A DNA stretch of 64,000 bases from Mesotoga infera (GTDB lineage Bacteria > Thermotogota > Thermotogae > Petrotogales > Kosmotogaceae): NCBI RefSeq assembly GCF_900157305.1, contig NZ_LS974202.1:2604001-2668000 (forward strand), given 5' to 3'. The translations under genes and the position numbers were made by a program. Of the stretch, positions 1-64,000 are shown piece by piece (position 1 is the first letter of the stretch; every line of letters starts with the position of its first letter). The notes under the pieces are model-generated. The model worked only from the letters and a program-made list of their open reading frames with translations. It was not told the origin of the DNA and searched no databases.

Positions 1-489
1 GAGCTCACGAAGGACTCCCCTCACGGAGTACGCAAGATCGAAGGGGTCGATGCCGTTGCCATATTTGGTATGACCATCGACGAGTTGAAAACGATGAACG
101 GGAATGGTGGAAAGAAGACCTATGTGGCCGTAGAAGGGAGGGTTTACGACGTGAGCGCTCTCGCTTCATGGAAGGGTGGAAACCACCAGTGTGGACTTCA
201 TATGGCCGGTAATGAGCTAACCGTGGAAATACTTCACGACTCGCCCCATGGAGCGGCAAGCCTTGACAAGGCTTACCTTATAGGCATACTGGTCTTTACG
301 CTGGAACAGCTGAAGAGATACGACGGTGTCGCGGATAACCGTAAGCTCGTCTCGTACGAAGGCGTGGTTTACGATGTGGCCGACATCGACTGGACTGCCG
401 GTTACGGAATCGAGGTCGGAACCTCGCTGGGCAATGAACTCTCGAAGCTCGAAAATGCGCATATTATCGGATATATAGTGCGAAACTGA
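1..489 (+). CDS. Tandem cytochrome b5-like heme-binding domain protein (5' end missing)
   Basis: The reading frame is open from base 1, so the start lies outside the window; an ATG at 70 is internal. The visible 162 residues contain the end of one cytochrome b5-like domain (SPHG motif), a complete domain (YVAVEGRVYDVS, then HMAG and SPHG) and a final domain (LVSYEGVVYDVAD). In this MAPR/cytochrome b5-like family the His of HxAG and of (A/S)PHG are the expected heme ligands. The last repeat lacks both, having VGTSLGNEL and ENAHIIGY instead, so it probably does not bind heme. Likely a soluble redox or heme-binding protein; its partner is not visible. Confidence 0.75.
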   Translation, partial: ELTKDSPHGVRKIEGVDAVAIFGMTIDELKTMNGNGGKKTYVAVEGRVYDVSALASWKGGNHQCGLHMAGNELTVEILHDSPHGAASLDKAYLIGILVFTLEQLKRYDGVADNRKLVSYEGVVYDVADIDWTAGYGIEVGTSLGNELSKLENAHIIGYIVRN

Positions 490-673
490 AAGATCCACGT
501 TTTTTATCGTGTTCAGAACAAAGAGAAAAAAGGCTAGAACGATTTCGTGAGACTACCCGCCGGTTCGATGGTATGATGGTATTGAAGACGCGTGGACGGG
601 TCCTACACATTTTTGCCACAGGCTTTTCAAAGAACATTTTCAAAAATCTTATGGAGATGGGGGTAGTGTTTGG

Positions 674-1303
674 ATGTTTCAAAGACTCATAGAAGGCAGG
701 CTTCTGATAGTCATAAGAGGACTGGATACCGGAAGAACTATCGATCTATGCGGTTTGCTCCACGATGCGGGAGTTCTATTTGCCGAAGTTAGCTTTTCCG
801 ACCGGTGGGCCTACGAATCACTCAAGGAACTCAAAAAACACTTCGGCGACAGGTTGTTTCTGGGGGCGGGTACGATCTTCAACACAGATGATTATTCGAA
901 GGCGTTGCGTGCCGGCGCCGATTACCTACTCAGCCCCGGTTTCAGTCACGAGGTCGCCTCACTTTCGTTGAAAGATGGTATCCCATATATACCGGGAGTT
1001 TATACCTCTACGGAGATCCAGACGGCTTTGAACATGGGCTTTACACTTCTGAAACTCTTTCCGGGGGAACTTGAAGGGCTCAGACTTTTGAAAGCCTACA
1101 GGGGACCGTTCCCGCAGGCCAGATTCATGCCATTTGGAGGCGTCACGCCCGATAACGCGGCTACCTTCATCCAGGAGGGTGCAGCAGCCCTCGGTGTGGG
1201 GAGTTATATAGCCAACGCGGAGCTCCTCGAAGAGAGGAAATACGGAGAGATTTCGGAGAGAATTTCCAGAATGAAGACCGCGGTGGGGATAATCGATGAC
1301 TGA
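674..1303 (+). CDS. KDPG/KHG aldolase family protein
   Basis: This 209-residue class I aldolase of the Eda family forms a Schiff base with 2-keto-3-deoxy-(phospho)gluconate-type substrates and splits them to pyruvate plus an aldehyde. Glu38 (AEVSF), the GAGTI loop and Lys127 in LLKLFPGE match the catalytic Glu, phosphate-side loop and Schiff-base Lys. The Arg found four residues after the catalytic Glu in E. coli Eda is Ser42 here, so the exact substrate is open. The ATG follows a GGGGGTA ribosome site by 8 nt. The stop overlaps the next gene's start (ATGACTGA), so it is translationally coupled to a sugar kinase. Confidence 0.85.
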   Translation: MFQRLIEGRLLIVIRGLDTGRTIDLCGLLHDAGVLFAEVSFSDRWAYESLKELKKHFGDRLFLGAGTIFNTDDYSKALRAGADYLLSPGFSHEVASLSLKDGIPYIPGVYTSTEIQTALNMGFTLLKLFPGELEGLRLLKAYRGPFPQARFMPFGGVTPDNAATFIQEGAAALGVGSYIANAELLEERKYGEISERISRMKTAVGIIDD

Positions 1304-2222
1304 TCTTGCGATAGATGTCGGTGGGACCAAGACGCTGGTAGCGGTCTTCGAAGATGACTCTGTAAAACCGTCGGAAGTGGACAGATTTCCAACCGATCCC
1401 TACGCCGGGCTGGAGAACTTCATAACCAGATTATCGAAGGTCTGCGCGAAATACGTTGATCCTTCGAATGTGAGGTACTGGGGACTTTGCACGGCCGGGG
1501 CGGTCGATGTTTCGACCGGCAGGTTGATATGGTCTCCCAACCTCGGCTGGAAGGATGTAAATCTCTACGAAAGGCTCAGTCAGCTTTTCGGAAATCAAGG
1601 AATCGTTGAAAACGACTGCAATGCGGCCGCCTATGGCGAGTGGTCTGCCCGACCGGGTATAGATTCTCTAGTTTACGTTACCGTCAGCACGGGCATCGGT
1701 ATGGGGATAGTATCGTCGGGCCGGATAATACGAGGCTCCCATGGTGCGGCAGGAGAGATAGGCCACACTACGGTGCTTCCTGACGGGCCGGAATGTACCT
1801 GCGGACGCAGGGGCTGTCTTCAGGCTATCGCCGGGGGAAGGGGTCTTTCCAGCCAGGTAGAGAGACTCCTGGGGAAGCGTCTTTCCACAGAGGAGATAAT
1901 CGACCTCGCCAGAGAGGGGGAACCGGAGTACGTCGAGATCGTTGTAAAGGGGGCCATGTTCCTGGGGCGTTTTCTCGCCAACATGATCGATGCGCTCGAC
2001 CCGGCCGTGCTGGTTATCGGAGGCAGCCTGGGAAAGAATCCCCACTACCGCAAGCTGGTGGTGGATTTTTTTGCGAAGTTCTATTACATACTTCCGGATA
2101 AAACCGTTGTGATCGAACCTCCCTCGGCGGAGCCCGATCCCGGCATAATTGGAGTGTTGCAGTTATCCAGATCGATGGGGGTGAGGAAGAATGAAAAGAG
2201 CGATAAAATATTCAGTTCATGA
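1296..2222 (+). CDS. ROK family sugar kinase (glucokinase-like)
   Basis: A 308-residue ROK kinase. The N-terminal ATP loop (AIDVGGTKT), the catalytic base Asp107 in VENDCNAAA and the zinc site His157 plus Cys167, Cys169 and Cys174 (CTCGRRGC) are all present. The Glu that usually follows the last Cys in CxCGxxGCxE, and helps sugar recognition, is Gln176 here, so glucose may not be the substrate. It probably phosphorylates a hexose or keto-sugar acid that the overlapping upstream aldolase then cleaves. It overlaps the following cupin gene by 32 bp. Confidence 0.88.
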   Translation: MTDLAIDVGGTKTLVAVFEDDSVKPSEVDRFPTDPYAGLENFITRLSKVCAKYVDPSNVRYWGLCTAGAVDVSTGRLIWSPNLGWKDVNLYERLSQLFGNQGIVENDCNAAAYGEWSARPGIDSLVYVTVSTGIGMGIVSSGRIIRGSHGAAGEIGHTTVLPDGPECTCGRRGCLQAIAGGRGLSSQVERLLGKRLSTEEIIDLAREGEPEYVEIVVKGAMFLGRFLANMIDALDPAVLVIGGSLGKNPHYRKLVVDFFAKFYYILPDKTVVIEPPSAEPDPGIIGVLQLSRSMGVRKNEKSDKIFSS

Positions 2223-2544
2223 GGGAGATTTTTCGAGGGGTATAGAGGGCTTCTCATCTAAAGCGGTGAAGATCACCGGGCCCTTTTCAGGCCGCCCGGA
2301 GGCACACCGCGACCAGCACGACCTCTATGTCGTTATTTCCGGGAAGGCACGTGTAAAAACCGGGAAACTTACTGGAGAAATCCAGGAGATAGCCGATGGC
2401 GAGTACCGCAGCGACGAGATGCTCGCCAGCGAGGAATTCACCCTAGAGGAGGGTGAATCGCTTCTGATTCCCGCTTCGGTCGCCCACACTGTTCTCGTGG
2501 ATTCTGGCATTTATGTTCAGTGGGTTTTTAAAATCGACGCATGA
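2191..2544 (+). CDS. Small cupin protein, possible sugar-modifying enzyme
   Basis: A 117-residue single-domain cupin. The first cupin motif reads HRDQHDLYVVISGKARV and the second reads LEEGESLLIPASVAHTVLV, giving candidate metal ligands His (first motif) and His (AHT). Its start lies inside the ROK gene and is preceded by GGTGAGGAAG. Position as the third gene of the aldolase-kinase operon suggests isomerisation or epimerisation of the same sugar; this is inference and no specific reaction can be assigned. Confidence 0.7.
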   Translation: MKRAIKYSVHEGDFSRGIEGFSSKAVKITGPFSGRPEAHRDQHDLYVVISGKARVKTGKLTGEIQEIADGEYRSDEMLASEEFTLEEGESLLIPASVAHTVLVDSGIYVQWVFKIDA

Positions 2545-2559
2545 GGCGCCACTCTGGAA

Positions 2560-4416
2560 CTAGATCCTTTTTACTTCGTATTGCTTGAGGCTGTGGATTT
2601 CTTCGCCGATCTTCAATCTTAAACTGTACGGATATGGGTTCAAGATAACCCTGTAAGACCTCATACTCAACAGCCTGGCCGAACCTTCGGCCTTTCTTTC
2701 AATCGAAGCCTCGAGGAAGATTCTTTTTATCGATTCGACGTCCGGGATAGTGCCCACGTAGTAACAGTTTTCCTTTACCGTTACAGCCGGTTTTCCCTTG
2801 AAAGGTCCATCTATGTATCTTGCCACCGTCTGGCAGCCGTTAAGTACTTCGATCTCCTCGGCTACGAAGTCACAATCAAAAACGTTCTTGCAGGACGAGA
2901 CCTTGATCGGGCCTTCCAGTCCTCCGAAATCGACAACGTGAATCCCCGTCAGAAGCTGGAAATCGTCGGCCTTCTGCACCCGGATGTTGTTGTTTTGATC
3001 CTTTTGAGCCGTCATGGCGGTGATGAATATCTTCCCTTTGAATTTCAGCAGATCCCTGACGAAATCTTCATCGAGCTTGAAGGCCGAAGGAATGGCAACA
3101 AAGGAGTAACTCTGCGGCGATTCTCCGGGAAAGAGAAAATCGACATTGTAGCCAAAGTTCCTGAAGGCTTTATAAATGGGCAGTATCGAGTCGAACAGGA
3201 ATCTGAAATTGCCGTTTAGATTGTCGGTCTCACCTATCCAGAAATTCTCGTAGTCTATATAGATCGCGGCCTCTTTTTGCGGATCTTCTATCTTCCAGTT
3301 TCGTAACTCCTTGATCGTTTCAGCGAAGACTCTGGCCCTCTCCGTCATCGTTCCGTCGTAATTTAAAAGGCCACCGTGAAACTGCTCGGCCCCGAACGGG
3401 AACTGCCTGTACCTGAAAACAAGGGAACCGAAGGCTCCGTGTGCGACGGATTGTTTTATCCAGAAGGCCAGCTGTTCGGAAGGATACGCGTTGTTAACAG
3501 AGCGCCAATTGACTCTTCCGGGTTGTTGTTCCATCACCAGAAAGGGAGCCTTCTTCAGAGATCTCATCAGATCGTGATTCAAAGCCTGTAGATCGGGATC
3601 GTACTCCCCGGCCACGTAGTTATCCCAGGATACGAAATCGATCTTTCTTGCGAGTTTTCTGTAATCTATATCGGTGAAATTGACCATGAGATTGTGGGTC
3701 AGCGGGGCTTTGCTGCTCTTCTTAATTATCTCTTTATGAATATCGTGGTATTCGATCGCCGAATCGGATGAGAAGCGTCTATAATCCAACACCAGAGAGG
3801 GGTTCGGCGATACAGGACCGGGTTTGGGAGGGTTAATCTCTTCCCAGTCGCCGTAGGTGTGACTCCAGAAAACAGTTCCCCACGACTGGTTTAGATTGTC
3901 CAGAGTTCCGTATCTTTCTCTCAACCACTCTCTGAAAGCTCCGGCACAGTTTCTGCAATAACACAGTGTGGAGCCGTGGCAACCGTATTCGTTGTCGGCC
4001 TGCCAAGCGATTATTCTGTGGTCTTTCCCGTAGTGATCTACATATGCGCTTACGATCCTTTCCGTCTCGATACGGTAACGCGGAGAGTTGAAGCAGTACT
4101 GGCGGCGACCCGCGGCGACGGGTGTCCTTCTATCGCCATCCATTCTAAGCACACCGGGATATTTTTTAAGAAGCCACGAAGGCGGGGCCGCAGTCGGAGT
4201 ACCCATTATGATTCTGATGCCCTCGGAATACAGCGCATCGATCGCTTCATCCAGTAGAGTAAAATCGATCTGGCCGGGCCGTTTCTCCACAACACCCCAG
4301 GAGAACTCCCCAATCCTCACTACATTAATTCCGAGGTATGCCATTACTCTTGCGTCTTCCCTCCATCTTTCCCGGGGCCAGTGTTCCGGGTAATACGCCG
4401 CTCCAAACCAGTTCAA
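2560..4416 (-). CDS. GH42 family beta-galactosidase
   Basis: A 618-residue glycoside hydrolase of family 42, expected to release beta-linked galactose. The TIM-barrel N-terminus (FGAAYYPEHWP) and the acid/base Glu143 in WQADNEYG are clear, as is the nucleophile Glu296 in LVMEQQPG. Cys146, Cys152, Cys154 and Cys157 (CHGSTLCYCRNC) match the zinc-binding cysteines of the family. No signal peptide is seen, so it is cytoplasmic. The start is a TTG nine bases after GGGAG. It converges with the aldolase/kinase/cupin operon and is transcribed alone; a galactoside role for that operon is possible but unproven. Confidence 0.92.
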   Translation of the reverse strand: MNWFGAAYYPEHWPRERWREDARVMAYLGINVVRIGEFSWGVVEKRPGQIDFTLLDEAIDALYSEGIRIIMGTPTAAPPSWLLKKYPGVLRMDGDRRTPVAAGRRQYCFNSPRYRIETERIVSAYVDHYGKDHRIIAWQADNEYGCHGSTLCYCRNCAGAFREWLRERYGTLDNLNQSWGTVFWSHTYGDWEEINPPKPGPVSPNPSLVLDYRRFSSDSAIEYHDIHKEIIKKSSKAPLTHNLMVNFTDIDYRKLARKIDFVSWDNYVAGEYDPDLQALNHDLMRSLKKAPFLVMEQQPGRVNWRSVNNAYPSEQLAFWIKQSVAHGAFGSLVFRYRQFPFGAEQFHGGLLNYDGTMTERARVFAETIKELRNWKIEDPQKEAAIYIDYENFWIGETDNLNGNFRFLFDSILPIYKAFRNFGYNVDFLFPGESPQSYSFVAIPSAFKLDEDFVRDLLKFKGKIFITAMTAQKDQNNNIRVQKADDFQLLTGIHVVDFGGLEGPIKVSSCKNVFDCDFVAEEIEVLNGCQTVARYIDGPFKGKPAVTVKENCYYVGTIPDVESIKRIFLEASIERKAEGSARLLSMRSYRVILNPYPYSLRLKIGEEIHSLKQYEVKRI

Positions 4417-4469
4417 ATTTCAACACTCCCTTGAAAGCCAGCCAGATGACTTAAGGCACGTTTGTTGTT

Positions 4470-4475
4470 ATTATA
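4470..4475 (-). promoter_or_regulatory. Candidate -10 box for the GH42 gene
   Basis: On the minus strand this reads TATAAT about 55 nt before the GH42 start codon. No convincing TTGACA lies at 16-18 nt upstream; TTGAAG is present but 21 nt away, so the promoter may be weak or activator dependent. Confidence 0.4.
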
Positions 4476-4571
4476 CAAAACGCCGGATTACATTTCCTTC
4501 AATTCATCAGTAAATCAATGGAAAGAATTGCAAGACCGGTCATTTTTACCATAATGGTTGCCAGATTCATA

Positions 4572-6293
4572 TCACTGCCCTTTTTCTTGGCGGTCCGTAG
4601 CAAAGAGCGCCGCACCGTAGGCGCCCATTATATCCGGCACTTCGGGAAGGATAACTTTCCTCTTAAACACTCTTTCCATGGCGTGCACGACTCCTGCGTT
4701 TCTCGCTACACCACCTGTGAAGACCAGTGGTTCCGGAGAGCCGAGACGTGCGTACATCGCAGCCACTCTTTTCACAATCGCGTTGAATAAACCTGCAGAA
4801 ATGTCCTCTATCTTCTCTCCTCTGCCTATGAGCGACACAACTTCTGATTCTGCGAAAACGGTGCAGACTGAACTGATCGAAAGCTCTCTGGAGGAACGGG
4901 AAGCGAGTGAGGCCATCTCTTCCGGATCAAGTTCGAGAACCTTCGCCATGACCTCCAGGAAGCGGCCGGTTCCGGCGGCGCATCTGTCGTTCATAGAGAA
5001 ATCCTCCACTTTCCCTTCTGTGGAAAGCTTTATCACCTTGCTGTCCTGTCCCCCGATATCGACAATTCCTCTTGCCGATGGAAAAAGCGTCGAAACGGCT
5101 CTGGCGTGGCAGGAAATCTCGGTTACCGTTTCATCGGCGAAATCGATCAGTTCCCTACCATAACCGGTCGCGACTATTCGGGCCACTTCTTCCTTCGTTC
5201 CAACGGACTGCGAAATTAGCTCTTCGTAAAGACGCCTGGCAGAAGCCATAGCATTGATTCCCGTTCTGATGGTTTTCCAGTGTAGTATCTTTCCCGTCGA
5301 ATCGGTCAATACACCATTGGTGGTTGTGGAACCGGAATCTATCCCTAAAAAAAACGAACCTCCCCCTTTTTCCATTTTGGATCGTCGCGCCGAGTTTTTC
5401 TCCAGCAATGCTCCCACTCTCGTGGCGATCTGCCCGTGGGAGTTAAGGGGATAATCGATCTCGGCCCTGTATATTTTCGAGTCGGAAGTGTTGCGCGTGA
5501 AATCGTAGAAGTCGCAAAACTTCGGTATGGCGTACAGCAGCCCATCAAGTTCCCCGTACTCATTCTCCGCTTTTTCTGAAAATCTCCCGCATGGTGCCCG
5601 CCAGCCAATCAACCTCTGTGCCACAGAGAGTGCCGGATCTTTTCCGATACGAGTTCTGGATGCAAAGGGCCTTGCACCCAGGCAGGTCTCGTTAAGGGTT
5701 ATCACCCCGCCCGCACTCTCGATTATTCCGTCTATCTCACTCATATCCACTATTCCACCAGCCAGACCGAAATTCTTTCCTGATGTTTTACCTTTGTCCA
5801 CAGAACCTGTCGGGACGTGCTTCAGACCGTTTAGAGCAGAAAGATAGAGTTCTGTGAGATCACGGCCTTCGAGCGTTGCCTCCAGCGATCGAACATGATC
5901 GATAAGGTCGTTGAAGCGCTCTATTCCTGCTAAAAGATTAACGTCAATCCCTTTTTTCTCGAGAAACCCGATCAGTCGAAGGACTTCCGAGGCCATGAAT
6001 TCCACCGCCAGTTCATCTCTCTTCCACGGGAGGCGCATTATGAATACTCCTGCCCTGGAGCTTTCGTTCAGGAGGTCTCCTACTCTGCGCATCGCATCGC
6101 ACGAATCGGCCACAAGGAGAAAATCGCCCTTGTCAAGCTCCATCCCAGCTCCGTAGACCGTCTTGGCGTAGCCACAGAGATTGCAGCCCAACTCGTGGCA
6201 GGACGATGGGGTTACGCTCAACAACCTCTCGAAGTCTCTACCTGTGCCCATAAGGATCTCCAGCGGGATATAGCTGCACGTGTAAAATATCAT
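4572..6293 (-). CDS. 2-hydroxyacyl-CoA dehydratase D-component domain fused to BadF/HgdC-type activating ATPase
   Basis: A 573-residue fusion. Residues 1 to about 300 resemble the 2-hydroxyglutaryl-CoA dehydratase D-type fold with cysteine groups (Cys32, Cys37, Cys40, Cys65). Residues 313-573 are an ASKHA activator: GIDSGSTTT (phosphate 1), DIGGQDSK at 412-419, Cys438 in DRCAAGTG and Cys477 in SVCTVFAESEV. The last two are the cysteines that bridge the dimer's 4Fe-4S cluster in HgdC. The activator drives ATP-dependent electron injection into the dehydratase. The ATG at 6293 has GGAGG seven bases upstream and overlaps the preceding gene's stop (ATGA); a longer in-frame ORF to 6458 merely overlaps that gene. 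Confidence 0.85.
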   Translation of the reverse strand: MIFYTCSYIPLEILMGTGRDFERLLSVTPSSCHELGCNLCGYAKTVYGAGMELDKGDFLLVADSCDAMRRVGDLLNESSRAGVFIMRLPWKRDELAVEFMASEVLRLIGFLEKKGIDVNLLAGIERFNDLIDHVRSLEATLEGRDLTELYLSALNGLKHVPTGSVDKGKTSGKNFGLAGGIVDMSEIDGIIESAGGVITLNETCLGARPFASRTRIGKDPALSVAQRLIGWRAPCGRFSEKAENEYGELDGLLYAIPKFCDFYDFTRNTSDSKIYRAEIDYPLNSHGQIATRVGALLEKNSARRSKMEKGGGSFFLGIDSGSTTTNGVLTDSTGKILHWKTIRTGINAMASARRLYEELISQSVGTKEEVARIVATGYGRELIDFADETVTEISCHARAVSTLFPSARGIVDIGGQDSKVIKLSTEGKVEDFSMNDRCAAGTGRFLEVMAKVLELDPEEMASLASRSSRELSISSVCTVFAESEVVSLIGRGEKIEDISAGLFNAIVKRVAAMYARLGSPEPLVFTGGVARNAGVVHAMERVFKRKVILPEVPDIMGAYGAALFATDRQEKGQ

Positions 6294-7546
6294 CTCCTGC
6301 CCTCCAGAATCTCTAGAAAGGCCTGAGCACGAGTTCTCAACTGCCCGGCCCCTTCTGAGGTATGATCGACACAGTCGCCCGTCAGCTCCAGGAAGGGAAG
6401 TCCCTTCGATTCGAACATCTTTTTGAGATAACTCACACTTCCTGCCGATTGCCTGCATCCCCAGTGGGTGAAATGAACGATCCCGTCGGCTCCGAAATCA
6501 TCGGCCAGATCGGCGCAGAGTTTCCATCTGTCTTCAGCCCCTCCGCACAGGGGATTGAAGACGAGCTTCTCGGCCAGACTCTCCAAAGGCCTATCGGGTT
6601 CCACCGGATAGAGCCAGTCCCACATCAGTTCGTTGCCGACCACAGTATGTTTCGATTTTGGTGAAAAGATCTTGAAAAGCTCGTTGTCGTAGTAAGGTGG
6701 GATGTGTAACCAGAGAATCTTCTTCTGCTCATGCCTGTCTGCAATCAGATCCCTTTCGAATTCCTCCGACGCGTCTTTGAGCCTGATATCGCCGGCGAGC
6801 GTATGCATTACATAAAGTGCGTTCATGTACTCATACAGCTCCTGTGGAAGATAAGAGCTTTTCATCTCTTTTCGAACCCGCGAAAGATTTTCCACCGTCT
6901 GTCTTTCAATGGCGAGTATATCGCTCAAGAGGTTCATCGGGTAAGGCTTCCCGGTAATTTCCTCTATGAGCTCTATAGCCTCCTTGAGTTGTGAATGAAC
7001 GTATCCTACGGAGTTTTTCATGCGGCCCCGGGGAACGTCAATCAGTATGAAGGGTACCTGATATTCCCGGGAGATCCTCTTGAAAGTAGGCAGGTTCCCG
7101 TCGCAGAAGATCGTGGAGGTCATTATGAATCTTGGAGCCGGAAACAGCTTCTTGATGGATGCCCCGAGAGAAGTTCTGTGAAAGGTGCAGAGCGAATCGG
7201 GAATTCCCGATTCGGCGGCCGAAGATATGGCAAACCCTTCGAGGTGCATCGAGGCAAGCATGCCCGATACTCCCTCGGCCGAGACGGGATTTATACCCAG
7301 AGGCAGGAGCAGTTCCGAAGGGGCTAGCAGGTTGACCCAGGCAGTCTCCCTTCCGGTCAGGGAATAATAAATCTCTTCAACCGCAAGGCTGTTGATGATC
7401 CTTAGAAACCGGGCCTTGCGAGAGGGTAAGCGGCGGCGTCTGAAGCTTTCAAAAGCGATTCCCAGATTGAGCCACTTTCTAAATTTTACTTCATCATCTA
7501 TATATCGTCTCAAGAACCTTCCAAATCCTACACTCTTTTTCGACAT
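6290..7546 (-). CDS. 2-hydroxyacyl-CoA dehydratase subunit (HgdA/HgdB/FldBC family)
   Basis: A 418-residue protein of the 2-hydroxyglutaryl-CoA dehydratase D-component family, which removes water from (R)-2-hydroxyacyl-CoA by a ketyl-radical mechanism in amino-acid fermentation. Cysteines in LCTFHRTS, PLCGGAEDRW and THWGCRQSAG sit where cluster ligands lie in the family. The start at 7546 follows AGGGGAG; an ORF extension of 42 codons upstream has no ribosome site and a TATAAT within it. It is coupled by ATGA to the fused activase, so the pair looks like a minimal dehydratase system. The substrate cannot be read from sequence, and no acyl-CoA transferase adjoins it. Confidence 0.82.
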   Translation of the reverse strand: MSKKSVGFGRFLRRYIDDEVKFRKWLNLGIAFESFRRRRLPSRKARFLRIINSLAVEEIYYSLTGRETAWVNLLAPSELLLPLGINPVSAEGVSGMLASMHLEGFAISSAAESGIPDSLCTFHRTSLGASIKKLFPAPRFIMTSTIFCDGNLPTFKRISREYQVPFILIDVPRGRMKNSVGYVHSQLKEAIELIEEITGKPYPMNLLSDILAIERQTVENLSRVRKEMKSSYLPQELYEYMNALYVMHTLAGDIRLKDASEEFERDLIADRHEQKKILWLHIPPYYDNELFKIFSPKSKHTVVGNELMWDWLYPVEPDRPLESLAEKLVFNPLCGGAEDRWKLCADLADDFGADGIVHFTHWGCRQSAGSVSYLKKMFESKGLPFLELTGDCVDHTSEGAGQLRTRAQAFLEILEGRR

Positions 7547-7588
7547 CTGCTCCCCTATCTCATATCTCTGCTGATGTAAGGTCTTAGA

Positions 7589-7594
7589 ATTATA
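7589..7594 (-). promoter_or_regulatory. Candidate -10 box for the dehydratase pair
   Basis: A minus-strand TATAAT lies 42 nt before the ATG at 7546. There is no good -35 at normal spacing. The stretch 7547-7828 separates divergent operons and otherwise shows only the opposing promoter at 7691-7720. Confidence 0.4.
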
Positions 7595-7690
7595 CTCTCG
7601 AAGGATAAAAGTGGTTTTACGATCCTCCGTCGTGATGGGAACACCGTATTGTGGCTCGCGTTCTTCATACACAATTTGTAAAGTGAAAAA

Positions 7691-7720
7691 TTGACATTTT
7701 GTCTATAAATATGCTAGTAT
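7691..7720 (+). promoter_or_regulatory. Sigma-70-type promoter of the peptide transporter operon
   Basis: A perfect TTGACA at 7691-7696, an 18-nt spacer and TAGTAT at 7715-7720 lie about 110 nt before the GTG start of the binding-protein gene. The leader between them shows no clear operator or riboswitch. Confidence 0.65.
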
Positions 7721-7828
7721 TTTTTATCATCGACCTTGAGATAAACACAGCGGGTTACTCTGCCGTTTTTGGCGCTTATCCGGCGGGACGGTGGACAAGA
7801 CAATAGAGGCAAATGGAGGGTGAGGATC

Positions 7829-9430
7829 GTGAAAAAACGAGTGAGTGTTGTTCTGATTGCACTGATAGCTATTCCAGCTTTTTGCTTCGCGGCCGTTGCC
7901 GCACCACAAATCTTTACGTTTGCTGGCCACAACGACGTAATGACACTGGATGTCAGCCAGATGAACGACGAGATGTCTGCCTTGATAATGTATGCGTTGA
8001 ACGAGGCTCTGATCAGAAACAGCTACAACAACATCGTCCCAGGCCTCGCCGAATCTTACGATGTGTCCGAAGATGGCACAGTCTATACTTTTCATCTCCG
8101 CGATGCGAAGTGGTCCGACGGGGTACCGGTGACGGCAAAGGACTTCGAATACTCTTTTCTTAGAACGCTGAGCCCTGAAACCGGATCATCACAGGTTTCC
8201 GAATTCGATTCGATCCTGAATGCCAAGGCTTATTACAGCGGTGAGATAACCGATACCTCTCTAGTCGGCATAAAGGCGGTCGATGACAGGACACTGGTTA
8301 TAACTCTCGCCTACAGCGATCCTTTCTTTATTTCGGAGATGGCCGAGGGTATCAACTTCTACCCGATAAGAAAGGATTACGTCGAGAAATATGGGATGTC
8401 CTACGCCTCAAGCGCCCAGACTTTCATAGGTTGCGGTCCTTTCGTGCTCAAAGAATGGGTGCAGGGTGCCAGTATCACCCTCGAAAAGAATCGCCTTTAC
8501 TGGAACGCCGACAGTGTGAAGCTAGAGAAAGTAGTAGAGTTGATAATTCCCGATGAGAACACCCGGGTTGGTATGTACGATCTGGGAGAGATCGACGCTA
8601 TTTACTCGATCTCGAAGGTACAGACGATAATGCATCCCGAATACGGCAGCAGAAGCGGCGGTACTCTTCAATATTTGGCATTCAACTGCTCCAACGGGTT
8701 AGTAATGAGTAACATGAATTTGCGCAAGGCGCTGAGTTTTGCAATCGACAGAGCTTCGATCGTTGCTGCAATATCCTCTCCGGGGTCGCTCGCCGTCGAT
8801 CGCATGATTGATCCCAGCATAATGCTTGATGGCAAACCCGTCACGGAAACCTATCCCAATTCTACGGGCGTTCCACCGGACGGAGATGTGGAACAGGCCA
8901 AAGCATACCTTCAGAAAGCGCTCGCCGAGATGGGGCTTTCAAAACCGACCGACCTTCCGGCGATAAATTACGTATGCATGGACTCGCCGGTCCACAAACA
9001 GTACGCCGAAGCGCTACAGGCTGGTTGGAAGGACTCTTTGGGCGTTAAGGTTGAGATCAAGATACTGCCGGTTCCACAGGCTATCGGGGCGCTTCTCTCC
9101 GGTCAGTTCGATATATTCCTGGTCGGACAGTCAACGGGTGTGGATCCCGATACGATATTGAACAATTTCACCATCGGCAACGGCAACAACTACGCCAGGT
9201 GGAACAATCAGGAGTATTCCGATCTTATAGCGCAGCAGGGTAACAATCCGAATATCCTTGAAAAGATGCTGCTACTCCAGAAGGCCGAAGCCATCATTCT
9301 CGACCAGGTACCGGTTGCTCCACTCTGGACACCCGGTTCGGCGTACCTTCACCGCGAATACGTGAAGGGTCTCCACTATGGAAGACAGACCGGTTCGATC
9401 GAATTCATCTACGCGTACATAGAGCATTGA
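7829..9430 (+). CDS. Peptide ABC transporter substrate-binding protein (family 5, DppA/OppA-like)
   Basis: A 533-residue extracytoplasmic binding protein. The GTG start at 7829 follows GGAGGG and gives a classic signal peptide (KKR, then a hydrophobic stretch ending CFAAVAAPQ) with no lipobox. The family 5 pattern is clear: an early LDVSQMNDEMS region, NIVPGLAESYDVSEDGTVYTFHLRDAKWSDGVPV in pieces, and RKALSFAIDR near residue 300. It should capture oligopeptides or dipeptides for the downstream permease and ATPases. A terminator hairpin directly after it separates it from dppB-like, which would raise the binding protein above the membrane parts. Confidence 0.92.
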   Translation: MKKRVSVVLIALIAIPAFCFAAVAAPQIFTFAGHNDVMTLDVSQMNDEMSALIMYALNEALIRNSYNNIVPGLAESYDVSEDGTVYTFHLRDAKWSDGVPVTAKDFEYSFLRTLSPETGSSQVSEFDSILNAKAYYSGEITDTSLVGIKAVDDRTLVITLAYSDPFFISEMAEGINFYPIRKDYVEKYGMSYASSAQTFIGCGPFVLKEWVQGASITLEKNRLYWNADSVKLEKVVELIIPDENTRVGMYDLGEIDAIYSISKVQTIMHPEYGSRSGGTLQYLAFNCSNGLVMSNMNLRKALSFAIDRASIVAAISSPGSLAVDRMIDPSIMLDGKPVTETYPNSTGVPPDGDVEQAKAYLQKALAEMGLSKPTDLPAINYVCMDSPVHKQYAEALQAGWKDSLGVKVEIKILPVPQAIGALLSGQFDIFLVGQSTGVDPDTILNNFTIGNGNNYARWNNQEYSDLIAQQGNNPNILEKMLLLQKAEAIILDQVPVAPLWTPGSAYLHREYVKGLHYGRQTGSIEFIYAYIEH

Positions 9431-9458
9431 GATAAGGTTTATTCAATCAGCATTCGAT

Positions 9459-9497
9459 GCAGCCGCTGGAGATCTGTTGTCGGCGGCTGCCTTTTTT
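9459..9497 (+). terminator. Leaky intrinsic terminator between binding protein and permease genes
   Basis: GCAGCCGC (9459-9466) pairs perfectly with GCGGCTGC (9483-9490) and is followed by C and six T. Since the next gene starts 28 nt later in the same direction, read-through probably feeds the rest of the operon while most transcripts stop after the binding protein. Confidence 0.75.
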
Positions 9498-9524
9498 AAG
9501 TGAAAGAGATTTAGGAGTGAAGCG

Positions 9525-10445
9525 ATGATTGGATATGTCTTTAAAAGGTTCTGGATCTCCTTATTGACGCTATGGCTGCTTGCAACGATAACCTTTTTTC
9601 TCCTCAGGGTTCTGCCGGGCAACCCCTTTCAAACCGACCAGATATTGACCGTAGAGATGCAGGAAAGAATGATGAATTACTACGGTCTGAACAGGCCGAT
9701 TTTCGAGCAGTACTTCACATACATGGGAAATCTGCTTCGGGGGAACATGGGGTACTCACTGAAATACACCAACAGAACGGTCAACAGCATCATAGCAAAA
9801 GCCTTCCCGGTTTCGGCAGATCTTGGCCTTAGATCGCTCGCACTAGCTTTACCAATCGGGCTCTTCCTGGGAATCGCCTCGGCGAGGAAACGCGGTAAGG
9901 CCGTTGATTATCTGTGCGTGGTGGTTTCGGTTATAGGTGTTTCGATACCGAGCTTCATACTGGGCTCTTTTCTCCAGTTCGTCTTCGCGTTGAAGCTCAA
10001 GATTCTGCCGATGGCTCAATGGACTACTGAGATGCACAAGATCCTTCCAACGGTCGCGATTGCTCTTGGATTACTGGCGACGCTCACCAGAATCATGAGG
10101 GCCAGCATGCTGGAAGTCACTACTCAAGATTACGTTAAGACAGCCAAGTCGAAGGGTCTGAGCGAGGGAAAGATCGTTTGGAGCCACGAAATCAGGAACG
10201 CGCTGATTCCAATACTCACCATGCTTGGGCCGATGGTCGCCAGTGTACTCATGGGGACTTTTGTGATCGAGAAGATCTTCGCGATCCCGGGGCTGGGTTT
10301 GCATTTTGTCAACTCGATTACCGGCCTTGACTATACGATGACGATGGGGCTGACCGTATTCTTCGGGGCTTTCCTGGTGACGGCCAACTTTCTGGTCGAT
10401 ATCGCTTACGGGATTGTGGACCCGCGTATCAGAATCGCAAAGTGA
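9525..10445 (+). CDS. Peptide ABC transporter permease (DppB-like)
   Basis: A 306-residue inner-membrane permease with the N-terminal signature YVFKRFWISLLTLWLLATITFFLLRVLPGNPF. The family loop that contacts the ATPase reads YVKTAKSKGLSEGKIVWSHEIRNALIP (EAA-type motif) in the C-terminal half. About six hydrophobic segments are visible. The ATG follows AGGAG by 7 nt. It works with the DppC-like protein encoded 10 bp downstream. Confidence 0.93.
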   Translation: MIGYVFKRFWISLLTLWLLATITFFLLRVLPGNPFQTDQILTVEMQERMMNYYGLNRPIFEQYFTYMGNLLRGNMGYSLKYTNRTVNSIIAKAFPVSADLGLRSLALALPIGLFLGIASARKRGKAVDYLCVVVSVIGVSIPSFILGSFLQFVFALKLKILPMAQWTTEMHKILPTVAIALGLLATLTRIMRASMLEVTTQDYVKTAKSKGLSEGKIVWSHEIRNALIPILTMLGPMVASVLMGTFVIEKIFAIPGLGLHFVNSITGLDYTMTMGLTVFFGAFLVTANFLVDIAYGIVDPRIRIAK

Positions 10446-10455
10446 GGTATCTGCC

Positions 10456-11385
10456 ATGATAAAAGATTTCGCGAACATACCACACGACGAGTTCGAATTT
10501 GTCGAAAGAGAAGAAGGAAAATCGGAGGCTCTGACCCGTCCAAGCATTTCCTTCTGGAAGGACGTCTGGAGAAGAATGCTAAAAAACAGAGTTGCTATGG
10601 CCGGGCTCTTAATTATTTTGACAATAGCGCTTCTTTCTATAATTATTCCAGAGGTGTCGTCCTATTCATATAGCCAACAAAATCTCAAGAACATAAACGC
10701 CGCACCGTCGTCCGAGCACTGGTTCGGTACCGATTCACTTGGAAGAGATCTGTGGGTTCGGACCTGGGTAGGTGCAAGAGTATCTCTCGCGGTGGGGATC
10801 TTCGGTTCTATAATTCCGAGCCTCATAGGAATAGTGATAGGGGGCATATCGGGCTACTTCGGTGGCAAGGTGGATATGATAATAATGAGACTGATAGACA
10901 TAATAATCTGTATTCCTCAGATGATCTATGTGATCCTGATCATGCTTGTAATCGGCTCAGGCCCCGTACCGCTAATACTGGCCTTTGCGATAACCGGATG
11001 GATGGGCTCGGCCCGTAACGTCCGTGGCCTCATTTTGAAGATCAAGGAAGAGGAGTTCGTACTGGCTTCGCGCATTCTAGGCGCCTCGCACGGCTACATC
11101 ATTTTCAAGCACCTTGTCCCGAACACACTGGGGATCGTCGTCGTGAGCATGACACTGGGCGTTCCGGCGGCCATCTTCCAGGAAGCCTATCTCAGTTTCA
11201 TAGGGCTGGGAATAAAACCTCCTATACCCAGCTGGGGGCAGCTGGCGAATCTTGGCGTTTCTGTCTTCAGGATCTACCCGTCCCAGCTCCTCATACCTGC
11301 GATCATGATTTCCCTGACTATGCTTTCCTTCAACCTTTTCGGAGACGGCCTCAGAGATGCTCTCGACCCGAAACTGCGCCGATGA
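10456..11385 (+). CDS. Peptide ABC transporter permease (DppC-like)
   Basis: A 309-residue permease with the DppC/OppC pattern: a cytoplasmic N-terminus, a hydrophobic segment (AMAGLLIILTIALLSIIIPEV), HWFGTDSLGRDLWVRTWVGARVSL in pieces and an EAA loop (ASRILGASHGYIIFKHLVPN). The ATG at 10456 follows GTGAGG; an upstream in-frame ATG at 10414 overlaps the previous gene and has no ribosome site. It forms the membrane channel with the preceding DppB-like protein. Confidence 0.92.
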   Translation: MIKDFANIPHDEFEFVEREEGKSEALTRPSISFWKDVWRRMLKNRVAMAGLLIILTIALLSIIIPEVSSYSYSQQNLKNINAAPSSEHWFGTDSLGRDLWVRTWVGARVSLAVGIFGSIIPSLIGIVIGGISGYFGGKVDMIIMRLIDIIICIPQMIYVILIMLVIGSGPVPLILAFAITGWMGSARNVRGLILKIKEEEFVLASRILGASHGYIIFKHLVPNTLGIVVVSMTLGVPAAIFQEAYLSFIGLGIKPPIPSWGQLANLGVSVFRIYPSQLLIPAIMISLTMLSFNLFGDGLRDALDPKLRR

Positions 11386-11399
11386 AGGGGGATACTGCA

Positions 11400-12443
11400 G
11401 TGTCCGATAAGATATTGGAAGTCAGCGATCTGGAGTATTCCTTCGATACCTATGCCGGCGAAGTCCACGCGATAAGGGGCGTATCCTTCTACGTGAACAG
11501 AAGTGAATCGCTCGCGATAGTCGGAGAATCCGGCTGCGGAAAGAGCGTTACGGTACAGTCGATCATGAAGCTCATACCGACACCTCCGGGAAGGTTCAAG
11601 AGAGGTAAGATAATCTATTGCGGCAGCGATATAACCGATTACGACGACAGACAGATGGAGAAGCTGAGGGGGAAGGAGATGTCGATGATTTTCCAGGACC
11701 CCATGACCAGCCTTAACCCCACTATGCGGGTCGGAAGGCAGATCAGCGAGGGGATAAGGAAACACGAGAAGATCTCTACCGGCGAGGCTCTCGCGAGGAG
11801 CGTCGAACTGCTGAAAGAGGTCGGCATTTCCGACCCCGAGAGAAACGTCATGCGCTATCCTCACATGTTTTCGGGGGGAATGAGACAGAGGGCTATGATA
11901 GCTATCGCACTGGCCTGCAATCCAAAGATTCTTTTCGCCGACGAGCCGACCACATCTCTGGATGTCACCACTCAGGCCCAAATCCTGGAAATGATGAACC
12001 ATTTAAAGCGGGAATTCGAAATGGCCATAGTGCTTATCACTCACAACCTTGGAATAGTAGCAAGATTCGCCGAGCGCATATCGGTAATGTACGCCGGAAA
12101 GATAGTCGAAAGCGGAAGTACGGACGACATCTTTTACTCTCCGCGTCACCCTTACACATGGGGTCTTTTGAACAGCGTTCCCGCCGTCGGAAAGAAGAGA
12201 ACGGAAAAGCTTTCCACGATCAAAGGGACCCCTCCGGATCTCTTTATGCCGCCCGCCGGCTGTGGCTTTTACGATCGCTGCGACTATCGTATGAAAGTCT
12301 GTAAGGAGAACGACCCACCTGCAAGGGAAATAGGGGAGGGTCATTTCGCATCCTGCTGGCTTCTGGACAACAGAGCTCCAGGAGTGACACCTTACGTTGC
12401 GAAGAGACATACCATAGAGAGTTCTGGCAAGGGTGTGATGTAA
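11400..12443 (+). CDS. Peptide ABC transporter ATP-binding protein (DppD-like)
   Basis: A 347-residue ABC ATPase with Walker A GESGCGKS, signature FSGGMRQR, Walker B ILFADEPT and an H-loop (VLITHN). The C-terminal oligopeptide/dipeptide extension (PAGCGFYDRCDYRMKVC) carries cysteines that in this subfamily can hold an iron-sulfur cluster. The GTG at 11400 is preceded by AAGGGGG at 8 nt; an ATG at 11382 overlapping the previous stop lacks a ribosome site and would add six residues. Confidence 0.93.
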   Translation: MSDKILEVSDLEYSFDTYAGEVHAIRGVSFYVNRSESLAIVGESGCGKSVTVQSIMKLIPTPPGRFKRGKIIYCGSDITDYDDRQMEKLRGKEMSMIFQDPMTSLNPTMRVGRQISEGIRKHEKISTGEALARSVELLKEVGISDPERNVMRYPHMFSGGMRQRAMIAIALACNPKILFADEPTTSLDVTTQAQILEMMNHLKREFEMAIVLITHNLGIVARFAERISVMYAGKIVESGSTDDIFYSPRHPYTWGLLNSVPAVGKKRTEKLSTIKGTPPDLFMPPAGCGFYDRCDYRMKVCKENDPPAREIGEGHFASCWLLDNRAPGVTPYVAKRHTIESSGKGVM

Positions 12444-12444
12444 G

Positions 12445-13416
12445 ATGCCTCAGACTATTCTCGAAGTCAAGAACCTTAAAAAGTATTTTCGTATATCCAA
12501 GAGCCAGGTTCTAAAGGCCGTCGATAATGTCAGCTTTTCGATAGAGCGGGGAAAGATACTTGGAATGGTTGGCGAGTCCGGCTGCGGAAAAACAACCGTG
12601 GGAAGGACTATTATGCATCTTTACAGGCCCGACGAGGGGGAAGTCCTCTTCAACGGGATTGATATCCACCAGTTGAATAACAAAAAATACCGGCAGATTA
12701 CGAAAAAGATGCAGATGATCTTTCAGGATCCATATGCTTCACTCGATCCGAGAAAGACCGTCGGTTCAATAATTGGAGAGGGTATCGATATCCATAGACT
12801 GTGCCGCACCAGGCCCGAACGCATGGACCGGATCTACGAGATGCTGGAGATGGTCGGCCTCAATCGCGAGCACGCCAACCGCTTTCCACACGAATTTAGC
12901 GGCGGACAGCGCCAGCGTATAGGGATAGCGCGGGCACTTGCTGTGGGACCGGAGTTCCTGGTATGCGACGAGGCGATTTCGGCACTGGACGTTTCCATAC
13001 AGGCCCAGATCGTAAACCTTCTGATAGATCTCCAGAAGAAGTTTGATTTGACGTACCTGTTTATAGCACACGATTTAAGTATAATCAGATATATCTCAGA
13101 CGATACGCTCGTCATGTATCTTGGCACGCTGGTGGAGAAGGCAGAGACCGAGGAACTCTTTTTAAACCCTCTGCACCCCTATACAATCGGACTTCTCGAG
13201 GCCGTTCCGATAGCAGATCCAGAGTATGAGAAGAACCACAAACGTGACCTGCTTTCTGGCGAAGTGCCGAGTCCGATAAATCCCGCCCCGGGATGTCGTT
13301 TTGCGTCGCGGTGTAAGTTTTCAAAACAGATTTGCAAAAGGGAAAGGCCTCTCTTGATGTATGCAGGCAACGGTCACATGGTCGCCTGTCACATGGTCCT
13401 TAGCGACAGTTGGTGA
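12445..13416 (+). CDS. Peptide ABC transporter ATP-binding protein (DppF-like)
   Basis: A 323-residue partner ATPase. Walker A is GESGCGKT, the signature is FSGGQRQR, Walker B is FLVCDEAIS and the H-loop is FIAHDLS. The C-terminal extension has PGCRFASRCKFSKQIC, again with the cysteine set typical of Opp/Dpp ATPases. It starts 1 bp after the DppD-like stop. With DppD it powers import; the complete five-gene transporter is present in standard order. Confidence 0.93.
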   Translation: MPQTILEVKNLKKYFRISKSQVLKAVDNVSFSIERGKILGMVGESGCGKTTVGRTIMHLYRPDEGEVLFNGIDIHQLNNKKYRQITKKMQMIFQDPYASLDPRKTVGSIIGEGIDIHRLCRTRPERMDRIYEMLEMVGLNREHANRFPHEFSGGQRQRIGIARALAVGPEFLVCDEAISALDVSIQAQIVNLLIDLQKKFDLTYLFIAHDLSIIRYISDDTLVMYLGTLVEKAETEELFLNPLHPYTIGLLEAVPIADPEYEKNHKRDLLSGEVPSPINPAPGCRFASRCKFSKQICKRERPLLMYAGNGHMVACHMVLSDSW

Positions 13417-13470
13417 GAGTGATAGGTAGAAGACGGCCCTTTTCAATTACAGTAAAAAGGAGGCTTTGCT

Positions 13471-14865
13471 TTGCTTGAAGTAGAAAGTCTGAAGAGAGTC
13501 ATAGAAAAGGCTCTGTCCTCGGGAGGCGACTTCGCTGAGATCTTCCTGGAGGATAAAGACGAATTGAATATAAAATGCTCAGGTGGTACTATAAGCGGGG
13601 TCACCACCGTTCGAATCAAGGGAGCCGGTATATACGTACTGTATGGCTGCAACAGTGTGTACGTATATACCAACGACCTGAGCCTGCAGAGCCTTGAAAG
13701 CTGTGCCGAAAGAGCCAGCGAGCTTTTAGGCGTCCGGAGAAGGCTGTCCGACGATATGGTAGGTACAAAGTTTTCTATGCAAAAGACCGTAAATCCGAAC
13801 AGATTTGAGATCTATCCTTCCTCTGTGGATTTCAAAGAGAAGATCAGGGTTGTACGAGAGACGGATCTTGCCGCTAGAAACTCAGGAGAAAGTATCAGGC
13901 AACTCAACGTCGATTATTTCGACACGGATCAGAAGGTTGCGATTTTCAACAGCGAGGGACTCCATGCAGAAGACAGGCGAATAACTAGCAGACTGAGACT
14001 TCAGGCTACCGTAGAGGTCGGGGAGCTTTTCAAGTACGAATGGGGCGATTACACACGCCCGCAGGGCTTCGAAGCCTTCAGTACGAAAAACGATTATACT
14101 TCCTTCGCCAGGGAGTTCATAAGAGATATGGCCGAGGACCTCAGGGCTGTGCCGGTAAAATCGTGCAACGTGCCGGTTGTCTTCGAGGCCGGCTCCTGTG
14201 GTACATTCTGGCATGAGACTTGTGGCCACCAGCTAGAGGCTTCGGCCGTCTCAAGAAACACGAGCGACTTCGCCGGTAAAATAGGGCTAACCGTCGCTTC
14301 TGAAAAAGTCACTTTGATCGACGACGGAACGCTTCCCGGTCTTTATGGATCGGCGGCCATCGACGACGAAGGCTTCCCGACACGTAAGAATGTCCTCATC
14401 GAAAACGGTATTCTGAAGAGTTACCTGTGTGACAGACTATGCGGTAGAAAACTGGGAATTCCTTCTACGGCAAGCGGTAGGAGGCAGGGATACATGTACG
14501 CTCCGGTGCCCCGTATGAGCAATACCTATCTGGCCCCCGGTAACGACGATGATGAAGAGATGATTCGCTCCGTTGAAAGAGGTCTCTTTGTGAAGAGACT
14601 CGGAGGCGGTACTGGTGGTAGGGAGTTCTCGATCTCCGTTAGCGAAGGATACTGGATAGAGAATGGCAGGATCTCCCACAGACTGAGGAGCGGTTTCATT
14701 CTCAACGGGAGGGGCATAGATATGATAAAGAGGGTCGATATGGTTGGGAGGAAGCTTCAAAAAGAAGGTGGCAGTTTCTGTGGAGCCGATTCGGGGTTGT
14801 GTCCGGTCACCAGTTTCCAGCCCAGAATGAGAATATCGCTAATGTCCGTCGGCGGGGAGGATTGA
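13471..14865 (+). CDS. TldD-type metalloprotease subunit (first pair)
   Basis: A 464-residue TldD/PmbA family protein. TldD and TldE (PmbA) form a heterodimeric zinc protease that degrades unfolded or modified peptides inside the enzyme chamber. The catalytic HExxxH is HETCGHQLE near residue 250, and a C-terminal Cys in the FCGADSGLCPV segment corresponds to the conserved TldD Cys, so this is the catalytic subunit. The start is TTG, seven bases after AAAGGAGG. Its location between a peptide importer and a dipeptidase suggests it trims imported peptides, which is inference. Confidence 0.85.
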   Translation: MLEVESLKRVIEKALSSGGDFAEIFLEDKDELNIKCSGGTISGVTTVRIKGAGIYVLYGCNSVYVYTNDLSLQSLESCAERASELLGVRRRLSDDMVGTKFSMQKTVNPNRFEIYPSSVDFKEKIRVVRETDLAARNSGESIRQLNVDYFDTDQKVAIFNSEGLHAEDRRITSRLRLQATVEVGELFKYEWGDYTRPQGFEAFSTKNDYTSFAREFIRDMAEDLRAVPVKSCNVPVVFEAGSCGTFWHETCGHQLEASAVSRNTSDFAGKIGLTVASEKVTLIDDGTLPGLYGSAAIDDEGFPTRKNVLIENGILKSYLCDRLCGRKLGIPSTASGRRQGYMYAPVPRMSNTYLAPGNDDDEEMIRSVERGLFVKRLGGGTGGREFSISVSEGYWIENGRISHRLRSGFILNGRGIDMIKRVDMVGRKLQKEGGSFCGADSGLCPVTSFQPRMRISLMSVGGED

Positions 14866-14867
14866 AC

Positions 14868-16217
14868 ATGAATCATCTGGATAGATATCGCCACGCTTTG
14901 AGAACCCTTCCAGAAGGAGTGTCTGAGGCCGAAGTAGATGCCGAACGGAGGGTTAGCACAACGGTCAAATGTTCCGGTGGGGAAATTGTAGAGACCGGTT
15001 CGTCCGACACCACAGAGCTCTTCGTTCGGGCTTCCGGTGATAAGACCGGGTACGCTTACACACAGGACCTGGAAGAAGAGCCCGAAGGCGTTTTCACGAA
15101 GGCACTCAGAAATGCCAGTCAGGTGGAGCTCACGCAGAGGGACAGACTCAACGGAGCCTTCGTGAGAAGGGCATCACCTGACGGGATAGCCAACTCCGAT
15201 ATACAGTCGATGAAGAAAATCGCAGGCGAGCTGGAAAATGTAGTGAGGGACGCCGATCGTTATGTATCGAGCGTTACTGTTGAAATCAGGGCCGAAGGTT
15301 TTTCTAGAAGCGTGATTAACTCGCGTGGGCTCGACGTTGAAACATCTATGAGTCTCTATAGCGCGACGGCGACTGTTATGGCCGAAAAGAACGGCCTGCA
15401 ATACAACGCTTCCTGCTATTCGAGTACAAAAGAGCCGGACCATTTCGTTCTCGAAGGATTCAAGGAAAGGATCGCCGCAGACCTCAGCCACCAGTACGAA
15501 GCAACTGAAATCGGATCTGGCGAGTACAGAGTCTTGCTTGACAGCACCGTTGTCACGAATATTTTGATGACAGCCTGGCAGCTATTCAGTGGAATCAAAT
15601 ACAACGATGGTTCCTCGGCATTATCCGGTAGACTGGGAGAAACGATCGGATCGCCCTTCTTTTCGGTAGTCGATTCACCGTCGCACGAACTCACAGCGTA
15701 TCGTTACGAATTTGACTGCGAGGGGAGTCCTTGCGTTAAGCAAGTTCTTGTCGATAAGGGAAAGCTCGTCGGATTGATGCACAATATTTCTAGCGCTACG
15801 AAACTGGGAGTATCCTCGAGCGGTAATGCCGGTAGATACGCTTTACTCAGCGGCTCGATTCCGACCGATATCATAATAACCCCAAGGATCATCTACGTAG
15901 AGCCTGGAAGCAAGTCCGTGGGAGAGCTGCTCGAAGAACTGGGAGATGGAATCTACGTAACCAACTCATATGACGTCTTCCACTCGATAAACATCGGCTC
16001 GGGCTGGTTTTCTATACCCTGCAGGGGAACGGTTATAAAGGGTGGGATAGAGGATCGCAATGTCACCGGAATGACGATGAACGGGAAGCTAACCAATCTC
16101 TTCGCTCGGGTCATGGCTGCGGGAAAGGATCTGTATATAGAGGAGTTCCTGCGCAAAAGTTACTGTGTAGGCGCACCAAGCTTATTGATAGAAAAATTGC
16201 AGATCAACGGAAAGTGA
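14868..16217 (+). CDS. TldE/PmbA-type protease subunit (first pair)
   Basis: A 449-residue PmbA family protein without HExxxH, so the non-catalytic partner of the preceding TldD-type subunit. Family features include the N-terminal sugar-like beta region, the GLETSMSLYSATATV-like segment and the C-terminal half with SGRLGETIGSPFFSVVD. The ATG at 14868 lies 2 bp past the previous stop and has GGGGAGG upstream; a longer ORF from 14799 overlaps tldD without a ribosome site. Confidence 0.83.
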   Translation: MNHLDRYRHALRTLPEGVSEAEVDAERRVSTTVKCSGGEIVETGSSDTTELFVRASGDKTGYAYTQDLEEEPEGVFTKALRNASQVELTQRDRLNGAFVRRASPDGIANSDIQSMKKIAGELENVVRDADRYVSSVTVEIRAEGFSRSVINSRGLDVETSMSLYSATATVMAEKNGLQYNASCYSSTKEPDHFVLEGFKERIAADLSHQYEATEIGSGEYRVLLDSTVVTNILMTAWQLFSGIKYNDGSSALSGRLGETIGSPFFSVVDSPSHELTAYRYEFDCEGSPCVKQVLVDKGKLVGLMHNISSATKLGVSSSGNAGRYALLSGSIPTDIIITPRIIYVEPGSKSVGELLEELGDGIYVTNSYDVFHSINIGSGWFSIPCRGTVIKGGIEDRNVTGMTMNGKLTNLFARVMAAGKDLYIEEFLRKSYCVGAPSLLIEKLQINGK

Positions 16218-16264
16218 TATGAAGTTACTTCGACACATTCGACAGAAAAGGAAGTGAGTCGATT

Positions 16265-16882
16265 ATGGGCAGAGAAGAGGCGCTCGACTTTCTGGACAGA
16301 GTGGCAAGGGGAATAGCCGAAATGTTTGGAAGCAACTGCGAAACTCTGGTACACGACATGAGTGTTCCGAAGCATCCGATAGTCGTAATATACAACGGAC
16401 ACATCACCAACAGAAAGGTTGGCTCGACCGAGGATGTTTACGGCGATCTCGCAAAATACAGGTCTTCATATCTCGAAAGCGATTTCGTCAACCATCTGGC
16501 CGTCTATAAGTCAGGAAAACTCATAAAATCGACGACTTTCCATCTGAAGGGCGAGGGGTACCACTACGCACTCGGAATAAACTACGACTTCACGTATATG
16601 CGGGAGTTCTCAGGAATGCTTGAGAACTTCATCAGGGTGGAGTCGGATCTCCAGTCGGCGATCAGCGAAGCCGGTGAGAACAAACTCTCGTCGATCTTCA
16701 ACAGCTGTCTGGAAGCGATAGGGAAGCCGATCGAAAGCCTCACGAAATCCGATAGGCTTAGGCTGATAAGCCTTCTGAAACGCGAGAAGGCCTTCGCATT
16801 TTCGAAATCCGTTCCATACGTCTCCAGGAGACTAAACCTCTCGAGGTACACGATCTATAAATATATCAAGGAAAGCGGTTGA
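16265..16882 (+). CDS. YheO-type transcriptional regulator (PAS_6 plus HTH_22)
   Basis: A 205-residue regulator. Residues about 8-115 form the YheO-like PAS domain (FGSNCETLVHDMSVPKHPIV) and residues about 150-205 a C-terminal HTH (PYVSRRLNLSRYTIYKYIKE). P. aeruginosa DauR and DguR, which control D-amino-acid catabolism, belong to this architecture as I recall it, and dguB encodes a RidA protein, as does the next gene here. It probably senses an amino acid and controls this operon, in which it is embedded. No operator was identified. Confidence 0.82.
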   Translation: MGREEALDFLDRVARGIAEMFGSNCETLVHDMSVPKHPIVVIYNGHITNRKVGSTEDVYGDLAKYRSSYLESDFVNHLAVYKSGKLIKSTTFHLKGEGYHYALGINYDFTYMREFSGMLENFIRVESDLQSAISEAGENKLSSIFNSCLEAIGKPIESLTKSDRLRLISLLKREKAFAFSKSVPYVSRRLNLSRYTIYKYIKESG

Positions 16883-16913
16883 GACAGATGCGTAAGCTCA
16901 AAAGGAGAAGACG

Positions 16914-17384
16914 ATGTTTATTGAGAAGAGAATAAAGGAGCTGGGGATCGAACTGCCGCCGTCCTCTCCGCCAGGCGCGATGTATGTTCCGGTGAAGAGG
17001 TTGGGAAGAGCTCTGTTCGTCTCGGGTCAAGTACCGATGAAAGACGGCAGGCCCATCTACACTGGAAAAGTCGGGAGTGAAAGATCCATAGAATACGCTC
17101 AGGAGGCCGCAAGGCTGTGTGTCATCAATATGCTCGCTGCTGTTAGAGAATATCTGGGAGATCTCGACAGGGTAGCCAACATCGTGAAGCTCCAGACCTT
17201 TGTGAACAGCGAAACAGGCTTCACAAACCAGCACATAGTTGCCAACGCCGCCTCGCAGTTACTCCACGATATTTTCGGTGAATCAGGGAGACACGCACGA
17301 ACAGCCATCGGCACAAACCAGCTTCCGATGGACTTCACGGTTGAGATAGAAGCTATAATAGAGATTAGAGAGAGTGGAGAATGA
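16914..17384 (+). CDS. RidA/YjgF family enamine/imine deaminase
   Basis: A 156-residue RidA-like protein. The family hydrolyses reactive 2-aminoacrylate and other enamines/imines released by PLP enzymes. The C-terminal signature HARTAIGTNQLPMDFTVEIE contains the Arg that binds the substrate carboxylate. It is about 30 residues longer at the N-terminus than canonical RidA. AAAGGAG sits six bases before the ATG. The stop overlaps the start of the PLP lyase (ATGA), which couples a likely enamine producer to its detoxifier. Confidence 0.88.
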   Translation: MFIEKRIKELGIELPPSSPPGAMYVPVKRLGRALFVSGQVPMKDGRPIYTGKVGSERSIEYAQEAARLCVINMLAAVREYLGDLDRVANIVKLQTFVNSETGFTNQHIVANAASQLLHDIFGESGRHARTAIGTNQLPMDFTVEIEAIIEIRESGE

Positions 17385-18586
17385 AATACGATTTCGATAC
17401 ATTAGTCAACAGAGAGAATCAGGGCAACATGAAATATATATGCACTCCTGGGATTGTAAAAAAAATGAACCTTATAAGTTATGCCGGCGCAGAGATGGAC
17501 TTCAAGACGGCCCCTGTCATAATCGACGCTCTAGTCGAAAAAGCGAAGAACGGTCTGATGGGGTTCACACTGGCCGACGAAAAGTATATCGAGAGCATCC
17601 GCTGGTGGATGCGAAACATGCGTGGTTGGGAGGTGCAAAGTGACTGGATAGTGCCGACTTACGGGACTATCCACTCGGTAGCAACGACTATCAGAGCCTT
17701 CACAGAGGAGGGCGATGGTGTGATCGTGCAGCCTCCGGTTTACAACAGATATGAGCAGGCAGTTAGAAGAACGAAAAGAAAGATCGTCTATAATCACCTT
17801 TCATACAGAGACGGAAAGTACCATATGGACCTTGACGATCTGGAGAAGTGCATGAAGGTGGAAAGTAACAGAATGCTGGTTCTGTGCAATCCACACAACC
17901 CGGTTGCCAGGGTATGGGAGCTCTCAGATCTTGAAGGGATAGCCTTTCTCGCAAAGAAGTACGACGTCATAGTCTTCAGCGATGAGATCTTCGGAGAGAT
18001 CACTTTCAACAATCATATTGCTCTTCCCTACTCCAGTGTTGCCGGAACTGAGAGTAGATCGATAGTCTCTACATCGCTCGGAAAGGTCTTCAACTTGACC
18101 GGTGTGAACAACGCCAACATGATAATCCCGGAACCGACTACCAGAGAAAGGTTCAGGACACAGCGCGACACTGACCACTATGGCAGTATAGACCCTATGG
18201 TCTATACTGCCGTCTGTGCCGGGTACGGATTCGAAGGAGCCGACTGGGTAAACCAGATGAAGAGCTATGTGTCGGAAAACATATCCATGATAAGGACCTT
18301 CTTTGATAAAAAAATACCGGCCGTCACAACTTCGGAGGTAGAAGGCTCCTTCGTGATGTGGATAGACTGGCGTGGGCTAAGATTGGACGAGGATGAGCTG
18401 TATTCTTTCCTTCTGAACGAGGCCTACTTAGACTTGGACAGGGGAATTAATTATGGGGTCTGTGGAAAGGGTTTTTCTAGGATGAACGTGGCGGCGCCGA
18501 GGCAGAAAATAGCGGAATCTCTGGGCTTTCTTTTCGACGCTTCATCCAGACGAGGATACACAGTCCATAAAATCGTGAATGAATAG
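17381..18586 (+). CDS. MalY/PatB-type PLP-dependent C-S beta-lyase or aminotransferase
   Basis: A 401-residue fold-type I PLP protein of the MalY/PatB (cystathionine beta-lyase-like) subgroup. Motifs in order: TYGTIHSV (phosphate binding), CNPHNPVARVW, FSDEIFGEI (pyridine-N Asp), and the Schiff-base Lys in STSLGKVFNLTGV, followed by the C-terminal Arg region. Such enzymes cleave cystathionine, cysteine or cysteine conjugates to pyruvate, ammonia and a thiol via aminoacrylate. Translationally coupled to RidA. An aminotransferase activity cannot be excluded. Confidence 0.85.
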   Translation: MKYDFDTLVNRENQGNMKYICTPGIVKKMNLISYAGAEMDFKTAPVIIDALVEKAKNGLMGFTLADEKYIESIRWWMRNMRGWEVQSDWIVPTYGTIHSVATTIRAFTEEGDGVIVQPPVYNRYEQAVRRTKRKIVYNHLSYRDGKYHMDLDDLEKCMKVESNRMLVLCNPHNPVARVWELSDLEGIAFLAKKYDVIVFSDEIFGEITFNNHIALPYSSVAGTESRSIVSTSLGKVFNLTGVNNANMIIPEPTTRERFRTQRDTDHYGSIDPMVYTAVCAGYGFEGADWVNQMKSYVSENISMIRTFFDKKIPAVTTSEVEGSFVMWIDWRGLRLDEDELYSFLLNEAYLDLDRGINYGVCGKGFSRMNVAAPRQKIAESLGFLFDASSRRGYTVHKIVNE

Positions 18587-18601
18587 AGGTGGGGTTCACC
18601 A

Positions 18602-21600
18602 GTGAAAGAATTGATCGAAGAATACTTTGAAAGAAACAAAGATCTAATGATCGAAGACATCGCAAAACTAGTTAGAATAAAAAGCGACAGGCAGGAGGCG
18701 AAGGAGGGAAAACCCTTCGGCGAAGGACCGGCCGAAGTTTTGGCGGTTGCGCTAGAAACAGCATCTAAAATGGGATTTAGGACCTGTAATTACGACAACT
18801 ACGTCGGTGCAATAGATCTGAACGATCATGAAAGGAAACTAGATATACTGGCCCATTTGGATGTCGTGCCAGCCGGGAATGGCTGGTCGATAACCGAACC
18901 CTTCGAACCGTTCATCAGAGACGGCAGAATTTACGGTCGTGGAACAGCAGACGACAAAGGTCCAGCCGTGGCTGCGCTGTATGCAATGAAGGCCGTGAAG
19001 GATTTGAATATTCCCCTCAAGACCGGAGCGAGGCTCATTCTAGGAACTGATGAGGAGTGCGGCTCCTCAGATATAAGATACTACTACGGGGTCGAAACTG
19101 AGGCTCCGATGACCTTCTCTCCAGACACAGGCTTTCCGGTGGTAAACATCGAAAAGGGAGGTCTTCAGGGAAGTTTTGCTTCTGAGTTCGAAGAATCGAA
19201 CACAACACCCGGAGTTTCTTCTCTCAGGTCCGGAGTAAAAAGCAACGTGGTACCGGGTGATTCAATAGCAATCATAGAAGGTATGGAACTTTATAAGATC
19301 GAAGGATACTGCAATGCGGTGAGCGAAAGAACGGGCGTGCTTTTCGAACTTTCGACCAGTGGCAACATCACGACAGTAAAGGCTAAGGGTGTACAGGTCC
19401 ACGCAGCTACACCGGGAAAAGGCAACAACGCCCTGACGGCGATGCTTGAAGTCCTATCTTCGATACCCTTTCCAGAGAGCGAAGGCATCGAAAAACTCCG
19501 TGCACTCAATGCTATCTTCCCTCACGGAGACTGGCTGGGTAAATCCGCCGGAGTCGCCATGAGCGACGAATTGTCAGGTGATCTCGTGCGCCCGGCATGG
19601 TACACAACTATAGGGTGAAAGACCCGAATGTGGGGAGTCAAAGAAGCATTAGCCAGAGGCAAGGGTGTCACTGGTAACGGTGAATCTGAAGGAAGCCCGA
19701 GGCAAAGTCCGGAACTGAACGAAAGTGAACCAGAGATGGCCGTTACAGAGGGTAACCCTGCGAGATAAGGGAAAGCCCTGACTCCAGCTGTAAAGGTTCG
19801 GATGGCAGGATTCGGATGAAAGTGGTGTATCTTACCCGGGGAAGTCCTCATGAGTCCGAAAGGGGTAACCGTTAGCAAGGAGGAGATCCAAGTTAAGGGA
19901 AAGCTCAGGAGGATGGCAGATGAACCCGTAGTAGTGAAGAACCTCTCCGAAAGGAGAAGGGACCTTGGCTATAAGCCAAGGGGGTGATGAGGAGGTCGAA
20001 AGGCTCCATCACTTGCGAAGGGGAGAAGGATCGAAGAAATGTGATCGGAAGACAGTGAAGAGACTTAGGTCAGACAGTTAAAGACAAGGTACATATTCCC
20101 GGGAGGGTAGAGAAGCCAGTCATTAATTGTCGCAACAATATCTGAGGCTGGAGCTGTTGGAAGGGAGCATGCAGGAGAAAGAGATGAAGTATTACAGTCT
20201 AATCGACAAAGTCTATTCGAAGAAGAACCTATTGAAAGCCTATCACAGGGTAAACTCCAACAGAGGAGCTCCTGGGATAGACGGAGTAACCGTAAAATCA
20301 TTCGGGGAGAAACTCCTTGAAGAAATCGAGAGATTATCCGAAGAAATCAAGAGCGGTGAGTACATGCCCATGCCACTCAGGAGAGTAGAAATCCCAAAAG
20401 CAGATGGTAAAACAAGGCAATTGGGAATACCTACTGTGAGAGACAGGGTGGTACAACAATCTCTCAAGGAGATACTGGAACCTATATTCGAGGAAAGATT
20501 CCATCCCTCCAGTTACGGTTACAGAAAGGGAAGAAATGCCTGGCAGGCGGTGGAGAAGGCGAAAGCTTTTGCATCCAAATACGGTCTGTGCAATGTAGTG
20601 GAACTTGACCTGAGCAAATGTTTCGACACTCTGGATCATGAGAAGATAATAGACTCCGTAGCAGAGAGAGTGAGTGATGGAAAGATACTCAAACTCATAC
20701 GCGCAATGCTGAAGAGCGGAGTAATGGAAGATGGAGTCTGGAAGGCAACAGAAACTGGCAGTCCACAGGGTGGTGTAATAAGTCCCCTGCTGGCGAACAT
20801 CTACCTGGACGAGTTCGACCAGAAGATGAAAGCCAGAGGAATAAGGATAGTCAGATATGCAGACGACATATTAATCTTCTCGAAAACCCAGGAAGAAGCC
20901 CGAGAGTTTCTGGCAATCGCGATCAACATACTGGAGATTGACATGAAGCTCAAGGTCAACAGAAACAAGACGAGAATCACAACACTGGAGGAGGGCTTTC
21001 ACTTTCTTGGCTTCGAAATAAAAGGCGAGAGAGTTGGGATAGAGAAATCCAGATTGAAAAGGTTCAAGGGAAAGGTCAAGGGACTTACAAGAAGGAACCA
21101 GAGCACACCGGTAAAGGAAATAGTGAAAGAGCTAAATCCACTGTTGAGAGGATTTGCCAGCTATTTCAGGATAGTAGACTTACAATCTACCTTGAGAGGG
21201 CTTTTGAGCTGGATAAGGAGAAGGCTTAGAGCCATCATACTACACCAGTGGAAGAGCACAAAGAAACTGAACAGAGTCCTTAGAAGGGCTGGATGGGAAG
21301 AGAAAGTCAATTTGAGAATGAACAAATGGCGCTCTTCTCACACAAAAGCAGTCAATTACGCCATTCCCAACAGGTTCTTTGAAGAGATGAACTTATTCGA
21401 TATGACATCGTACTATCATCCCCTGTCGAAGTATCCGATACTCGATCCATGAGCCGTGTACGAGGCCCGTACGCACGGTTCTGTGAGAGGACGAGGGGCT
21501 CCGCCCCTCTCCTACTCGATACTATAAGCTTGAACATTCTGGATTACGATGGCTCCAGCCTTTGCGGAAGCTTCGATTGCAGAGCACCGCTCTGTGCAAC

Positions 21601-21937
21601 CAGAGAGAACCTGGTGGACGTAATCAGAGAGAGATTGGCCAGACATGGAATACGTCTTGAAAACAATGATATGTATCCACCACACCACGTTTCGGGAGAA
21701 TCTCCTTTTGTCCAGACGCTGTTGAAATGCTACGAACTCTACACCGGAAACAAGGGGTACTGCATCGCAATAGGCGGTGGCTCTTACGTTCATCGATTGA
21801 AGAACGGTGTAGGCTTCGGATGCACCATGCCCGGGACGGACAACAATATGCATGGAGCTGACGAATTCGCCGTGATCGACGAGCTGGTCACGAGTGCAAA
21901 AATATTCGCCCAGGCGATAATAGAAATCTGTCAATAA
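18602..21937 (+). CDS. M20 family dipeptidase (PepV-like), interrupted by a group II intron
   Basis: Exons are 18602-19585 and 21521-21937; joined they give 466 residues, the usual PepV length. Exon 1 encodes His85-x-Asp87, Asp117/118 (GTADDKG) and Glu151/Glu152 (DEECGSSD) of the two-zinc site. Exon 2 encodes the last metal His (MHGADEF). The exons meet exactly at a codon boundary, SGDL then TISLNILDYDG. Without splicing, translation stops at 19618 and the product lacks the final domain, so activity needs intron removal. GTG start with GAGGTGG upstream. It should hydrolyse dipeptides supplied by the operon's transporter and TldDE. Confidence 0.88.
20184..21452 (+). CDS. ltrA: Group II intron reverse transcriptase/maturase
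   Basis: About 422 residues from the ATG at 20184, which has AGGAG six bases upstream; in-frame ATG at 20169 and TTG at 20127 are alternatives. RT motifs are visible: NRGAPGIDGVTV, the RQLGIP/RDRVVQ block, DLSKCFD with the first catalytic Asp, GSPQGGVISPLL and YADD (the other catalytic Asp pair). A C-terminal maturase (X) domain follows (SYFRIVDLQSTLRGLL, LRRAGW). No HNH endonuclease domain is present, so mobility would be endonuclease-independent. Its stop codon overlaps the first base pairs of domain V. Confidence 0.93.
   Translation: MKYYSLIDKVYSKKNLLKAYHRVNSNRGAPGIDGVTVKSFGEKLLEEIERLSEEIKSGEYMPMPLRRVEIPKADGKTRQLGIPTVRDRVVQQSLKEILEPIFEERFHPSSYGYRKGRNAWQAVEKAKAFASKYGLCNVVELDLSKCFDTLDHEKIIDSVAERVSDGKILKLIRAMLKSGVMEDGVWKATETGSPQGGVISPLLANIYLDEFDQKMKARGIRIVRYADDILIFSKTQEEAREFLAIAINILEIDMKLKVNRNKTRITTLEEGFHFLGFEIKGERVGIEKSRLKRFKGKVKGLTRRNQSTPVKEIVKELNPLLRGFASYFRIVDLQSTLRGLLSWIRRRLRAIILHQWKSTKKLNRVLRRAGWEEKVNLRMNKWRSSHTKAVNYAIPNRFFEEMNLFDMTSYYHPLSKYPILDP
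21451..21520 (+). ncRNA. Group II intron domains V and VI
   Basis: Domain V: lower stem 21451-21458 with 21474-21481 (one G-U), a two-base CG bulge at 21472-21473, upper stem 21459-21462 with 21468-21471; the catalytic AGC triad is 21452-21454. Domain VI: GAGAGGA at 21485-21491 pairs with 21510-21517 leaving A21514 unpaired, and GAGGGGC at 21493-21499 pairs with 21503-21509. The bulged A lies seven bases from the 3' splice site, as expected for the branch point. Confidence 0.9.
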
Positions 21938-22362
21938 AGGGTCGTTGAGGGTGATGAGAAAGAGCGAGATGACGAATCGGCCCATGCATGAAGGGAAAAG
22001 AGGAAAGACCGAGATCCTGGCTAGGATATGAGGATTACATAAAGAGAGTTGGCTGCCATCCTGTAATGCTCCGTGGAGCCTACCCTGAAATGCTCTTATT
22101 CAAGCCATTTCGTTGTGCTCTTAAAATGGATCACATCTCGTCCGTATCGTTTTCTAATTGAGGGTCAGAGCGATTATAGAGGTGAGAGAAATAAGGTAAG
22201 AGGTAAGAAGATCAAGATCTGAGAACCTTCTCACCTAGCCGCTGACCTCTTTTTCACCAGAAACATGGATGCGCAGCGTCGGAACAAAGAACTTCTCTCC
22301 TCTTCCGCAGACAGATCGGACAAACGAGATAGACAAATTGCACAGATCAGCACTCAATGCAC
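21938..22362. other. Intergenic region without a gene; purine-rich imperfect hairpin
   Basis: No ORF with recognisable features is seen between the dipeptidase and the convergent hydrolase. At 22180-22236 there is a G/A-rich stretch with AGGTAAGAAG (22201-22210) facing CTTCTCACCT (22227-22236), one mismatch, and AGGTGAGA at 22180 also complementary to TCTCACCT. It may be a decayed element or a plus-strand 3' structure. Confidence 0.4.
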
Positions 22363-22389
22363 AAAAAAAGGTCCCATGTGGAACCTTTG
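22363..22389 (-). terminator. Intrinsic terminator after the alpha/beta hydrolase gene
   Basis: On the minus strand AAAGGTTCC pairs with GGGACCTTT (one T-G wobble) around an ACAT loop, followed by a run of T. It lies about 30 bp past the stop at 22418 and would end the long liv/acyl-CoA operon. Confidence 0.8.
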
Positions 22390-22417
22390 TGAGAACTTGA
22401 AGTTTTTTCGCACGTAT

Positions 22418-23203
22418 CTATTTTGAGGTAAATTCCAGTAGCATCTCAACAAAAAGCCCGGGATTCTCTACGTTTATGCTGTGACCGTAGTTCTCGAGGA
22501 CACTTACGTGCACAGTATGCAATATCTTTTCAAAACCTTTTGCCATCTCCTCGGTGATCAATATATCTTTTCTTCCAACTATCACCAGAACGGGGATTTC
22601 AATGCCTTTCAACTCTTCGGAATAATTGTACTTCTCAAGAGCGCATGCATTTTCAGTGAAGCATTTCGGATCCATTAGGAGTGCCTCATCGACCAACAAT
22701 TCGGTGAATTCATCTACCGGCCTGGTCGGCATAGTACCTATGAGAGCCTTCTTCAGAAGTTCTCTGTTGCTCCTGTACATATCTAGAAAGGGATAAACTT
22801 CTGGTGGTGTTTTGAGACCGTCGGGCGGTGCAGGGTCTATCAGCACGACTCTACTCAGAAGATCGGGCCTGCGCACCATAACATTCTGGACAACGGCCCC
22901 TCCAAGGGAATGCCCTACCAGTATCACTCCTTCGAGTTCTAGCTGTTTGATAAAATCGACTACGTGCTTTCCGTAATTGTCTATACTCACCTCTTCGGTT
23001 CTATCGGACCTTCCGAAGTTCGGCAGATCCAGTGCAAAAGTGTGATAACTCTCTGGAAGCAGTTCCATAGCGGGTTCGAACCACTTTCCCGAGGCGAAGT
23101 TTCCGTGCACAAAAACCATAGGAATACCGCCGGGCTTGCCGGCCTCGAGATAATGGAGCTTTTTGTCAAGTACCTTAACATATCTGCTTTGAGGCTGTTC
23201 CAT
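22418..23203 (-). CDS. Alpha/beta hydrolase
   Basis: A 261-residue alpha/beta hydrolase. The oxyanion segment is FVHGNFASGKW, the nucleophile elbow is GHSLGG and the C-terminal His is in ENYGHSINVENP, with the acid Asp in VGRKDIL. The ATG at 23203 follows GGGAGGT by 11 nt. The frame stays open for another 118 codons upstream (to 23557), but that part has no ribosome site and no resemblance to a hydrolase. It is the last gene of the chain following livF. Substrate unknown; an ester or thioester is plausible in this context. Confidence 0.8.
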   Translation of the reverse strand: MEQPQSRYVKVLDKKLHYLEAGKPGGIPMVFVHGNFASGKWFEPAMELLPESYHTFALDLPNFGRSDRTEEVSIDNYGKHVVDFIKQLELEGVILVGHSLGGAVVQNVMVRRPDLLSRVVLIDPAPPDGLKTPPEVYPFLDMYRSNRELLKKALIGTMPTRPVDEFTELLVDEALLMDPKCFTENACALEKYNYSEELKGIEIPVLVIVGRKDILITEEMAKGFEKILHTVHVSVLENYGHSINVENPGLFVEMLLEFTSK

Positions 23204-23592
23204 AGAGTCTTGATACCTCCCATGAAGAGAATGTGTAGCCTCACCGATGTTCGAAAGGTCGTCACTTTCAATAGAATAAATCTGCCCATAAAATAGATCA
23301 AACGAGACGTCCCGTAACATACTGGGCGATTCCGGAATACGATTATTATAGCAGAGACCACGGCCAATACATAATGCCCTTCCATCCGTGTCTAGATATT
23401 CCTTTGTGATGTTTTGGTCGGAACAAATTAAAAATCGGTTTGGCATATATGAATCGTAAGCACGGACAAGGCCGGGTAGGAGAAGAAATACAATCAGATA
23501 GAAAACCTCCATTAACCTTAATCGTTCTCTCGGGATATTGCCCAGCCGTTTTTTCATGACCGCAGCATCTCTTTAGAGGTGAGATCAGCACT
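23204..23592 (-). other. 389-bp gap between livF and the hydrolase with an open but unassigned frame
   Basis: The minus-strand frame of the downstream hydrolase is open across this gap from 23557. It includes a short hydrophobic stretch (YLIVFLLLPGLVRA) but lacks a ribosome site at its ATG. A promoter-like TTTGAT with TATTCT 18 nt later lies about 70 nt before the hydrolase ATG. Most likely a leader or decayed sequence rather than a gene. Confidence 0.4.
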
Positions 23593-24297
23593 TCACAGAC
23601 CGAGATACGATCTCTTGACGTGTTCGTTGTTCTTGAGATCATCGGCCGTACTTTCTATCACCACAGTTCCGTTCTCCACAACATATCCCCTGTCTATCAC
23701 TTTGAGACCCTGCTTCACGTTCTGTTCGGAGAGAAGTATCGAGACGCCTTCGGTCTTTATCACGGCCAGTTTTTCGAACAGTTCGGTAACCAGAGAAGGC
23801 TGGAGGCCCACGGACGGTTCGTCGAGTATCAGAAGTCTTGGCATAGCCATCAAAGCCCTTCCAACGGCGAGCATCCTCTGCTGGCCACCGCTCATAGTAC
23901 CGGCCAGTTGAAAGGCCCGTTCTTTGAGAATGGGAAAGATCTTGAACACAAACTCCAGTCTCTCGGACGTCTTTTCCCTGGCTTCTTTTATGTATGAAGA
24001 TCCTATTCTTAGATTCTCTATAACAGTCATTATCGGGAAGAGTTCTCCATCCTGTGGAACAACCGAGATACCCATTCTCACTATCTGGTATGTCTCCCGA
24101 TCGAGCAGCGACTGTCCTTCGAAGTTTATTTCTCCGCTAGTCGGTCTCACCAATCCTATGATTGAATTTATGAGTGTGGTCTTACCGGCACCGTTCGGTC
24201 CAAAAAAGCCGACGGCTTCGTTACCGACGGAGAAGGTGAAGTCCTTGATCACCTGGATTCTTCCATACGAAACATTCAAGTTTTTTACTTCCAGCAT
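23593..24297 (-). CDS. livF: Branched-chain amino acid-type ABC transporter ATPase (LivF-like)
   Basis: A 234-residue ABC ATPase. Walker A is GPNGAGKT, the LivF-type signature is TMSGGQQRMLAVGRALM, Walker B is LLILDEPSVGL and the H-loop region reads LLSEQN. It overlaps the livG-like stop by one base (TGATG). It completes a five-gene Liv/HAAT uptake system with livJ, livH, livM and livG. The cargo of this system may be a carboxylate rather than an amino acid, given the acyl-CoA genes upstream. Confidence 0.92.
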   Translation of the reverse strand: MLEVKNLNVSYGRIQVIKDFTFSVGNEAVGFFGPNGAGKTTLINSIIGLVRPTSGEINFEGQSLLDRETYQIVRMGISVVPQDGELFPIMTVIENLRIGSSYIKEAREKTSERLEFVFKIFPILKERAFQLAGTMSGGQQRMLAVGRALMAMPRLLILDEPSVGLQPSLVTELFEKLAVIKTEGVSILLSEQNVKQGLKVIDRGYVVENGTVVIESTADDLKNNEHVKRSYLGL

Positions 24298-25013
24298 CAG
24301 GCATCCTCCCCCAGATAGGCGCTAATAACGTTGTGCTGCATTGACACTACGCTGTAAGGCCCCTCGGCTATGATTTCTCCTCTGTCGAGCACGATGACTC
24401 TCTCTGTCAATTCCCTTATCACGCTCATGACATGTTCGATTATGCAGATTGTGACTCCCGTATCCCTGATTTTTCTGACAGTGTAAATCATATCTCTAGT
24501 TTCATCCATGTTCAGTCCGGACATAACTTCGTCTAAAAAAAGGATCTTTGGATTGGTTGCCATAGCCCTGGCTATCTCCATTTTTTTTATGTCCAGAACG
24601 GTAATCCTGTCAAGAGTTTCGTCGGGTTTTTTTAGACCTATCCCCTCGCAGAGCTCTAAAGCGCTTTTGCGGCCAGTTTTGAGATTCTCACCCTTGCCGA
24701 AAAGACCTCCGATCATTATATTCTCCACGACGGTGAGGTTCTTCAAAGGTCTGGCAATCTGGAAGGTTCTGGCGATTCCCAGCTTGCATCTCTTGTGGGC
24801 GGGAAGAAGAGTTATATCCGTACCTTCGAAAACGATCTTTCCTTCGCTCACAAGGTGTACACCGGAAATCAAGTTAGTCAGCGTGGTTTTACCGGCACCG
24901 TTCGGTCCTATGAGTCCAAGAATCTCGCCCTTTTGAATCTCCATCGTAACATCGTTGACGGCCACAAGTCCTCCAAAACGTTTAGTTACTCTATCTACCT
25001 TCAGTATGCTCAT
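24297..25013 (-). CDS. livG: Branched-chain amino acid-type ABC transporter ATPase (LivG-like)
   Basis: A 238-residue ABC ATPase with Walker A GPNGAGKT, the LivG pattern GIARTFQIARPLKNLTVVENIMIG in pieces, Walker B ILFLDEVMSGL and H-loop CIIEHVM. The Pro of the usual DEP is Val and the canonical LSGGQ signature is reduced to VLDIKKMEIARAMA, a feature seen in LivG subunits of some HAAT systems that I cannot quantify here. Starts 1 bp after the LivM stop. Confidence 0.9.
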   Translation of the reverse strand: MSILKVDRVTKRFGGLVAVNDVTMEIQKGEILGLIGPNGAGKTTLTNLISGVHLVSEGKIVFEGTDITLLPAHKRCKLGIARTFQIARPLKNLTVVENIMIGGLFGKGENLKTGRKSALELCEGIGLKKPDETLDRITVLDIKKMEIARAMATNPKILFLDEVMSGLNMDETRDMIYTVRKIRDTGVTICIIEHVMSVIRELTERVIVLDRGEIIAEGPYSVVSMQHNVISAYLGEDA

Positions 25014-25014
25014 C

Positions 25015-25953
25015 TTATCGTTCCTCCAGGCGGCGCTTTCTATTCATAAAAAAAGCCTTGATAGCACCATAAACTCCGTCAGGCATAAAAAGAACAACTA
25101 CGACTATTATCACACCGTATATTACTAGATGACCGTAAGGCATGATCAATTTGAGATACTCGGAGGATAGACCGAGGATTATGGCTCCCAGTATCGGCCC
25201 GATAGTTGAGTATATACCCCCCACAAGAGCCATGGCGATCGGCAGAAGCAGGTAATGAGGCGAGAAGCTGCTTTCGGGATACACGAACCCGTATTGAAGG
25301 GCGTACGTGGCCCCTATTACACCCTGAATGATCGAAGTTACAACGAAAACAAAGATGAGATATTTGTATATGTTCACTCCGTGCGACTTGGCGACGGTCT
25401 CGTCTGCTCTGATTGAGTCGATAGCGAAGTGAATTCTAGTCCTCTGAAATAGTTCCGAAATTACTACGGTACCCACCGCTATGGCGAGCAAAAACCAATA
25501 AACTTTGCTTGAGTCGTAATTGAATAGAGTGTTGTAAACTATCTTTCCGCTTGGACCACCGGTTAGTCTATGAAGGTTTCTTATTATCACCATGAAGACG
25601 CTTGCAAGCGCCATGGTAGTAATGGCGAAGTACAGACCTCTCAATCTCAAGATGGCCATGCCCAGTATAAGAGCTATGCCTCCAGCAACGAGTCCACCCA
25701 GCACGATGCCTATCACCGGATTTACTCCAAAGTCTGCGGCCGCTATGATACCTGTGTAACCGCCGAGACCGAAAAAACCTGCCGTTCCGAACGATAGCTG
25801 ACCCGTTCTCAACATCATATCCCAGCTGAGAGCGAGCGTCATGAAAGTGAGAATGGTGATTGCGATGCTTATGAAGTACGCCTCGGTCATGATTGGAAGC
25901 AGCATGGCTGCGGTGAGTGCAATCAAGATTAACAAAGGCTTTGCAATTTTCAT
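25015..25953 (-). CDS. livM: Branched-chain amino acid-type ABC permease (LivM-like)
   Basis: A 312-residue membrane permease with about nine hydrophobic segments. It carries the LivM hallmarks LSWDMMLRTGQLSFGTAGFFGLGGYT in pieces and a GGIYSTIGPILGAIILGLSSEYLK region near the C-terminus. The ATG at 25953 follows GGAGG by 8 nt and overlaps the LivH stop (ATGA); a 24-codon extension upstream overlaps livH and is not used. Confidence 0.92.
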   Translation of the reverse strand: MKIAKPLLILIALTAAMLLPIMTEAYFISIAITILTFMTLALSWDMMLRTGQLSFGTAGFFGLGGYTGIIAAADFGVNPVIGIVLGGLVAGGIALILGMAILRLRGLYFAITTMALASVFMVIIRNLHRLTGGPSGKIVYNTLFNYDSSKVYWFLLAIAVGTVVISELFQRTRIHFAIDSIRADETVAKSHGVNIYKYLIFVFVVTSIIQGVIGATYALQYGFVYPESSFSPHYLLLPIAMALVGGIYSTIGPILGAIILGLSSEYLKLIMPYGHLVIYGVIIVVVVLFMPDGVYGAIKAFFMNRKRRLEER

Positions 25954-26906
25954 AGTGAAGGCCTCCTTATAGATCTTATCATGATTACGGCTATCAGTAC
26001 TCCAAAGAAGACAATATCGGACCAACCGGCGTAACCCGGAATGGACTGTACTATCGCTTCACCTACACCCAAAGCGATACCGCTGATCAATATGCCTGTT
26101 AGGTTTCCAAGTCCGGCCATCGCAACCAAACAGAAGGACTTCATAGTATAGGAAGAGCCAACAGAGGGAAAGATTGCAAATCTCGGTACCATGACACCGG
26201 CCGCTATTCCAAGGATCGCCACCGATATTCCGAAGACTATCAGGTAAACGAAACCTGTATTTATACCGACTATCTTGGCCCCTCGCGGGTTTTGACCAAC
26301 CGCAAATGAGGCTTGCCCGAGTCTGGTCTTTTTAAGAAACAGCTGCAAACCAATTAAAACGGCGATAGCGAAGGCCACATAAAGAAACTCGTAAGTTCCG
26401 AACCTGACGCCCGCTACCGTTACGGAGGAAGAAGAGTAACCCACGTACACACTCCTTGGTCTGGATGTCCAGATGAGGTTCATCACTTCCAGAAGAATCA
26501 TCGAAATTCCGAATGTGAGGAGCAGCTGATTCAAATGACCGGACTTCAGAACTTTCGCTACCGTCAATTTATAAACGCCGGCTCCCAGCAAAAAGAGCAG
26601 GATGAAGACCGGAAGAATCGAGACGAGAGGATCCATTCTCGTATTCACGGAAAACATATAGACGATGTATATTCCCAGAGAAAGAAAATCTCCATGCGAG
26701 AGGTTCATTATACCAACTATCCCCAACGTCAGGGAAAGAGGCAGGCCGGCAAGAGCGTAAAGACTGCCCCTCTGCAAACCATAAATGGCTGCATGGGGTT
26801 TCCATATCGCAACGGCTACTATCAGCAAGATCAAAAACAAGATATTCTTATATTTCTTCCAAAATGAGATGCTCTCCAAGTCTGTCACCACCCCGGTTCT
26901 AGCCAA
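25950..26906 (-). CDS. livH: Branched-chain amino acid-type ABC permease (LivH-like)
   Basis: Up to 318 residues, multi-pass. The LivH signature GLQRGSLYALAGLPLSLTLGIVGIMNLSHGDF in pieces and the AVGQNPRGAKIVGI loop are present. The reported start is a TTG without a clear ribosome site; GTG or TTG codons 5-9 residues later, near a GGGGTGGTG stretch, are possible alternatives. Follows the binding-protein gene after a 10-bp-stem hairpin. Confidence 0.88.
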   Translation of the reverse strand: MARTGVVTDLESISFWKKYKNILFLILLIVAVAIWKPHAAIYGLQRGSLYALAGLPLSLTLGIVGIMNLSHGDFLSLGIYIVYMFSVNTRMDPLVSILPVFILLFLLGAGVYKLTVAKVLKSGHLNQLLLTFGISMILLEVMNLIWTSRPRSVYVGYSSSSVTVAGVRFGTYEFLYVAFAIAVLIGLQLFLKKTRLGQASFAVGQNPRGAKIVGINTGFVYLIVFGISVAILGIAAGVMVPRFAIFPSVGSSYTMKSFCLVAMAGLGNLTGILISGIALGVGEAIVQSIPGYAGWSDIVFFGVLIAVIMIRSIRRPSL

Positions 26907-26918
26907 TTTGAGATAATA

Positions 26919-26941
26919 AGGTCGGGCCTAAGGCCCGACCT
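26919..26941 (-). terminator. Strong hairpin between livJ-like and livH-like genes
   Basis: AGGTCGGGCC and GGCCCGACCT form a perfect 10-bp stem around a 3-nt loop, immediately past the binding-protein stop. There is no T run, so it probably stabilises the upstream mRNA or attenuates rather than fully terminates, favouring excess binding protein. Confidence 0.6.
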
Positions 26942-26950
26942 CGGATCAAA

Positions 26951-28186
26951 CTATCTTCCTTCCCAGCTCGGAAACGGGAACATCGGATCTGCCGTCTTGA
27001 GCTCGAGCGGCCATATTACCTGCTGTTCGCCGCCCTGCCACTGAAGTATCTTCTGAGCCGTGAAACCTTGATGCTTGATCACGTTACTCGGAGCGATCCT
27101 CAGTACTTCACCGATGGGCGAAGCGTATTCAACTTCTTCCAGAGCCTTGATCAAAGGAGCTTTGTCGATCGTTCCTGCGGCTTTGATACCTTCCGCGAGG
27201 AAGTAGATGTTAGTGTAACCGAGTGGTGCAAAGTACGTTGCAGGTTCTTCTTTGAACATCTCGATGTAGGCGTTATAGAAATGCTCGGCTATAGGACTCA
27301 CTTTGTTTATTGTGGGTGCCCACATTCCGTAAAGTGTCACGCCTTCTGCCAGAGGAGAATCGCCGAAGTGCGCAGGCCAACCCGGAGGTGCTCCTACAAA
27401 GAACTCTGGAGCAAAGCCAATTTCTTTGGCCTGCTGAAGCATGGGTAGGGCATCGGCGTCGTAACCGGCCCAGATGAAGAGATCGGGGTTGTAAGCCTTG
27501 GCTTGCTGAAGCATGGCCCTGTAATCTCCACCACCGAGCGCGGCGCTCTTGAAGGATACGCCCTTGTAATCGTTCATGATTGCCGCCCAGGCGCCTTCGC
27601 CTTGTTGTGCCTGTCTCTGTAAAGCGACGTACGATTCGTGAGAGGCCGTTCCGAAACCGCCCTCTTCGTAAGCGAGGAAGATCCTATCGGTTCTTATTTC
27701 TGGGTAGGCTTCCGACAGTTCCGTCCACCCGCGTCCGTAACTCGCCCCCTGCTGATAATCCCAGGGATGTAGATGGAAATACCAGTCGGCGTCCGGTCCC
27801 ACTGCGTTTTCACAAAGATAAGAAGCGGCGCCTATCCAGATGGTTATTTTCTGGTATCTCTTCATGACGGGAATCTGTGCCAGATGCACAGAAGAACCCA
27901 TGCCTCCGACAAAGAAATCCACCTTGTCGACAGTTGCAAGTTTATCGATCGCGGCGGCACCTTTCTCCGGTTTCAATTCGTCGTCGATCACGATCAGTTC
28001 GACCGGTCTACCTAGAAGACCACCGGCGGCGTTGATTTCGGCTACTGCCAGCTTCATGGCCTTCGCAGCCTGATCACCGGTTATGTCTCCAAGGGGTAGC
28101 ACGGCGCCGATCTTGATCGGGGTTGCGGCAACAGCCATCATCGCTAATACCGCAAGAACAAGTGTTAATAATATTACCTTTTTCAC
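26951..28186 (-). CDS. livJ: Branched-chain amino acid-type ABC substrate-binding protein (LivJ-like)
   Basis: A 411-residue periplasmic binding protein of the Leu/Ile/Val (type I) fold. The GTG start at 28186 follows AGGAGGTG and gives a signal peptide ending AVAATPIKIGAVLPLGD. The typical IGAVLPLGDITGDQAAKAMKLAVAEINAAGG pattern is present in segments, as is LIVIDDEL. The extended ORF to 28246 is ruled out by the signal peptide and ribosome site. Ligand not predictable. Confidence 0.92.
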   Translation of the reverse strand: MKKVILLTLVLAVLAMMAVAATPIKIGAVLPLGDITGDQAAKAMKLAVAEINAAGGLLGRPVELIVIDDELKPEKGAAAIDKLATVDKVDFFVGGMGSSVHLAQIPVMKRYQKITIWIGAASYLCENAVGPDADWYFHLHPWDYQQGASYGRGWTELSEAYPEIRTDRIFLAYEEGGFGTASHESYVALQRQAQQGEGAWAAIMNDYKGVSFKSAALGGGDYRAMLQQAKAYNPDLFIWAGYDADALPMLQQAKEIGFAPEFFVGAPPGWPAHFGDSPLAEGVTLYGMWAPTINKVSPIAEHFYNAYIEMFKEEPATYFAPLGYTNIYFLAEGIKAAGTIDKAPLIKALEEVEYASPIGEVLRIAPSNVIKHQGFTAQKILQWQGGEQQVIWPLELKTADPMFPFPSWEGR

Positions 28187-28294
28187 TTTCCCACCTCCTA
28201 ATAGGTAGTTCATTCTAGACTTGCCAATTGCGATAAATCCACACACCAGAACGTTTGAGAAGGTCTATGAACAAAGTGATAGACACTGTTTTGC

Positions 28295-29494
28295 TTAGAC
28301 TCTCTTGACAACCAGCGCAGTTCCCATGCCGCCGCCGATACAGAGAGAGGCGAGTCCGAACTCCAGGTCCCTCTTTGCCATTTCGTAAAGTAGAGTAACT
28401 ATTATCCTGTTTCCCGAAGCTCCTATTGGATGTCCAAGGGCTATCGCGCCACCGTTGACGTTCGTTCTCTCCAGCAGCCACTCTTTCGATACGCCATATA
28501 TCTCCTGCAATCCCTTTAAGACCGAGAGGGATTGTGCCGCAAAAGCTTCGTTCAATTCGAGGAGTTCTATGTCGTTGATTTTCATTCCAAGCTTCTTCAG
28601 AGCTTTTTCGATTGCAGGGACCGGGCCGTACCCCATGTATGCTGGATCGACTCCGGCCTGCGCAAAAGCGACAACTTCGCCAAGCGGTCTCAATCCATAC
28701 TTTTCGACCATCTCTTCGCTTGCCAAAAGCGTAGCACTGCCTCCGTCGTTGATACCCGATGAATTACCGGCAGTTACCGTGCCACCTTTTTTGAAAGCTG
28801 GTTTAAGCTTGCCTAGAATCTCCATGCTGGTCTCTCTTGGATGTTCGTCGGTATCGAAGAGCGTATCGCCTTTTCTTCCCTTAATAACCACTGGAGCGAT
28901 CTCATCTTTGAATTTACCCGCTGCAATGGCTTCCTTTGCTCTCTTCTGGCTCTCGAGAGCGAATTCGTCCTGTTCAAGGCGGCCGATACCATGTCTTTCG
29001 GCCAGATTCTCTGCAGTCACACCCATGTGATAACCGTTGAAAACATCGGTGAGGCCATCCCTGATCATATGGTCCACAATACTCCCGTCGCCCATTCTGT
29101 ATCCAAATCTGGCTCTATCCAGCATGTACGGGCTAATCGACATGTTCTCCATGCCTCCGGTCAGAACCAGTTCAGCCTCACCCATGGCGATATCGGAAGC
29201 CCCGATCATCGTAGCCTTCATACCTGAACCGCACAGCATGTTTACCAGATAACCAGGACTCTCGACGGGAAGCCCGGCACCTATCGAAACCTGTCTTCCC
29301 GGCCCCATACCCTGGTTGGCGGTGAGAATACAGCCCATTATCGTTTCGTCGATTTTACCCGCATCTATACCGGCCTGTTCAATGGCGGCCCTGGAAGCGG
29401 CAATTCCCAGCTCCACGGCCGATGTATCCTTGAGAGTTCCCCCAAAAGTTCCGATAGCCGTTCTCTTTGCACCAACTATGAACACTTTCTTCAT
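28295..29494 (-). CDS. Acetyl-CoA C-acetyltransferase (thiolase)
   Basis: A 399-residue thiolase, condensing two acetyl-CoA to acetoacetyl-CoA or cleaving 3-ketoacyl-CoA. Catalytic Cys88 (MLCGSGMKA), His355 (ALGHPIGASG) and Cys385 (LCIGGGMG) are all intact, along with NEAFAAQ. AGGAGGT lies before the ATG. It follows the CoA-transferase by 10 bp, so activation of a short-chain acid and thiolysis are encoded together. Confidence 0.93.
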   Translation of the reverse strand: MKKVFIVGAKRTAIGTFGGTLKDTSAVELGIAASRAAIEQAGIDAGKIDETIMGCILTANQGMGPGRQVSIGAGLPVESPGYLVNMLCGSGMKATMIGASDIAMGEAELVLTGGMENMSISPYMLDRARFGYRMGDGSIVDHMIRDGLTDVFNGYHMGVTAENLAERHGIGRLEQDEFALESQKRAKEAIAAGKFKDEIAPVVIKGRKGDTLFDTDEHPRETSMEILGKLKPAFKKGGTVTAGNSSGINDGGSATLLASEEMVEKYGLRPLGEVVAFAQAGVDPAYMGYGPVPAIEKALKKLGMKINDIELLELNEAFAAQSLSVLKGLQEIYGVSKEWLLERTNVNGGAIALGHPIGASGNRIIVTLLYEMAKRDLEFGLASLCIGGGMGTALVVKRV

Positions 29495-29504
29495 CTAATA
29501 CCTC

Positions 29505-30803
29505 CTATATCAAACCTATATCGCTGGCCTGTTTTCGCAGTTCGGCCCTGAAGTCGGGATGTGATATGTTTAAAAGGGCTTCTACTCTCTGGAAGACATT
29601 CAACCCTTTAAGATGGGCCACACCGAACTCCGTTACTACATAATCTATGTCCTGCCTTGGGACTGTTACGGGCGAGCCCAGGGGCAGCAATGGAACGATT
29701 GTAGATACCGTCCCGTTCTTCGCCGTAGAGCGCAGCGCTATAATTCCCTTTCCACCCCGGGCCATGGAGGCTCCTCTGTGTGTATCGAGCTGACCGCCCG
29801 TACCGCTGTAATGACGCGTTCCTATGGCTTCGGAACAGACTTGCCCCGTGAGATCCAAGGTTATCGCCGTATTTATCGATACCATGTTGTCGTTCTGAGC
29901 CACCACATATGGATCGTTGACATAACTCCCTCTCAAGAGAAGCACTCCGGGGTTGTCTTCGATGAAGGAGTACATCTCTCTTGTTCCCAGGGCAAAAGTG
30001 GCGATGAATTTTCCAGGCCAGAGGGTCTTCCTCCTGTTGGTTATGGAACCCTTTTCGAATAGATGTATCATCGATTCGGTAAACATCTCCGTATGGATGC
30101 CGAGGTCGTGTTTGTCTTCCATCAATCTGGCTACTGCATTCGGAATCCCTCCGATTCCTATCTGAAGGGTGGAGCCATCGTCAACCAATGAGGAAATATG
30201 ACCTGCGATTTCCATCTCGGTCTCTGAAGGCTCACTATCGGGAAGTTCAGGTATATCGAAGTTGTTCTCGATAACGTAATCGACCTCGCTTATGTGAACG
30301 TGAGTGTCTCCATGGGTCTTCGGAGCCTTTTCGTTGACTTCCATGATGACCATCTTCGCCCTTTCAACCATGTCGCGTTCGTAGACTGTGGAAAGTGAAA
30401 CGGTCATGTAACCGTTTTTATCCATCGGAGAGGCAACTCCCCAGAAAATATCCGGTCTGTTGGCCATTATCCTTTCCATCCCCGCGTTATGAAGGTTGTT
30501 AGGGATATAGGTTACCGTTCTCAATCCGCTGCTTACTGCCTTTCTGGCGCCGACCGAATGGAACCATGATTCATTCAGGAATCTACCTTCGTACTCTTTG
30601 TGTGTGAAAAAGGGGTACTCACCTATGTTCAGGCAGGTCGCTACGGCGACGTTCTCCACATTTTCCACCCTGTGAAGGTTTTGCAGCAGTCCCTGAGCTT
30701 CCATTGCGGCCATACTTGTGACGATTTTTGTATTTGATTTCACGTTCTTCAGAGCTTCATCTATACTGATTCTCTTCTTTCTGTATTCTTCAACCCAGTT
30801 CAA
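29505..30803 (-). CDS. Acyl-CoA:acetate CoA-transferase / 4-hydroxybutyrate CoA-transferase family
   Basis: A 432-residue protein of the Cat1/AbfT/butyryl-CoA:acetate transferase family, which moves CoA between short-chain acids via a glutamyl-CoA thioester. Family motifs include GIGGIPNAVA, TEMFTESMIHLFEKG, GQVCSEAIGTRHYSGTGGQ and GAHL-type FGVAHLKG. TTG start nine bases after GGAGG, overlapping the regulator's stop (TTGA). Substrate may be acetoacetate, butyrate or hydroxybutyrate; not resolved by sequence. Confidence 0.87.
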   Translation of the reverse strand: MNWVEEYRKKRISIDEALKNVKSNTKIVTSMAAMEAQGLLQNLHRVENVENVAVATCLNIGEYPFFTHKEYEGRFLNESWFHSVGARKAVSSGLRTVTYIPNNLHNAGMERIMANRPDIFWGVASPMDKNGYMTVSLSTVYERDMVERAKMVIMEVNEKAPKTHGDTHVHISEVDYVIENNFDIPELPDSEPSETEMEIAGHISSLVDDGSTLQIGIGGIPNAVARLMEDKHDLGIHTEMFTESMIHLFEKGSITNRRKTLWPGKFIATFALGTREMYSFIEDNPGVLLLRGSYVNDPYVVAQNDNMVSINTAITLDLTGQVCSEAIGTRHYSGTGGQLDTHRGASMARGGKGIIALRSTAKNGTVSTIVPLLPLGSPVTVPRQDIDYVVTEFGVAHLKGLNVFQRVEALLNISHPDFRAELRKQASDIGLI

Positions 30804-31978
30804 CTAACAACACCTCCGTAGCCCTTCGTCATGAGCGCTGCTATTTCTTTGAGGTATCCATCCCAATCTTTTGGTCTGTTATCTACGAAGAGAAGATCCA
30901 GTCCCATGAAATGCCCGATTCCCATAAGAAAGACACCCAGATCTCTTGGATCGATGTTCCTTATCTCACCCTTCTCTCGCGATTCTTTTAGAGCACTTAT
31001 ATAGGAAGTGAGCAGTTTCTCGTAGTAGAATCTTCCCGTTTCTGGAAGTACGAATTCCGATTCTCTGACTATGTTGTAGAGTTCTTTGTGTGAATTCATG
31101 AATACAAGGAAGGCCTTGTATGATCTTATTTCTTTGTTTAACCTTCCCTTTATACTCTCAGAGGCCTGTCTCATGGTTCGGCGAAGTCTTCTGTTGGCCT
31201 GGAGAACCAGCTCTTCAAGGAGCTTTTCTTTGCTTTCGAAATACAGATAAAAGGTCCCCTGGCCGTATCCGGCATGGCTGGTAATATCGTAGATCGACGT
31301 CTCGAAATACCCCTTCTCCCCGATCAATTTTTCGGCCGATTGCAAAAGTGCATCCTTGGCCTTGATATCGCCCGAGAAATCGATATTTCCGAGGTCGAGA
31401 TCCAGAGAGCTCAGTTCGAAATCCGATGGGGAAGCGATGAAACCGTTCATTGAAAAATCGACCAGAGATTCTATCGTCGAGTCGGGAACCCTGACACCGT
31501 TGAAGATTATCCAGTAGATGGCCGTGAATCTGGAACTCCCAACTAGAAACCACTTCTTTGGCAGAGAGATGGTTGATCCTTCGATTTTTAAGGCCTTGAT
31601 GAGAGCCTCCTGATATGTGCTATTAACGGAGCTTTCTACCTCTGGAAATCTATACTCTGCCTCGTGGAAGGCCATGAACTTTTTCTTTGAATTCCAGAGG
31701 GTATCGAAGACAGATCTAAAAAAGTTGAAAAGTCTTTCATCCTCTCTTTTGCCATTTATCGTACTGAGAGCGCTTTCAAAATCGGTTTTTATATCATTCA
31801 CGATTTCCTTGAAGACCTGTTCCTTACCGGAATAATGTCTGTAAAAGGCTCCGTTGGAGAGGCCACAGGTTCTACAAATATTGGCGACAGACGTTAACTC
31901 GAAGCCCAGGCGGCTGAACAACTCTTCTGCCGCCTGCTTGATCTGGAGTTTAGTTCTCTCGCTACGTGAGATCCTCAA
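30800..31978 (-). CDS. Tandem TetR-family regulator (two HTH domains in one chain)
   Basis: A 392-residue protein, twice the usual TetR size. Residues about 8-55 (AAEELFSRLGFELTSVANICRTCGLSNGAFYRHYSGKEQVF in segments) and about 208-255 (AEKLIGEKGYFETSIYDITSHAGYGQGTFYLYFESKEKLL in segments) are both full TetR helix-turn-helix units. Each is followed by a helical ligand-type domain. It may act as a one-chain pseudo-dimer. TTG start with GGAGG, coupled to the reductase before it and the CoA-transferase after it. It probably represses its own operon through the repeats at 33779-33818. Confidence 0.85.
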   Translation of the reverse strand: MRISRSERTKLQIKQAAEELFSRLGFELTSVANICRTCGLSNGAFYRHYSGKEQVFKEIVNDIKTDFESALSTINGKREDERLFNFFRSVFDTLWNSKKKFMAFHEAEYRFPEVESSVNSTYQEALIKALKIEGSTISLPKKWFLVGSSRFTAIYWIIFNGVRVPDSTIESLVDFSMNGFIASPSDFELSSLDLDLGNIDFSGDIKAKDALLQSAEKLIGEKGYFETSIYDITSHAGYGQGTFYLYFESKEKLLEELVLQANRRLRRTMRQASESIKGRLNKEIRSYKAFLVFMNSHKELYNIVRESEFVLPETGRFYYEKLLTSYISALKESREKGEIRNIDPRDLGVFLMGIGHFMGLDLLFVDNRPKDWDGYLKEIAALMTKGYGGVVS

Positions 31979-32721
31979 ATCACAAGGCCTCCATCTATTC
32001 CTATCACCTGGCCCGTTATATAGGTGGATTCATCGGATATCAAGAAGAAGTATAGATTGGCCACTTCTTCTGGCAGTCCCATTCTCTTCAAAGGTATCTT
32101 CTCCTCGAGAGACTGTATTAGCTTCTCGGGGACCTTGTCAGTCATGGGTGTCTTTATGAAGCCGGGAGCCACCGCGTTCACTCTGATTTTAGCGCCCTTT
32201 CTAGTCAGTTCCTTGGCCCAGGTTTTTGACATGGCTATCACACCGCCTTTAGAGGCTGCATAGTTGCTCTGACCTATGTTACCGTACACACCAACTATAG
32301 AGGACGTGTTCACTATTGAGCCGTAGCCCTGATCCAGCATAACGGGAGCCACGGCCTGTGTCATGTTGAAAACCCCCTTCAGGTTGACATTGATGACCAG
32401 ATCCCAGTCCTCTTCGGTCATTCTCTGCAAGAGCGCATCTCTGGTGACACCTGCGTTGTTTACTAGGCCGTCTATGTGACCGTACTCATCCCTGAGTGAC
32501 TTGACAAGCTCGTTGATCGCTGAGCGATCCGTCACGTTCAGTTTTTTCGGTACTACTTTACCTGGAAGAGAAGCGAATTCCTCCCTTAACTTTTCCAGAC
32601 CGGCCTCATCCACATCACAGGCGATCGTTATAGCACCTTCTCTGGCGAACTTTTCCACCGATGCCTTTCCCAGCCCACTGGCCGCACCGGTAATAATAAC
32701 CACTTTGCCTTCCATTCTCAT
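31975..32721 (-). CDS. SDR family 3-oxoacyl-ACP/acetoacetyl-CoA reductase (FabG-like)
   Basis: A 248-residue short-chain dehydrogenase. It has the nucleotide loop TGAASGLGKA, NNAG at the core, the catalytic Ser in NTSSIVG and Tyr-x3-Lys in SNYAASKGG, and the C-terminal GQVIGIDGG. FabG enzymes reduce 3-oxoacyl thioesters with NADPH. Placement beside a thiolase suggests acetoacetyl-CoA to 3-hydroxybutyryl-CoA. It overlaps both neighbours by 4 bp. Confidence 0.88.
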   Translation of the reverse strand: MRMEGKVVIITGAASGLGKASVEKFAREGAITIACDVDEAGLEKLREEFASLPGKVVPKKLNVTDRSAINELVKSLRDEYGHIDGLVNNAGVTRDALLQRMTEEDWDLVINVNLKGVFNMTQAVAPVMLDQGYGSIVNTSSIVGVYGNIGQSNYAASKGGVIAMSKTWAKELTRKGAKIRVNAVAPGFIKTPMTDKVPEKLIQSLEEKIPLKRMGLPEEVANLYFFLISDESTYITGQVIGIDGGLVI

Positions 32722-33764
32722 CTTTCAGCCTCCATATCTCTGCCCCACTTCACCGTTGTTGCGGCCCATACGAATCCAAGTCCTGCACCGACCATAACTA
32801 TCAGATCTCCATCTTTGATCTTCCCTTCTTTCAGTCCGAGCTTTATGGAAAGAATCTGATCGTTCTGGCCTAGATGGCCGTATTCGTCGAGGTAAGTGCT
32901 CTGGTCTTCCCTCAAACCTAGCTCTTCAAGAACACCGAAGTGGGCGGATTTTTTGAAATGCAGTATGGCAAGATAGTCGATATCCCTCTGAGAGTAGCCG
33001 CTTTTCTCGAGAGACTCTCTTATAACTCCGTAGAAATTGACCATCGTCGTCTCACCGAGACGTTTTTTGAAGTCTGCCGCATCACCCGGAACATCGAAGG
33101 AAAACCTTGATATATCTTCGGGTTTGATGGGCCAGCTCTTAGACCCTCCAACAGGTACCACGCAATCTTCCGAGAAAGAACCGTCACCTTTGAAGGCCGA
33201 TGCCAGGACGATGTTGCTGTGGTGGTTCTTCTTCAATACGACCGCGGCTCCGCTAGCCCCCAAATCAAGCATGAAGGAAGTGGCGGGCTTTTTTAGATCT
33301 ATAAGATCCACATTTCTGTAACCACTTACGAGCAGAACGGTGTTGAGATCTTCATGGGCGATCATCATGCTCTTGGCGATATCAATTCCCGCCATCATCG
33401 AACCGCACATGGCCTCCATATCGAACGACCATGCCCTTCTAGCGCCTATAACGTCTGCGACCTTGAGTCCCGCAAGCCAGCAGGGGTAGTCTTTGTGCTG
33501 TGCGCCGTTCCATATCAGTAAATCTACGTCCATCGGGTCTACTTTTGCATCATTCAAGGCTTCAAGCGCCGCCATGACTCCCATGCGACTGGTGGTATCA
33601 TCTGGTCCGGGAACCGGTTTCTGCTTAACACCGAATTTGTTCGCGATGACATCCTCTGGAATTCCCGTCGCCACAGACAGGTCTCTCGCTGTTGTGAATT
33701 TCTCGGGTATGTAGAGACCAATACCCGCTATTCCGATCTTCGGAAAACCGTTCAATGAGATCAC
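32718..33764 (-). CDS. KASIII-like (FabH family) condensing enzyme
   Basis: A 348-residue thiolase-fold condensing enzyme. Cys120 (EAMCGSMM) fits the acyl-binding Cys and His269 (LAILHF) the first His. At the position of the FabH Asn (YGNT) the sequence reads EYGHLGQND, giving an unusual C-H-H set, so its condensation chemistry may differ from FabH. It may join an acyl group from the operon's pathway to malonyl or another acceptor. GTG start 7 nt after AAAGG; a TTG three codons later with AGAGGTGAT is also possible. First gene of the long minus-strand operon. Confidence 0.75.
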   Translation of the reverse strand: MISLNGFPKIGIAGIGLYIPEKFTTARDLSVATGIPEDVIANKFGVKQKPVPGPDDTTSRMGVMAALEALNDAKVDPMDVDLLIWNGAQHKDYPCWLAGLKVADVIGARRAWSFDMEAMCGSMMAGIDIAKSMMIAHEDLNTVLLVSGYRNVDLIDLKKPATSFMLDLGASGAAVVLKKNHHSNIVLASAFKGDGSFSEDCVVPVGGSKSWPIKPEDISRFSFDVPGDAADFKKRLGETTMVNFYGVIRESLEKSGYSQRDIDYLAILHFKKSAHFGVLEELGLREDQSTYLDEYGHLGQNDQILSIKLGLKEGKIKDGDLIVMVGAGLGFVWAATTVKWGRDMEAER

Positions 33765-33778
33765 CTCTCGACCTTTGT

Positions 33779-33818
33779 GAATTATCTCTCATTTATGACA
33801 AGTGAATCATCTCTCACT
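33779..33818 (-). promoter_or_regulatory. Duplicated TGA-N8-TCA operator-like motif in front of the acyl-CoA/liv operon
   Basis: On the plus strand, GAATTATCTCTCATTT (33779-33794) and GAATCATCTCTCACTT (33803-33818) are 24-bp-spaced near copies. On the coding strand each contains TGAGAGAT(A/G)ATTCA with inverted ends; the upstream one extends to AAGTGA-N8-TCACTT. A TATAGT box about 12 bp upstream (in transcription direction) is a possible -10. The position suits repression by the operon's own TetR-type protein, which is inference. Confidence 0.55.
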
Positions 33819-33921
33819 TTCAGCATACTATATTTAACATTCTTAAATAAGCATAATCAGAGACGACCTGATGCATATACAGGCAATGAGGAGCGAATAA
33901 AGATGATTATGAAAGTTAAAC

Positions 33922-34731
33922 TCAAGAATTCTTCAATATAAACCCCGTAACGGCCGTTATGAATTCGGCTGTCTTTTCAAGAAATGCGCCGTGACCCGCG
34001 TTGTGAATGACCAGCAATTCTGAGCCCTTTATCCTCTCGTGTATCGGCTCCATCTCTTCAAGAGGGGTAATAATATCTCTGTCGGCGCACAGCAGAAGTG
34101 TAGGACAGGTTATTTTCCCGATTCTATCCAGGACATTGAAATCCGGGTTGGAAGAGGCCAGCCTTATGAATCCCTGGAACCAGGCGGCATCTAAGAGATT
34201 TTTGAAGGCCTTCTGACGGGCTTTGAGCCATTGGAGGTTGTTGTTGTAGAAGAGATCTGAATAAATGAAGGGAATGGCCAGAGAGAAGAATCTCTCGCCA
34301 TCTTCAAGTTTGGCAGCTTCCTTCCAGGCCTCTCCCAGTTCCGCAAGGAAGGGTGAAATTCTGGCCGGCGTATTCGCCAGTATCAACGTTTTCAACCTTC
34401 CGGGCGAATCAAGGGCAAATAGTTGTGCAACCTGTCCACCGTAAGAGAGCCCTACGAGATTTATCTTGTCTATGGATAATTCATCAAGGAGAGAAAGGAT
34501 ATCCGGTACATGTATTTCTATGGGGTATTGCACGGACTCTCTGCTGGATTTTCCCTGGTCTCTGAAATCCATTAGAATCAATCTGAAATGTTTCGTGAAA
34601 TCCCCGATAAACCCAGCCCATGAAGCGGTAGACATCATGATTCCGTTCAGTATCATCAAGGGTGGGTTCTCGCAATCGCCGTGAACTTCGTAATAAATAT
34701 CTCTGTTGTCTCGAGTTTTAATAAACGACAT
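33922..34731 (-). CDS. Alpha/beta hydrolase (second copy in the region)
   Basis: A 269-residue alpha/beta hydrolase: LILNGIMMS near the N-terminus, nucleophile GLSYGG, acid Asp in LLCADRDII and His in IHNAGHGAFLE. The ATG at 34731 is preceded by GGAGGTGAGG; the longer ORF from 34872 runs into the divergent gene's leader. It lies upstream of the KASIII-like gene but is separated from it by the operator region, so it is a separate transcript. Confidence 0.85.
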   Translation of the reverse strand: MSFIKTRDNRDIYYEVHGDCENPPLMILNGIMMSTASWAGFIGDFTKHFRLILMDFRDQGKSSRESVQYPIEIHVPDILSLLDELSIDKINLVGLSYGGQVAQLFALDSPGRLKTLILANTPARISPFLAELGEAWKEAAKLEDGERFFSLAIPFIYSDLFYNNNLQWLKARQKAFKNLLDAAWFQGFIRLASSNPDFNVLDRIGKITCPTLLLCADRDIITPLEEMEPIHERIKGSELLVIHNAGHGAFLEKTAEFITAVTGFILKNS

Positions 34732-34865
34732 TACCTCACCTCCACAACGATTATTACATTTCCGGACGGTTTTTTCCCCGATGCGGTGGTAAACTGATAT
34801 TGAAATGAAGCACGAGCAAAAAAGGCACCTTCCAGCGATAAATAACTTCTGAAAGGATGAGTTTG

Positions 34866-35870
34866 ATGTCACAATTCAAGCAAGACTTTATGGAACAGTC
34901 CGAAGCGGTTAGACTTCTATTGAGCACTGCAGACGATATAAGCGAAAAATCCCGAAAACTGGACAGTTCGAGGGTTCTTTTCACGGGCATGGGAGCTTCG
35001 CTCCATGCCGGAAGCGTCGCGGCGACTTTTCTGCGTTCCCTGGGAATCGATAGCGACTGTGTGGAAATGTCCGAGTTGATTTCCTATTCCTCGCCGGACC
35101 TTCTAAAGAATTACGGTACGATCGTCCTGATAAGTCAATCTGGTGAGAGCGCGGAGTTGTTGAGATTCATGGACGACAACGCGAGCCTTCTCGACAGAAT
35201 GGCCCTCGTAACTAACAATCCGTCGAGTACTGCTGGCAAAAGACTCGAAAGAGAGAAGGTTTTCCCGCTCCTTGCAGGTAAGGAGAGATCGATGGGAGCT
35301 ACGAAGACTTTCATCAACAGCATCTTGACAACTCTCCTCATGGCCTTGACCTGGTCGGGAACCAGAATCGATTTCTCCAAGCTTCCGGAATCGATCGAAG
35401 AGGCTTTCGAGACAGATGTAACTCATCTGGTTGAACTCCTGGCGGGAAATCGTGAGAGAATACTCGTAGCACGAGGATATGGTATCGGTGTTGCCAAGAT
35501 GGCCCGACTCATGTTCGCCGAAGTTTCTAAACTAAGTCTCGTTTTCTATTCTGGCGCTGCCTTCAGACATGGTCCATTGGAATTGCTGAACGACAGACCC
35601 GTTGTCATGACTATGAATCCCTCTGGGGAAACGTCCGCTTTAATGGAGGAGCTTCATAGAGATATTTACCAGAAATGTGAACTGATAACTTTGACAAATT
35701 TCCAGTCCGCTTGCGAACGGAGCATCAAGGTGTCAATCGGGCTTCCCGAGATCATCGCTCCGATTCCCATGATGGCCGTCCTTCAAAAGATAGCCAACGA
35801 GCTGGCGTTGAAGCGTGGCTTCGATCCTGGAAAGGGTATATTCGGCTCGAAGGTTACGGTCAAAGAATAA
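34866..35870 (+). CDS. SIS-domain sugar-phosphate isomerase/deaminase (AgaS/GlmS-C-like)
   Basis: A 334-residue protein with two SIS domains, as in GlmS C-terminus, AgaS and FrlB, which isomerise or deaminate aminated hexose phosphates. First SIS: FTGMGASLHAGSVAATFL and LISQSGESAELL. Second SIS: ARGYGIGVAKMARLMFAE and SGAAFRHGPLELLNDRP. The His in RHGP is conserved in this family. The ATG at 34866 is nine bases after AAAGG; an ATG three codons earlier is the alternative. The specific sugar is unknown. Confidence 0.82.
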   Translation: MSQFKQDFMEQSEAVRLLLSTADDISEKSRKLDSSRVLFTGMGASLHAGSVAATFLRSLGIDSDCVEMSELISYSSPDLLKNYGTIVLISQSGESAELLRFMDDNASLLDRMALVTNNPSSTAGKRLEREKVFPLLAGKERSMGATKTFINSILTTLLMALTWSGTRIDFSKLPESIEEAFETDVTHLVELLAGNRERILVARGYGIGVAKMARLMFAEVSKLSLVFYSGAAFRHGPLELLNDRPVVMTMNPSGETSALMEELHRDIYQKCELITLTNFQSACERSIKVSIGLPEIIAPIPMMAVLQKIANELALKRGFDPGKGIFGSKVTVKE

Positions 35871-35900
35871 GAAGTTAGCGACCGTCTAACTTGTTGATTG

Positions 35901-35924
35901 GGGACCTGGATCACTCCAGGTCCC
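35901..35924. terminator. Convergent hairpin between the SIS gene and the aldehyde oxidoreductase gene
   Basis: GGGACCTGGA and TCCAGGTCCC form a perfect 10-bp stem with a TCAC loop. It covers the final codons and stop of the minus-strand oxidoreductase gene and lies 30 bp after the plus-strand SIS stop. T-run is weak on both sides. Confidence 0.55.
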
Positions 35925-37686
35925 GTTTCAGCAGTTGCATGTCTTTTTCGACCAGCATTTCGTACAATTCGAGCCCCTTTCTGAATCTCTCTTGGTCAAC
36001 CTTTTCGTTGGTCATATATACACGGGAGAGTTTCTCGGGCAGGGCGAGTTTGTCGAACGTGAATCCGTTCCGAACCTTAAAAAGGTATTTAAGACCGTGA
36101 ATTCTGTGGGAAAGGGCAGTCAATCTATCGGCGCTCCAGTCTATTCCTACGGCATTCAATGATTCGACTATCGTGTTGATGTCGTAGACTTTCCTGGAGA
36201 AAAGACAGGCGACTAGCGAGTTTAGAATCATTCTCCATACGCCCTCTTCGTACATTTCCAGGATCGATCTCTCGAAATCTACGGGTACGGGACTGGTGGC
36301 AACCTTCTGGTCCAGAGAATAACCAGCGTTGTCCAGATGTGAGTGACGGACACCGGTGGCGTAACCTATAAAGGCAAACGGACCGGTGACATAACCGGGC
36401 GCTTCGTTGGAATTGAATGTAATGGAGAAATCGTTTCCGCCATACTTCTTGGAGCAGTAATCGGCCCCTTTTTCAAGGTCTTTGAAGAACTGATTCTTCC
36501 CGGTCGATATATTCGACAGAACTTTCAAATAAACTTCTCCATCGCCGAAATTCAGCACTAAACCGTCGGTTTCCCTTTCCGTTATCAGTCCCCTCTGGAA
36601 GGCTTCCGTAGCCCAGGCAAGAGTGACACCGATCGAAATGGCGTCCCAACCCTGTTTTTCAACTAGCAGAAGTAGCTTCAGTATCATGTCAGTAGAATCG
36701 ATAGAAAGGTTTGACCCCAGTGCGTATATCAGTTCGTGATCGTACGAGACCTTGATGGTTTTGTACATATGATGCGGCTCGTTGAATGGTTCCCTCAACG
36801 TGGCCATATGAATGCAACCTATTGGGCAGCCGGCGCAGGCGATTTGTTGAGAAAGCCTTGAGCGGGCGAACTCTTCACCGGATATCTTGTCCGCCCCTTC
36901 AAAGAAGCCCTGAGAAAAATTCCGCGTCGGTAGTCCGTTGATCCTGCTCAGCGGATAGACATTCATAGATGTGCCTAGATCATGGTACTTTGCCATAGAA
37001 TCAGACTGAACTATTTCTTTATACAGTCTTAAATAGAGTGAGTTATACTCTCTCTTCTTCTCCAGAGGCCAATATTTACTGCCAGAAATAATGATAGCTT
37101 TCAGATTTTTGGAACCAAGGACGCCTCCAAGCCCGAGTCTTCCGAAGTGACGCGAGGCATCTACGGTGGCGCAGGCTATCGGTGATAGTCTTTCGCCAGA
37201 TGGACCGATCCGAACTATCGACTTCTTGCCGAGCCCTTCTTCGCTATCTCTCAAAACTCTCTCCGTTGCAAGAGCCGACATGCCTTTTAGAGAATTGCAC
37301 GGCTTAATATATACAGTATCATTTTCTATGACAATATAAGAGAGAGAAGGAGCCCGCCCGCGTATGAGAATCGCGTGGTAACCACTCTCGTACATCGCCA
37401 GACTGAGTCTGCCTCCAGCATGGGATTCGCCCAGATCGCCGTTTAGTGGAGATTTGAAAAGTGCAACGGTTTTGGTGATAACCGGAAAGAGATTGTTCAA
37501 AGGTCCGATGGCGAAAATTATTGGCGACTGCGGGGAGTACGGATCGAGACCTGCATAGCAATAATCGTATAGTAGTTTGGTTGCCACGCCAGTTCCTCCA
37601 AGCCATTCAGAGAACAGCTCCGTGATATCGACCTTTTTGAACTTTCTATCTGTAAGGTCGATTTCAAGCATCCAGAAATGTCTCAC
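35911..37686 (-). CDS. Tungsten-containing aldehyde:ferredoxin oxidoreductase
   Basis: A 591-residue AOR family enzyme that oxidises aldehydes to acids (or the reverse) with a tungsten-bispterin and one 4Fe-4S cluster, passing electrons to ferredoxin. N-terminal region has EWLGGTGVATKLLYDY; FGRLGLGGVLGSKNLKAI is the pterin segment; ACAGCPIGC supplies three cluster Cys and SLVACLF the fourth. The GTG at 37686 overlaps the ferredoxin stop (GTGA); ATG at 37671 is the alternative. Encoded directly after a four-cluster ferredoxin, its likely electron partner. An aldehyde from amino-acid 2-oxoacid breakdown is a plausible substrate. Confidence 0.88.
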   Translation of the reverse strand: MRHFWMLEIDLTDRKFKKVDITELFSEWLGGTGVATKLLYDYCYAGLDPYSPQSPIIFAIGPLNNLFPVITKTVALFKSPLNGDLGESHAGGRLSLAMYESGYHAILIRGRAPSLSYIVIENDTVYIKPCNSLKGMSALATERVLRDSEEGLGKKSIVRIGPSGERLSPIACATVDASRHFGRLGLGGVLGSKNLKAIIISGSKYWPLEKKREYNSLYLRLYKEIVQSDSMAKYHDLGTSMNVYPLSRINGLPTRNFSQGFFEGADKISGEEFARSRLSQQIACAGCPIGCIHMATLREPFNEPHHMYKTIKVSYDHELIYALGSNLSIDSTDMILKLLLLVEKQGWDAISIGVTLAWATEAFQRGLITERETDGLVLNFGDGEVYLKVLSNISTGKNQFFKDLEKGADYCSKKYGGNDFSITFNSNEAPGYVTGPFAFIGYATGVRHSHLDNAGYSLDQKVATSPVPVDFERSILEMYEEGVWRMILNSLVACLFSRKVYDINTIVESLNAVGIDWSADRLTALSHRIHGLKYLFKVRNGFTFDKLALPEKLSRVYMTNEKVDQERFRKGLELYEMLVEKDMQLLKRDLE

Positions 37687-38081
37687 CTCTCCACCTCCAC
37701 AAGCGCGAGGACGTTGTTCGGGCAGAAGGCGGCGCAGATGCCACAATGGTTGCAAACGATCGGGCGAAGCTCTTCCAGATCCCACTGGAGCGCTCTGGGT
37801 ACACAGGCCTTTATGCATGCGCCACAGTTGATGCATCTGCTTTTTTCGAATTTCACCCCACCGCCATCCCTCGGAGTGAGGGCTCCCGTGGGACAGGCGG
37901 CTGCACAATCAGGCTCTATGCAGCCGTAACATACCCTGATTGAAAAGGCTCCTTCAACTCCGGGGTAGTTTTTAACTCTCATGGCCGACTTTTCAACCGT
38001 GAGCGCATTTTCCCAAGTTCTGGAACACGCACTCATACAACTGTAGCAGCCTATACACTGTTCTCGATTTATCACTCTCAT
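37683..38081 (-). CDS. Polyferredoxin with four 4Fe-4S motifs
   Basis: A 132-residue iron-sulfur protein with 16 cysteines in four groups: CIGCYSCMSAC, CYGCIEPDCAAACP, CINCGACIKAC and CNHCGICAAFCP. This is the arrangement of HycB/DmsB-type electron-transfer subunits. It should relay electrons to or from the aldehyde oxidoreductase encoded just downstream with a 4-bp overlap. The ATG at 38081 is weakly preceded by GATGAGG; a TTG at 38093 with GGGGAG eight bases upstream is an alternative start. Confidence 0.85.
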   Translation of the reverse strand: MRVINREQCIGCYSCMSACSRTWENALTVEKSAMRVKNYPGVEGAFSIRVCYGCIEPDCAAACPTGALTPRDGGGVKFEKSRCINCGACIKACVPRALQWDLEELRPIVCNHCGICAAFCPNNVLALVEVER

Positions 38082-38109
38082 TAGTTTTGGCAAGACCTCA
38101 TCTCCCCGA

Positions 38110-38772
38110 TCAGAGAAAGCGGGCACAGATCAGACCGACCAGCGGGTGGACCTGGACAATTTCTATCTCGTCTGCTCCGACTTTTTCGAAGACTTCTCTG
38201 ATGAAATCTATCGATGCGGGATGGTCCGTTTCGTTGTCGTCGTAATAAACTTCGCTCCATTCGTCCCGATGGTTGTTTGGGTTGTCGAACCACATTATAT
38301 CGCCAATGACGATAACTCCAGGTCTCTGAATTAGGGAAACGAGTTTGGTCAGGGCTTCGGATTTCATAGGATCAGTTAGATGGTGCAAAGAATAGATCGC
38401 TATAACTTTGTTTATGCCCTTTGTTTTTAGGTCGACTTCTTCAGAAGGATCTTCGAAAGAGCCCCTGTAGAACTCGACGTTTGCGACACCGGAGCTCTCG
38501 GCGTTCAACCTGGCATCTTCAATCATTCTTCTGCTTATATCGATACCGATAACTTTCTTACAGTGAGCACCCGCAGCGACGGCCCATCTGCCACGTCCGG
38601 TACCAATATCCAGCAAAACGTCTTCGCCACACAGATCGAGATAGTCGAGAGCTATCGCGCCGACCGTGGCTATGATGTCACCCTTGAATGGATCTATATC
38701 TGCTATGGGAGACGCTTCGGGAAGGTTGTCGAACTCCTCTTCCAGCTTTTTGCGATCGTAACCGTGTTCCAC
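38110..38772 (-). CDS. Class I SAM-dependent methyltransferase
   Basis: About 220 residues. Motif I is LLDIGTGRGRWAV, motif II VIGIDIS and the post-motif region NKVIAIYSLHHLTDP, so a Methyltransf_11/25-type enzyme. The GTG at 38772 is preceded by GAAGAGGTGG. A longer start (ATG 38850) overlaps the upstream pmbA-like gene's stop but has no ribosome site, and a TATAAT lies inside that stretch at 38812-38817. Substrate unknown. Its 3' end is followed closely by the ferredoxin gene. Confidence 0.78.
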   Translation of the reverse strand: MEHGYDRKKLEEEFDNLPEASPIADIDPFKGDIIATVGAIALDYLDLCGEDVLLDIGTGRGRWAVAAGAHCKKVIGIDISRRMIEDARLNAESSGVANVEFYRGSFEDPSEEVDLKTKGINKVIAIYSLHHLTDPMKSEALTKLVSLIQRPGVIVIGDIMWFDNPNNHRDEWSEVYYDDNETDHPASIDFIREVFEKVGADEIEIVQVHPLVGLICARFL

Positions 38773-38811
38773 CACTTCCACCTCTTCAAATACTAATTGA
38801 TCAACAAGATG

Positions 38812-38817
38812 ATTATA
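38812..38817 (-). promoter_or_regulatory. Candidate -10 box for the methyltransferase-ferredoxin-AOR unit
   Basis: Minus-strand TATAAT 40 nt before the GTG at 38772. The -35 region is poor. If active it would allow the last three genes of the chain to be expressed separately from the tldD/pmbA pair. Confidence 0.4.
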
Positions 38818-38842
38818 CCCCCTATTTAATTTCGAACCGCTT

Positions 38843-40081
38843 CTAAACATTTTTTTCTGCTTTCATGTTCATGACTGTGACTTTGGAGTTTTCCAGGTCC
38901 AAAAAGTTGTTACTGGAGACTCCCAGAAAACTGTTCCCAAACATCTCATAGAGGTGAGAGCTGATGTTCAACTCGGGCAAACGTCCTATGAGACGTTCTC
39001 CGTCGAAAAGAAAGGCAAGTTGGGCCGGCGTTGCGAAATGACCGTCCGGCGTGAAGTCGCCACCGCTGGCGATGAGAACGAAAATACCCTTCTTACCGCC
39101 CAGCAGTTCTTTTGCGGTCTTTTCGGATTCTCTGATTTTGAATTTCGGAAAACCAAGTTCAGGGATCCCGTCGTACTCTCCCCCCGCCGATCCCGTATGG
39201 GGAAGATTGAAAAGCGCCGCACTTTTTTTGTCTGTGAAGGGCGCTTTCAATACGCCGTTTTCAATTAGAGGAAAGATATCCCCATCGTTGAAGCTTCCTT
39301 CGGTATCGAAGAAGGAACCTTCGAAACCATCGTCGGCCTTCCTGCTCTGATAGAGCGTGAACTCTTCAGAGAACAGTTTCTCCCCGAGTCTTCCGCTGAA
39401 AAGAGAGCCTCCACTACCGAAAAGCATTCCATGAAGCGCCTCGTAGAATTTCGTCAGGTACGTGGTGTCGTCAGCGATGAAAACCACCGGGTAATAACCA
39501 TCCTCAAAATCCTCTATCCTCTTCGTGTAAGCGTCGCATATCATATTGGTGAGGTCTAGAAACCCCTCTTTATCGAACTTTCTTCCTGCGTAGCCTGTGA
39601 TCGCGTCCATTATGTTGGAAGAGTTTTTGTCCTTTATCACCAGCGTCAGGTTGAGAAAGCTTCTACGGGATCTCAGGTTTAACCCCAAATCGTTATCGAT
39701 AGAGGTCTCCAGAGTGCTCTGTTTGAATACCTGGCTGAAGCTGAACCCCGGTTGAGTTTCCCTGAGCGCCTTAAGTATCGCTTCGGTTTCTTCGAGAAGC
39801 TCCGATTCTCTCTGGAGATCAGATTGAATATCCTCTTCGCGTTCCAACGATCGACCGGGCGAAAATGGATAGGGTACTTCCATTTTCAAAGACTCTTTGG
39901 CTCTCGCGAGCAAGTCTTTTTCATTCTCGTCTCCCAGAGCACCGGCGACTCCCATACATTTGCCATCGTAGAGTCTTACGGAGGTTTTTTTGATGTCTTT
40001 CTTCCTTATAGAGCTTACCTGTGTCTGTACTATTTTGATCGCATTTTCAACGTAATGGGTTATATATCTTTCTTTTATCAT
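38843..40081 (-). CDS. TldE/PmbA-type protease subunit (second pair)
   Basis: A 412-residue PmbA family protein lacking HExxxH. Conserved parts include VRLYDGKCMGVAG, SFFDTEGSFNDGDIFPLIENGVLKAPF in segments and the C-terminal FGNSFLGVSSNN. It pairs with the TldD-type gene 9 bp upstream. ATG with GTGAGGTG upstream. It is shorter than the first TldE copy (449 residues) and quite divergent from it, so the two pairs probably act on different substrates. Confidence 0.78.
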   Translation of the reverse strand: MIKERYITHYVENAIKIVQTQVSSIRKKDIKKTSVRLYDGKCMGVAGALGDENEKDLLARAKESLKMEVPYPFSPGRSLEREEDIQSDLQRESELLEETEAILKALRETQPGFSFSQVFKQSTLETSIDNDLGLNLRSRRSFLNLTLVIKDKNSSNIMDAITGYAGRKFDKEGFLDLTNMICDAYTKRIEDFEDGYYPVVFIADDTTYLTKFYEALHGMLFGSGGSLFSGRLGEKLFSEEFTLYQSRKADDGFEGSFFDTEGSFNDGDIFPLIENGVLKAPFTDKKSAALFNLPHTGSAGGEYDGIPELGFPKFKIRESEKTAKELLGGKKGIFVLIASGGDFTPDGHFATPAQLAFLFDGERLIGRLPELNISSHLYEMFGNSFLGVSSNNFLDLENSKVTVMNMKAEKNV

Positions 40082-40090
40082 CTCAACACC

Positions 40091-41431
40091 TCACTGAACA
40101 TTCAAAGATCTAACACGGACATAAGGCCCGCCAAAACCTACCGGCAACGAGTACTGTTCCATTTTTCCGCAGCCACCGAGAGAAAAGGAAAGTATCTTCG
40201 ATTCCTTGGTAATACCCTCTATCTCGTTCAGAGTCTGGAAGACGCTTCCAGATATCACGGAAATTCTTACGGGCTCGGCTATTCTGCCGTTCCTTATCAT
40301 AAAAGCCTGGTTGGGAGCCAGAGTAAATGTTGACATTCCCGATCCGTGGTTGAGAGAACTGACATAGATACCCGTCTCTATACCTTCGAGTAGTTCGTCG
40401 AAGGTTAACTCTCCCGGCGAAATGTAGGTTGTGGTCATTCTAACTATCGGTTCGTATTCGAAGTTCACTGCTCTAGCATTTCCAGTAGGCCGCTCTCCCA
40501 GTAAAGCCGCCGTTTCCACACTGTGCAACCTACCGGCGAGATAGCCTTCTTTAATGAGATAGGTTTCGCGTGCTCTGGTGCCTTCGTCGTCGAAGGACAC
40601 GAAACCCACGCCGGCATGGTTGCCATCATCTATGATCGATAGATTGTCACTACCCACTTTTTTCCCAATACTCCATTCCCTCATCATCGTTTCATCGCCA
40701 AGCATGAAATCGGCTTCGCTCTTGTGGCCAAAGCTCTCATGGGCGAAAACTCCCGCGGCTTCCGGCGATAGTACTACGGTATATTTTCCCGGTTTGACAG
40801 TCGTGGCGTTCTTGAGAAAGTGCTCCGAACTCTTGATTTTTTCCTGCACCTCATGTCCCCTGTCTTTCAGCAGGGAGATGTCGTTCCCGGCCAGATCGTA
40901 ACGGTCCATGAACTTTTCCTCGCCGAGGGCCATCTGGTAGGAAAGCCTGAAGCCCACTCTCTGGTAATCGAATTCCAGTGCCGAGCCTTTGCTTGAATAA
41001 AAGCTTTTGACTACTCTCTGATCTATATACTGGCCTCTCCAGAATTTTATCGGTTCACTCTCTTTTAGATGGGGGAAGTACTGACTCAGTAGATCCATCT
41101 TCCCTTTCAGAGCCATTCTGGAGATATCCTTTGAATCTCCGAAATTCAGAAAGCTTCCCTTGTTGATCTCGAAAGTTTCTACAACTTTGTTATTGTCGAT
41201 GTTCGGGTCAGGATTTGAGAGACAGGCAAGCCTTTCGAGTTCTCTCTGAATGGATTCGATATCTGTTGTGGAGCTATAATACCACCTCCGGCCGTCGAAA
41301 ACTCTTATAAATGCGGCCTTGTAACGCTGCTCTTTCATGTTGTCAAGCCTGTCGAGCGTAACAGAGATGTCTGTCTTGAAGACATCTTCAATTCTTACGT
41401 CGGAATACAATCCTTTGGGAAATCTGAACAT
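40091..41431 (-). CDS. TldD-type metalloprotease subunit (second pair)
   Basis: A 446-residue TldD family protein with catalytic HESFGHKSE and the C-terminal Cys in LGGCGKMEQYSLPVG, both zinc ligands in this family. Also IIDDGNHAGVGFVSFDDEGT and the NARAVNFEYEPIVRMTTTYI region are typical. GGAGG precedes the ATG. The four proteins of the two pairs share little identity by eye, arguing against a recent local duplication. Confidence 0.85.
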   Translation of the reverse strand: MFRFPKGLYSDVRIEDVFKTDISVTLDRLDNMKEQRYKAAFIRVFDGRRWYYSSTTDIESIQRELERLACLSNPDPNIDNNKVVETFEINKGSFLNFGDSKDISRMALKGKMDLLSQYFPHLKESEPIKFWRGQYIDQRVVKSFYSSKGSALEFDYQRVGFRLSYQMALGEEKFMDRYDLAGNDISLLKDRGHEVQEKIKSSEHFLKNATTVKPGKYTVVLSPEAAGVFAHESFGHKSEADFMLGDETMMREWSIGKKVGSDNLSIIDDGNHAGVGFVSFDDEGTRARETYLIKEGYLAGRLHSVETAALLGERPTGNARAVNFEYEPIVRMTTTYISPGELTFDELLEGIETGIYVSSLNHGSGMSTFTLAPNQAFMIRNGRIAEPVRISVISGSVFQTLNEIEGITKESKILSFSLGGCGKMEQYSLPVGFGGPYVRVRSLNVQ

Positions 41432-41463
41432 TTCAAACCTCCTTAAAGCGTTATAGATCTATT

Positions 41464-42774
41464 TCAGTTCAATCCTACACAACTTTCCAGAAGACTTTCG
41501 ATAGTATTGGAGATAAGGTTATATATCTCTAGCGAGGAACCGTCTCCCTGGGTGTTCTCGTGGATGTATCGAAGAAATCTCTCCATCTCCATGTACTCTC
41601 TGTTACTAAACCCTCCACTCACCGTAAGAGTGTCATCAATACTACCGGAGATGATACCCAGTAGTTCATCCGTATCATATAGGTGAAGCCTTTCCAATCC
41701 CAGAAGGGAAGCGAATCTGTCGAGTATCTTCAGGAAGATGGTTTCTGCATCGCCACCGCTCCTTTCCATAAACTTTTCGAGGCTTATCCACATTCGTTCA
41801 CCGTCTCCGTCTACTCCACCGATTCCAAGCAGGGCTAGTGCTTCCCTCTTCTGGTCGATCCGAAGCGACATGAATCTCTTCTTGAGATCTCCGGTCGAGG
41901 AAGATATGTAGGAATAGCCAGAAAAGATCTTCCCCATAGCCGAATAAGTATCTAAATATCCTTGGACTAAAGTTTTTCTCAGGTCTGACCCGTTGAACTC
42001 GAAGAGATCAACATAGTTGTGTTGTGGCGAAATGACCGTGAATTCTATCTCTTCGTTTCCATGGGCACACCAGATATCGAAATAATCCTTGAGTCTTCTG
42101 TAGTGGAGATCTACAAGTATTATATCGTTGTAGCCTCTTTCTATGGCCATATTCACCGGTGCATTGTTGTAAATTCCTCCGTCTATGTAGGTTTGAGATT
42201 CTATCTCGACCCTTCTAAAGAGAGGAAAGTTTGCGCTGGCGGAAACGAACTCGGCAAGCAGACCTTTTGGTATATCTTCGAGTGACAATTCAAGCGGCTT
42301 CATGCGGCTCAAGGAATAGACGACGATGCCCATATCAATGCCCGATGTCCTTATCCTCTCTTCGTCTAGCACTCTTTCCAGTAGAGTTTCTAGAGGTTCG
42401 GAGTCTATTCCCCGAGAATCTATTACCTCTTTGGCGAGCGACAGGGCTTCGAAAAGCTTCCATTCGGTGAAGCCCTTCTTCAAAAGTTCAGATGTCTTTT
42501 CAGATATGTTGAAGATGGTACCAACCTCTAGCTCCAGCCAGAACTGTAAAGCCATTTCGTACTCCCGGCTGGCCACAGCGGCGGCGTTTATCGCACCGGC
42601 CGAACTGCCGAAGACTCCATCGATCTCCACTCCGAGCTGGATCAAAGCCTTCCAGACTCCCATCTGGTAAATACTGCGAACCCCTCCCCCGGAGAGCACC
42701 AGTGCAAGCGAAGCCGAAAGGTATCCATGAAAGAGAATTGCCTGACAGAGTAGGATAATAAAAACAATCTTCAT
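41464..42774 (-). CDS. Patatin-like phospholipase with signal peptide
   Basis: A 436-residue patatin family lipid acyl hydrolase. A hydrophobic N-terminus (MKIVFIILLCQAILFHGYLS) suggests export. The oxyanion glycine block is LVLSGGGVRSIYQMG, the nucleophile Ser58 is in GSSAG and the partner Asp is in YIDGGIYNN. The ATG at 42774 follows CGGAG; an ATG eight codons upstream is less well supported. The C-terminal half has no recognised domain. It lies between the PPK2 gene and the second tldD. Confidence 0.85.
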   Translation of the reverse strand: MKIVFIILLCQAILFHGYLSASLALVLSGGGVRSIYQMGVWKALIQLGVEIDGVFGSSAGAINAAAVASREYEMALQFWLELEVGTIFNISEKTSELLKKGFTEWKLFEALSLAKEVIDSRGIDSEPLETLLERVLDEERIRTSGIDMGIVVYSLSRMKPLELSLEDIPKGLLAEFVSASANFPLFRRVEIESQTYIDGGIYNNAPVNMAIERGYNDIILVDLHYRRLKDYFDIWCAHGNEEIEFTVISPQHNYVDLFEFNGSDLRKTLVQGYLDTYSAMGKIFSGYSYISSSTGDLKKRFMSLRIDQKREALALLGIGGVDGDGERMWISLEKFMERSGGDAETIFLKILDRFASLLGLERLHLYDTDELLGIISGSIDDTLTVSGGFSNREYMEMERFLRYIHENTQGDGSSLEIYNLISNTIESLLESCVGLN

Positions 42775-42862
42775 GTCAATCTCCGCGACATTTCGCACTA
42801 GACGAGGTTATGTTGAAACAGAAAAACACATGTGTTTTATTATTATCAGTCGATATATTCAC

Positions 42863-44317
42863 TCAAAGGTTCTCCTTTAACATATTCACGAGAGTTTCCA
42901 GGACCTTCACTCTGGCGTATCTCTTGTCGTTCGACTCAACTACGGTCCACGGAGCGTACGAAGTACTCGTACGAACCAGCATCTCCTCAATCGCCGGTTT
43001 GTAAATATTCCATTTTTCACGGTTTCTCCAGTCCTCGGGAGTAATTTTCCACTGCTTCACGGGATCGTTTTCCCTCGTCTGGAATCTCTTCAGTTGTTCT
43101 TCGAGGTCTATGTGCAGCCAGAATTTGGCCAGAACGGTTCCATGATCGTGGAGCTGTTCCTCCATATCGTTTATTTCGCGATAAGCTCTGGCCCATTCAG
43201 CTTCACTGGCGAAACCTTCGACTCTTTCGACAAGAACGCGGCCGTACCAGCTACGGTCGAAGATAGCGATATGTCCGTCTTTTGGCATATTGGTCCAGAA
43301 TCTCCAGAGATAATGGTACGACTTCTCGGCATCGTTCGGCGCACTGATTGGTATCACCTCGTAACCGCGGGGATCGAGTTTAGCGGTTAAACGCCTAATA
43401 TTTCCACCCTTTCCAGCGGCGTCCATGCCCTCATAAACGACTACCAGTGCCCTCCTCTTTTTGTACAGAATATGCTGATACTCTCTCAGTTTTTTCTGTA
43501 CCTCGGCCAATCTCTTCTCGTAAAGATCCTCCTCCATACTCTTGGAAAGGTCTAGAGAATCTATGACAGATGTGTTGCCAGACCAGGGGTTGACAGTTCC
43601 GTTCACACTGTCATGTCTTTCAAGTGCCTTTTCAATGCAGTTCACGACGGTGTTCATTATCTGTACGGCGGCAAGCCTTTCATCGGTTGAGGGTATTATG
43701 TACCAGGGTGCGATATCCGTGTCGCTAGCCTGCAGGATCCTCTCGATGAACGACTTCACAGATTCGTAGTTCTTGTTCTGACGGAAATCTCTTTTCTTCA
43801 CCCGCCAGGAAGTCGATGGATTCGAATCCAGTTTCTCGAGTCTTCTTTTCTGTTCTTTTCGGTCTATGTGCAGAAAAAACTTGATGATTACGGCGCCGGA
43901 ATCGGTGAGAAGTCTTTCCAGTGAGTTGAAGGTTTTCAAATACGACAGAAACTCTCTCTCTCCAATCGCCTTTTCTTCGTCCAGTAGAACCTTGTACCAG
44001 CTTCTATCGAAAATAGTTATGCGTCCACAGGAGGGAAACCGATTCCAGAAAGGCCAGAGATATGGGTGAAATCTGTCGTTTTCGTCTGTGCCGGCCATGG
44101 GAAAGACTTTGAAACCTCTGGGGTCCAATGGCATTATGAGATTGTTTATCGCCGTGCCTTTTCCCGACGCCTCCCAACCTTCAAAGAGTATAACCACCGG
44201 AATCGATCTCTCTTTGAGTTTTCGCTGGAGAAAGCCGAGAATCGGTTCCAGAGACTCCAGAGCCGAGGAGTATTCCTTACCAGATAGTTTTGCTTCCAGG
44301 TCGATTTTATCGAGCAT
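42863..44317 (-). CDS. Two-domain PPK2: polyphosphate:AMP phosphotransferase
   Basis: A 484-residue protein with two PPK2 domains in tandem, the arrangement of polyphosphate:AMP phosphotransferase (class II PPK2). Domain 1 has LFEGWEASGKGTAINN, DPRGFKVF and FDRSWYKVL; domain 2 has VYEGMDAAGKGGNIRR, DPRGYEV and FDRSWYGRVLVERVEGF. Only domain 2 has the full SWYGRVLVERVEGF pattern, so it is probably the active one. It would form ADP from AMP using polyphosphate. ATG at 44317 with GGAG 8 nt upstream, overlapping the previous stop by one base. Confidence 0.88.
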   Translation of the reverse strand: MLDKIDLEAKLSGKEYSSALESLEPILGFLQRKLKERSIPVVILFEGWEASGKGTAINNLIMPLDPRGFKVFPMAGTDENDRFHPYLWPFWNRFPSCGRITIFDRSWYKVLLDEEKAIGEREFLSYLKTFNSLERLLTDSGAVIIKFFLHIDRKEQKRRLEKLDSNPSTSWRVKKRDFRQNKNYESVKSFIERILQASDTDIAPWYIIPSTDERLAAVQIMNTVVNCIEKALERHDSVNGTVNPWSGNTSVIDSLDLSKSMEEDLYEKRLAEVQKKLREYQHILYKKRRALVVVYEGMDAAGKGGNIRRLTAKLDPRGYEVIPISAPNDAEKSYHYLWRFWTNMPKDGHIAIFDRSWYGRVLVERVEGFASEAEWARAYREINDMEEQLHDHGTVLAKFWLHIDLEEQLKRFQTRENDPVKQWKITPEDWRNREKWNIYKPAIEEMLVRTSTSYAPWTVVESNDKRYARVKVLETLVNMLKENL

Positions 44318-44616
44318 CAATACTTCTCCGAAGAGAACTTCATTTCGTAGGCCTCGTGCTCGGGATTGGCTACCATCATATCTGTAAAGTCGCTTAGTAG
44401 TTCCTTGAAGACGCCTGTTTTCATGAACTCGTCGGCATATCTTTTATCTTCCCACATGCCTACGGCCAAAGCCTTTCCACCGTTCGCGGTCATGATAAAG
44501 GCACGGATGAAACCCTCGCGTCCGGTAGCCCTTTCGAGGACCGCTTCTTTCCATATCCTGCAGGCCCTCTCGAGAGATTCTTCACGAAAGTGGTACCTCA
44601 TTACGGCAACGTACAT
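44317..44616 (-). CDS. Small dimeric alpha-beta barrel protein (ABM-like)
   Basis: A 99-residue protein resembling antibiotic-biosynthesis-monooxygenase/ferredoxin-like barrels: YVAVMRYHFREESLERACRIWKEAVLERATGREGFIRAF and ALAVGMWEDKRYADEFMKTG. Such proteins bind heme, quinols or small ligands or have no enzymatic role. The ATG at 44616 has GGAGGTGAG just upstream. Function not assigned; it is coupled to the PPK2 gene. Confidence 0.65.
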   Translation of the reverse strand: MYVAVMRYHFREESLERACRIWKEAVLERATGREGFIRAFIMTANGGKALAVGMWEDKRYADEFMKTGVFKELLSDFTDMMVANPEHEAYEMKFSSEKY

Positions 44617-44688
44617 CTCTCTCACCTCCCTTTTCAATTTTACAGTCTCTTTCGCCCGGCGTAGAGAGACGGGGAGAGTGTAGAAAGC

Positions 44689-45753
44689 TCAATTTTGGTA
44701 GATATTGTCTATGTGGACGACGACCTTCGCACAGTCATGCCCAAGTATTGACGACAGTTTGTCGCTTCTTGTTCCTTTGATTCTATCGACTTCGAAGGAA
44801 CTGAAGTTGCTTATCCCACGCGCGATTTCCTCACCTTCAAAGGAGAGTATCCTGACTACCTCTCCCTGAGAGAACTCGCCTTCGACTCTCTCGACACCGA
44901 CCGCCAGAAGACTCTTACCCCTTTTCAAGGCGGTAATGGCACCTCTGTTTATTATAAGCGAACCTCCAGGAGTTGATAGAAAACCTATCCAGATTTTTCT
45001 GGCCCCGGGCGACGAATCGATCGGTTCGAAAACCGTGCCGGTTTCGATTCCATGAATGAACTTCCCGATGTTCGATAGCTCGCGGCCATTGCAGATGCAG
45101 CATTTGATACCTGATGCCGAAGCCCCTCTTGCTGCGCGAATCTTGGTGCCTATCCCTCCGGTTCCCCAGCTACTACCGGACATACTCTTGATCTTGCTGG
45201 CCGAATCGAAAACGCGCATAACCTTTCCCTCTTCGTTGTAGATGCCATCGACTGTGGACATGAGTATTAAATAGTCGGCCTTCCAGCCCATCGCAAACAT
45301 GGCCGCCAGTATGTCGTTATCGCCGAACATGATTTCTTCGGTTGAGGTAGTGTCGTTCTCGTTCACTATGGGTATGACTCCCATTTCTAGAAGACCTATT
45401 AGTGTGTTTCTCAGGTTGAGAAAGCGCTTCCTGTGGCCGAAATCGTCTCGGTTGACGAGTATCTGTGCGACCTTTTCTCCGTAGAGATCGAAAACAGTTT
45501 CGTACAGCTTCATCAGTTGAACCTGCCCGGCCGCGCACAGTGCCTGTTTCAGGTACAGATCGTGTTCGGCGCTTCTACCGCTTAAGTATCCAAAACCGGC
45601 AGCCTTAGCACCGGACGAGACCAGAACCACTTCGTTTTCGAGAGATTTGAGATTGGCTATCTCCCGCGCTAGCTCGGCTATGTAACGTCTGTCGAGCTCT
45701 CCGCTCTTTTTCACTAGCAAATTCGAACCAACTTTAAGCACTATTCTGGACAT
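44689..45753 (-). CDS. proB: Glutamate 5-kinase with PUA domain
   Basis: A 354-residue ProB, the first step of proline synthesis (glutamate to gamma-glutamyl phosphate). Amino-acid kinase motifs: LKVGSNLL, VLVSSGAKAAGFG, NENDTTSTEEIMFGDND and GTGGIGTKIRAA. Residues about 265-345 form the C-terminal PUA domain found in many ProB. Proline feedback inhibition sites cannot be read. It overlaps the proA stop by one base and is the third proline gene in the order proC-proA-proB. Confidence 0.95.
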   Translation of the reverse strand: MSRIVLKVGSNLLVKKSGELDRRYIAELAREIANLKSLENEVVLVSSGAKAAGFGYLSGRSAEHDLYLKQALCAAGQVQLMKLYETVFDLYGEKVAQILVNRDDFGHRKRFLNLRNTLIGLLEMGVIPIVNENDTTSTEEIMFGDNDILAAMFAMGWKADYLILMSTVDGIYNEEGKVMRVFDSASKIKSMSGSSWGTGGIGTKIRAARGASASGIKCCICNGRELSNIGKFIHGIETGTVFEPIDSSPGARKIWIGFLSTPGGSLIINRGAITALKRGKSLLAVGVERVEGEFSQGEVVRILSFEGEEIARGISNFSSFEVDRIKGTRSDKLSSILGHDCAKVVVHIDNIYQN

Positions 45754-46997
45754 TATTCTCTCACCTGGTAATCGCCCATCACGGTGTACTTGTAGCTCGT
45801 GAGTTCTCTTAAGCCGAAGGGTCCACGGGCGTGGAGTTTTTGAGTACTTATGCCTATCTCGCTTCCGAAACCGAACTCACCACCGTCCGTGAATCGTGTA
45901 GAAGCGTTCACGTAAACCGCGGCAGAATCGACGGCCTTCAAAAAGTACCTGGCGTTCGAGTAGTCTTCGGTCAGTATAGACTCCGAGTGATGGGATGAAT
46001 ATCTCTCTATGTGTTCGATTGCCTCTTTAACATCGTTTACAACCTTTACGGCCAGGATGAGGTCGAGGAATTCGGTCTCGTAGTCTTCTTCGGTAGCCGG
46101 GATCATTTCCGCGAACTGCCTCGACCTTTCACAACCGCGGAGTTCGACATTCTTTCTTGAGAGAGTTTCTTTCATCATCGGGAGAAACTTCCCGGCGATC
46201 TTCTCGTGCACAAGAACCGTTTCAACGGCGTTGCACGTTCCCGGTCTCTGTGTTTTTGCGTTGTCAATGATCGCTACGGCCTTGGATAGGTCGGCATTAT
46301 AGTCCACGAATATATGGCAGTTTCCCGTCCCGGTTTCGATTACCGGTACTGTTGAGTTGTTGACCACGAACTGTATCAGACTGCTACCCCCTCTGGGTAT
46401 TATCAGCGACAGATATTCCCTCATTTTCAACATCTCCATAACACAATCTCTGGATATATCCTCTATCAACTCTACACATCCGCCGGGTAGGCCGACCGTC
46501 TTCAGAGCACGTTTTATAGCTTGCACTATCGCCCTGTTGGAGTTTATCGCGTCGCTGCCACCCTTCAGAAGTACTGAATTTCCGGATTTTAAGGCCAGTA
46601 TCGAGGCATCGACTGTAACGTTTGGGCGCGATTCGTATATCATACCTATGGCACCGATAGGAACCCTCTCTCTGGATATTCTCAGACCGTCTTTTTGGAC
46701 CCAGGTGGTTTCTATCTCGCCAACGGGATCGGGTAATGCCGCCACGTCATGACAGGCCTGTATCATACCGTCTATCCTTTTTTCGGTGAGCGCGAGTCTG
46801 TCAATCAGCGATTCCTTGATTTCTCTGTTTCTGGCCTGTAAAACATCCAGAGAGTTCGCGTCGAGTATCTCACCGCGGTTCATGTCTATAGAATCGGCTA
46901 TTGCCTTCAAAGCCTGGTTCTTAACGGTGGTGCTCGCCAGCCTCAGAAATCTGTAAGCCTCCCTGACTTTCACTCCTTTTTCCGTTAGGTCCGTCAT
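45753..46997 (-). CDS. proA: Gamma-glutamyl phosphate reductase
   Basis: A 414-residue ProA, reducing gamma-glutamyl phosphate to glutamate semialdehyde with NADPH. ALDH-fold motifs: SRPNVTVDASILALKSGN, IPRGGSSLIQ, the catalytic Cys in KTQRPGTCNAVE, and ASTRFTDGGEFGFGSEIGIST near the C-terminus. The ATG overlaps the proC stop (ATGA) and follows GGAGGGG. Confidence 0.95.
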   Translation of the reverse strand: MTDLTEKGVKVREAYRFLRLASTTVKNQALKAIADSIDMNRGEILDANSLDVLQARNREIKESLIDRLALTEKRIDGMIQACHDVAALPDPVGEIETTWVQKDGLRISRERVPIGAIGMIYESRPNVTVDASILALKSGNSVLLKGGSDAINSNRAIVQAIKRALKTVGLPGGCVELIEDISRDCVMEMLKMREYLSLIIPRGGSSLIQFVVNNSTVPVIETGTGNCHIFVDYNADLSKAVAIIDNAKTQRPGTCNAVETVLVHEKIAGKFLPMMKETLSRKNVELRGCERSRQFAEMIPATEEDYETEFLDLILAVKVVNDVKEAIEHIERYSSHHSESILTEDYSNARYFLKAVDSAAVYVNASTRFTDGGEFGFGSEIGISTQKLHARGPFGLRELTSYKYTVMGDYQVRE

Positions 46998-47809
46998 TTC
47001 TTCCCCTCCAGTTCAGCGTTGATCTCTTTCGCCCTCAGATAGGTGTCGAAGAGAGCCTTCATTATAGTTCCCCTGAGTCCTTCTCTTTCCAGTGAATAAA
47101 TCCCCTCTATCGTGGTGCCTCCGGGTGAGGTGACGAGGTGTCTGAATTCGCCAGGATGGTTACCCTTTTCTTTGAGAAGCTCGACCGATCCACCCAGGGT
47201 ACCGAGTATGAGTTCCCTTGAAACCTCGTAGGAGAGACCCATCTTCAATCCCACGTCTATGAGCGATTCGACGATTACAAATACAAAGGCCGGACCGCTC
47301 CCGCTGAGAGCGGTAACGGCCGCCAGGTCCTTTTCTCTGACCTCGACTATATCTCCCATCGTCAGAAGTATTCTTTTTACCTCTCGGCGCTCGTCTTCGT
47401 TGAAGCCCTCCGAAAACACCAGACCAGTCACTCCTCTGCCGATAGCGCTCGGAACGTTCGGCATGATTCTAGCGATCTTTTTTATGGAAGTGTTAAAGGC
47501 TATTGTATCTATCTGAATACCAGTTATGGTGCTTATTATTATAGGACTGTGCTGTCTGCCGTTCTTTATCTGGGCGAAGAGCTCCATACAGTCCTGCGGT
47601 TTCACCGAAAGGATCACATGTGTGCAGTTTTTGAATATCTCTGAAGGTTCGGAAGCGACGACTACCTTTGTGGAATCGGAAGTCAAACCGGACAACTTCT
47701 CCGGGTATCTATCCAGTAGGTACAGGGCTTCCAGCCCTTCGAATTTGCTCAGCAATCTATGGGCAAAGATTCCTCCTATATTTCCTACACCGATTATTCC
47801 TATCTTCAT
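46994..47809 (-). CDS. proC: Pyrroline-5-carboxylate reductase
   Basis: A 271-residue ProC, the last step of proline synthesis. The Rossmann motif is IGIIGVGNIGG; RIMPNVPSAIGRGVTGL and ALSGSGPAFVFVIVESL with the C-terminal VTSPGGTTIEGIYSLE are the P5CR signature parts. It follows the amidotransferase gene with a 4-bp overlap and AGGAGGGGG upstream. It completes glutamate-to-proline conversion in one operon. Confidence 0.95.
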   Translation of the reverse strand: MKIGIIGVGNIGGIFAHRLLSKFEGLEALYLLDRYPEKLSGLTSDSTKVVVASEPSEIFKNCTHVILSVKPQDCMELFAQIKNGRQHSPIIISTITGIQIDTIAFNTSIKKIARIMPNVPSAIGRGVTGLVFSEGFNEDERREVKRILLTMGDIVEVREKDLAAVTALSGSGPAFVFVIVESLIDVGLKMGLSYEVSRELILGTLGGSVELLKEKGNHPGEFRHLVTSPGGTTIEGIYSLEREGLRGTIMKALFDTYLRAKEINAELEGKK

Positions 47810-48420
47810 TTTCCCCCTCCTGAATTTTCAGTTGAATGTCTTTCCACTATAGAAGCAAAATTTGAGAATATCTTTAGCGAATCCATCTCCGATCCGAGGT
47901 CGATCTCTTCGGGGTGAAACTGTATTCCGTACTTCAGGTTATCTTTCGAGGCTATCGCTTGAATGAAAGTTGAATCGTTCCTGGCGATGATGGAGTAACC
48001 ATGCGGGACATAAGGCAGGGCATAGTTGTGTCGTTGACATACTTCAAGAGGTGACTTCATGCCCTTGAAAAGGTCGTTTCCGCCATCAAGCCACACCCTC
48101 GAGAGCCCCAGCTCCTTCGAGACCACCAGAGAAACTCCTGCAAGCCTCGCCAGTATCTGCATACCTAGGCAGATACCCAGGATAGGTTTGTTGAAATTCC
48201 TTAAATAGCTCGCTCCGTATAAATCACTTTTTTCTTCGAAATAATTCTTCATCGTAAATCCGCCCGAGATAATTAATCCATCACAGCAAGAAGCATCCTG
48301 CGGAAATCCCTCTCGAAAGGTTCTCCATGTCCGGTAGAGCACCCCCATCTTTTCAAGCGCAAATTCTAATGGAGAGAGTGTCCTGTCGAAATCACTGTCG
48401 TTTAGAAGAACACAGATCAT
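47806..48420 (-). CDS. Class I glutamine amidotransferase
   Basis: A 204-residue stand-alone GATase of the GuaA-N/TrpG type. The catalytic Cys is in LGICLGMQILARLAG, and His-x-Glu in GIQFHPEEID completes the triad. It should hydrolyse glutamine to glutamate and ammonia, or a gamma-glutamyl compound. As the first gene in the proline operon it could raise the glutamate supply, but a synthase partner is not visible, so this is inference. Ribosome site GGAGGT. Confidence 0.82.
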   Translation of the reverse strand: MICVLLNDSDFDRTLSPLEFALEKMGVLYRTWRTFREGFPQDASCCDGLIISGGFTMKNYFEEKSDLYGASYLRNFNKPILGICLGMQILARLAGVSLVVSKELGLSRVWLDGGNDLFKGMKSPLEVCQRHNYALPYVPHGYSIIARNDSTFIQAIASKDNLKYGIQFHPEEIDLGSEMDSLKIFSNFASIVERHSTENSGGGK

Positions 48421-48448
48421 CTCGCAAGACCTCCTGTGTTTTGCGCTT

Positions 48449-48457
48449 ATTATATCA
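48449..48457 (-). promoter_or_regulatory. Extended -10 promoter of the amidotransferase-pro operon
   Basis: On the minus strand this reads TGATATAAT, an extended -10 element (TGnTATAAT), 29 nt before the ATG. The -35 region is poor, typical for extended -10 promoters. The rest of 48458-48603 shows nothing recognisable. Confidence 0.6.
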
Positions 48458-48603
48458 CCAGCTATTTTCGTTAAGGTTCAGAGAGTTTGCAACGTAAAGA
48501 CGAATGGACGGATTTTTGCCATCGAAATCTACAATGTTGGGATGTTACCCGTTGATTAAATCAGCCCGAAAAGCGAAACTCAATGTCGTTCAAACCTACA
48601 ATT

Positions 48604-49617
48604 TTATATTCTCTTACCCATTAGACTGTTGAAGATATAGACCTCTCCGCCAGTCTTTGTGGTTATAGTTTTGTACGCTATCTCGTGGTATGCGGTTATT
48701 CTTCTGACCGTTCGTGTGCTCGATCTCATGGCAATGGAGTCGGTTATGGCTTTACTGTGGGTGAAGCGGACACCTTTAAGGAAAGAGCCGTCGGTTATGC
48801 CTGTTGCGCTGAAAATAACCTCTTCGCCCTTTATCAGATCTTGTGTCCAGTAGACATTGTTGATTTTGAAGTTGGATTTCTCCGTTTTTTCAATCTCTGC
48901 GCTGTCTCTGGGCCAGCATTTTACCTGTATTTCTCCTCCAAGGCACTGGAGCGCAGCCGCCGCGAGTACAGCCTCAGGCGAACCACCGATCCCCATATAT
49001 ATCTCAGTGCCACCATCGGGAAGGGCCGTGGCGATCGCCGCAGCTATATCGCCATCGTTTATGAGCTTTATTCTCGCTCCGACGTTCCTTATGGCTTCCA
49101 CCAGTGGATAATTTCTCTCTCTCTCCAGCACCGTGACGGTAAGCTCGGACACTTTGACACCGAGAATCGCGGCCGCGATTTTGAGGTTCTCTCTCGGGCT
49201 TGCGTTTATGTCGAGACTCCCGGCAAGTTCTTCACCGACCGCGAGCTTATCGACGTAGTAAGTTGGAAGCGGGGCTATCTTGCCTCTTTCAGTCGCCGCT
49301 ATCACACTCAAAGCGTTGGGTCGACCGTTGGCCACAAGTCTTGTGCCGTCAACTGGATCAACAGCGATAAGAACTTCGGGATCTTCCTCCCCCCATTTAC
49401 CGACATGTTCCCCCGCAGCCAGCATTGGAGCATGATCCTTCTCTCCTTCACCGATCACGACTGTTCCGCGCATGTCGAGGAGATCGAGAATTCCCCGCAT
49501 CGCGTCAACTGCCCTCTGATCAACGATCTCTTTGTCGCCCCGTCCAAGGTAAACGCTAGATAACAACGCCGCGGCTTCTGTTACTCTTACCATGTCAAGA
49601 GTGATCTCAGGTATCAT
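48604..49617 (-). CDS. glpX: Class II fructose-1,6-bisphosphatase
   Basis: A 337-residue GlpX-type phosphatase of gluconeogenesis. Metal and phosphate motifs: VIGEGEKDHAPML, AVDPVDGTRLVANG and GIGGSPEAVLAAAALQCLGGE. GGAGGTG precedes the ATG. A 292-codon ORF on the opposite strand (48685-49563) is a shadow of this gene. It is followed at 183 bp by the pro operon, which has its own promoter. Confidence 0.94.
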   Translation of the reverse strand: MIPEITLDMVRVTEAAALLSSVYLGRGDKEIVDQRAVDAMRGILDLLDMRGTVVIGEGEKDHAPMLAAGEHVGKWGEEDPEVLIAVDPVDGTRLVANGRPNALSVIAATERGKIAPLPTYYVDKLAVGEELAGSLDINASPRENLKIAAAILGVKVSELTVTVLERERNYPLVEAIRNVGARIKLINDGDIAAAIATALPDGGTEIYMGIGGSPEAVLAAAALQCLGGEIQVKCWPRDSAEIEKTEKSNFKINNVYWTQDLIKGEEVIFSATGITDGSFLKGVRFTHSKAITDSIAMRSSTRTVRRITAYHEIAYKTITTKTGGEVYIFNSLMGKRI

Positions 49618-49915
49618 TTTTTCACCTCCGATTCAATCATAGCATCACACATTCTCTTAGAGTGATTCTCAGCCTTCTCAAATATATCCCAATTATGGCA
49701 TGATAAAATCGTAGAAAGTAACTGCGAAGGCTTGTTTTGTATCGTTGCTTTTGATACTGAAAATCTGAAGTATTTGAAAAGTATCGTTTCGGTTTGAGCC
49801 TAACGGTTTGTTTGGACCGCAGCTGTTGATGGAAGGGATTCGGTTATGAAGAACCCTTTCAAACCCTTTGAAGTCTAAGGATCGTTTTTCCATAAAGGAA
49901 GAGGAGGAGATGGAG

Positions 49916-50611
49916 ATGAAGAAAGCGCTACTGTTACTTTTCATGATTTCTCTAGTCGTTTTGGCAATGGCTATGACCGAAGAGTTGCCGGAAATGGTAT
50001 TTGTCAGTGGGGGGAACATCATTTACGTTGGAGGTACTCATATTACTGAAGATTCAACGATATGCGCAGTAAATCTTCAGATTCCATTCATTGAAGGGCT
50101 TACCAGACCAGGTTTCGAATCCTATATCAACTCTCTGATAAAATCCGAAGTCGAGCAATACAGCAAAGAGATCCAAAAGATGGCAGCAGACGCCTATGAA
50201 GCGTCCAAAGAAGATGAATGGCCCTTCAGAACTTTCGATGTCTATGTGGTCTATACTGCTTACTTGAGTAACGGCATTCTCAGCATAGATATGATCTTCA
50301 GCGAATTCACTGGAGGAGCCCACCCCAATGCGGCCAGGCGGACGTACAATATCGACATAAGTGGGAACCATTTAGTTTCATTGAAAAGCCTCTTTCCTTC
50401 CGAGGATTTCGAGAACAAACTGAACGAGTTGCTTTTTAGCAAGATAAAAGAAAGAGAAGATCTGTGGCCAGCGGAATTCAAGGGCGTTCAACCGGACCAG
50501 GGCTTTTACCTGAATGCGGGAAGGCTGTATATATACTTCCAGCCTTATGAGATAGGCCCCTGGGCTTCAGGTATGCCCGAGTTCAGTTTTCTCCTTACTG
50601 ACCTGATGTAA
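49916..50611 (+). CDS. Exported DUF4163/DUF3298-like protein
   Basis: A 231-residue protein with a clear signal peptide (MKKALLLLFMISLVVLAMAM). The rest matches the DUF4163 plus DUF3298 (RsiV-like) pattern: INLQIPF-type core, then SNGILSIDMIFSEFTGGAHPNAARRTYNID in segments, and GFYLNAGRLYIYFQPYEIGPWASG. In RsiV this fold binds lysozyme; here there is no anti-sigma segment. The ATG at 49916 follows AGGAGG by 8 nt; 298 bp upstream (49618-49915) hold no gene. Confidence 0.78.
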   Translation: MKKALLLLFMISLVVLAMAMTEELPEMVFVSGGNIIYVGGTHITEDSTICAVNLQIPFIEGLTRPGFESYINSLIKSEVEQYSKEIQKMAADAYEASKEDEWPFRTFDVYVVYTAYLSNGILSIDMIFSEFTGGAHPNAARRTYNIDISGNHLVSLKSLFPSEDFENKLNELLFSKIKEREDLWPAEFKGVQPDQGFYLNAGRLYIYFQPYEIGPWASGMPEFSFLLTDLM

Positions 50612-50692
50612 GAACTGGATTAAAGGCTTTTCCGGGATTCTCTATAACCGGCGCTGAAAAGCGTCGCTGATGTAATTTTACGGTCTACCTCG

Positions 50693-50721
50693 TTGACACT
50701 CTCTGGTATTGATGGTAAAGT
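50693..50721 (+). promoter_or_regulatory. Promoter of the tRNA-Leu gene
   Basis: TTGACA at 50693-50698, a 17-nt spacer and TAAAGT at 50716-50721, ending 10 bp before the mature tRNA 5' end. Confidence 0.65.
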
Positions 50722-50731
50722 TTTATTGCCA

Positions 50732-50821
50732 GCCGAGGTGGTGGAACTGGCAGACGCGGCGGACTCAAAATCCGCTGGGGTTGAGAGCCCCGTGCGGGTT
50801 CGATTCCCGCCCTCGGCACCA
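50732..50821 (+). tRNA. tRNA-Leu (anticodon CAA)
   Basis: Acceptor arms GCCGAGG and CCTCGGC with discriminator A and encoded CCA. The anticodon stem GCGGA/TCCGC carries the loop CTCAAAA, giving anticodon CAA, which reads UUG. The long variable arm (class II) and the T-loop GGTTCGATTCC are present. Confidence 0.96.
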
Positions 50822-50848
50822 GAGGAAGGCTAAGCCTTCCTCATTTTT
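50822..50848 (+). terminator. Intrinsic terminator after tRNA-Leu
   Basis: GAGGAAGGC and GCCTTCCTC form a perfect 9-bp stem with a TAA loop followed by ATTTTT, directly after the encoded CCA. The downstream glycosyltransferase starts 16 bp later, so it may be served by read-through. Confidence 0.8.
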
Positions 50849-50863
50849 ATGGAGGTGTTCTTC

Positions 50864-51604
50864 TTGAGATTTCTGGACTTCGATCTACAGGACAGAGATC
50901 TGGATTCAGCGGCATCTGAGTTGCTTGATGGAGTAAAGTCCGGCAAGAAGTACTTCGTTCTCACATTGAATGCGCTGATAGTTTATGAGTATCTCCGTAA
51001 CCGGGATTATCATGAGGCACTTGAGAGAGTAAATTACGTGGTTCCCGATGGAAGCGGAGTTTTAAAAGCCATAAAATTACTCAATAAAAGGAAAGTTGGC
51101 AGGGTTCCCGGTATAGACCTGATGCTCACTATCTGCAAACTGGCTTCCATGGGAAACAAGAGAATCTATCTTCTTGGTTCTAAAACCGATACAGTAACAA
51201 AAACCATTAAAAATTTAAAAGAAAGATATCCCGGTCTTAATATAGCAGGCTATCACAACGGTTTCTTTGATGAAAGTGAAAGTGATACAATCGTTTCAGA
51301 AATAAACAATTCACGTGCGGATATACTGTTCGTTGGAATGGGTGTACCTAAACAGGAATTATGGATCACGGAAAATCTGGACAGATTGAATGTCAAGGTT
51401 TTGATGGGTGTCGGTGGCTCCTTCGATGTCATTTCGGGAAACTTGAAGAGAGCTCCCGCCTGGATGCAGAGGTTAGGTCTTGAGTGGTTTTATAGAACCA
51501 TTCAAGAACCCAGAAAACGCTTGAGATTGATACCCAAACTTGTCAAGTTTGAACTTCATATTCTTAAGTCTTATCTTTGTTTGAGAAGAGGTGGTTCCGG
51601 ATGA
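50864..51604 (+). CDS. WecG/TagA/CpsF family glycosyltransferase
   Basis: A 246-residue GT26 enzyme, which adds N-acetylmannosaminuronate or similar sugars to a lipid-linked acceptor in envelope polysaccharide synthesis. Core motifs: LTLNALIVYEYL, VVPDGSGVLKAIKL, RVPGIDLM, RIYLLGSK, LFVGMGVPKQELW and GVGGSFDVISGNLKRAPAWMQRLGLEWFYR in segments. TTG start at 50864 six to seven bases after GGAGGTG; the ATG at 50849 precedes that ribosome site. Confidence 0.87.
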   Translation: MRFLDFDLQDRDLDSAASELLDGVKSGKKYFVLTLNALIVYEYLRNRDYHEALERVNYVVPDGSGVLKAIKLLNKRKVGRVPGIDLMLTICKLASMGNKRIYLLGSKTDTVTKTIKNLKERYPGLNIAGYHNGFFDESESDTIVSEINNSRADILFVGMGVPKQELWITENLDRLNVKVLMGVGGSFDVISGNLKRAPAWMQRLGLEWFYRTIQEPRKRLRLIPKLVKFELHILKSYLCLRRGGSG

Positions 51605-52887
51605 TCGTTACCAACGTACTGGCCTTCACGAACGATTTCGCGAATCCTCTTGTGGATGACGCGCTGGTCAGATTCGAGAATGGAGAGATTACCTACGTCG
51701 GTCCTAGAAGGGAGTACAGCATTCAGGAAGATGAAGAAGTTGTGGACGGAGAGAAAGGACTCCTGCTTCCGGCTTTTTGCAACGCTCACCTGAGCATTTA
51801 TTCTAGTGTTTCATCGTACCCTCTCAAAATTATAAAGGGCTATGAGAATGGAGCCGGTTATTTCAACAATCTGCTTAAGTCAGGATACTCCAAAACCAAC
51901 GAGAAGATCGCAAAAGTATCGGCCGAATTAGCAGTGTTAAAGGCTTTGAAGAGCGGCACTGTCTCATTCAGTGGCCCCATTTTCGATTGTCCAGAAGTGG
52001 ATGCGGAGTTTTACAGAGAACTCGCACGGAGGTACGGAGTTAACATCGCGGTCGGCCCGGTAGTGGTAAAAGAATCGATCGAATCCATTATCGAGCGATG
52101 GCATGAAGTACCCCGTGATAGCAATTTCTGTCCTCTCATATATGTAAGCGAACTGGCGACCTACGACGAAGAAGACCTGATCAAGCTACGCGACCTCTAT
52201 TCTAAGGGTATAAACTTGAACCTCTTTATATTCGACATGAAGCAAGAGAACGATCTGTGCCTTTCAAGATGGGGCGAAAGCCTTATAGAGAGATTGCTGA
52301 AGAATGGCATTCTCGTTCCCGAATGCGGCATTATTTATGGAGGAAACCTGAGTGAAACCGATATGGATATAATCTCGAACAGAAGGATATTCGTTACCAA
52401 ATCCATACGTTCCGAGATGTACGCCGGAACCTTTCAACCTAATATCGCTGACCTTTTGGGGAGAGGAATGCACGTCTCTATAGGAACAGGTTTCATGGGA
52501 ACGGAACTCATAGAGGAGGCCAGGGAGATAGTGCTTTCGGAAAGATATCACAAGCACTATGATAACGTTGTAATCGACTACGAAATACGGAAAACGCTTT
52601 ACGATAATAATTATAAACTGGCACAGCGTTTCTTCGGAAAACGTACGGGGGTAATAAAAGAGGGCTATTCGGCCGACCTCCTTCTGGCCAAACCGGTACT
52701 GGATTTTGAAAGACTTGACCCCGAACTGCCCACAGTTCTACAACTGATCTTGAAAACCTCCTGTGAATCTAATTATGAAAAAGTCTGGAATACCGGAGAA
52801 TTGATACTCGACAAGGGCTTCCCCCAGAGGATATCCAGGAAGGAGCTTAAAGACCTTTCCAGGGATATCAAAAACCTGGAATTGTAA
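51601..52887 (+). CDS. Amidohydrolase-fold protein lacking metal ligands
   Basis: A 428-residue member of the metal-dependent hydrolase superfamily near the SsnA/cytosine-deaminase-like group: N-terminal urease-type composite domain and LLLPAFCNAHLSIYS at the usual HxH position. The second His of HxH is Ser, the later His pair region reads PECGIIYGGN without His, and the Asp motif (SxGTD) is VSIGTGFMG. All typical metal ligands are therefore missing or doubtful, suggesting a non-hydrolytic role or divergence. ATGA overlap with the glycosyltransferase. Its 3' end overlaps convergent disA by 20 bp. Confidence 0.72.
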   Translation: MIVTNVLAFTNDFANPLVDDALVRFENGEITYVGPRREYSIQEDEEVVDGEKGLLLPAFCNAHLSIYSSVSSYPLKIIKGYENGAGYFNNLLKSGYSKTNEKIAKVSAELAVLKALKSGTVSFSGPIFDCPEVDAEFYRELARRYGVNIAVGPVVVKESIESIIERWHEVPRDSNFCPLIYVSELATYDEEDLIKLRDLYSKGINLNLFIFDMKQENDLCLSRWGESLIERLLKNGILVPECGIIYGGNLSETDMDIISNRRIFVTKSIRSEMYAGTFQPNIADLLGRGMHVSIGTGFMGTELIEEAREIVLSERYHKHYDNVVIDYEIRKTLYDNNYKLAQRFFGKRTGVIKEGYSADLLLAKPVLDFERLDPELPTVLQLILKTSCESNYEKVWNTGELILDKGFPQRISRKELKDLSRDIKNLEL

Positions 52888-53947
52888 CCTGACCGGACTT
52901 TTTATATATATCGATCGCATGCCTTATTGCAGAGGCACGCTTTTCACCTATACCATCGACATCCTTCAATTCGTCCTCCGTGCTTTCGAGGAGGTTAAAT
53001 AGCGTTCCGAACTCCCTTCCCAGATTTATGGCCACATGAAGCGGGATTCGCGGAATATGCCTCGCGAAACGGATACCCCTGGAACGTATAAAATACTCCA
53101 CTGCCTGAGATGCCGTAGTGATATCGTACCCCAGGATTCTGAGAATTGAACCGAAACTGTTGATCTCTTTCTCGGTCAGTCCGTTGAGCCTGGTAAGAAT
53201 CTCTTCAAGCTCTTCAGGTTCAACCAATTCATCGCTGAAATCCAGCACCAGGTTCTCTATCTCCTCACCAACATTGACCAACATCTCGGTGATCTGCATC
53301 TGGGGAAACCTTCCGTGATTTCCAAGTTCGGCGATTGTTATCTCCGCTTCCTGACCTATCATCATTACCATGAGCCCTTTCTGTATTGTTTTCACCACAT
53401 CGAATAGAGTGAGAGAGCCGGCCCTTTCCATGAACTCCATTCCTGTCAGAGCCTCTATAAAAGCCTCTTTGTATTTCTCAGCCGTTCTTATCGTTTGGGT
53501 TATTTTTGAAGTGAGAGTCTCAACGTTGTTCAACGTATATACATAGTCACCGAAGAAAATAGTCATCGTATTACGCCTCTTGGAAACGGCAACGAGCATC
53601 TTTCCCGTCTCTTTTGCCATTCTCTCTGCGGCCCGGTGTCTCATACCGGTCTGGTTGGTGCTTATGTTATGGTCTGGAATCAACTGTACGTTGGCACCTA
53701 TGATCGTCGAAAGGTCTTCGGTCACAACGATAGCGCCGTCCATCTTGGCCAGTTCGTATAATTTGTTTGCGTTGAAGGAGCAGTTCAAAAGGAAGCCGAT
53801 CTGCATCAAGTTGCTATATTTCTTGTAATCATCCACAAAAAAGATCAGTCCGCCGATGCTGGCATCCTGGATGTCGTCGAGGGCGTGCCTGAGGGGAGTT
53901 CCCGGGGCAATGATCTTCAATTTCTCAATAAACTCACTTCTCTCCAC
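52868..53947 (-). CDS. disA: DNA integrity scanning diadenylate cyclase
   Basis: A 359-residue DisA that makes cyclic di-AMP and scans DNA. The DAC domain contains KMDGAIVVTED and TGMRHRAAERM, the two catalytic motifs; a coiled linker follows and residues about 310-359 form an HhH domain (LKDVDGIGEKRASAIRHAI). GTG start eight bases after GGAGG. It follows clpC and radA on the minus strand, matching the known Firmicutes order clpC-radA-disA. Confidence 0.95.
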   Translation of the reverse strand: MERSEFIEKLKIIAPGTPLRHALDDIQDASIGGLIFFVDDYKKYSNLMQIGFLLNCSFNANKLYELAKMDGAIVVTEDLSTIIGANVQLIPDHNISTNQTGMRHRAAERMAKETGKMLVAVSKRRNTMTIFFGDYVYTLNNVETLTSKITQTIRTAEKYKEAFIEALTGMEFMERAGSLTLFDVVKTIQKGLMVMMIGQEAEITIAELGNHGRFPQMQITEMLVNVGEEIENLVLDFSDELVEPEELEEILTRLNGLTEKEINSFGSILRILGYDITTASQAVEYFIRSRGIRFARHIPRIPLHVAINLGREFGTLFNLLESTEDELKDVDGIGEKRASAIRHAIDIYKKSGQVTIPGF

Positions 53948-55256
53948 TTTTTATCCCTCCAATGAGCCTCAAAAGTTGCTTCACGTCTTTTATACCATTC
54001 TTGCCCTCGGGAGAAATCACTTCATTGAAGGGCGAGTTTTTCACCCGATCCAGTCTCCGTTCCGCGGAAGACACTGAGCGAACCGTACCGTCCAGTCCCA
54101 GTTCGCCGAAAACGGCGAAATTATCTGGAATTGCCGTATCTGTGAACGAAGATATGAGAGCGGTTGCGACCGCTAGATCCACCCCGGTATCCTCTATCTG
54201 CAGACCACCGGCAACGTTGACATACAGGTCGAGACTGTCGAGTGGTATGTTAGCCCTCTTGGTGAGAACGGCCGCCACCAAAAGAACTCTCTCGAGAGGT
54301 ACACCGGTGGAAAGCCTTCGCGGGGTTCCGTAGATAGGCCTGGATACAAGGGCCTGGATCTCCACCAGAAAAGCCCTCGATCCCTCGGAGATCACTGCTA
54401 TTATATTCCCCGGTGAACTGACGAAATCTTCGACGAAAACGCTACTTATATCGGCGATCTCCTTGAGGCCGGAGGAGGTCATTTCGAAGACGGCTATCTC
54501 GTCGGATGGGCCGAAGCGGTTTTTCACGGTTCTCAGGAAGCGGTAACCAGTTTTACTGGCTTCGAAATACAGTACCGTGTCGACCAGGTGCTCTATCAAC
54601 TTGGGTCCGGCAATCTGTCCGCCCTTGGTCACGTGAGAAACGATAAAAACCGGTATTTCTGAACTCTTGGCGCTCGACACCAGGGCATTTGCGCACTCTC
54701 TAACCTGCACTATCGAACCTGGCAGGGAGGGAACGTCTGATAACTTGAGTGTTTGGAGAGAGTCGAATACCATGAGTGCATACCTGGAAATATCGCCAGT
54801 TCTGATGAAGGTGATATCGTTTGCCGACATAATATGGATGTTTCCTGTGTTCGCCAGGCCAAGTCTGTCGGCTCTCATTTTCAACTGTCGGGGCGATTCT
54901 TCACCCGAAACGTAGAGAACCTGGCTGTCTCTGGCTATATAGTTGGAGAGCTGAAGCATGAAGGTAGATTTTCCGATTCCCGGTTCCCCGCTTATTAGAA
55001 CTGCGCTTCCGGGAACGATCCCACCTCCGATGGACCTGTCGAACTCCTCCATCCCGCTTTTTAAACGAGGCGATTCTTCGATGCTTACATCCGAAAGAGG
55101 TTTTATGTCTACCTGCCGCGTCTCTTGAGAGATTCTGTTATCGGTGTGATTGAAGGTCACCGCTGTGTTCCACTCTCCACAAGAGGGGCATTTCCCGAAC
55201 CAGGCCGGTGATTCGTAGCCGCAGGCATCACAGACATAACTTTGCTTTTTCTTCAT
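53934..55256 (-). CDS. radA: DNA repair protein RadA (Sms)
   Basis: A 440-residue RadA: C4 zinc finger (CDACGYESPAWFGKCPSCGEW) at the N-terminus, RecA-like ATPase with Walker A GEPGIGKS and KNRFG-type signature TVKNRFGPSDEIAVFEM, and a C-terminal Lon-like domain (VNVAGGLQIEDTGVDLAVA). It drives branch migration in recombination. It overlaps disA by 14 bp. Confidence 0.95.
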   Translation of the reverse strand: MKKKQSYVCDACGYESPAWFGKCPSCGEWNTAVTFNHTDNRISQETRQVDIKPLSDVSIEESPRLKSGMEEFDRSIGGGIVPGSAVLISGEPGIGKSTFMLQLSNYIARDSQVLYVSGEESPRQLKMRADRLGLANTGNIHIMSANDITFIRTGDISRYALMVFDSLQTLKLSDVPSLPGSIVQVRECANALVSSAKSSEIPVFIVSHVTKGGQIAGPKLIEHLVDTVLYFEASKTGYRFLRTVKNRFGPSDEIAVFEMTSSGLKEIADISSVFVEDFVSSPGNIIAVISEGSRAFLVEIQALVSRPIYGTPRRLSTGVPLERVLLVAAVLTKRANIPLDSLDLYVNVAGGLQIEDTGVDLAVATALISSFTDTAIPDNFAVFGELGLDGTVRSVSSAERRLDRVKNSPFNEVISPEGKNGIKDVKQLLRLIGGIKSGEK

Positions 55257-55312
55257 AGACTTCTTGATAAAGCTCTCCTTTCTTCGAATATCTTCGATTT
55301 ATTATAATACAC

Positions 55313-55337
55313 AGGGGGCACAACGAATGTGCCCCCT
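55313..55337 (-). terminator. Hairpin between clpC and radA
   Basis: AGGGGGCACA and TGTGCCCCCT form a 10-bp perfect stem with an ACGAA loop. On the coding (minus) strand it is not followed by a T run but by GTGTATTATAATAAA, so it may be a partial terminator followed by a TATAAT box serving radA-disA. Confidence 0.55.
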
Positions 55338-55368
55338 TTTGAATTAATTAAACGTCAATAGCGATCTA

Positions 55369-57861
55369 TCAGGTTGTAGCGCTGACTTCGGCTTTCTCAT
55401 CTTTTTTTCTGGTGAAGACCAGCAGCTTGTTCTTCAACTCGATAGTGATCATGTCTCCCTCGTGGAATCTTCCGCGAAGTAGCTCCTCTGAGAGCGGATC
55501 TTCAACATACTTCTGTATAGCCCTCTTTAAAGGTCTCGCACCGTACACGGGATTGAACCCTTCCTCAACGAGAAAGTCTTGAGCCTTTTCACTCAACACC
55601 AGTTCAAGATGCTTCTCTTTCAGGCGTTTGCGCATATCTCTCATCAGGATATCTATAATCACCTTTATCTGTTCTTTTGTCAATTGATGGAACACGACGA
55701 TTTCATCGAGCCTGTTGAGAAACTCCGGTCTAAAAGTCTTCTTGACCTCTTCCAGGACTGATGTCTTCATCGATTCGTACTCCCTGTCCTGGCGGGTGGA
55801 TTCCACAAAACCGATCGAGGTCTTGGTCTTGTTGATGAATTCGCCTCCCAGGTTGCTGGTCATTATTACTATGGTGTTCCTGAAATCTACCTGCCTTCCC
55901 TGTGAATCGGTGAGCCGTCCGTCGTCCATGATCTGAAGAAGGATATTGAATATGTCCGGGTGAGCCTTCTCAATTTCGTCGAACAGTATCACAGAGAAAG
56001 GTCTCTTTCTGATTCTCTCGGTAAGAGTTCCTCCCTCGTCGTAACCTACATATCCCGGGGGGGCCCCGATCAACCTCGACACCGAGAAGCGCTCCATGTA
56101 CTCGGACATATCGAACCTGACCAGAGATTTGTCATCTCCGAAGAGATACTCGGCCAATGCCTTGGCCAGCTCGGTCTTTCCAACGCCGGTCGGTCCGAGG
56201 AAAAGGAAAGTGCCTATCGGTCTTCTTGGGTCCTTGAGACCGCTTCGGGCACGTCTTATGGATTTGGCGACGGCTGATATGGCCTCGTCCTGCGAGACTA
56301 TTCTCTCATGAAGAGCCGACTCGAGGGTAAGTAGCTTCTCGGTGTCTGTCTCTTCAAGCTTCCTGAGAGGAATACCGGTCCAGTTGGAAACGATTTCCGC
56401 TATCTCGTTCTCGTCAAGTGTCACGATTTCGGAGTCGACCCGGCTGCGCCACTGGTTGTAGCTGTCTCTATACTTCTGCTGGAGTATTCTTTCCTTTTCC
56501 TTCAACTGGGCAGCCTTTTCGTATTCCTGATCGGCCGCAGCCGTCTCCCTTTTTATTTTCAGTAGTTCCAGTTCGGTCTGCATCTTTTTCAGCTCTTCGG
56601 GTATGGTCAATTTCTGAAGTCTGGCCCTGGAACCGGCTTCATCTATTATGTCTATCGCTTTGTCTGGAAGGAATCTATCGGAAACATAGCGATGAGAAAG
56701 CGTAACGGCCGCTTCCAGTGCAATTTCGGTGTATTTGACTTTGTGGTGCAATTCATACTTATGTCTTATTCCTTTAAGTATTTCGACGGACTGCTCCGGT
56801 GATGGTTCGGTAACGTAGATCTTCTGGAAACGTCTCTCCAGAGCGGCATCTTTCTCTATATACTTTCTGTATTCGTCGGGAGTCGTAGAACCGATGCATC
56901 TTATCTCGCCGCTTGCCAACGCCGGTTTCAAAATATTCGCAGCGTCCACGGCACCTTCGGCCGAACCAGCTCCGACGATCGTATGCACTTCGTCGATGAA
57001 GAGTATGATGTTTCCATTGGACTTCACAACGTGAATCAGTTTCTTAAGACGTTTCTCGAATTCTCCCCTGTATTTGGTTCCGGCTATCAGAGAGGCTACG
57101 TCGAGCGCAAAGATAACCTTGTTCTTGAGAGTTTCGGGTATCTCCTCATCGACTATCATCTGAGCTAGACCTTCTACTATCGCAGTTTTTCCAACTCCCG
57201 GCTCGCCGATCAACACAGGATTGTTCTTCTTTCTCCTGGAGAGGACCTCCATCAGTCTCTGGCGTTCTATCTCTCTGCCTATTATCGGGTCGAGCTTTCC
57301 GGCCCGGGCCATTGAGGTCAGGTCGGTTCCAAAACCTTCGAGCTGTTTGACGGCCGCACTGGTACTCGTGTTTTGCTGTGGAGAGAAAACGTTCTCAGGC
57401 TCAGAGCCGCCTTCGTCCCAGTCTCCGGTGATATTTTCGATTATCTCTCTCCTGAGCTGAGAGAGGTTTACACCCATCTGCTTCAAAATGTGCGCGGCGA
57501 TCCCTTCTCCTTCGCGTACGATACCGAGCAAAATATGTTCAACGTCGATCTTGTCCTGACCGAGCATTTTAGATTCATCATTTGCAAGCTCTATGACCCG
57601 CCTAGCCCTGGGGGTCATCTGTGGTGCTCCGACGACAGACTGATGAACATTAGTACCCACCATCGAAGTCACTTCTCTGGATACTCTTTCATATGTTATG
57701 GAATAGTTCCTGAGAATCCTCGTCGTTTGCTCATTATCGACCTTTATGATTGCCAGAAGGAGGTGTTCGGTTCCAACATATGGGTGGCCGAGACCCCTTG
57801 CCTCGTCCTGTGCCGTTACGAAAACCTGCGCGGCGCCTTCAGAAAACTTGTCGAAATACAT
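55369..57861 (-). CDS. clpC: ClpC-type AAA+ protease ATPase
   Basis: An 830-residue ClpC. N-terminal Clp repeats (residues 3-75 and 80-145), first ATPase module with [16 protein letters not shown], a middle domain with the UVR-like coiled segment ([15 protein letters not shown]) and second ATPase module with [21 protein letters not shown]. It unfolds substrates for ClpP. No ctsR, mcsA or mcsB is adjacent; tmk lies 7 bp upstream instead. Confidence 0.95.
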
Positions 57862-57868
57862 CTCTATT

Positions 57869-58498
57869 TCACCTCCCGTTGAGCCTAAATCTCTGTAGAA
57901 AACGATCTACAATGTTCCTGATACATTCGTGAACCTCTGTCATACTTCTCGTTCCATCCACAATTTCATAGTTATCCAATTTCTCCCTGATAATTTTCAT
58001 ATAACCGTTCCTTACTTTTTCGAAAAACTCCAAACTCTCCACTTCTATTTTATCATTTTTCTTTTCTTTTCTCATCCGCAAGACAGCTTCAGTTGCAGGA
58101 ACATCGATGTATATGGTGATGTCTGGAATTGTTGAACCTACTGCAAACCCATTTATGGTACTTACTATTTCTATTCCAAGCGATCTGCCTATTCCCTGAT
58201 ATGCCAGCGACGAATCCATGAACCTGTCCGCCAGTACCACAAGGCCTTTTTCCAGCGCAGGCCTAATGACTTCTCTCACTATCTGGGCTCTTGCAGCCAT
58301 AAACAACAACAGCTCGGACTCCGGTTGTAGCCTGAAATCGCTGTGGAGGAGAATTCTCCTTATCTCCTCACCGGCTTTGGTTCCTCCCGGTTCTCTCACA
58401 ACAATATGCTCTACACTTAATTGACTCAAGTATTCCTGTAAAAGTTTGATTTGAGTCGTCTTTCCAGACCCGTCGATTCCTTCGAAACAGATGAACAT
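57869..58498 (-). CDS. tmk: Thymidylate kinase
   Basis: A 209-residue dTMP kinase. P-loop [24 protein letters not shown], and the LID region ([11 protein letters not shown]) are visible. The ATG at 58498 gives the standard N-terminus [16 protein letters not shown]; a GTG four codons earlier overlaps the preceding methyltransferase stop. Short LID-type Arg placement suggests a Gram-positive-like variant, not confirmed. Confidence 0.95.
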
Positions 58499-58506
58499 TC
58501 CCGCAT

Positions 58507-59187
58507 TCACCTCAAAATTATTGGCGGTTCTACCAGTACTTCTGATGAAGAATTCTTTCTGCCAGCGATTAAAACGAGCTGGGCTTGCCCTCCGCTTTTG
58601 CCGTGTACGAACCTGATTCTGTGAATTGCGAGCCTCACATCCTCCATTCTCCTAATCCACTTCGTAAGGTCTCTGGGATGGATGAGGAAGAAGAAGGCCC
58701 CTCTGTTCTTCAAGAGTTCTCCGGTCGCTCCGACGAACTCGCCCATGAGCTGATGGGACATTCTCCTGGCCGTGTTTCTCCTGCTGTCGGGACTCTCGAT
58801 ACCCGGGTGGAGGTAATGTGGAGGATTCGATACCACTATATCGAAGTCGTGGTGTTTCTCGTGTTTGGAAGCGAGAAAATCAACGACCGAACAGTTGAAA
58901 AAAGAGACCCTATCCTCCACACCGTTTCTTCGGGCATTCTCCAGAGATAATTTGTATAATTGCTCGTCCACTTCTATTCCCGAGGCCTCTATTCCGTATC
59001 TAGAGGCCAGGTAAATAGAAATAGCTCCGCTTCCAGAGCCCAGTTCGAGTGATCTATGGGCTTTCCCGGGCGGTTTGCAGAACCATGATAGCAAAACCGT
59101 TCCATGGTTTATTCTGCCAAGCGGATTTGAAATGTCAAAAGTCAGTCCGTTGAGGACTCCGGGATCAAAATCTCCAAAAACCTTCAT
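58507..59187 (-). CDS. TrmN6-like N6-adenine methyltransferase
   Basis: A 226-residue class I methyltransferase related to YfiC/TrmN6, which methylates A37 of tRNA-Val. Motif I is SLELGSGSGAISIYLA and motif IV is VVSNPPHYL, where the canonical Tyr of NPPY is His. The ATG at 59187 overlaps the end of the upstream lipoprotein gene. Substrate (tRNA or protein) is not certain. Confidence 0.83.
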   Translation of the reverse strand: MKVFGDFDPGVLNGLTFDISNPLGRINHGTVLLSWFCKPPGKAHRSLELGSGSGAISIYLASRYGIEASGIEVDEQLYKLSLENARRNGVEDRVSFFNCSVVDFLASKHEKHHDFDIVVSNPPHYLHPGIESPDSRRNTARRMSHQLMGEFVGATGELLKNRGAFFFLIHPRDLTKWIRRMEDVRLAIHRIRFVHGKSGGQAQLVLIAGRKNSSSEVLVEPPIILR

Positions 59188-59188
59188 C

Positions 59189-61129
59189 TCAGTAAATAGC
59201 AATTACCGACTTTTCGTCGGCTTCCAGGTCAAGTTTCCCGGCGAGTTTTTCATCAAGACTTGCCCGCGACAGGGTTCTTACTGAAAGTAAGAATTTTCCA
59301 TCGCCATAAATATCTTCCAGGCTCAGCGAGGAGGCTTCAAGCACTTCAAGTTTCTCAGAGGATATCTCAAGCCCTGTCATGGAGACTCTAGACAGCTGGT
59401 ATATTTTAAAATGCTGAGAAGAGACGCCTCCGAGAAAGAAACTCGCCCTCGAATTCTTTATTTCCACCGTGTCGTTCTCTATCGTCGATCTGGAAAGCGT
59501 CGAAGATAAAGAATTGCTCAAAACGAACTTTCCGGAAGCGGATCTGGATGAATGTATATACAGATCCATAACGTTCTCGAGTAGTATGTCTCCGACTATC
59601 TCACAGTTGTATAGCTGGACGGTTCTGGTGCCGCGTATCTCCAGACCTGCTCCCAGAGTACAGCCATCCATAGCGATCACCGATGCATTTTTTACGACTA
59701 TTCGCGTTTTGTTAAAATCGACGTTTCTGGCGATCAGAATGCCGTTGGTCGAGACCTCTAGAGTTCCATAAGAGCCCCCGGGGTTCAGGGCTATTCTATC
59801 TTTTCTGCCTTCCAGATCAAGGACGCCGCTAACCAGAAGGGTGTTACCTCTTGAAATGGTCAAGGTGGAACCGGATTCAACCTTCATTATGGAGTTCTCC
59901 CTCACTACTACATTTCCGAAGAGACGGTAGTCGTTACCCCCTACCAAAAGGGCATCCATTCCTAAAAGTGATGAGATAACTTCCGTACTGAACCTTTTGA
60001 AAAAACTCTCTTTTGCAAACACTGGCATCGATGGAAGCATTATTTCTGAAGGACTTTTCACGAGCAACCTGTAAAGATCACCTTCAACGGAAAGAGAGTC
60101 TCTAGGAATGGTTGCGGTTCTTTCATCCTGGTTATGGTTCGAGATGACGGTCCATTCACCGCCACTGAACTTCTGCAAAACAGTCGTTCCGTCCTGCGCC
60201 GTCCATTTTGCGTTTCGTACCGCGCCTTCTTCAATATACAGCTCTGGAAGGTTCTCCGATGTTCTCTTTATTATGTTGAAGCTCTCCTGATGCTTTGTAG
60301 AATTACCCGATGAGTCCGTCACTTTCACCACCAGTGTATCCTCGCCCTGGGGTAGAGGTGATTCGGGAATCAATCTCTGACCATCGTAGAGAAATCTTAT
60401 ACCACTCCGCTCCGTGGAAGCATCCACCAAAAGCCTGTCACTTCTATCCCAGTCGTCTTCCAATGTGAGCGTCACGGGGCCTCCGGAGTATGGAGACTCT
60501 ATGAAAGTATTTATCTTTGGCGCTTCGTCCTCGTCGAGTAGGAAATCTAGAATCCCGGGCTCGGAAGAATTTGCACCGCGCATTGTGTAACCCTGTATGA
60601 TGTAATCCCTTCCCTTTTCAATGTCGATCTCGAAAAAGGGAAAGGCCGAGATCTTCTCGATTCCAGAATCGAAAACTATCCTGAAGGCCGTATAAGAAAT
60701 ATCCCCTTGCGTGGCCAAATGAATCGACAACTTTCCTCCTGAAAGTTTCCAGATGATGGATGGGGTTTCAGGGATTCGAGTATCTACCAAGATATCGGTT
60801 GAAACAGGACTGGTCAGAAACCTCTTGCCCTTTACCAGGGTCACGTATATCCTGTGGGAACCCGGCGAATCGAGCTTGAAGCTGTACTTGGGTTCTTCGG
60901 TTCTGATTCCGTCCATTGCGTCCACGGGTATTCTGTCAACTGTGATAAGAATCTCCGGTCGTTCTCTTCCGGAATACCTTATATCTAGGTCGAGATAACA
61001 TTCGGAGAATTCACACTTCGCCTGCTTGATCGAAATGGAATAACCTGTCCGATCGCTGCAGGCAACCAGTGAAATCAAGAGAGCGAACATTGAGAGAATC
61101 AAGAAAAATCTGAGCCTTATAATCCTCAC
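59189..61129 (-). CDS. Large lipoprotein with C-terminal right-handed beta-helix pattern
   Basis: About 646 residues. The N-terminus has a signal peptide and lipobox LVAC, then repeated beta-sandwich-like segments with Ig/Bacterial fibronectin-type spacing (residues about 30-330) and a C-terminal region of short repeating beta strands (IRGTRTVQLYNCEIVGDILLENV, IHSSRSASGKF and following) typical of parallel beta-helices. Likely outer-surface or toga-associated. The GTG at 61129 suits the signal peptide but has a weak ribosome site; GTG 61153 is the alternative. First gene of the tmk-clpC-radA-disA chain. Confidence 0.65.
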   Translation of the reverse strand: MRIIRLRFFLILSMFALLISLVACSDRTGYSISIKQAKCEFSECYLDLDIRYSGRERPEILITVDRIPVDAMDGIRTEEPKYSFKLDSPGSHRIYVTLVKGKRFLTSPVSTDILVDTRIPETPSIIWKLSGGKLSIHLATQGDISYTAFRIVFDSGIEKISAFPFFEIDIEKGRDYIIQGYTMRGANSSEPGILDFLLDEDEAPKINTFIESPYSGGPVTLTLEDDWDRSDRLLVDASTERSGIRFLYDGQRLIPESPLPQGEDTLVVKVTDSSGNSTKHQESFNIIKRTSENLPELYIEEGAVRNAKWTAQDGTTVLQKFSGGEWTVISNHNQDERTATIPRDSLSVEGDLYRLLVKSPSEIMLPSMPVFAKESFFKRFSTEVISSLLGMDALLVGGNDYRLFGNVVVRENSIMKVESGSTLTISRGNTLLVSGVLDLEGRKDRIALNPGGSYGTLEVSTNGILIARNVDFNKTRIVVKNASVIAMDGCTLGAGLEIRGTRTVQLYNCEIVGDILLENVMDLYIHSSRSASGKFVLSNSLSSTLSRSTIENDTVEIKNSRASFFLGGVSSQHFKIYQLSRVSMTGLEISSEKLEVLEASSLSLEDIYGDGKFLLSVRTLSRASLDEKLAGKLDLEADEKSVIAIY

Positions 61130-61213
61130 CTTCCTATCAATAGAGAATAACACAATTGGGGTTTTTTGAGAATTTGTTCTTGGTGTGAAAAAGCGTTAGA
61201 ATTCAAAAGTACA

Positions 61214-61225
61214 GTGAGAGGTAGG
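61214..61225. repeat. Left target-site duplication of the insertion sequence
   Basis: GTGAGAGGTAGG, identical to 62206-62217 on the other side of the element. Confidence 0.9.
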
Positions 61226-62205
61226 ACCGTATCCAATAAATAGGCGAGGAAAGAAATAAGGCAAAAGAAAAGGGACTCAACTCCATATAGAATGTTTTTT
61301 GTGTATGAAAAACAAAACGAAAGGAGAGAGTCCCGAAGAAATGATAACACCAAAGGACATAAGAAAAGTGAAGGAAGCGGTGAGAGAGATAATACCTGCG
61401 CACAGGCAGGTGAAAGGAAGACCGAGAGAGTACTCGGACAGAACGATAGTGTTGTTGTATGTGATTTTTATACTTTTCCGTTGTAGCTCAATCGTTGAGA
61501 TGTACAAAATGATCGAAGGAAAGAAGAGGGTGTTGAAAGTGATAGGTGAGCTTCCATCAAGGCAGACATTATCATATAGACTGAGAAGGCTGGATATTGA
61601 AGCTATAAGCAGGAGAATCATAGAAAGCATAAAAGGCGGAACATACATAATCGACTCGACACCGATAAAGGACATCACAAATCAGGGGATAAAAAAGTGT
61701 AAGAATCTGAAGTTCGGCAAAAACAGGGACGGATTCTTTTGGGGAAAGAAGGTACATTTCATAATCACTCAAGAAGGGATACCCGTCAAATTCAAGCTGA
61801 CCCAGGCCAATGAAGACGATGCTAGAGTTGGAAAGGAGATGCTGGACAATCTCAACGGTCTGATTATAGCCGATAGGGGTTACTTCAAATGGAGCTTCTT
61901 GTCCCAATTCACCAAAGAAGGCGATCTAAGGGCCATAGTGAGACCGAAATCGAGAAAGAAGGACTCGAGCTTCAAGGAGAAGCACTCACAGACATATTCA
62001 AAGCGATGGAAGATTGAGAGGCTGTTCCAGAAAATGAAAGAGGTGTTCAGAGTGGAGATTCCCAGAAAAGGTGGCAGAGATGATCTCTTGTCCAGAGTAA
62101 CGGCACTATTTCTAACGGTTGTTACTCTTGCCTTCTCCAAGTTCGTGCTCAACTATCCTATTCTGGATTACCTCAATTGTTGCTGATTTGTTTATTGGAT
62201 ACGGT
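61226..62205 (+). mobile_element. Insertion sequence (980 bp, DDE transposase)
   Basis: Terminal inverted repeats start ACCGTATCCAATAAA at both ends (15 bp perfect, then diverging). The element is flanked by a perfect 12-bp direct repeat and contains a full transposase gene. The 12-bp duplication fits IS4-type elements. It lies between the lipoprotein gene and the DHFR-like gene, so it interrupts no known gene. Confidence 0.92.
61305..62186 (+). CDS. IS transposase (DDE, IS4/IS5 superfamily)
   Basis: A 293-residue transposase. The DDE residues are Asp in YIIDSTPIKD, Asp in GLIIADRGYF and Glu in KRWKIERLFQKMKE, with the YREK-like Tyr/Arg/Glu surroundings of DDE_Tnp_1 proteins. The ATG at 61305 has no strong ribosome site; an ATG at 61341 is 13 bases after GGAGAG and is possible. 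The ORF is intact, so the element may be active. Confidence 0.88.
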   Translation: MKNKTKGESPEEMITPKDIRKVKEAVREIIPAHRQVKGRPREYSDRTIVLLYVIFILFRCSSIVEMYKMIEGKKRVLKVIGELPSRQTLSYRLRRLDIEAISRRIIESIKGGTYIIDSTPIKDITNQGIKKCKNLKFGKNRDGFFWGKKVHFIITQEGIPVKFKLTQANEDDARVGKEMLDNLNGLIIADRGYFKWSFLSQFTKEGDLRAIVRPKSRKKDSSFKEKHSQTYSKRWKIERLFQKMKEVFRVEIPRKGGRDDLLSRVTALFLTVVTLAFSKFVLNYPILDYLNCC

Positions 62206-62217
62206 GTGAGAGGTAGG
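62206..62217. repeat. Right target-site duplication of the insertion sequence
   Basis: GTGAGAGGTAGG, a perfect copy of the left flank, indicating a fairly recent insertion. Confidence 0.9.
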
Positions 62218-62293
62218 CGAAACCAGGGAAAATCGATATTAATTGCTCCGGGAGCTTCGTAGAAACACATTTCCCACCGGGAGGTAGAGGACC

Positions 62294-62794
62294 TTGAGAT
62301 TGATAGCGATTTTTGCGAGTACAGTCAACGGTATGATAGCTCTCTCCGAGAACGACAGGACCGAATGGACATCGAGGGAAGACAAAAGATATTTCAAAGA
62401 ACTCACAACCAGCGTAGGAACGATCATTATGGGTCGAAGAACTTATGAGAGTATAGGAAGAACACTCCCGGGGAGGCTGAACGTTGTTCTCACCAGAAAT
62501 CCTACTGCTTATGAAGAATCGGAAAGCCTGATTTTTCGCTCTTCATCGCCCGAAGCGCTGATAGAAGAGATCGAGGAGTGGGGAATCGACCAGGCATGCC
62601 TAATCGGCGGGGCAAGAACTTTCGCGGATTTTGCCGACAGAGGATTGGTGAACGAAATCCACATCACACTGGAACCAACTATAAGAAACGGAGTCACGCA
62701 CCTCGCGACTCACTTGAAAAAACCTGTTTCGCTTGCCCTGCGCGGGATAGTATCTCTAGGTCCTTCGGTTGTGATGATTTACGATGTGAAATAG
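62294..62794 (+). CDS. Dihydrofolate reductase/RibD C-terminal-like reductase
   Basis: A 166-residue NADPH-dependent reductase fold: LIAIFASTVNGMIALSE, TIIMGRRTYESIG, LPGRLNVVLTRN and a GG motif in CLIGGARTFADFADRGLVNEIHIT. It is of the DfrA-like/RibD-C type; size fits a single DHFR-like domain. TTG start nine bases after GGAGG. Stop lies 2 bp from the converging tRNA-Gly. Whether it reduces dihydrofolate or a pteridine/riboflavin intermediate is open. Confidence 0.78.
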   Translation: MRLIAIFASTVNGMIALSENDRTEWTSREDKRYFKELTTSVGTIIMGRRTYESIGRTLPGRLNVVLTRNPTAYEESESLIFRSSSPEALIEEIEEWGIDQACLIGGARTFADFADRGLVNEIHITLEPTIRNGVTHLATHLKKPVSLALRGIVSLGPSVVMIYDVK

Positions 62795-62795
62795 A

Positions 62796-62871
62796 TGGAG
62801 CGGGCGACGGGACTCGAACCCGCGACCCTCAGCTTGGGAAGCTGATGCTCTACCAACTGAGCTACACCCGC
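62796..62871 (-). tRNA. tRNA-Gly (anticodon CCC)
   Basis: Acceptor GCGGGTG with CGCCCGC, discriminator T, encoded CCA. The anticodon stem TCAGC/GCTGA has loop TTCCCAA, so the anticodon CCC reads GGG. D arm GTAGCTCAGTTGGTAGAGC and T arm GGTTCGAGTCC are normal. Confidence 0.96.
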
Positions 62872-62881
62872 ATTCAAGGAG

Positions 62882-62910
62882 ATTTTACCATCTGGAATTA
62901 CAGGTGTCAA
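62882..62910 (-). promoter_or_regulatory. Strong promoter of tRNA-Gly
   Basis: On the minus strand: TTGACA (62905-62910), a 17-nt spacer, TAAAAT (62882-62887), ending 10 bp before the tRNA. Independent of the mutL-like gene whose stop lies at 62935. Confidence 0.75.
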
Positions 62911-62934
62911 TGCAAAGCACGTTCGAGAGGGCCC

Positions 62935-64000
62935 TCACCGCAGCTCTTCGAGTGAGCTGTCTATCAAATCCGTGGCTAGGGAAGCGTCCACCGTCGAGAT
63001 GAGTCCTATGGCCGCGAATATGTAGTTCCTGTCTCTGTAGATTCTTATATCTGGCCCCGGGAGCAGTTCCTTTGAGTGCAGTTTAGACAACGATCTGGCA
63101 TTTTCCATTATCTGACGGGTGTATCTCGATCTGCTCAAAAGCCCTCCAGTTCCGATTATGGATTTTATGGCAGTCAGGTCCTTTCCCTGGGCGATCTCAA
63201 TCCTTCCAGTAGGACCATATATCTGTCGTATATACCCCGCATGGCGCCTTATGGAAGTCTCGAAACAGTATCTGCCGAGACGTGCTGAAAATCTTGAAGC
63301 TTCATCGCTAGTTGGGTAAGGCGATAGCTTGCCTACGATTTCGTCGAATGAAGCGAACTCACCTCTCAACTCCTTCTCACCTATGTAATCTATAACGTGG
63401 TGTGCATTGACGTAGACTCCGAGATCACCCTCGACCGTTCGCTTCGAGTGTGGCTCGGGCGAGACGAGCATTTTCGAGATCTCAGGGTCGCCGTCTGTAA
63501 CAGAATCGACATCGGTGGTAGCCCCACCGATATCCACGACCAGAACGTCGTTGTATGTATTAGAAAACAATTCAGCGGCGAGCATCACAGCGGCCGGGGT
63601 GGGGATAACCGGCTTGTTTGCAATCAAGTAGATCTTTTCCATCCCCGGTCCCCTTGTGATGTTTCTGGAAAAGACTTCCCTTATGATTTTCCTGGTAGGC
63701 TCAACGTTCAACTCATCGATTCTGGGATACACGTTATCTACGAAGTATATTTCTCTTCCTGTCGGAGAGATTATTTCCCGCACCTCGTCGGAGATGGCGG
63801 TGTTGCCAGCGTAAACCAGAGGTATCGACCTGTCGAGTCGATTTATCATTCCGGCGTTATGGATCACCGTCTCTTCTTCTCCATAATCCACGCCCCCCGC
63901 CAGCAGAACGAGTCGCGGTTGAATCTTCGAAATTTTCTCCAGATCGCGCTCTGAAAGCTTTCCAGCAGTTACCAGTTTTATAACTCCACCGGCCCCGAGA
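62935..64000 (-). CDS. GlmL/MutL-family ATPase of the B12-mutase type (5' end missing)
   Basis: The frame is open to the window edge, so the start is outside. The visible 355-codon segment contains LAGGVDYGEEETVIHNA, VPLVYAGNTA-like phosphate regions, VVDIGGATTDVDSV and IGTGGLLSRS, the ASKHA signature of GlmL/MutL (methylaspartate or ornithine aminomutase accessory, reactivating proteins). The name MutL here is unrelated to mismatch repair. It suggests a cobalamin-dependent amino-acid mutase encoded just outside the window. Confidence 0.85.
   Translation of the reverse strand, partial: LGAGGVIKLVTAGKLSERDLEKISKIQPRLVLLAGGVDYGEEETVIHNAGMINRLDRSIPLVYAGNTAISDEVREIISPTGREIYFVDNVYPRIDELNVEPTRKIIREVFSRNITRGPGMEKIYLIANKPVIPTPAAVMLAAELFSNTYNDVLVVDIGGATTDVDSVTDGDPEISKMLVSPEPHSKRTVEGDLGVYVNAHHVIDYIGEKELRGEFASFDEIVGKLSPYPTSDEASRFSARLGRYCFETSIRRHAGYIRQIYGPTGRIEIAQGKDLTAIKSIIGTGGLLSRSRYTRQIMENARSLSKLHSKELLPGPDIRIYRDRNYIFAAIGLISTVDASLATDLIDSSLEELR

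Follow-up and report, generated by a model that had tools for sequence, protein, structure and literature searches.

A recent, probably ectopic copy of a mobile IIC-like group II intron in a dipeptidase gene, in a family found behind hairpins

Within the 64,000-nucleotide stretch of DNA analysed here (the window), a dipeptidase gene is interrupted by a group II intron. The evidence makes it highly probable that this is a mobile, endonuclease-less, IIC-like intron and that the copy in the dipeptidase gene is a recent and ectopic one; that it is spliced out is plausible and somewhat more likely than not. Because the gene is interrupted, the cell must cut the intron from the message to make that dipeptidase. 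The interpretation given with the original prediction is partly supported: what sits in the window is no settled gene intron but a hairpin-seeking, IIC-like retroelement that recently landed off target. Coordinates of the features are collected in Table 1.

Table 1. Features of the interrupted dipeptidase gene and its intron (window positions).
Feature	Position	Strand	Basis
5' exon: codons 1-328 of the M20/Sapep (PepV-like) dipeptidase gene, ending ...GGTGATCTC, phase 0	18602-19585	+	NCBIfam TIGR01887/PRK07318; gapless spliced alignment
IBS1, ATCTC	19581-19585	+	5/5 pairs with EBS1; family covariation
Group II intron, IIC-like, 1935 nt, GTGCG...CGAT	19586-21520	+	Rfam; exact copy boundaries; sister-genome empty site
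Domain I core, RF02001 (group-II-D1D4-3)	19668-19830	+	cmscan 100.5 bits, E 2.5e-19
EBS1, GAGAT, D1d terminal loop, intron nt 177-181	19762-19766	+	Best of 555 5-nt windows; 0/5000 permutations
Candidate EBS3, C, intron nt 214	19799	+	9/9 pairs in Kosmotoga-like copies; tentative, ties for top column
GAGATC, six-base complement of the exon end, decoy	19883-19888	+	No covariation in relatives
Reverse transcriptase/maturase: RT and X/thumb, YADD, no endonuclease	20169-21452	+	TIGR04416, 416 bits; RVT_1, GIIM
Domain V, AGC triad and 2-nt bulge	21451-21481	+	RF00029; fold
Domain VI, bulged branch-point A at 21514	21484-21518	+	Fold, z -3.92
3' exon: the dipeptidase gene's final 138 codons and stop	21521-21937	+	Profile match; spliced alignment

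The element is confirmed as a real group II intron with base-exact ends. Genomic copies agree from nt 1 to nt 1935 and lose their similarity beyond either edge, the termini (GTGCG at the start, AT at the end) fit the GUGYG/AY rule for group II introns, and the Rfam domains, copy edges and empty site all agree with the splice sites of the original prediction. The covariance-model search which that prediction had proposed for the intron matched both RF02001 and RF00029, the latter over domains V and VI at 21449-21520 (45.1 bits, E 1.2e-5). Folding reproduced two further details that had been read from the letters, the two-base bulge of domain V and a bulged A in domain VI at the seventh base from the 3' end, and the combined fold of the two domains was matched by 0/200 shuffles.

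The reverse transcriptase (RT)/maturase sits in domain IV of the ribozyme. Its likely start codon, ATG 20169, lies behind GGAAGGGAG in a frame that is open from TTG 20127. As had been predicted, the enzyme lacks an endonuclease: a domain search of the ORF returned RVT_1 and GIIM and no HNH/endonuclease domain. Compared with PDB proteins, it matched the IIC maturases GsI-IIC (297 bits, the best match) and E. rectale (262 bits) above the IIB/IIA maturases T.el4h (168 bits) and LtrA (145 bits). An ATG that overlaps the RT stop codon (ATGA) opens a frame of 162 aa (21449-21937), which runs through domains V and VI into exon 2 in the frame of the dipeptidase. This is probably chance, since ATGAGCCGT is conserved domain V sequence; the frame could in principle give an exon-2 fragment made from unspliced RNA.

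The two flanking halves are parts of one dipeptidase, which bears out the earlier claim that the intron interrupts a protein-coding gene. Joined in frame at the predicted junction GGTGATCTC^ACTATAAGC, the exons encode a 466-codon Sapep/PepV-type dipeptidase, and the joined protein aligns without gaps to seven orthologues from the genus. All seven are uninterrupted, so the position of the intron is not conserved. The closest orthologue (84% DNA identity) has the intact sequence TCGGGTGATCTC^ACTATAAGCC at the insertion point, and a sister genome provides the empty site GGTGATCTC^ACTATAAG. Compared with the empty site, the insertion has no target-site duplication, which is what reverse splicing predicts. 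The intron lies in the sense strand of the gene.

The genome (2.97 Mb, one contig) contains 13 full-length copies that are 98-100% identical and about 10 truncated pieces. Two of the other full copies have 0 mismatches to the window copy over 1935 nt, and its insertion is therefore very recent. It is too young for the exons to have decayed, and so their intactness is no evidence of splicing. The sister genome (M. prima-like, 2,974,229 bp) has six full copies at 92-93% identity, and a Kosmotoga-like genome of the same family (2,302,126 bp) has five RT-bearing copies along with five short ORF-less ones. The ORF-less introns have lost the RT and keep both ends, domain V and an EBS1; they are likely non-autonomous IIC-like introns that depend on the five RT-bearing copies for mobilisation in trans. 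A search of GTDB contigs for named relatives returned only one Bacillota MAG (61%). Within the literature collection searched, no paper dealt with group II introns in Mesotoga, and the one Kosmotoga hit was incidental.

We scanned 29 near-full-length or ORF-less copies from the two Mesotoga-like genomes and the Kosmotoga-like genome for upstream hairpins. In 28 of the 29, an inverted repeat, perfect or nearly so, forms a stem of 5-8 bp whose end lies 3-7 nt ahead of the intron; random positions reach a stem score of at least 6 in 1.6% of cases. The window copy is the single exception, with a hairpin score of 0. A candidate hairpin at its site was rejected, as this GTCGC-GCGAC stem (z -1.56) ends 18 nt upstream as against 3-7 nt for the others. 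The targets in its own genome take the form ATGCCGGA-CCTGA-TCCGGCAT+CNC or ATTCTGAG-CTTGA-CTCAGAAT+CNC, those in the sister genome ATCCCGAA-CTTGT-TTCGGGAT+CTG, and those in the Kosmotoga-like genome are short palindromes plus six or seven bases. Most of the target hairpins are REP-like dispersed palindromes. The two own-genome hairpins are dispersed repeats present at 87 and 61 places, none of them within the window, and they carry no T run and are therefore not typical terminators. These roughly 148 places are strongly clustered, mostly between 0.4 and 1.56 Mb of the chromosome and often in arrays.

Judged by open frames across the junctions, no other copy lies within a conserved gene; the junction-spanning frames belong to repeat arrays or to a frame upstream of an sfsA-like gene. 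The original prediction had placed the intron in a coding gene and not after a terminator. That is correct for the window copy; the prediction missed the family, whose 28 other members stand behind hairpins. The coding-gene site is an off-target outlier, not the rule, of a recently expanded, multicopy IIC-like family.

To locate the exon-binding sequence, every 5-nt window within intron bases 1-559 was scored for pairing with the five bases that end the 5' exon, in 18 non-redundant introns, one decayed copy being left out. The window at the D1d terminal loop scored 0.894; the runner-up reached 0.611, and permutations averaged 0.478. EBS1/IBS1 pairs in the family read GAGAT/ATCTC, CAGAT/ATCTG, CTTAC/GTAAG, CGAGA/TCTCG and CGTGA/TCACG, natural compensatory changes that link the loop to its target across the family; a minority of copies have one or more mismatches. 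Pairing of EBS1 in related introns had been set beforehand as a test, and the covariation answers it positively. The predicted EBS1-IBS1 pairing thus exists, but not as the six-base match proposed, for which the prediction gave no EBS1 coordinates. GAGATC, the only six-base match found to the exon end, fails to pair in the M. prima-like and Kosmotoga-like introns, and the real EBS1 is the 5-nt loop.

A window scan for EBS2-IBS2 found nothing consistent (the best window pairs at most 0.79), since identical introns follow unrelated -12..-6 sequences. The candidate EBS3 pairs in 9 of 9 cases in the Kosmotoga-like genome with two pair types, forms G-U in the sister genome and is mixed in the own genome, in a column tied with another. 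The +1 exon base of the window copy, A, mismatches this candidate C. The +1 base is likewise mismatched in five further own-genome copies, so insertion evidently does not depend strictly on IBS3.

That the window copy splices is plausible, and we judge it somewhat more likely than not that it does so at a useful level. In its favour are the full ribozyme, the perfect EBS1-IBS1 pairing, the intact RT, the in-frame, phase-0 sense junction and the several donor RTs that would be available in trans; the absence of a 5'-exon stem-loop and the +1 mismatch weigh against it. Toor and colleagues are said to have found in 2006 that the 5'-exon stem-loop matters for 5'-exon recognition by a IIC intron. 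A contrary reading, to which we give real but lesser credence, is that the insertion is a knock-out: the copy would lie in a dispensable dipeptidase gene without useful splicing, because IIC introns use a stem-loop and an IBS3 match that this site lacks, and a paralogue would sustain the lineage. An intact Sapep-family paralogue is indeed present in the same genome (1701202-1702524) and could relax selection on the interrupted gene or make it dispensable. The unspliced frame stops 10 codons past the 5' splice site, and the very recent arrival also agrees with a knock-out. It sits less well with catalytic domains and an RT that are all intact, with 5/5 EBS1-IBS1 pairs, with an insertion that is both sense-strand and in frame, and with +1 mismatches at five other own-genome sites.

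It is very improbable that the intron is of IIB type, with a 6-bp EBS1 and an EBS2, resident in the dipeptidase gene and co-adapted to it. The GAGATC match, the AGC triad of domain V and the coding-gene site would suit such an intron, but the seven orthologues lack it, sequence-identical copies lie elsewhere in the genome, the 5-nt D1d loop covaries where GAGATC does not, and no IBS2 pairing is consistent. Least probable is that another copy supplied the intron through recombination or gene conversion instead of reverse splicing, for although many near-identical copies exist, some duplicated together, the coding flanks are unique and the layout is the empty site plus exactly the intron, with no foreign flank.

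The recognition logic, absent endonuclease, domain I and RT similarity place the family with group IIC; we call it IIC-like, with an IEP that may be of class C, g6, U1 or U2. The domain V triad is AGC, as in terminator-inserted Alteromonas and Vibrio relatives; that of the O. iheyensis IIC intron is CGC, which is not universal. The literature lists g6, U1 and U2 as neighbours of class C with the same preference for terminators (PMC8919778). Group IIC introns behind terminators (the E. rectale E.r. intron, GsI-IIC, B.h.I1, O. iheyensis) share with this family a GTGYGCCCGGCATGG-like 5' end, an RF02001 domain I, a short D1d-loop EBS1, a candidate EBS3, the lack of EBS2 and endonuclease, and insertion just 3' of a hairpin. 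They differ in that the Mesotoga/Kosmotoga EBS1 loops are not A-rich, and in that the family targets dispersed palindromes instead of T-tract terminators, with one copy in a coding gene. RF01998 found no match in the family intron and does match an Anoxybacillus IIC-like intron. In the E. rectale IIC structure, D1d bases A184-G187 are paired to IBS1, and the DNA stem-loop takes the place of EBS2; the EBS1 loop is in the same place as here, and the EBS3 and stem-loop logic is the same (PMC10190682). The IIC-attC introns of integrons likewise insert at an inverted repeat that is not a terminator and use a short IBS1 (PMC7923331), whereas this family has neither attC nor the TTGT/T site, and its IBS1 is ATCNC, ATCTG, GTAAG, TCTCG or TCACG. 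The plasmid-borne IIC-like introns of Alteromonas and Vibrio are similar in the RT (49% identical), RF02001 and domains V and VI (GAGCCGT..., ...CTACTCGAT), but lie directly after terminators with T runs and have an A-rich EBS1 loop (CAAAAT, CGAAAT).

The pathway of mobility, branching and in-cell splicing that we infer is as follows. The RNP would reverse-splice into DNA hairpins, either single-stranded or extruded, at a point immediately 3' of the stem. The 5-nt EBS1-IBS1 pairing, together with an EBS3-IBS3 contact of one base, would set the exact position, and the RT would then copy the inserted intron from a host primer. The EBS1 loop would have been re-coded from a terminator-type AAAA to the hairpin targets of each host, mostly dispersed palindromic repeats. 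Because the Alteromonas and Vibrio relatives combine an A-rich loop with T-run terminators, it appears that the Mesotoga/Kosmotoga lineage re-coded a terminator-type EBS1 to local hairpins, and that the change ran in this direction. The window copy would have arrived very recently, at an ectopic site that offers a perfect ATCTC IBS1 but no hairpin, and ribozyme and maturase most likely excise it from the mRNA to give the 466-codon message, possibly with reduced efficiency.

IIC introns are thought harmless, since they are confined behind terminators or attC hairpins. In Geobacillus stearothermophilus, Moretz and Lampson reportedly described an rRNA methylase gene with a IIC intron in it, a precedent for interruption of a coding gene. 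We hold it possible, though less likely than not, that here a hairpin-dependent IIC-type retro-intron entered a coding gene by EBS1-IBS1 alone and splices there, with repeated re-coding of EBS1 to host repeats. If true, the step from a harmless intergenic hairpin element to a true gene intron would have been caught in progress. The family shows that the EBS1 loop is naturally re-codable to host-specific hairpins (at least five matched EBS1/IBS1 pairs, three genomes) and that an identical element can land in a gene without a hairpin. Identical copies with and without a hairpin form a natural matched experiment on the need for a 5'-exon stem-loop in insertion and splicing, a question that bears on how IIC-like elements gave rise to gene introns and on efforts to programme IIC targeting.

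Other arrangements in the genome are worth recording. At 813525-816893 and 1435184-1437183, introns stand head to tail in tandem with 0 bases between them, the second intron (or a 5' fragment of it) beginning at the 3' end of the first. Several truncated introns stop at TGTCAACATCAATCGGAAATGTG-like terminal repeats, which are probably another transposon family inserted in the introns. Intron pairs at 942025-946092 and 2855025-2859090 have the same spacing of about 196 bp and one identical upstream flank, which suggests a segmental duplication.
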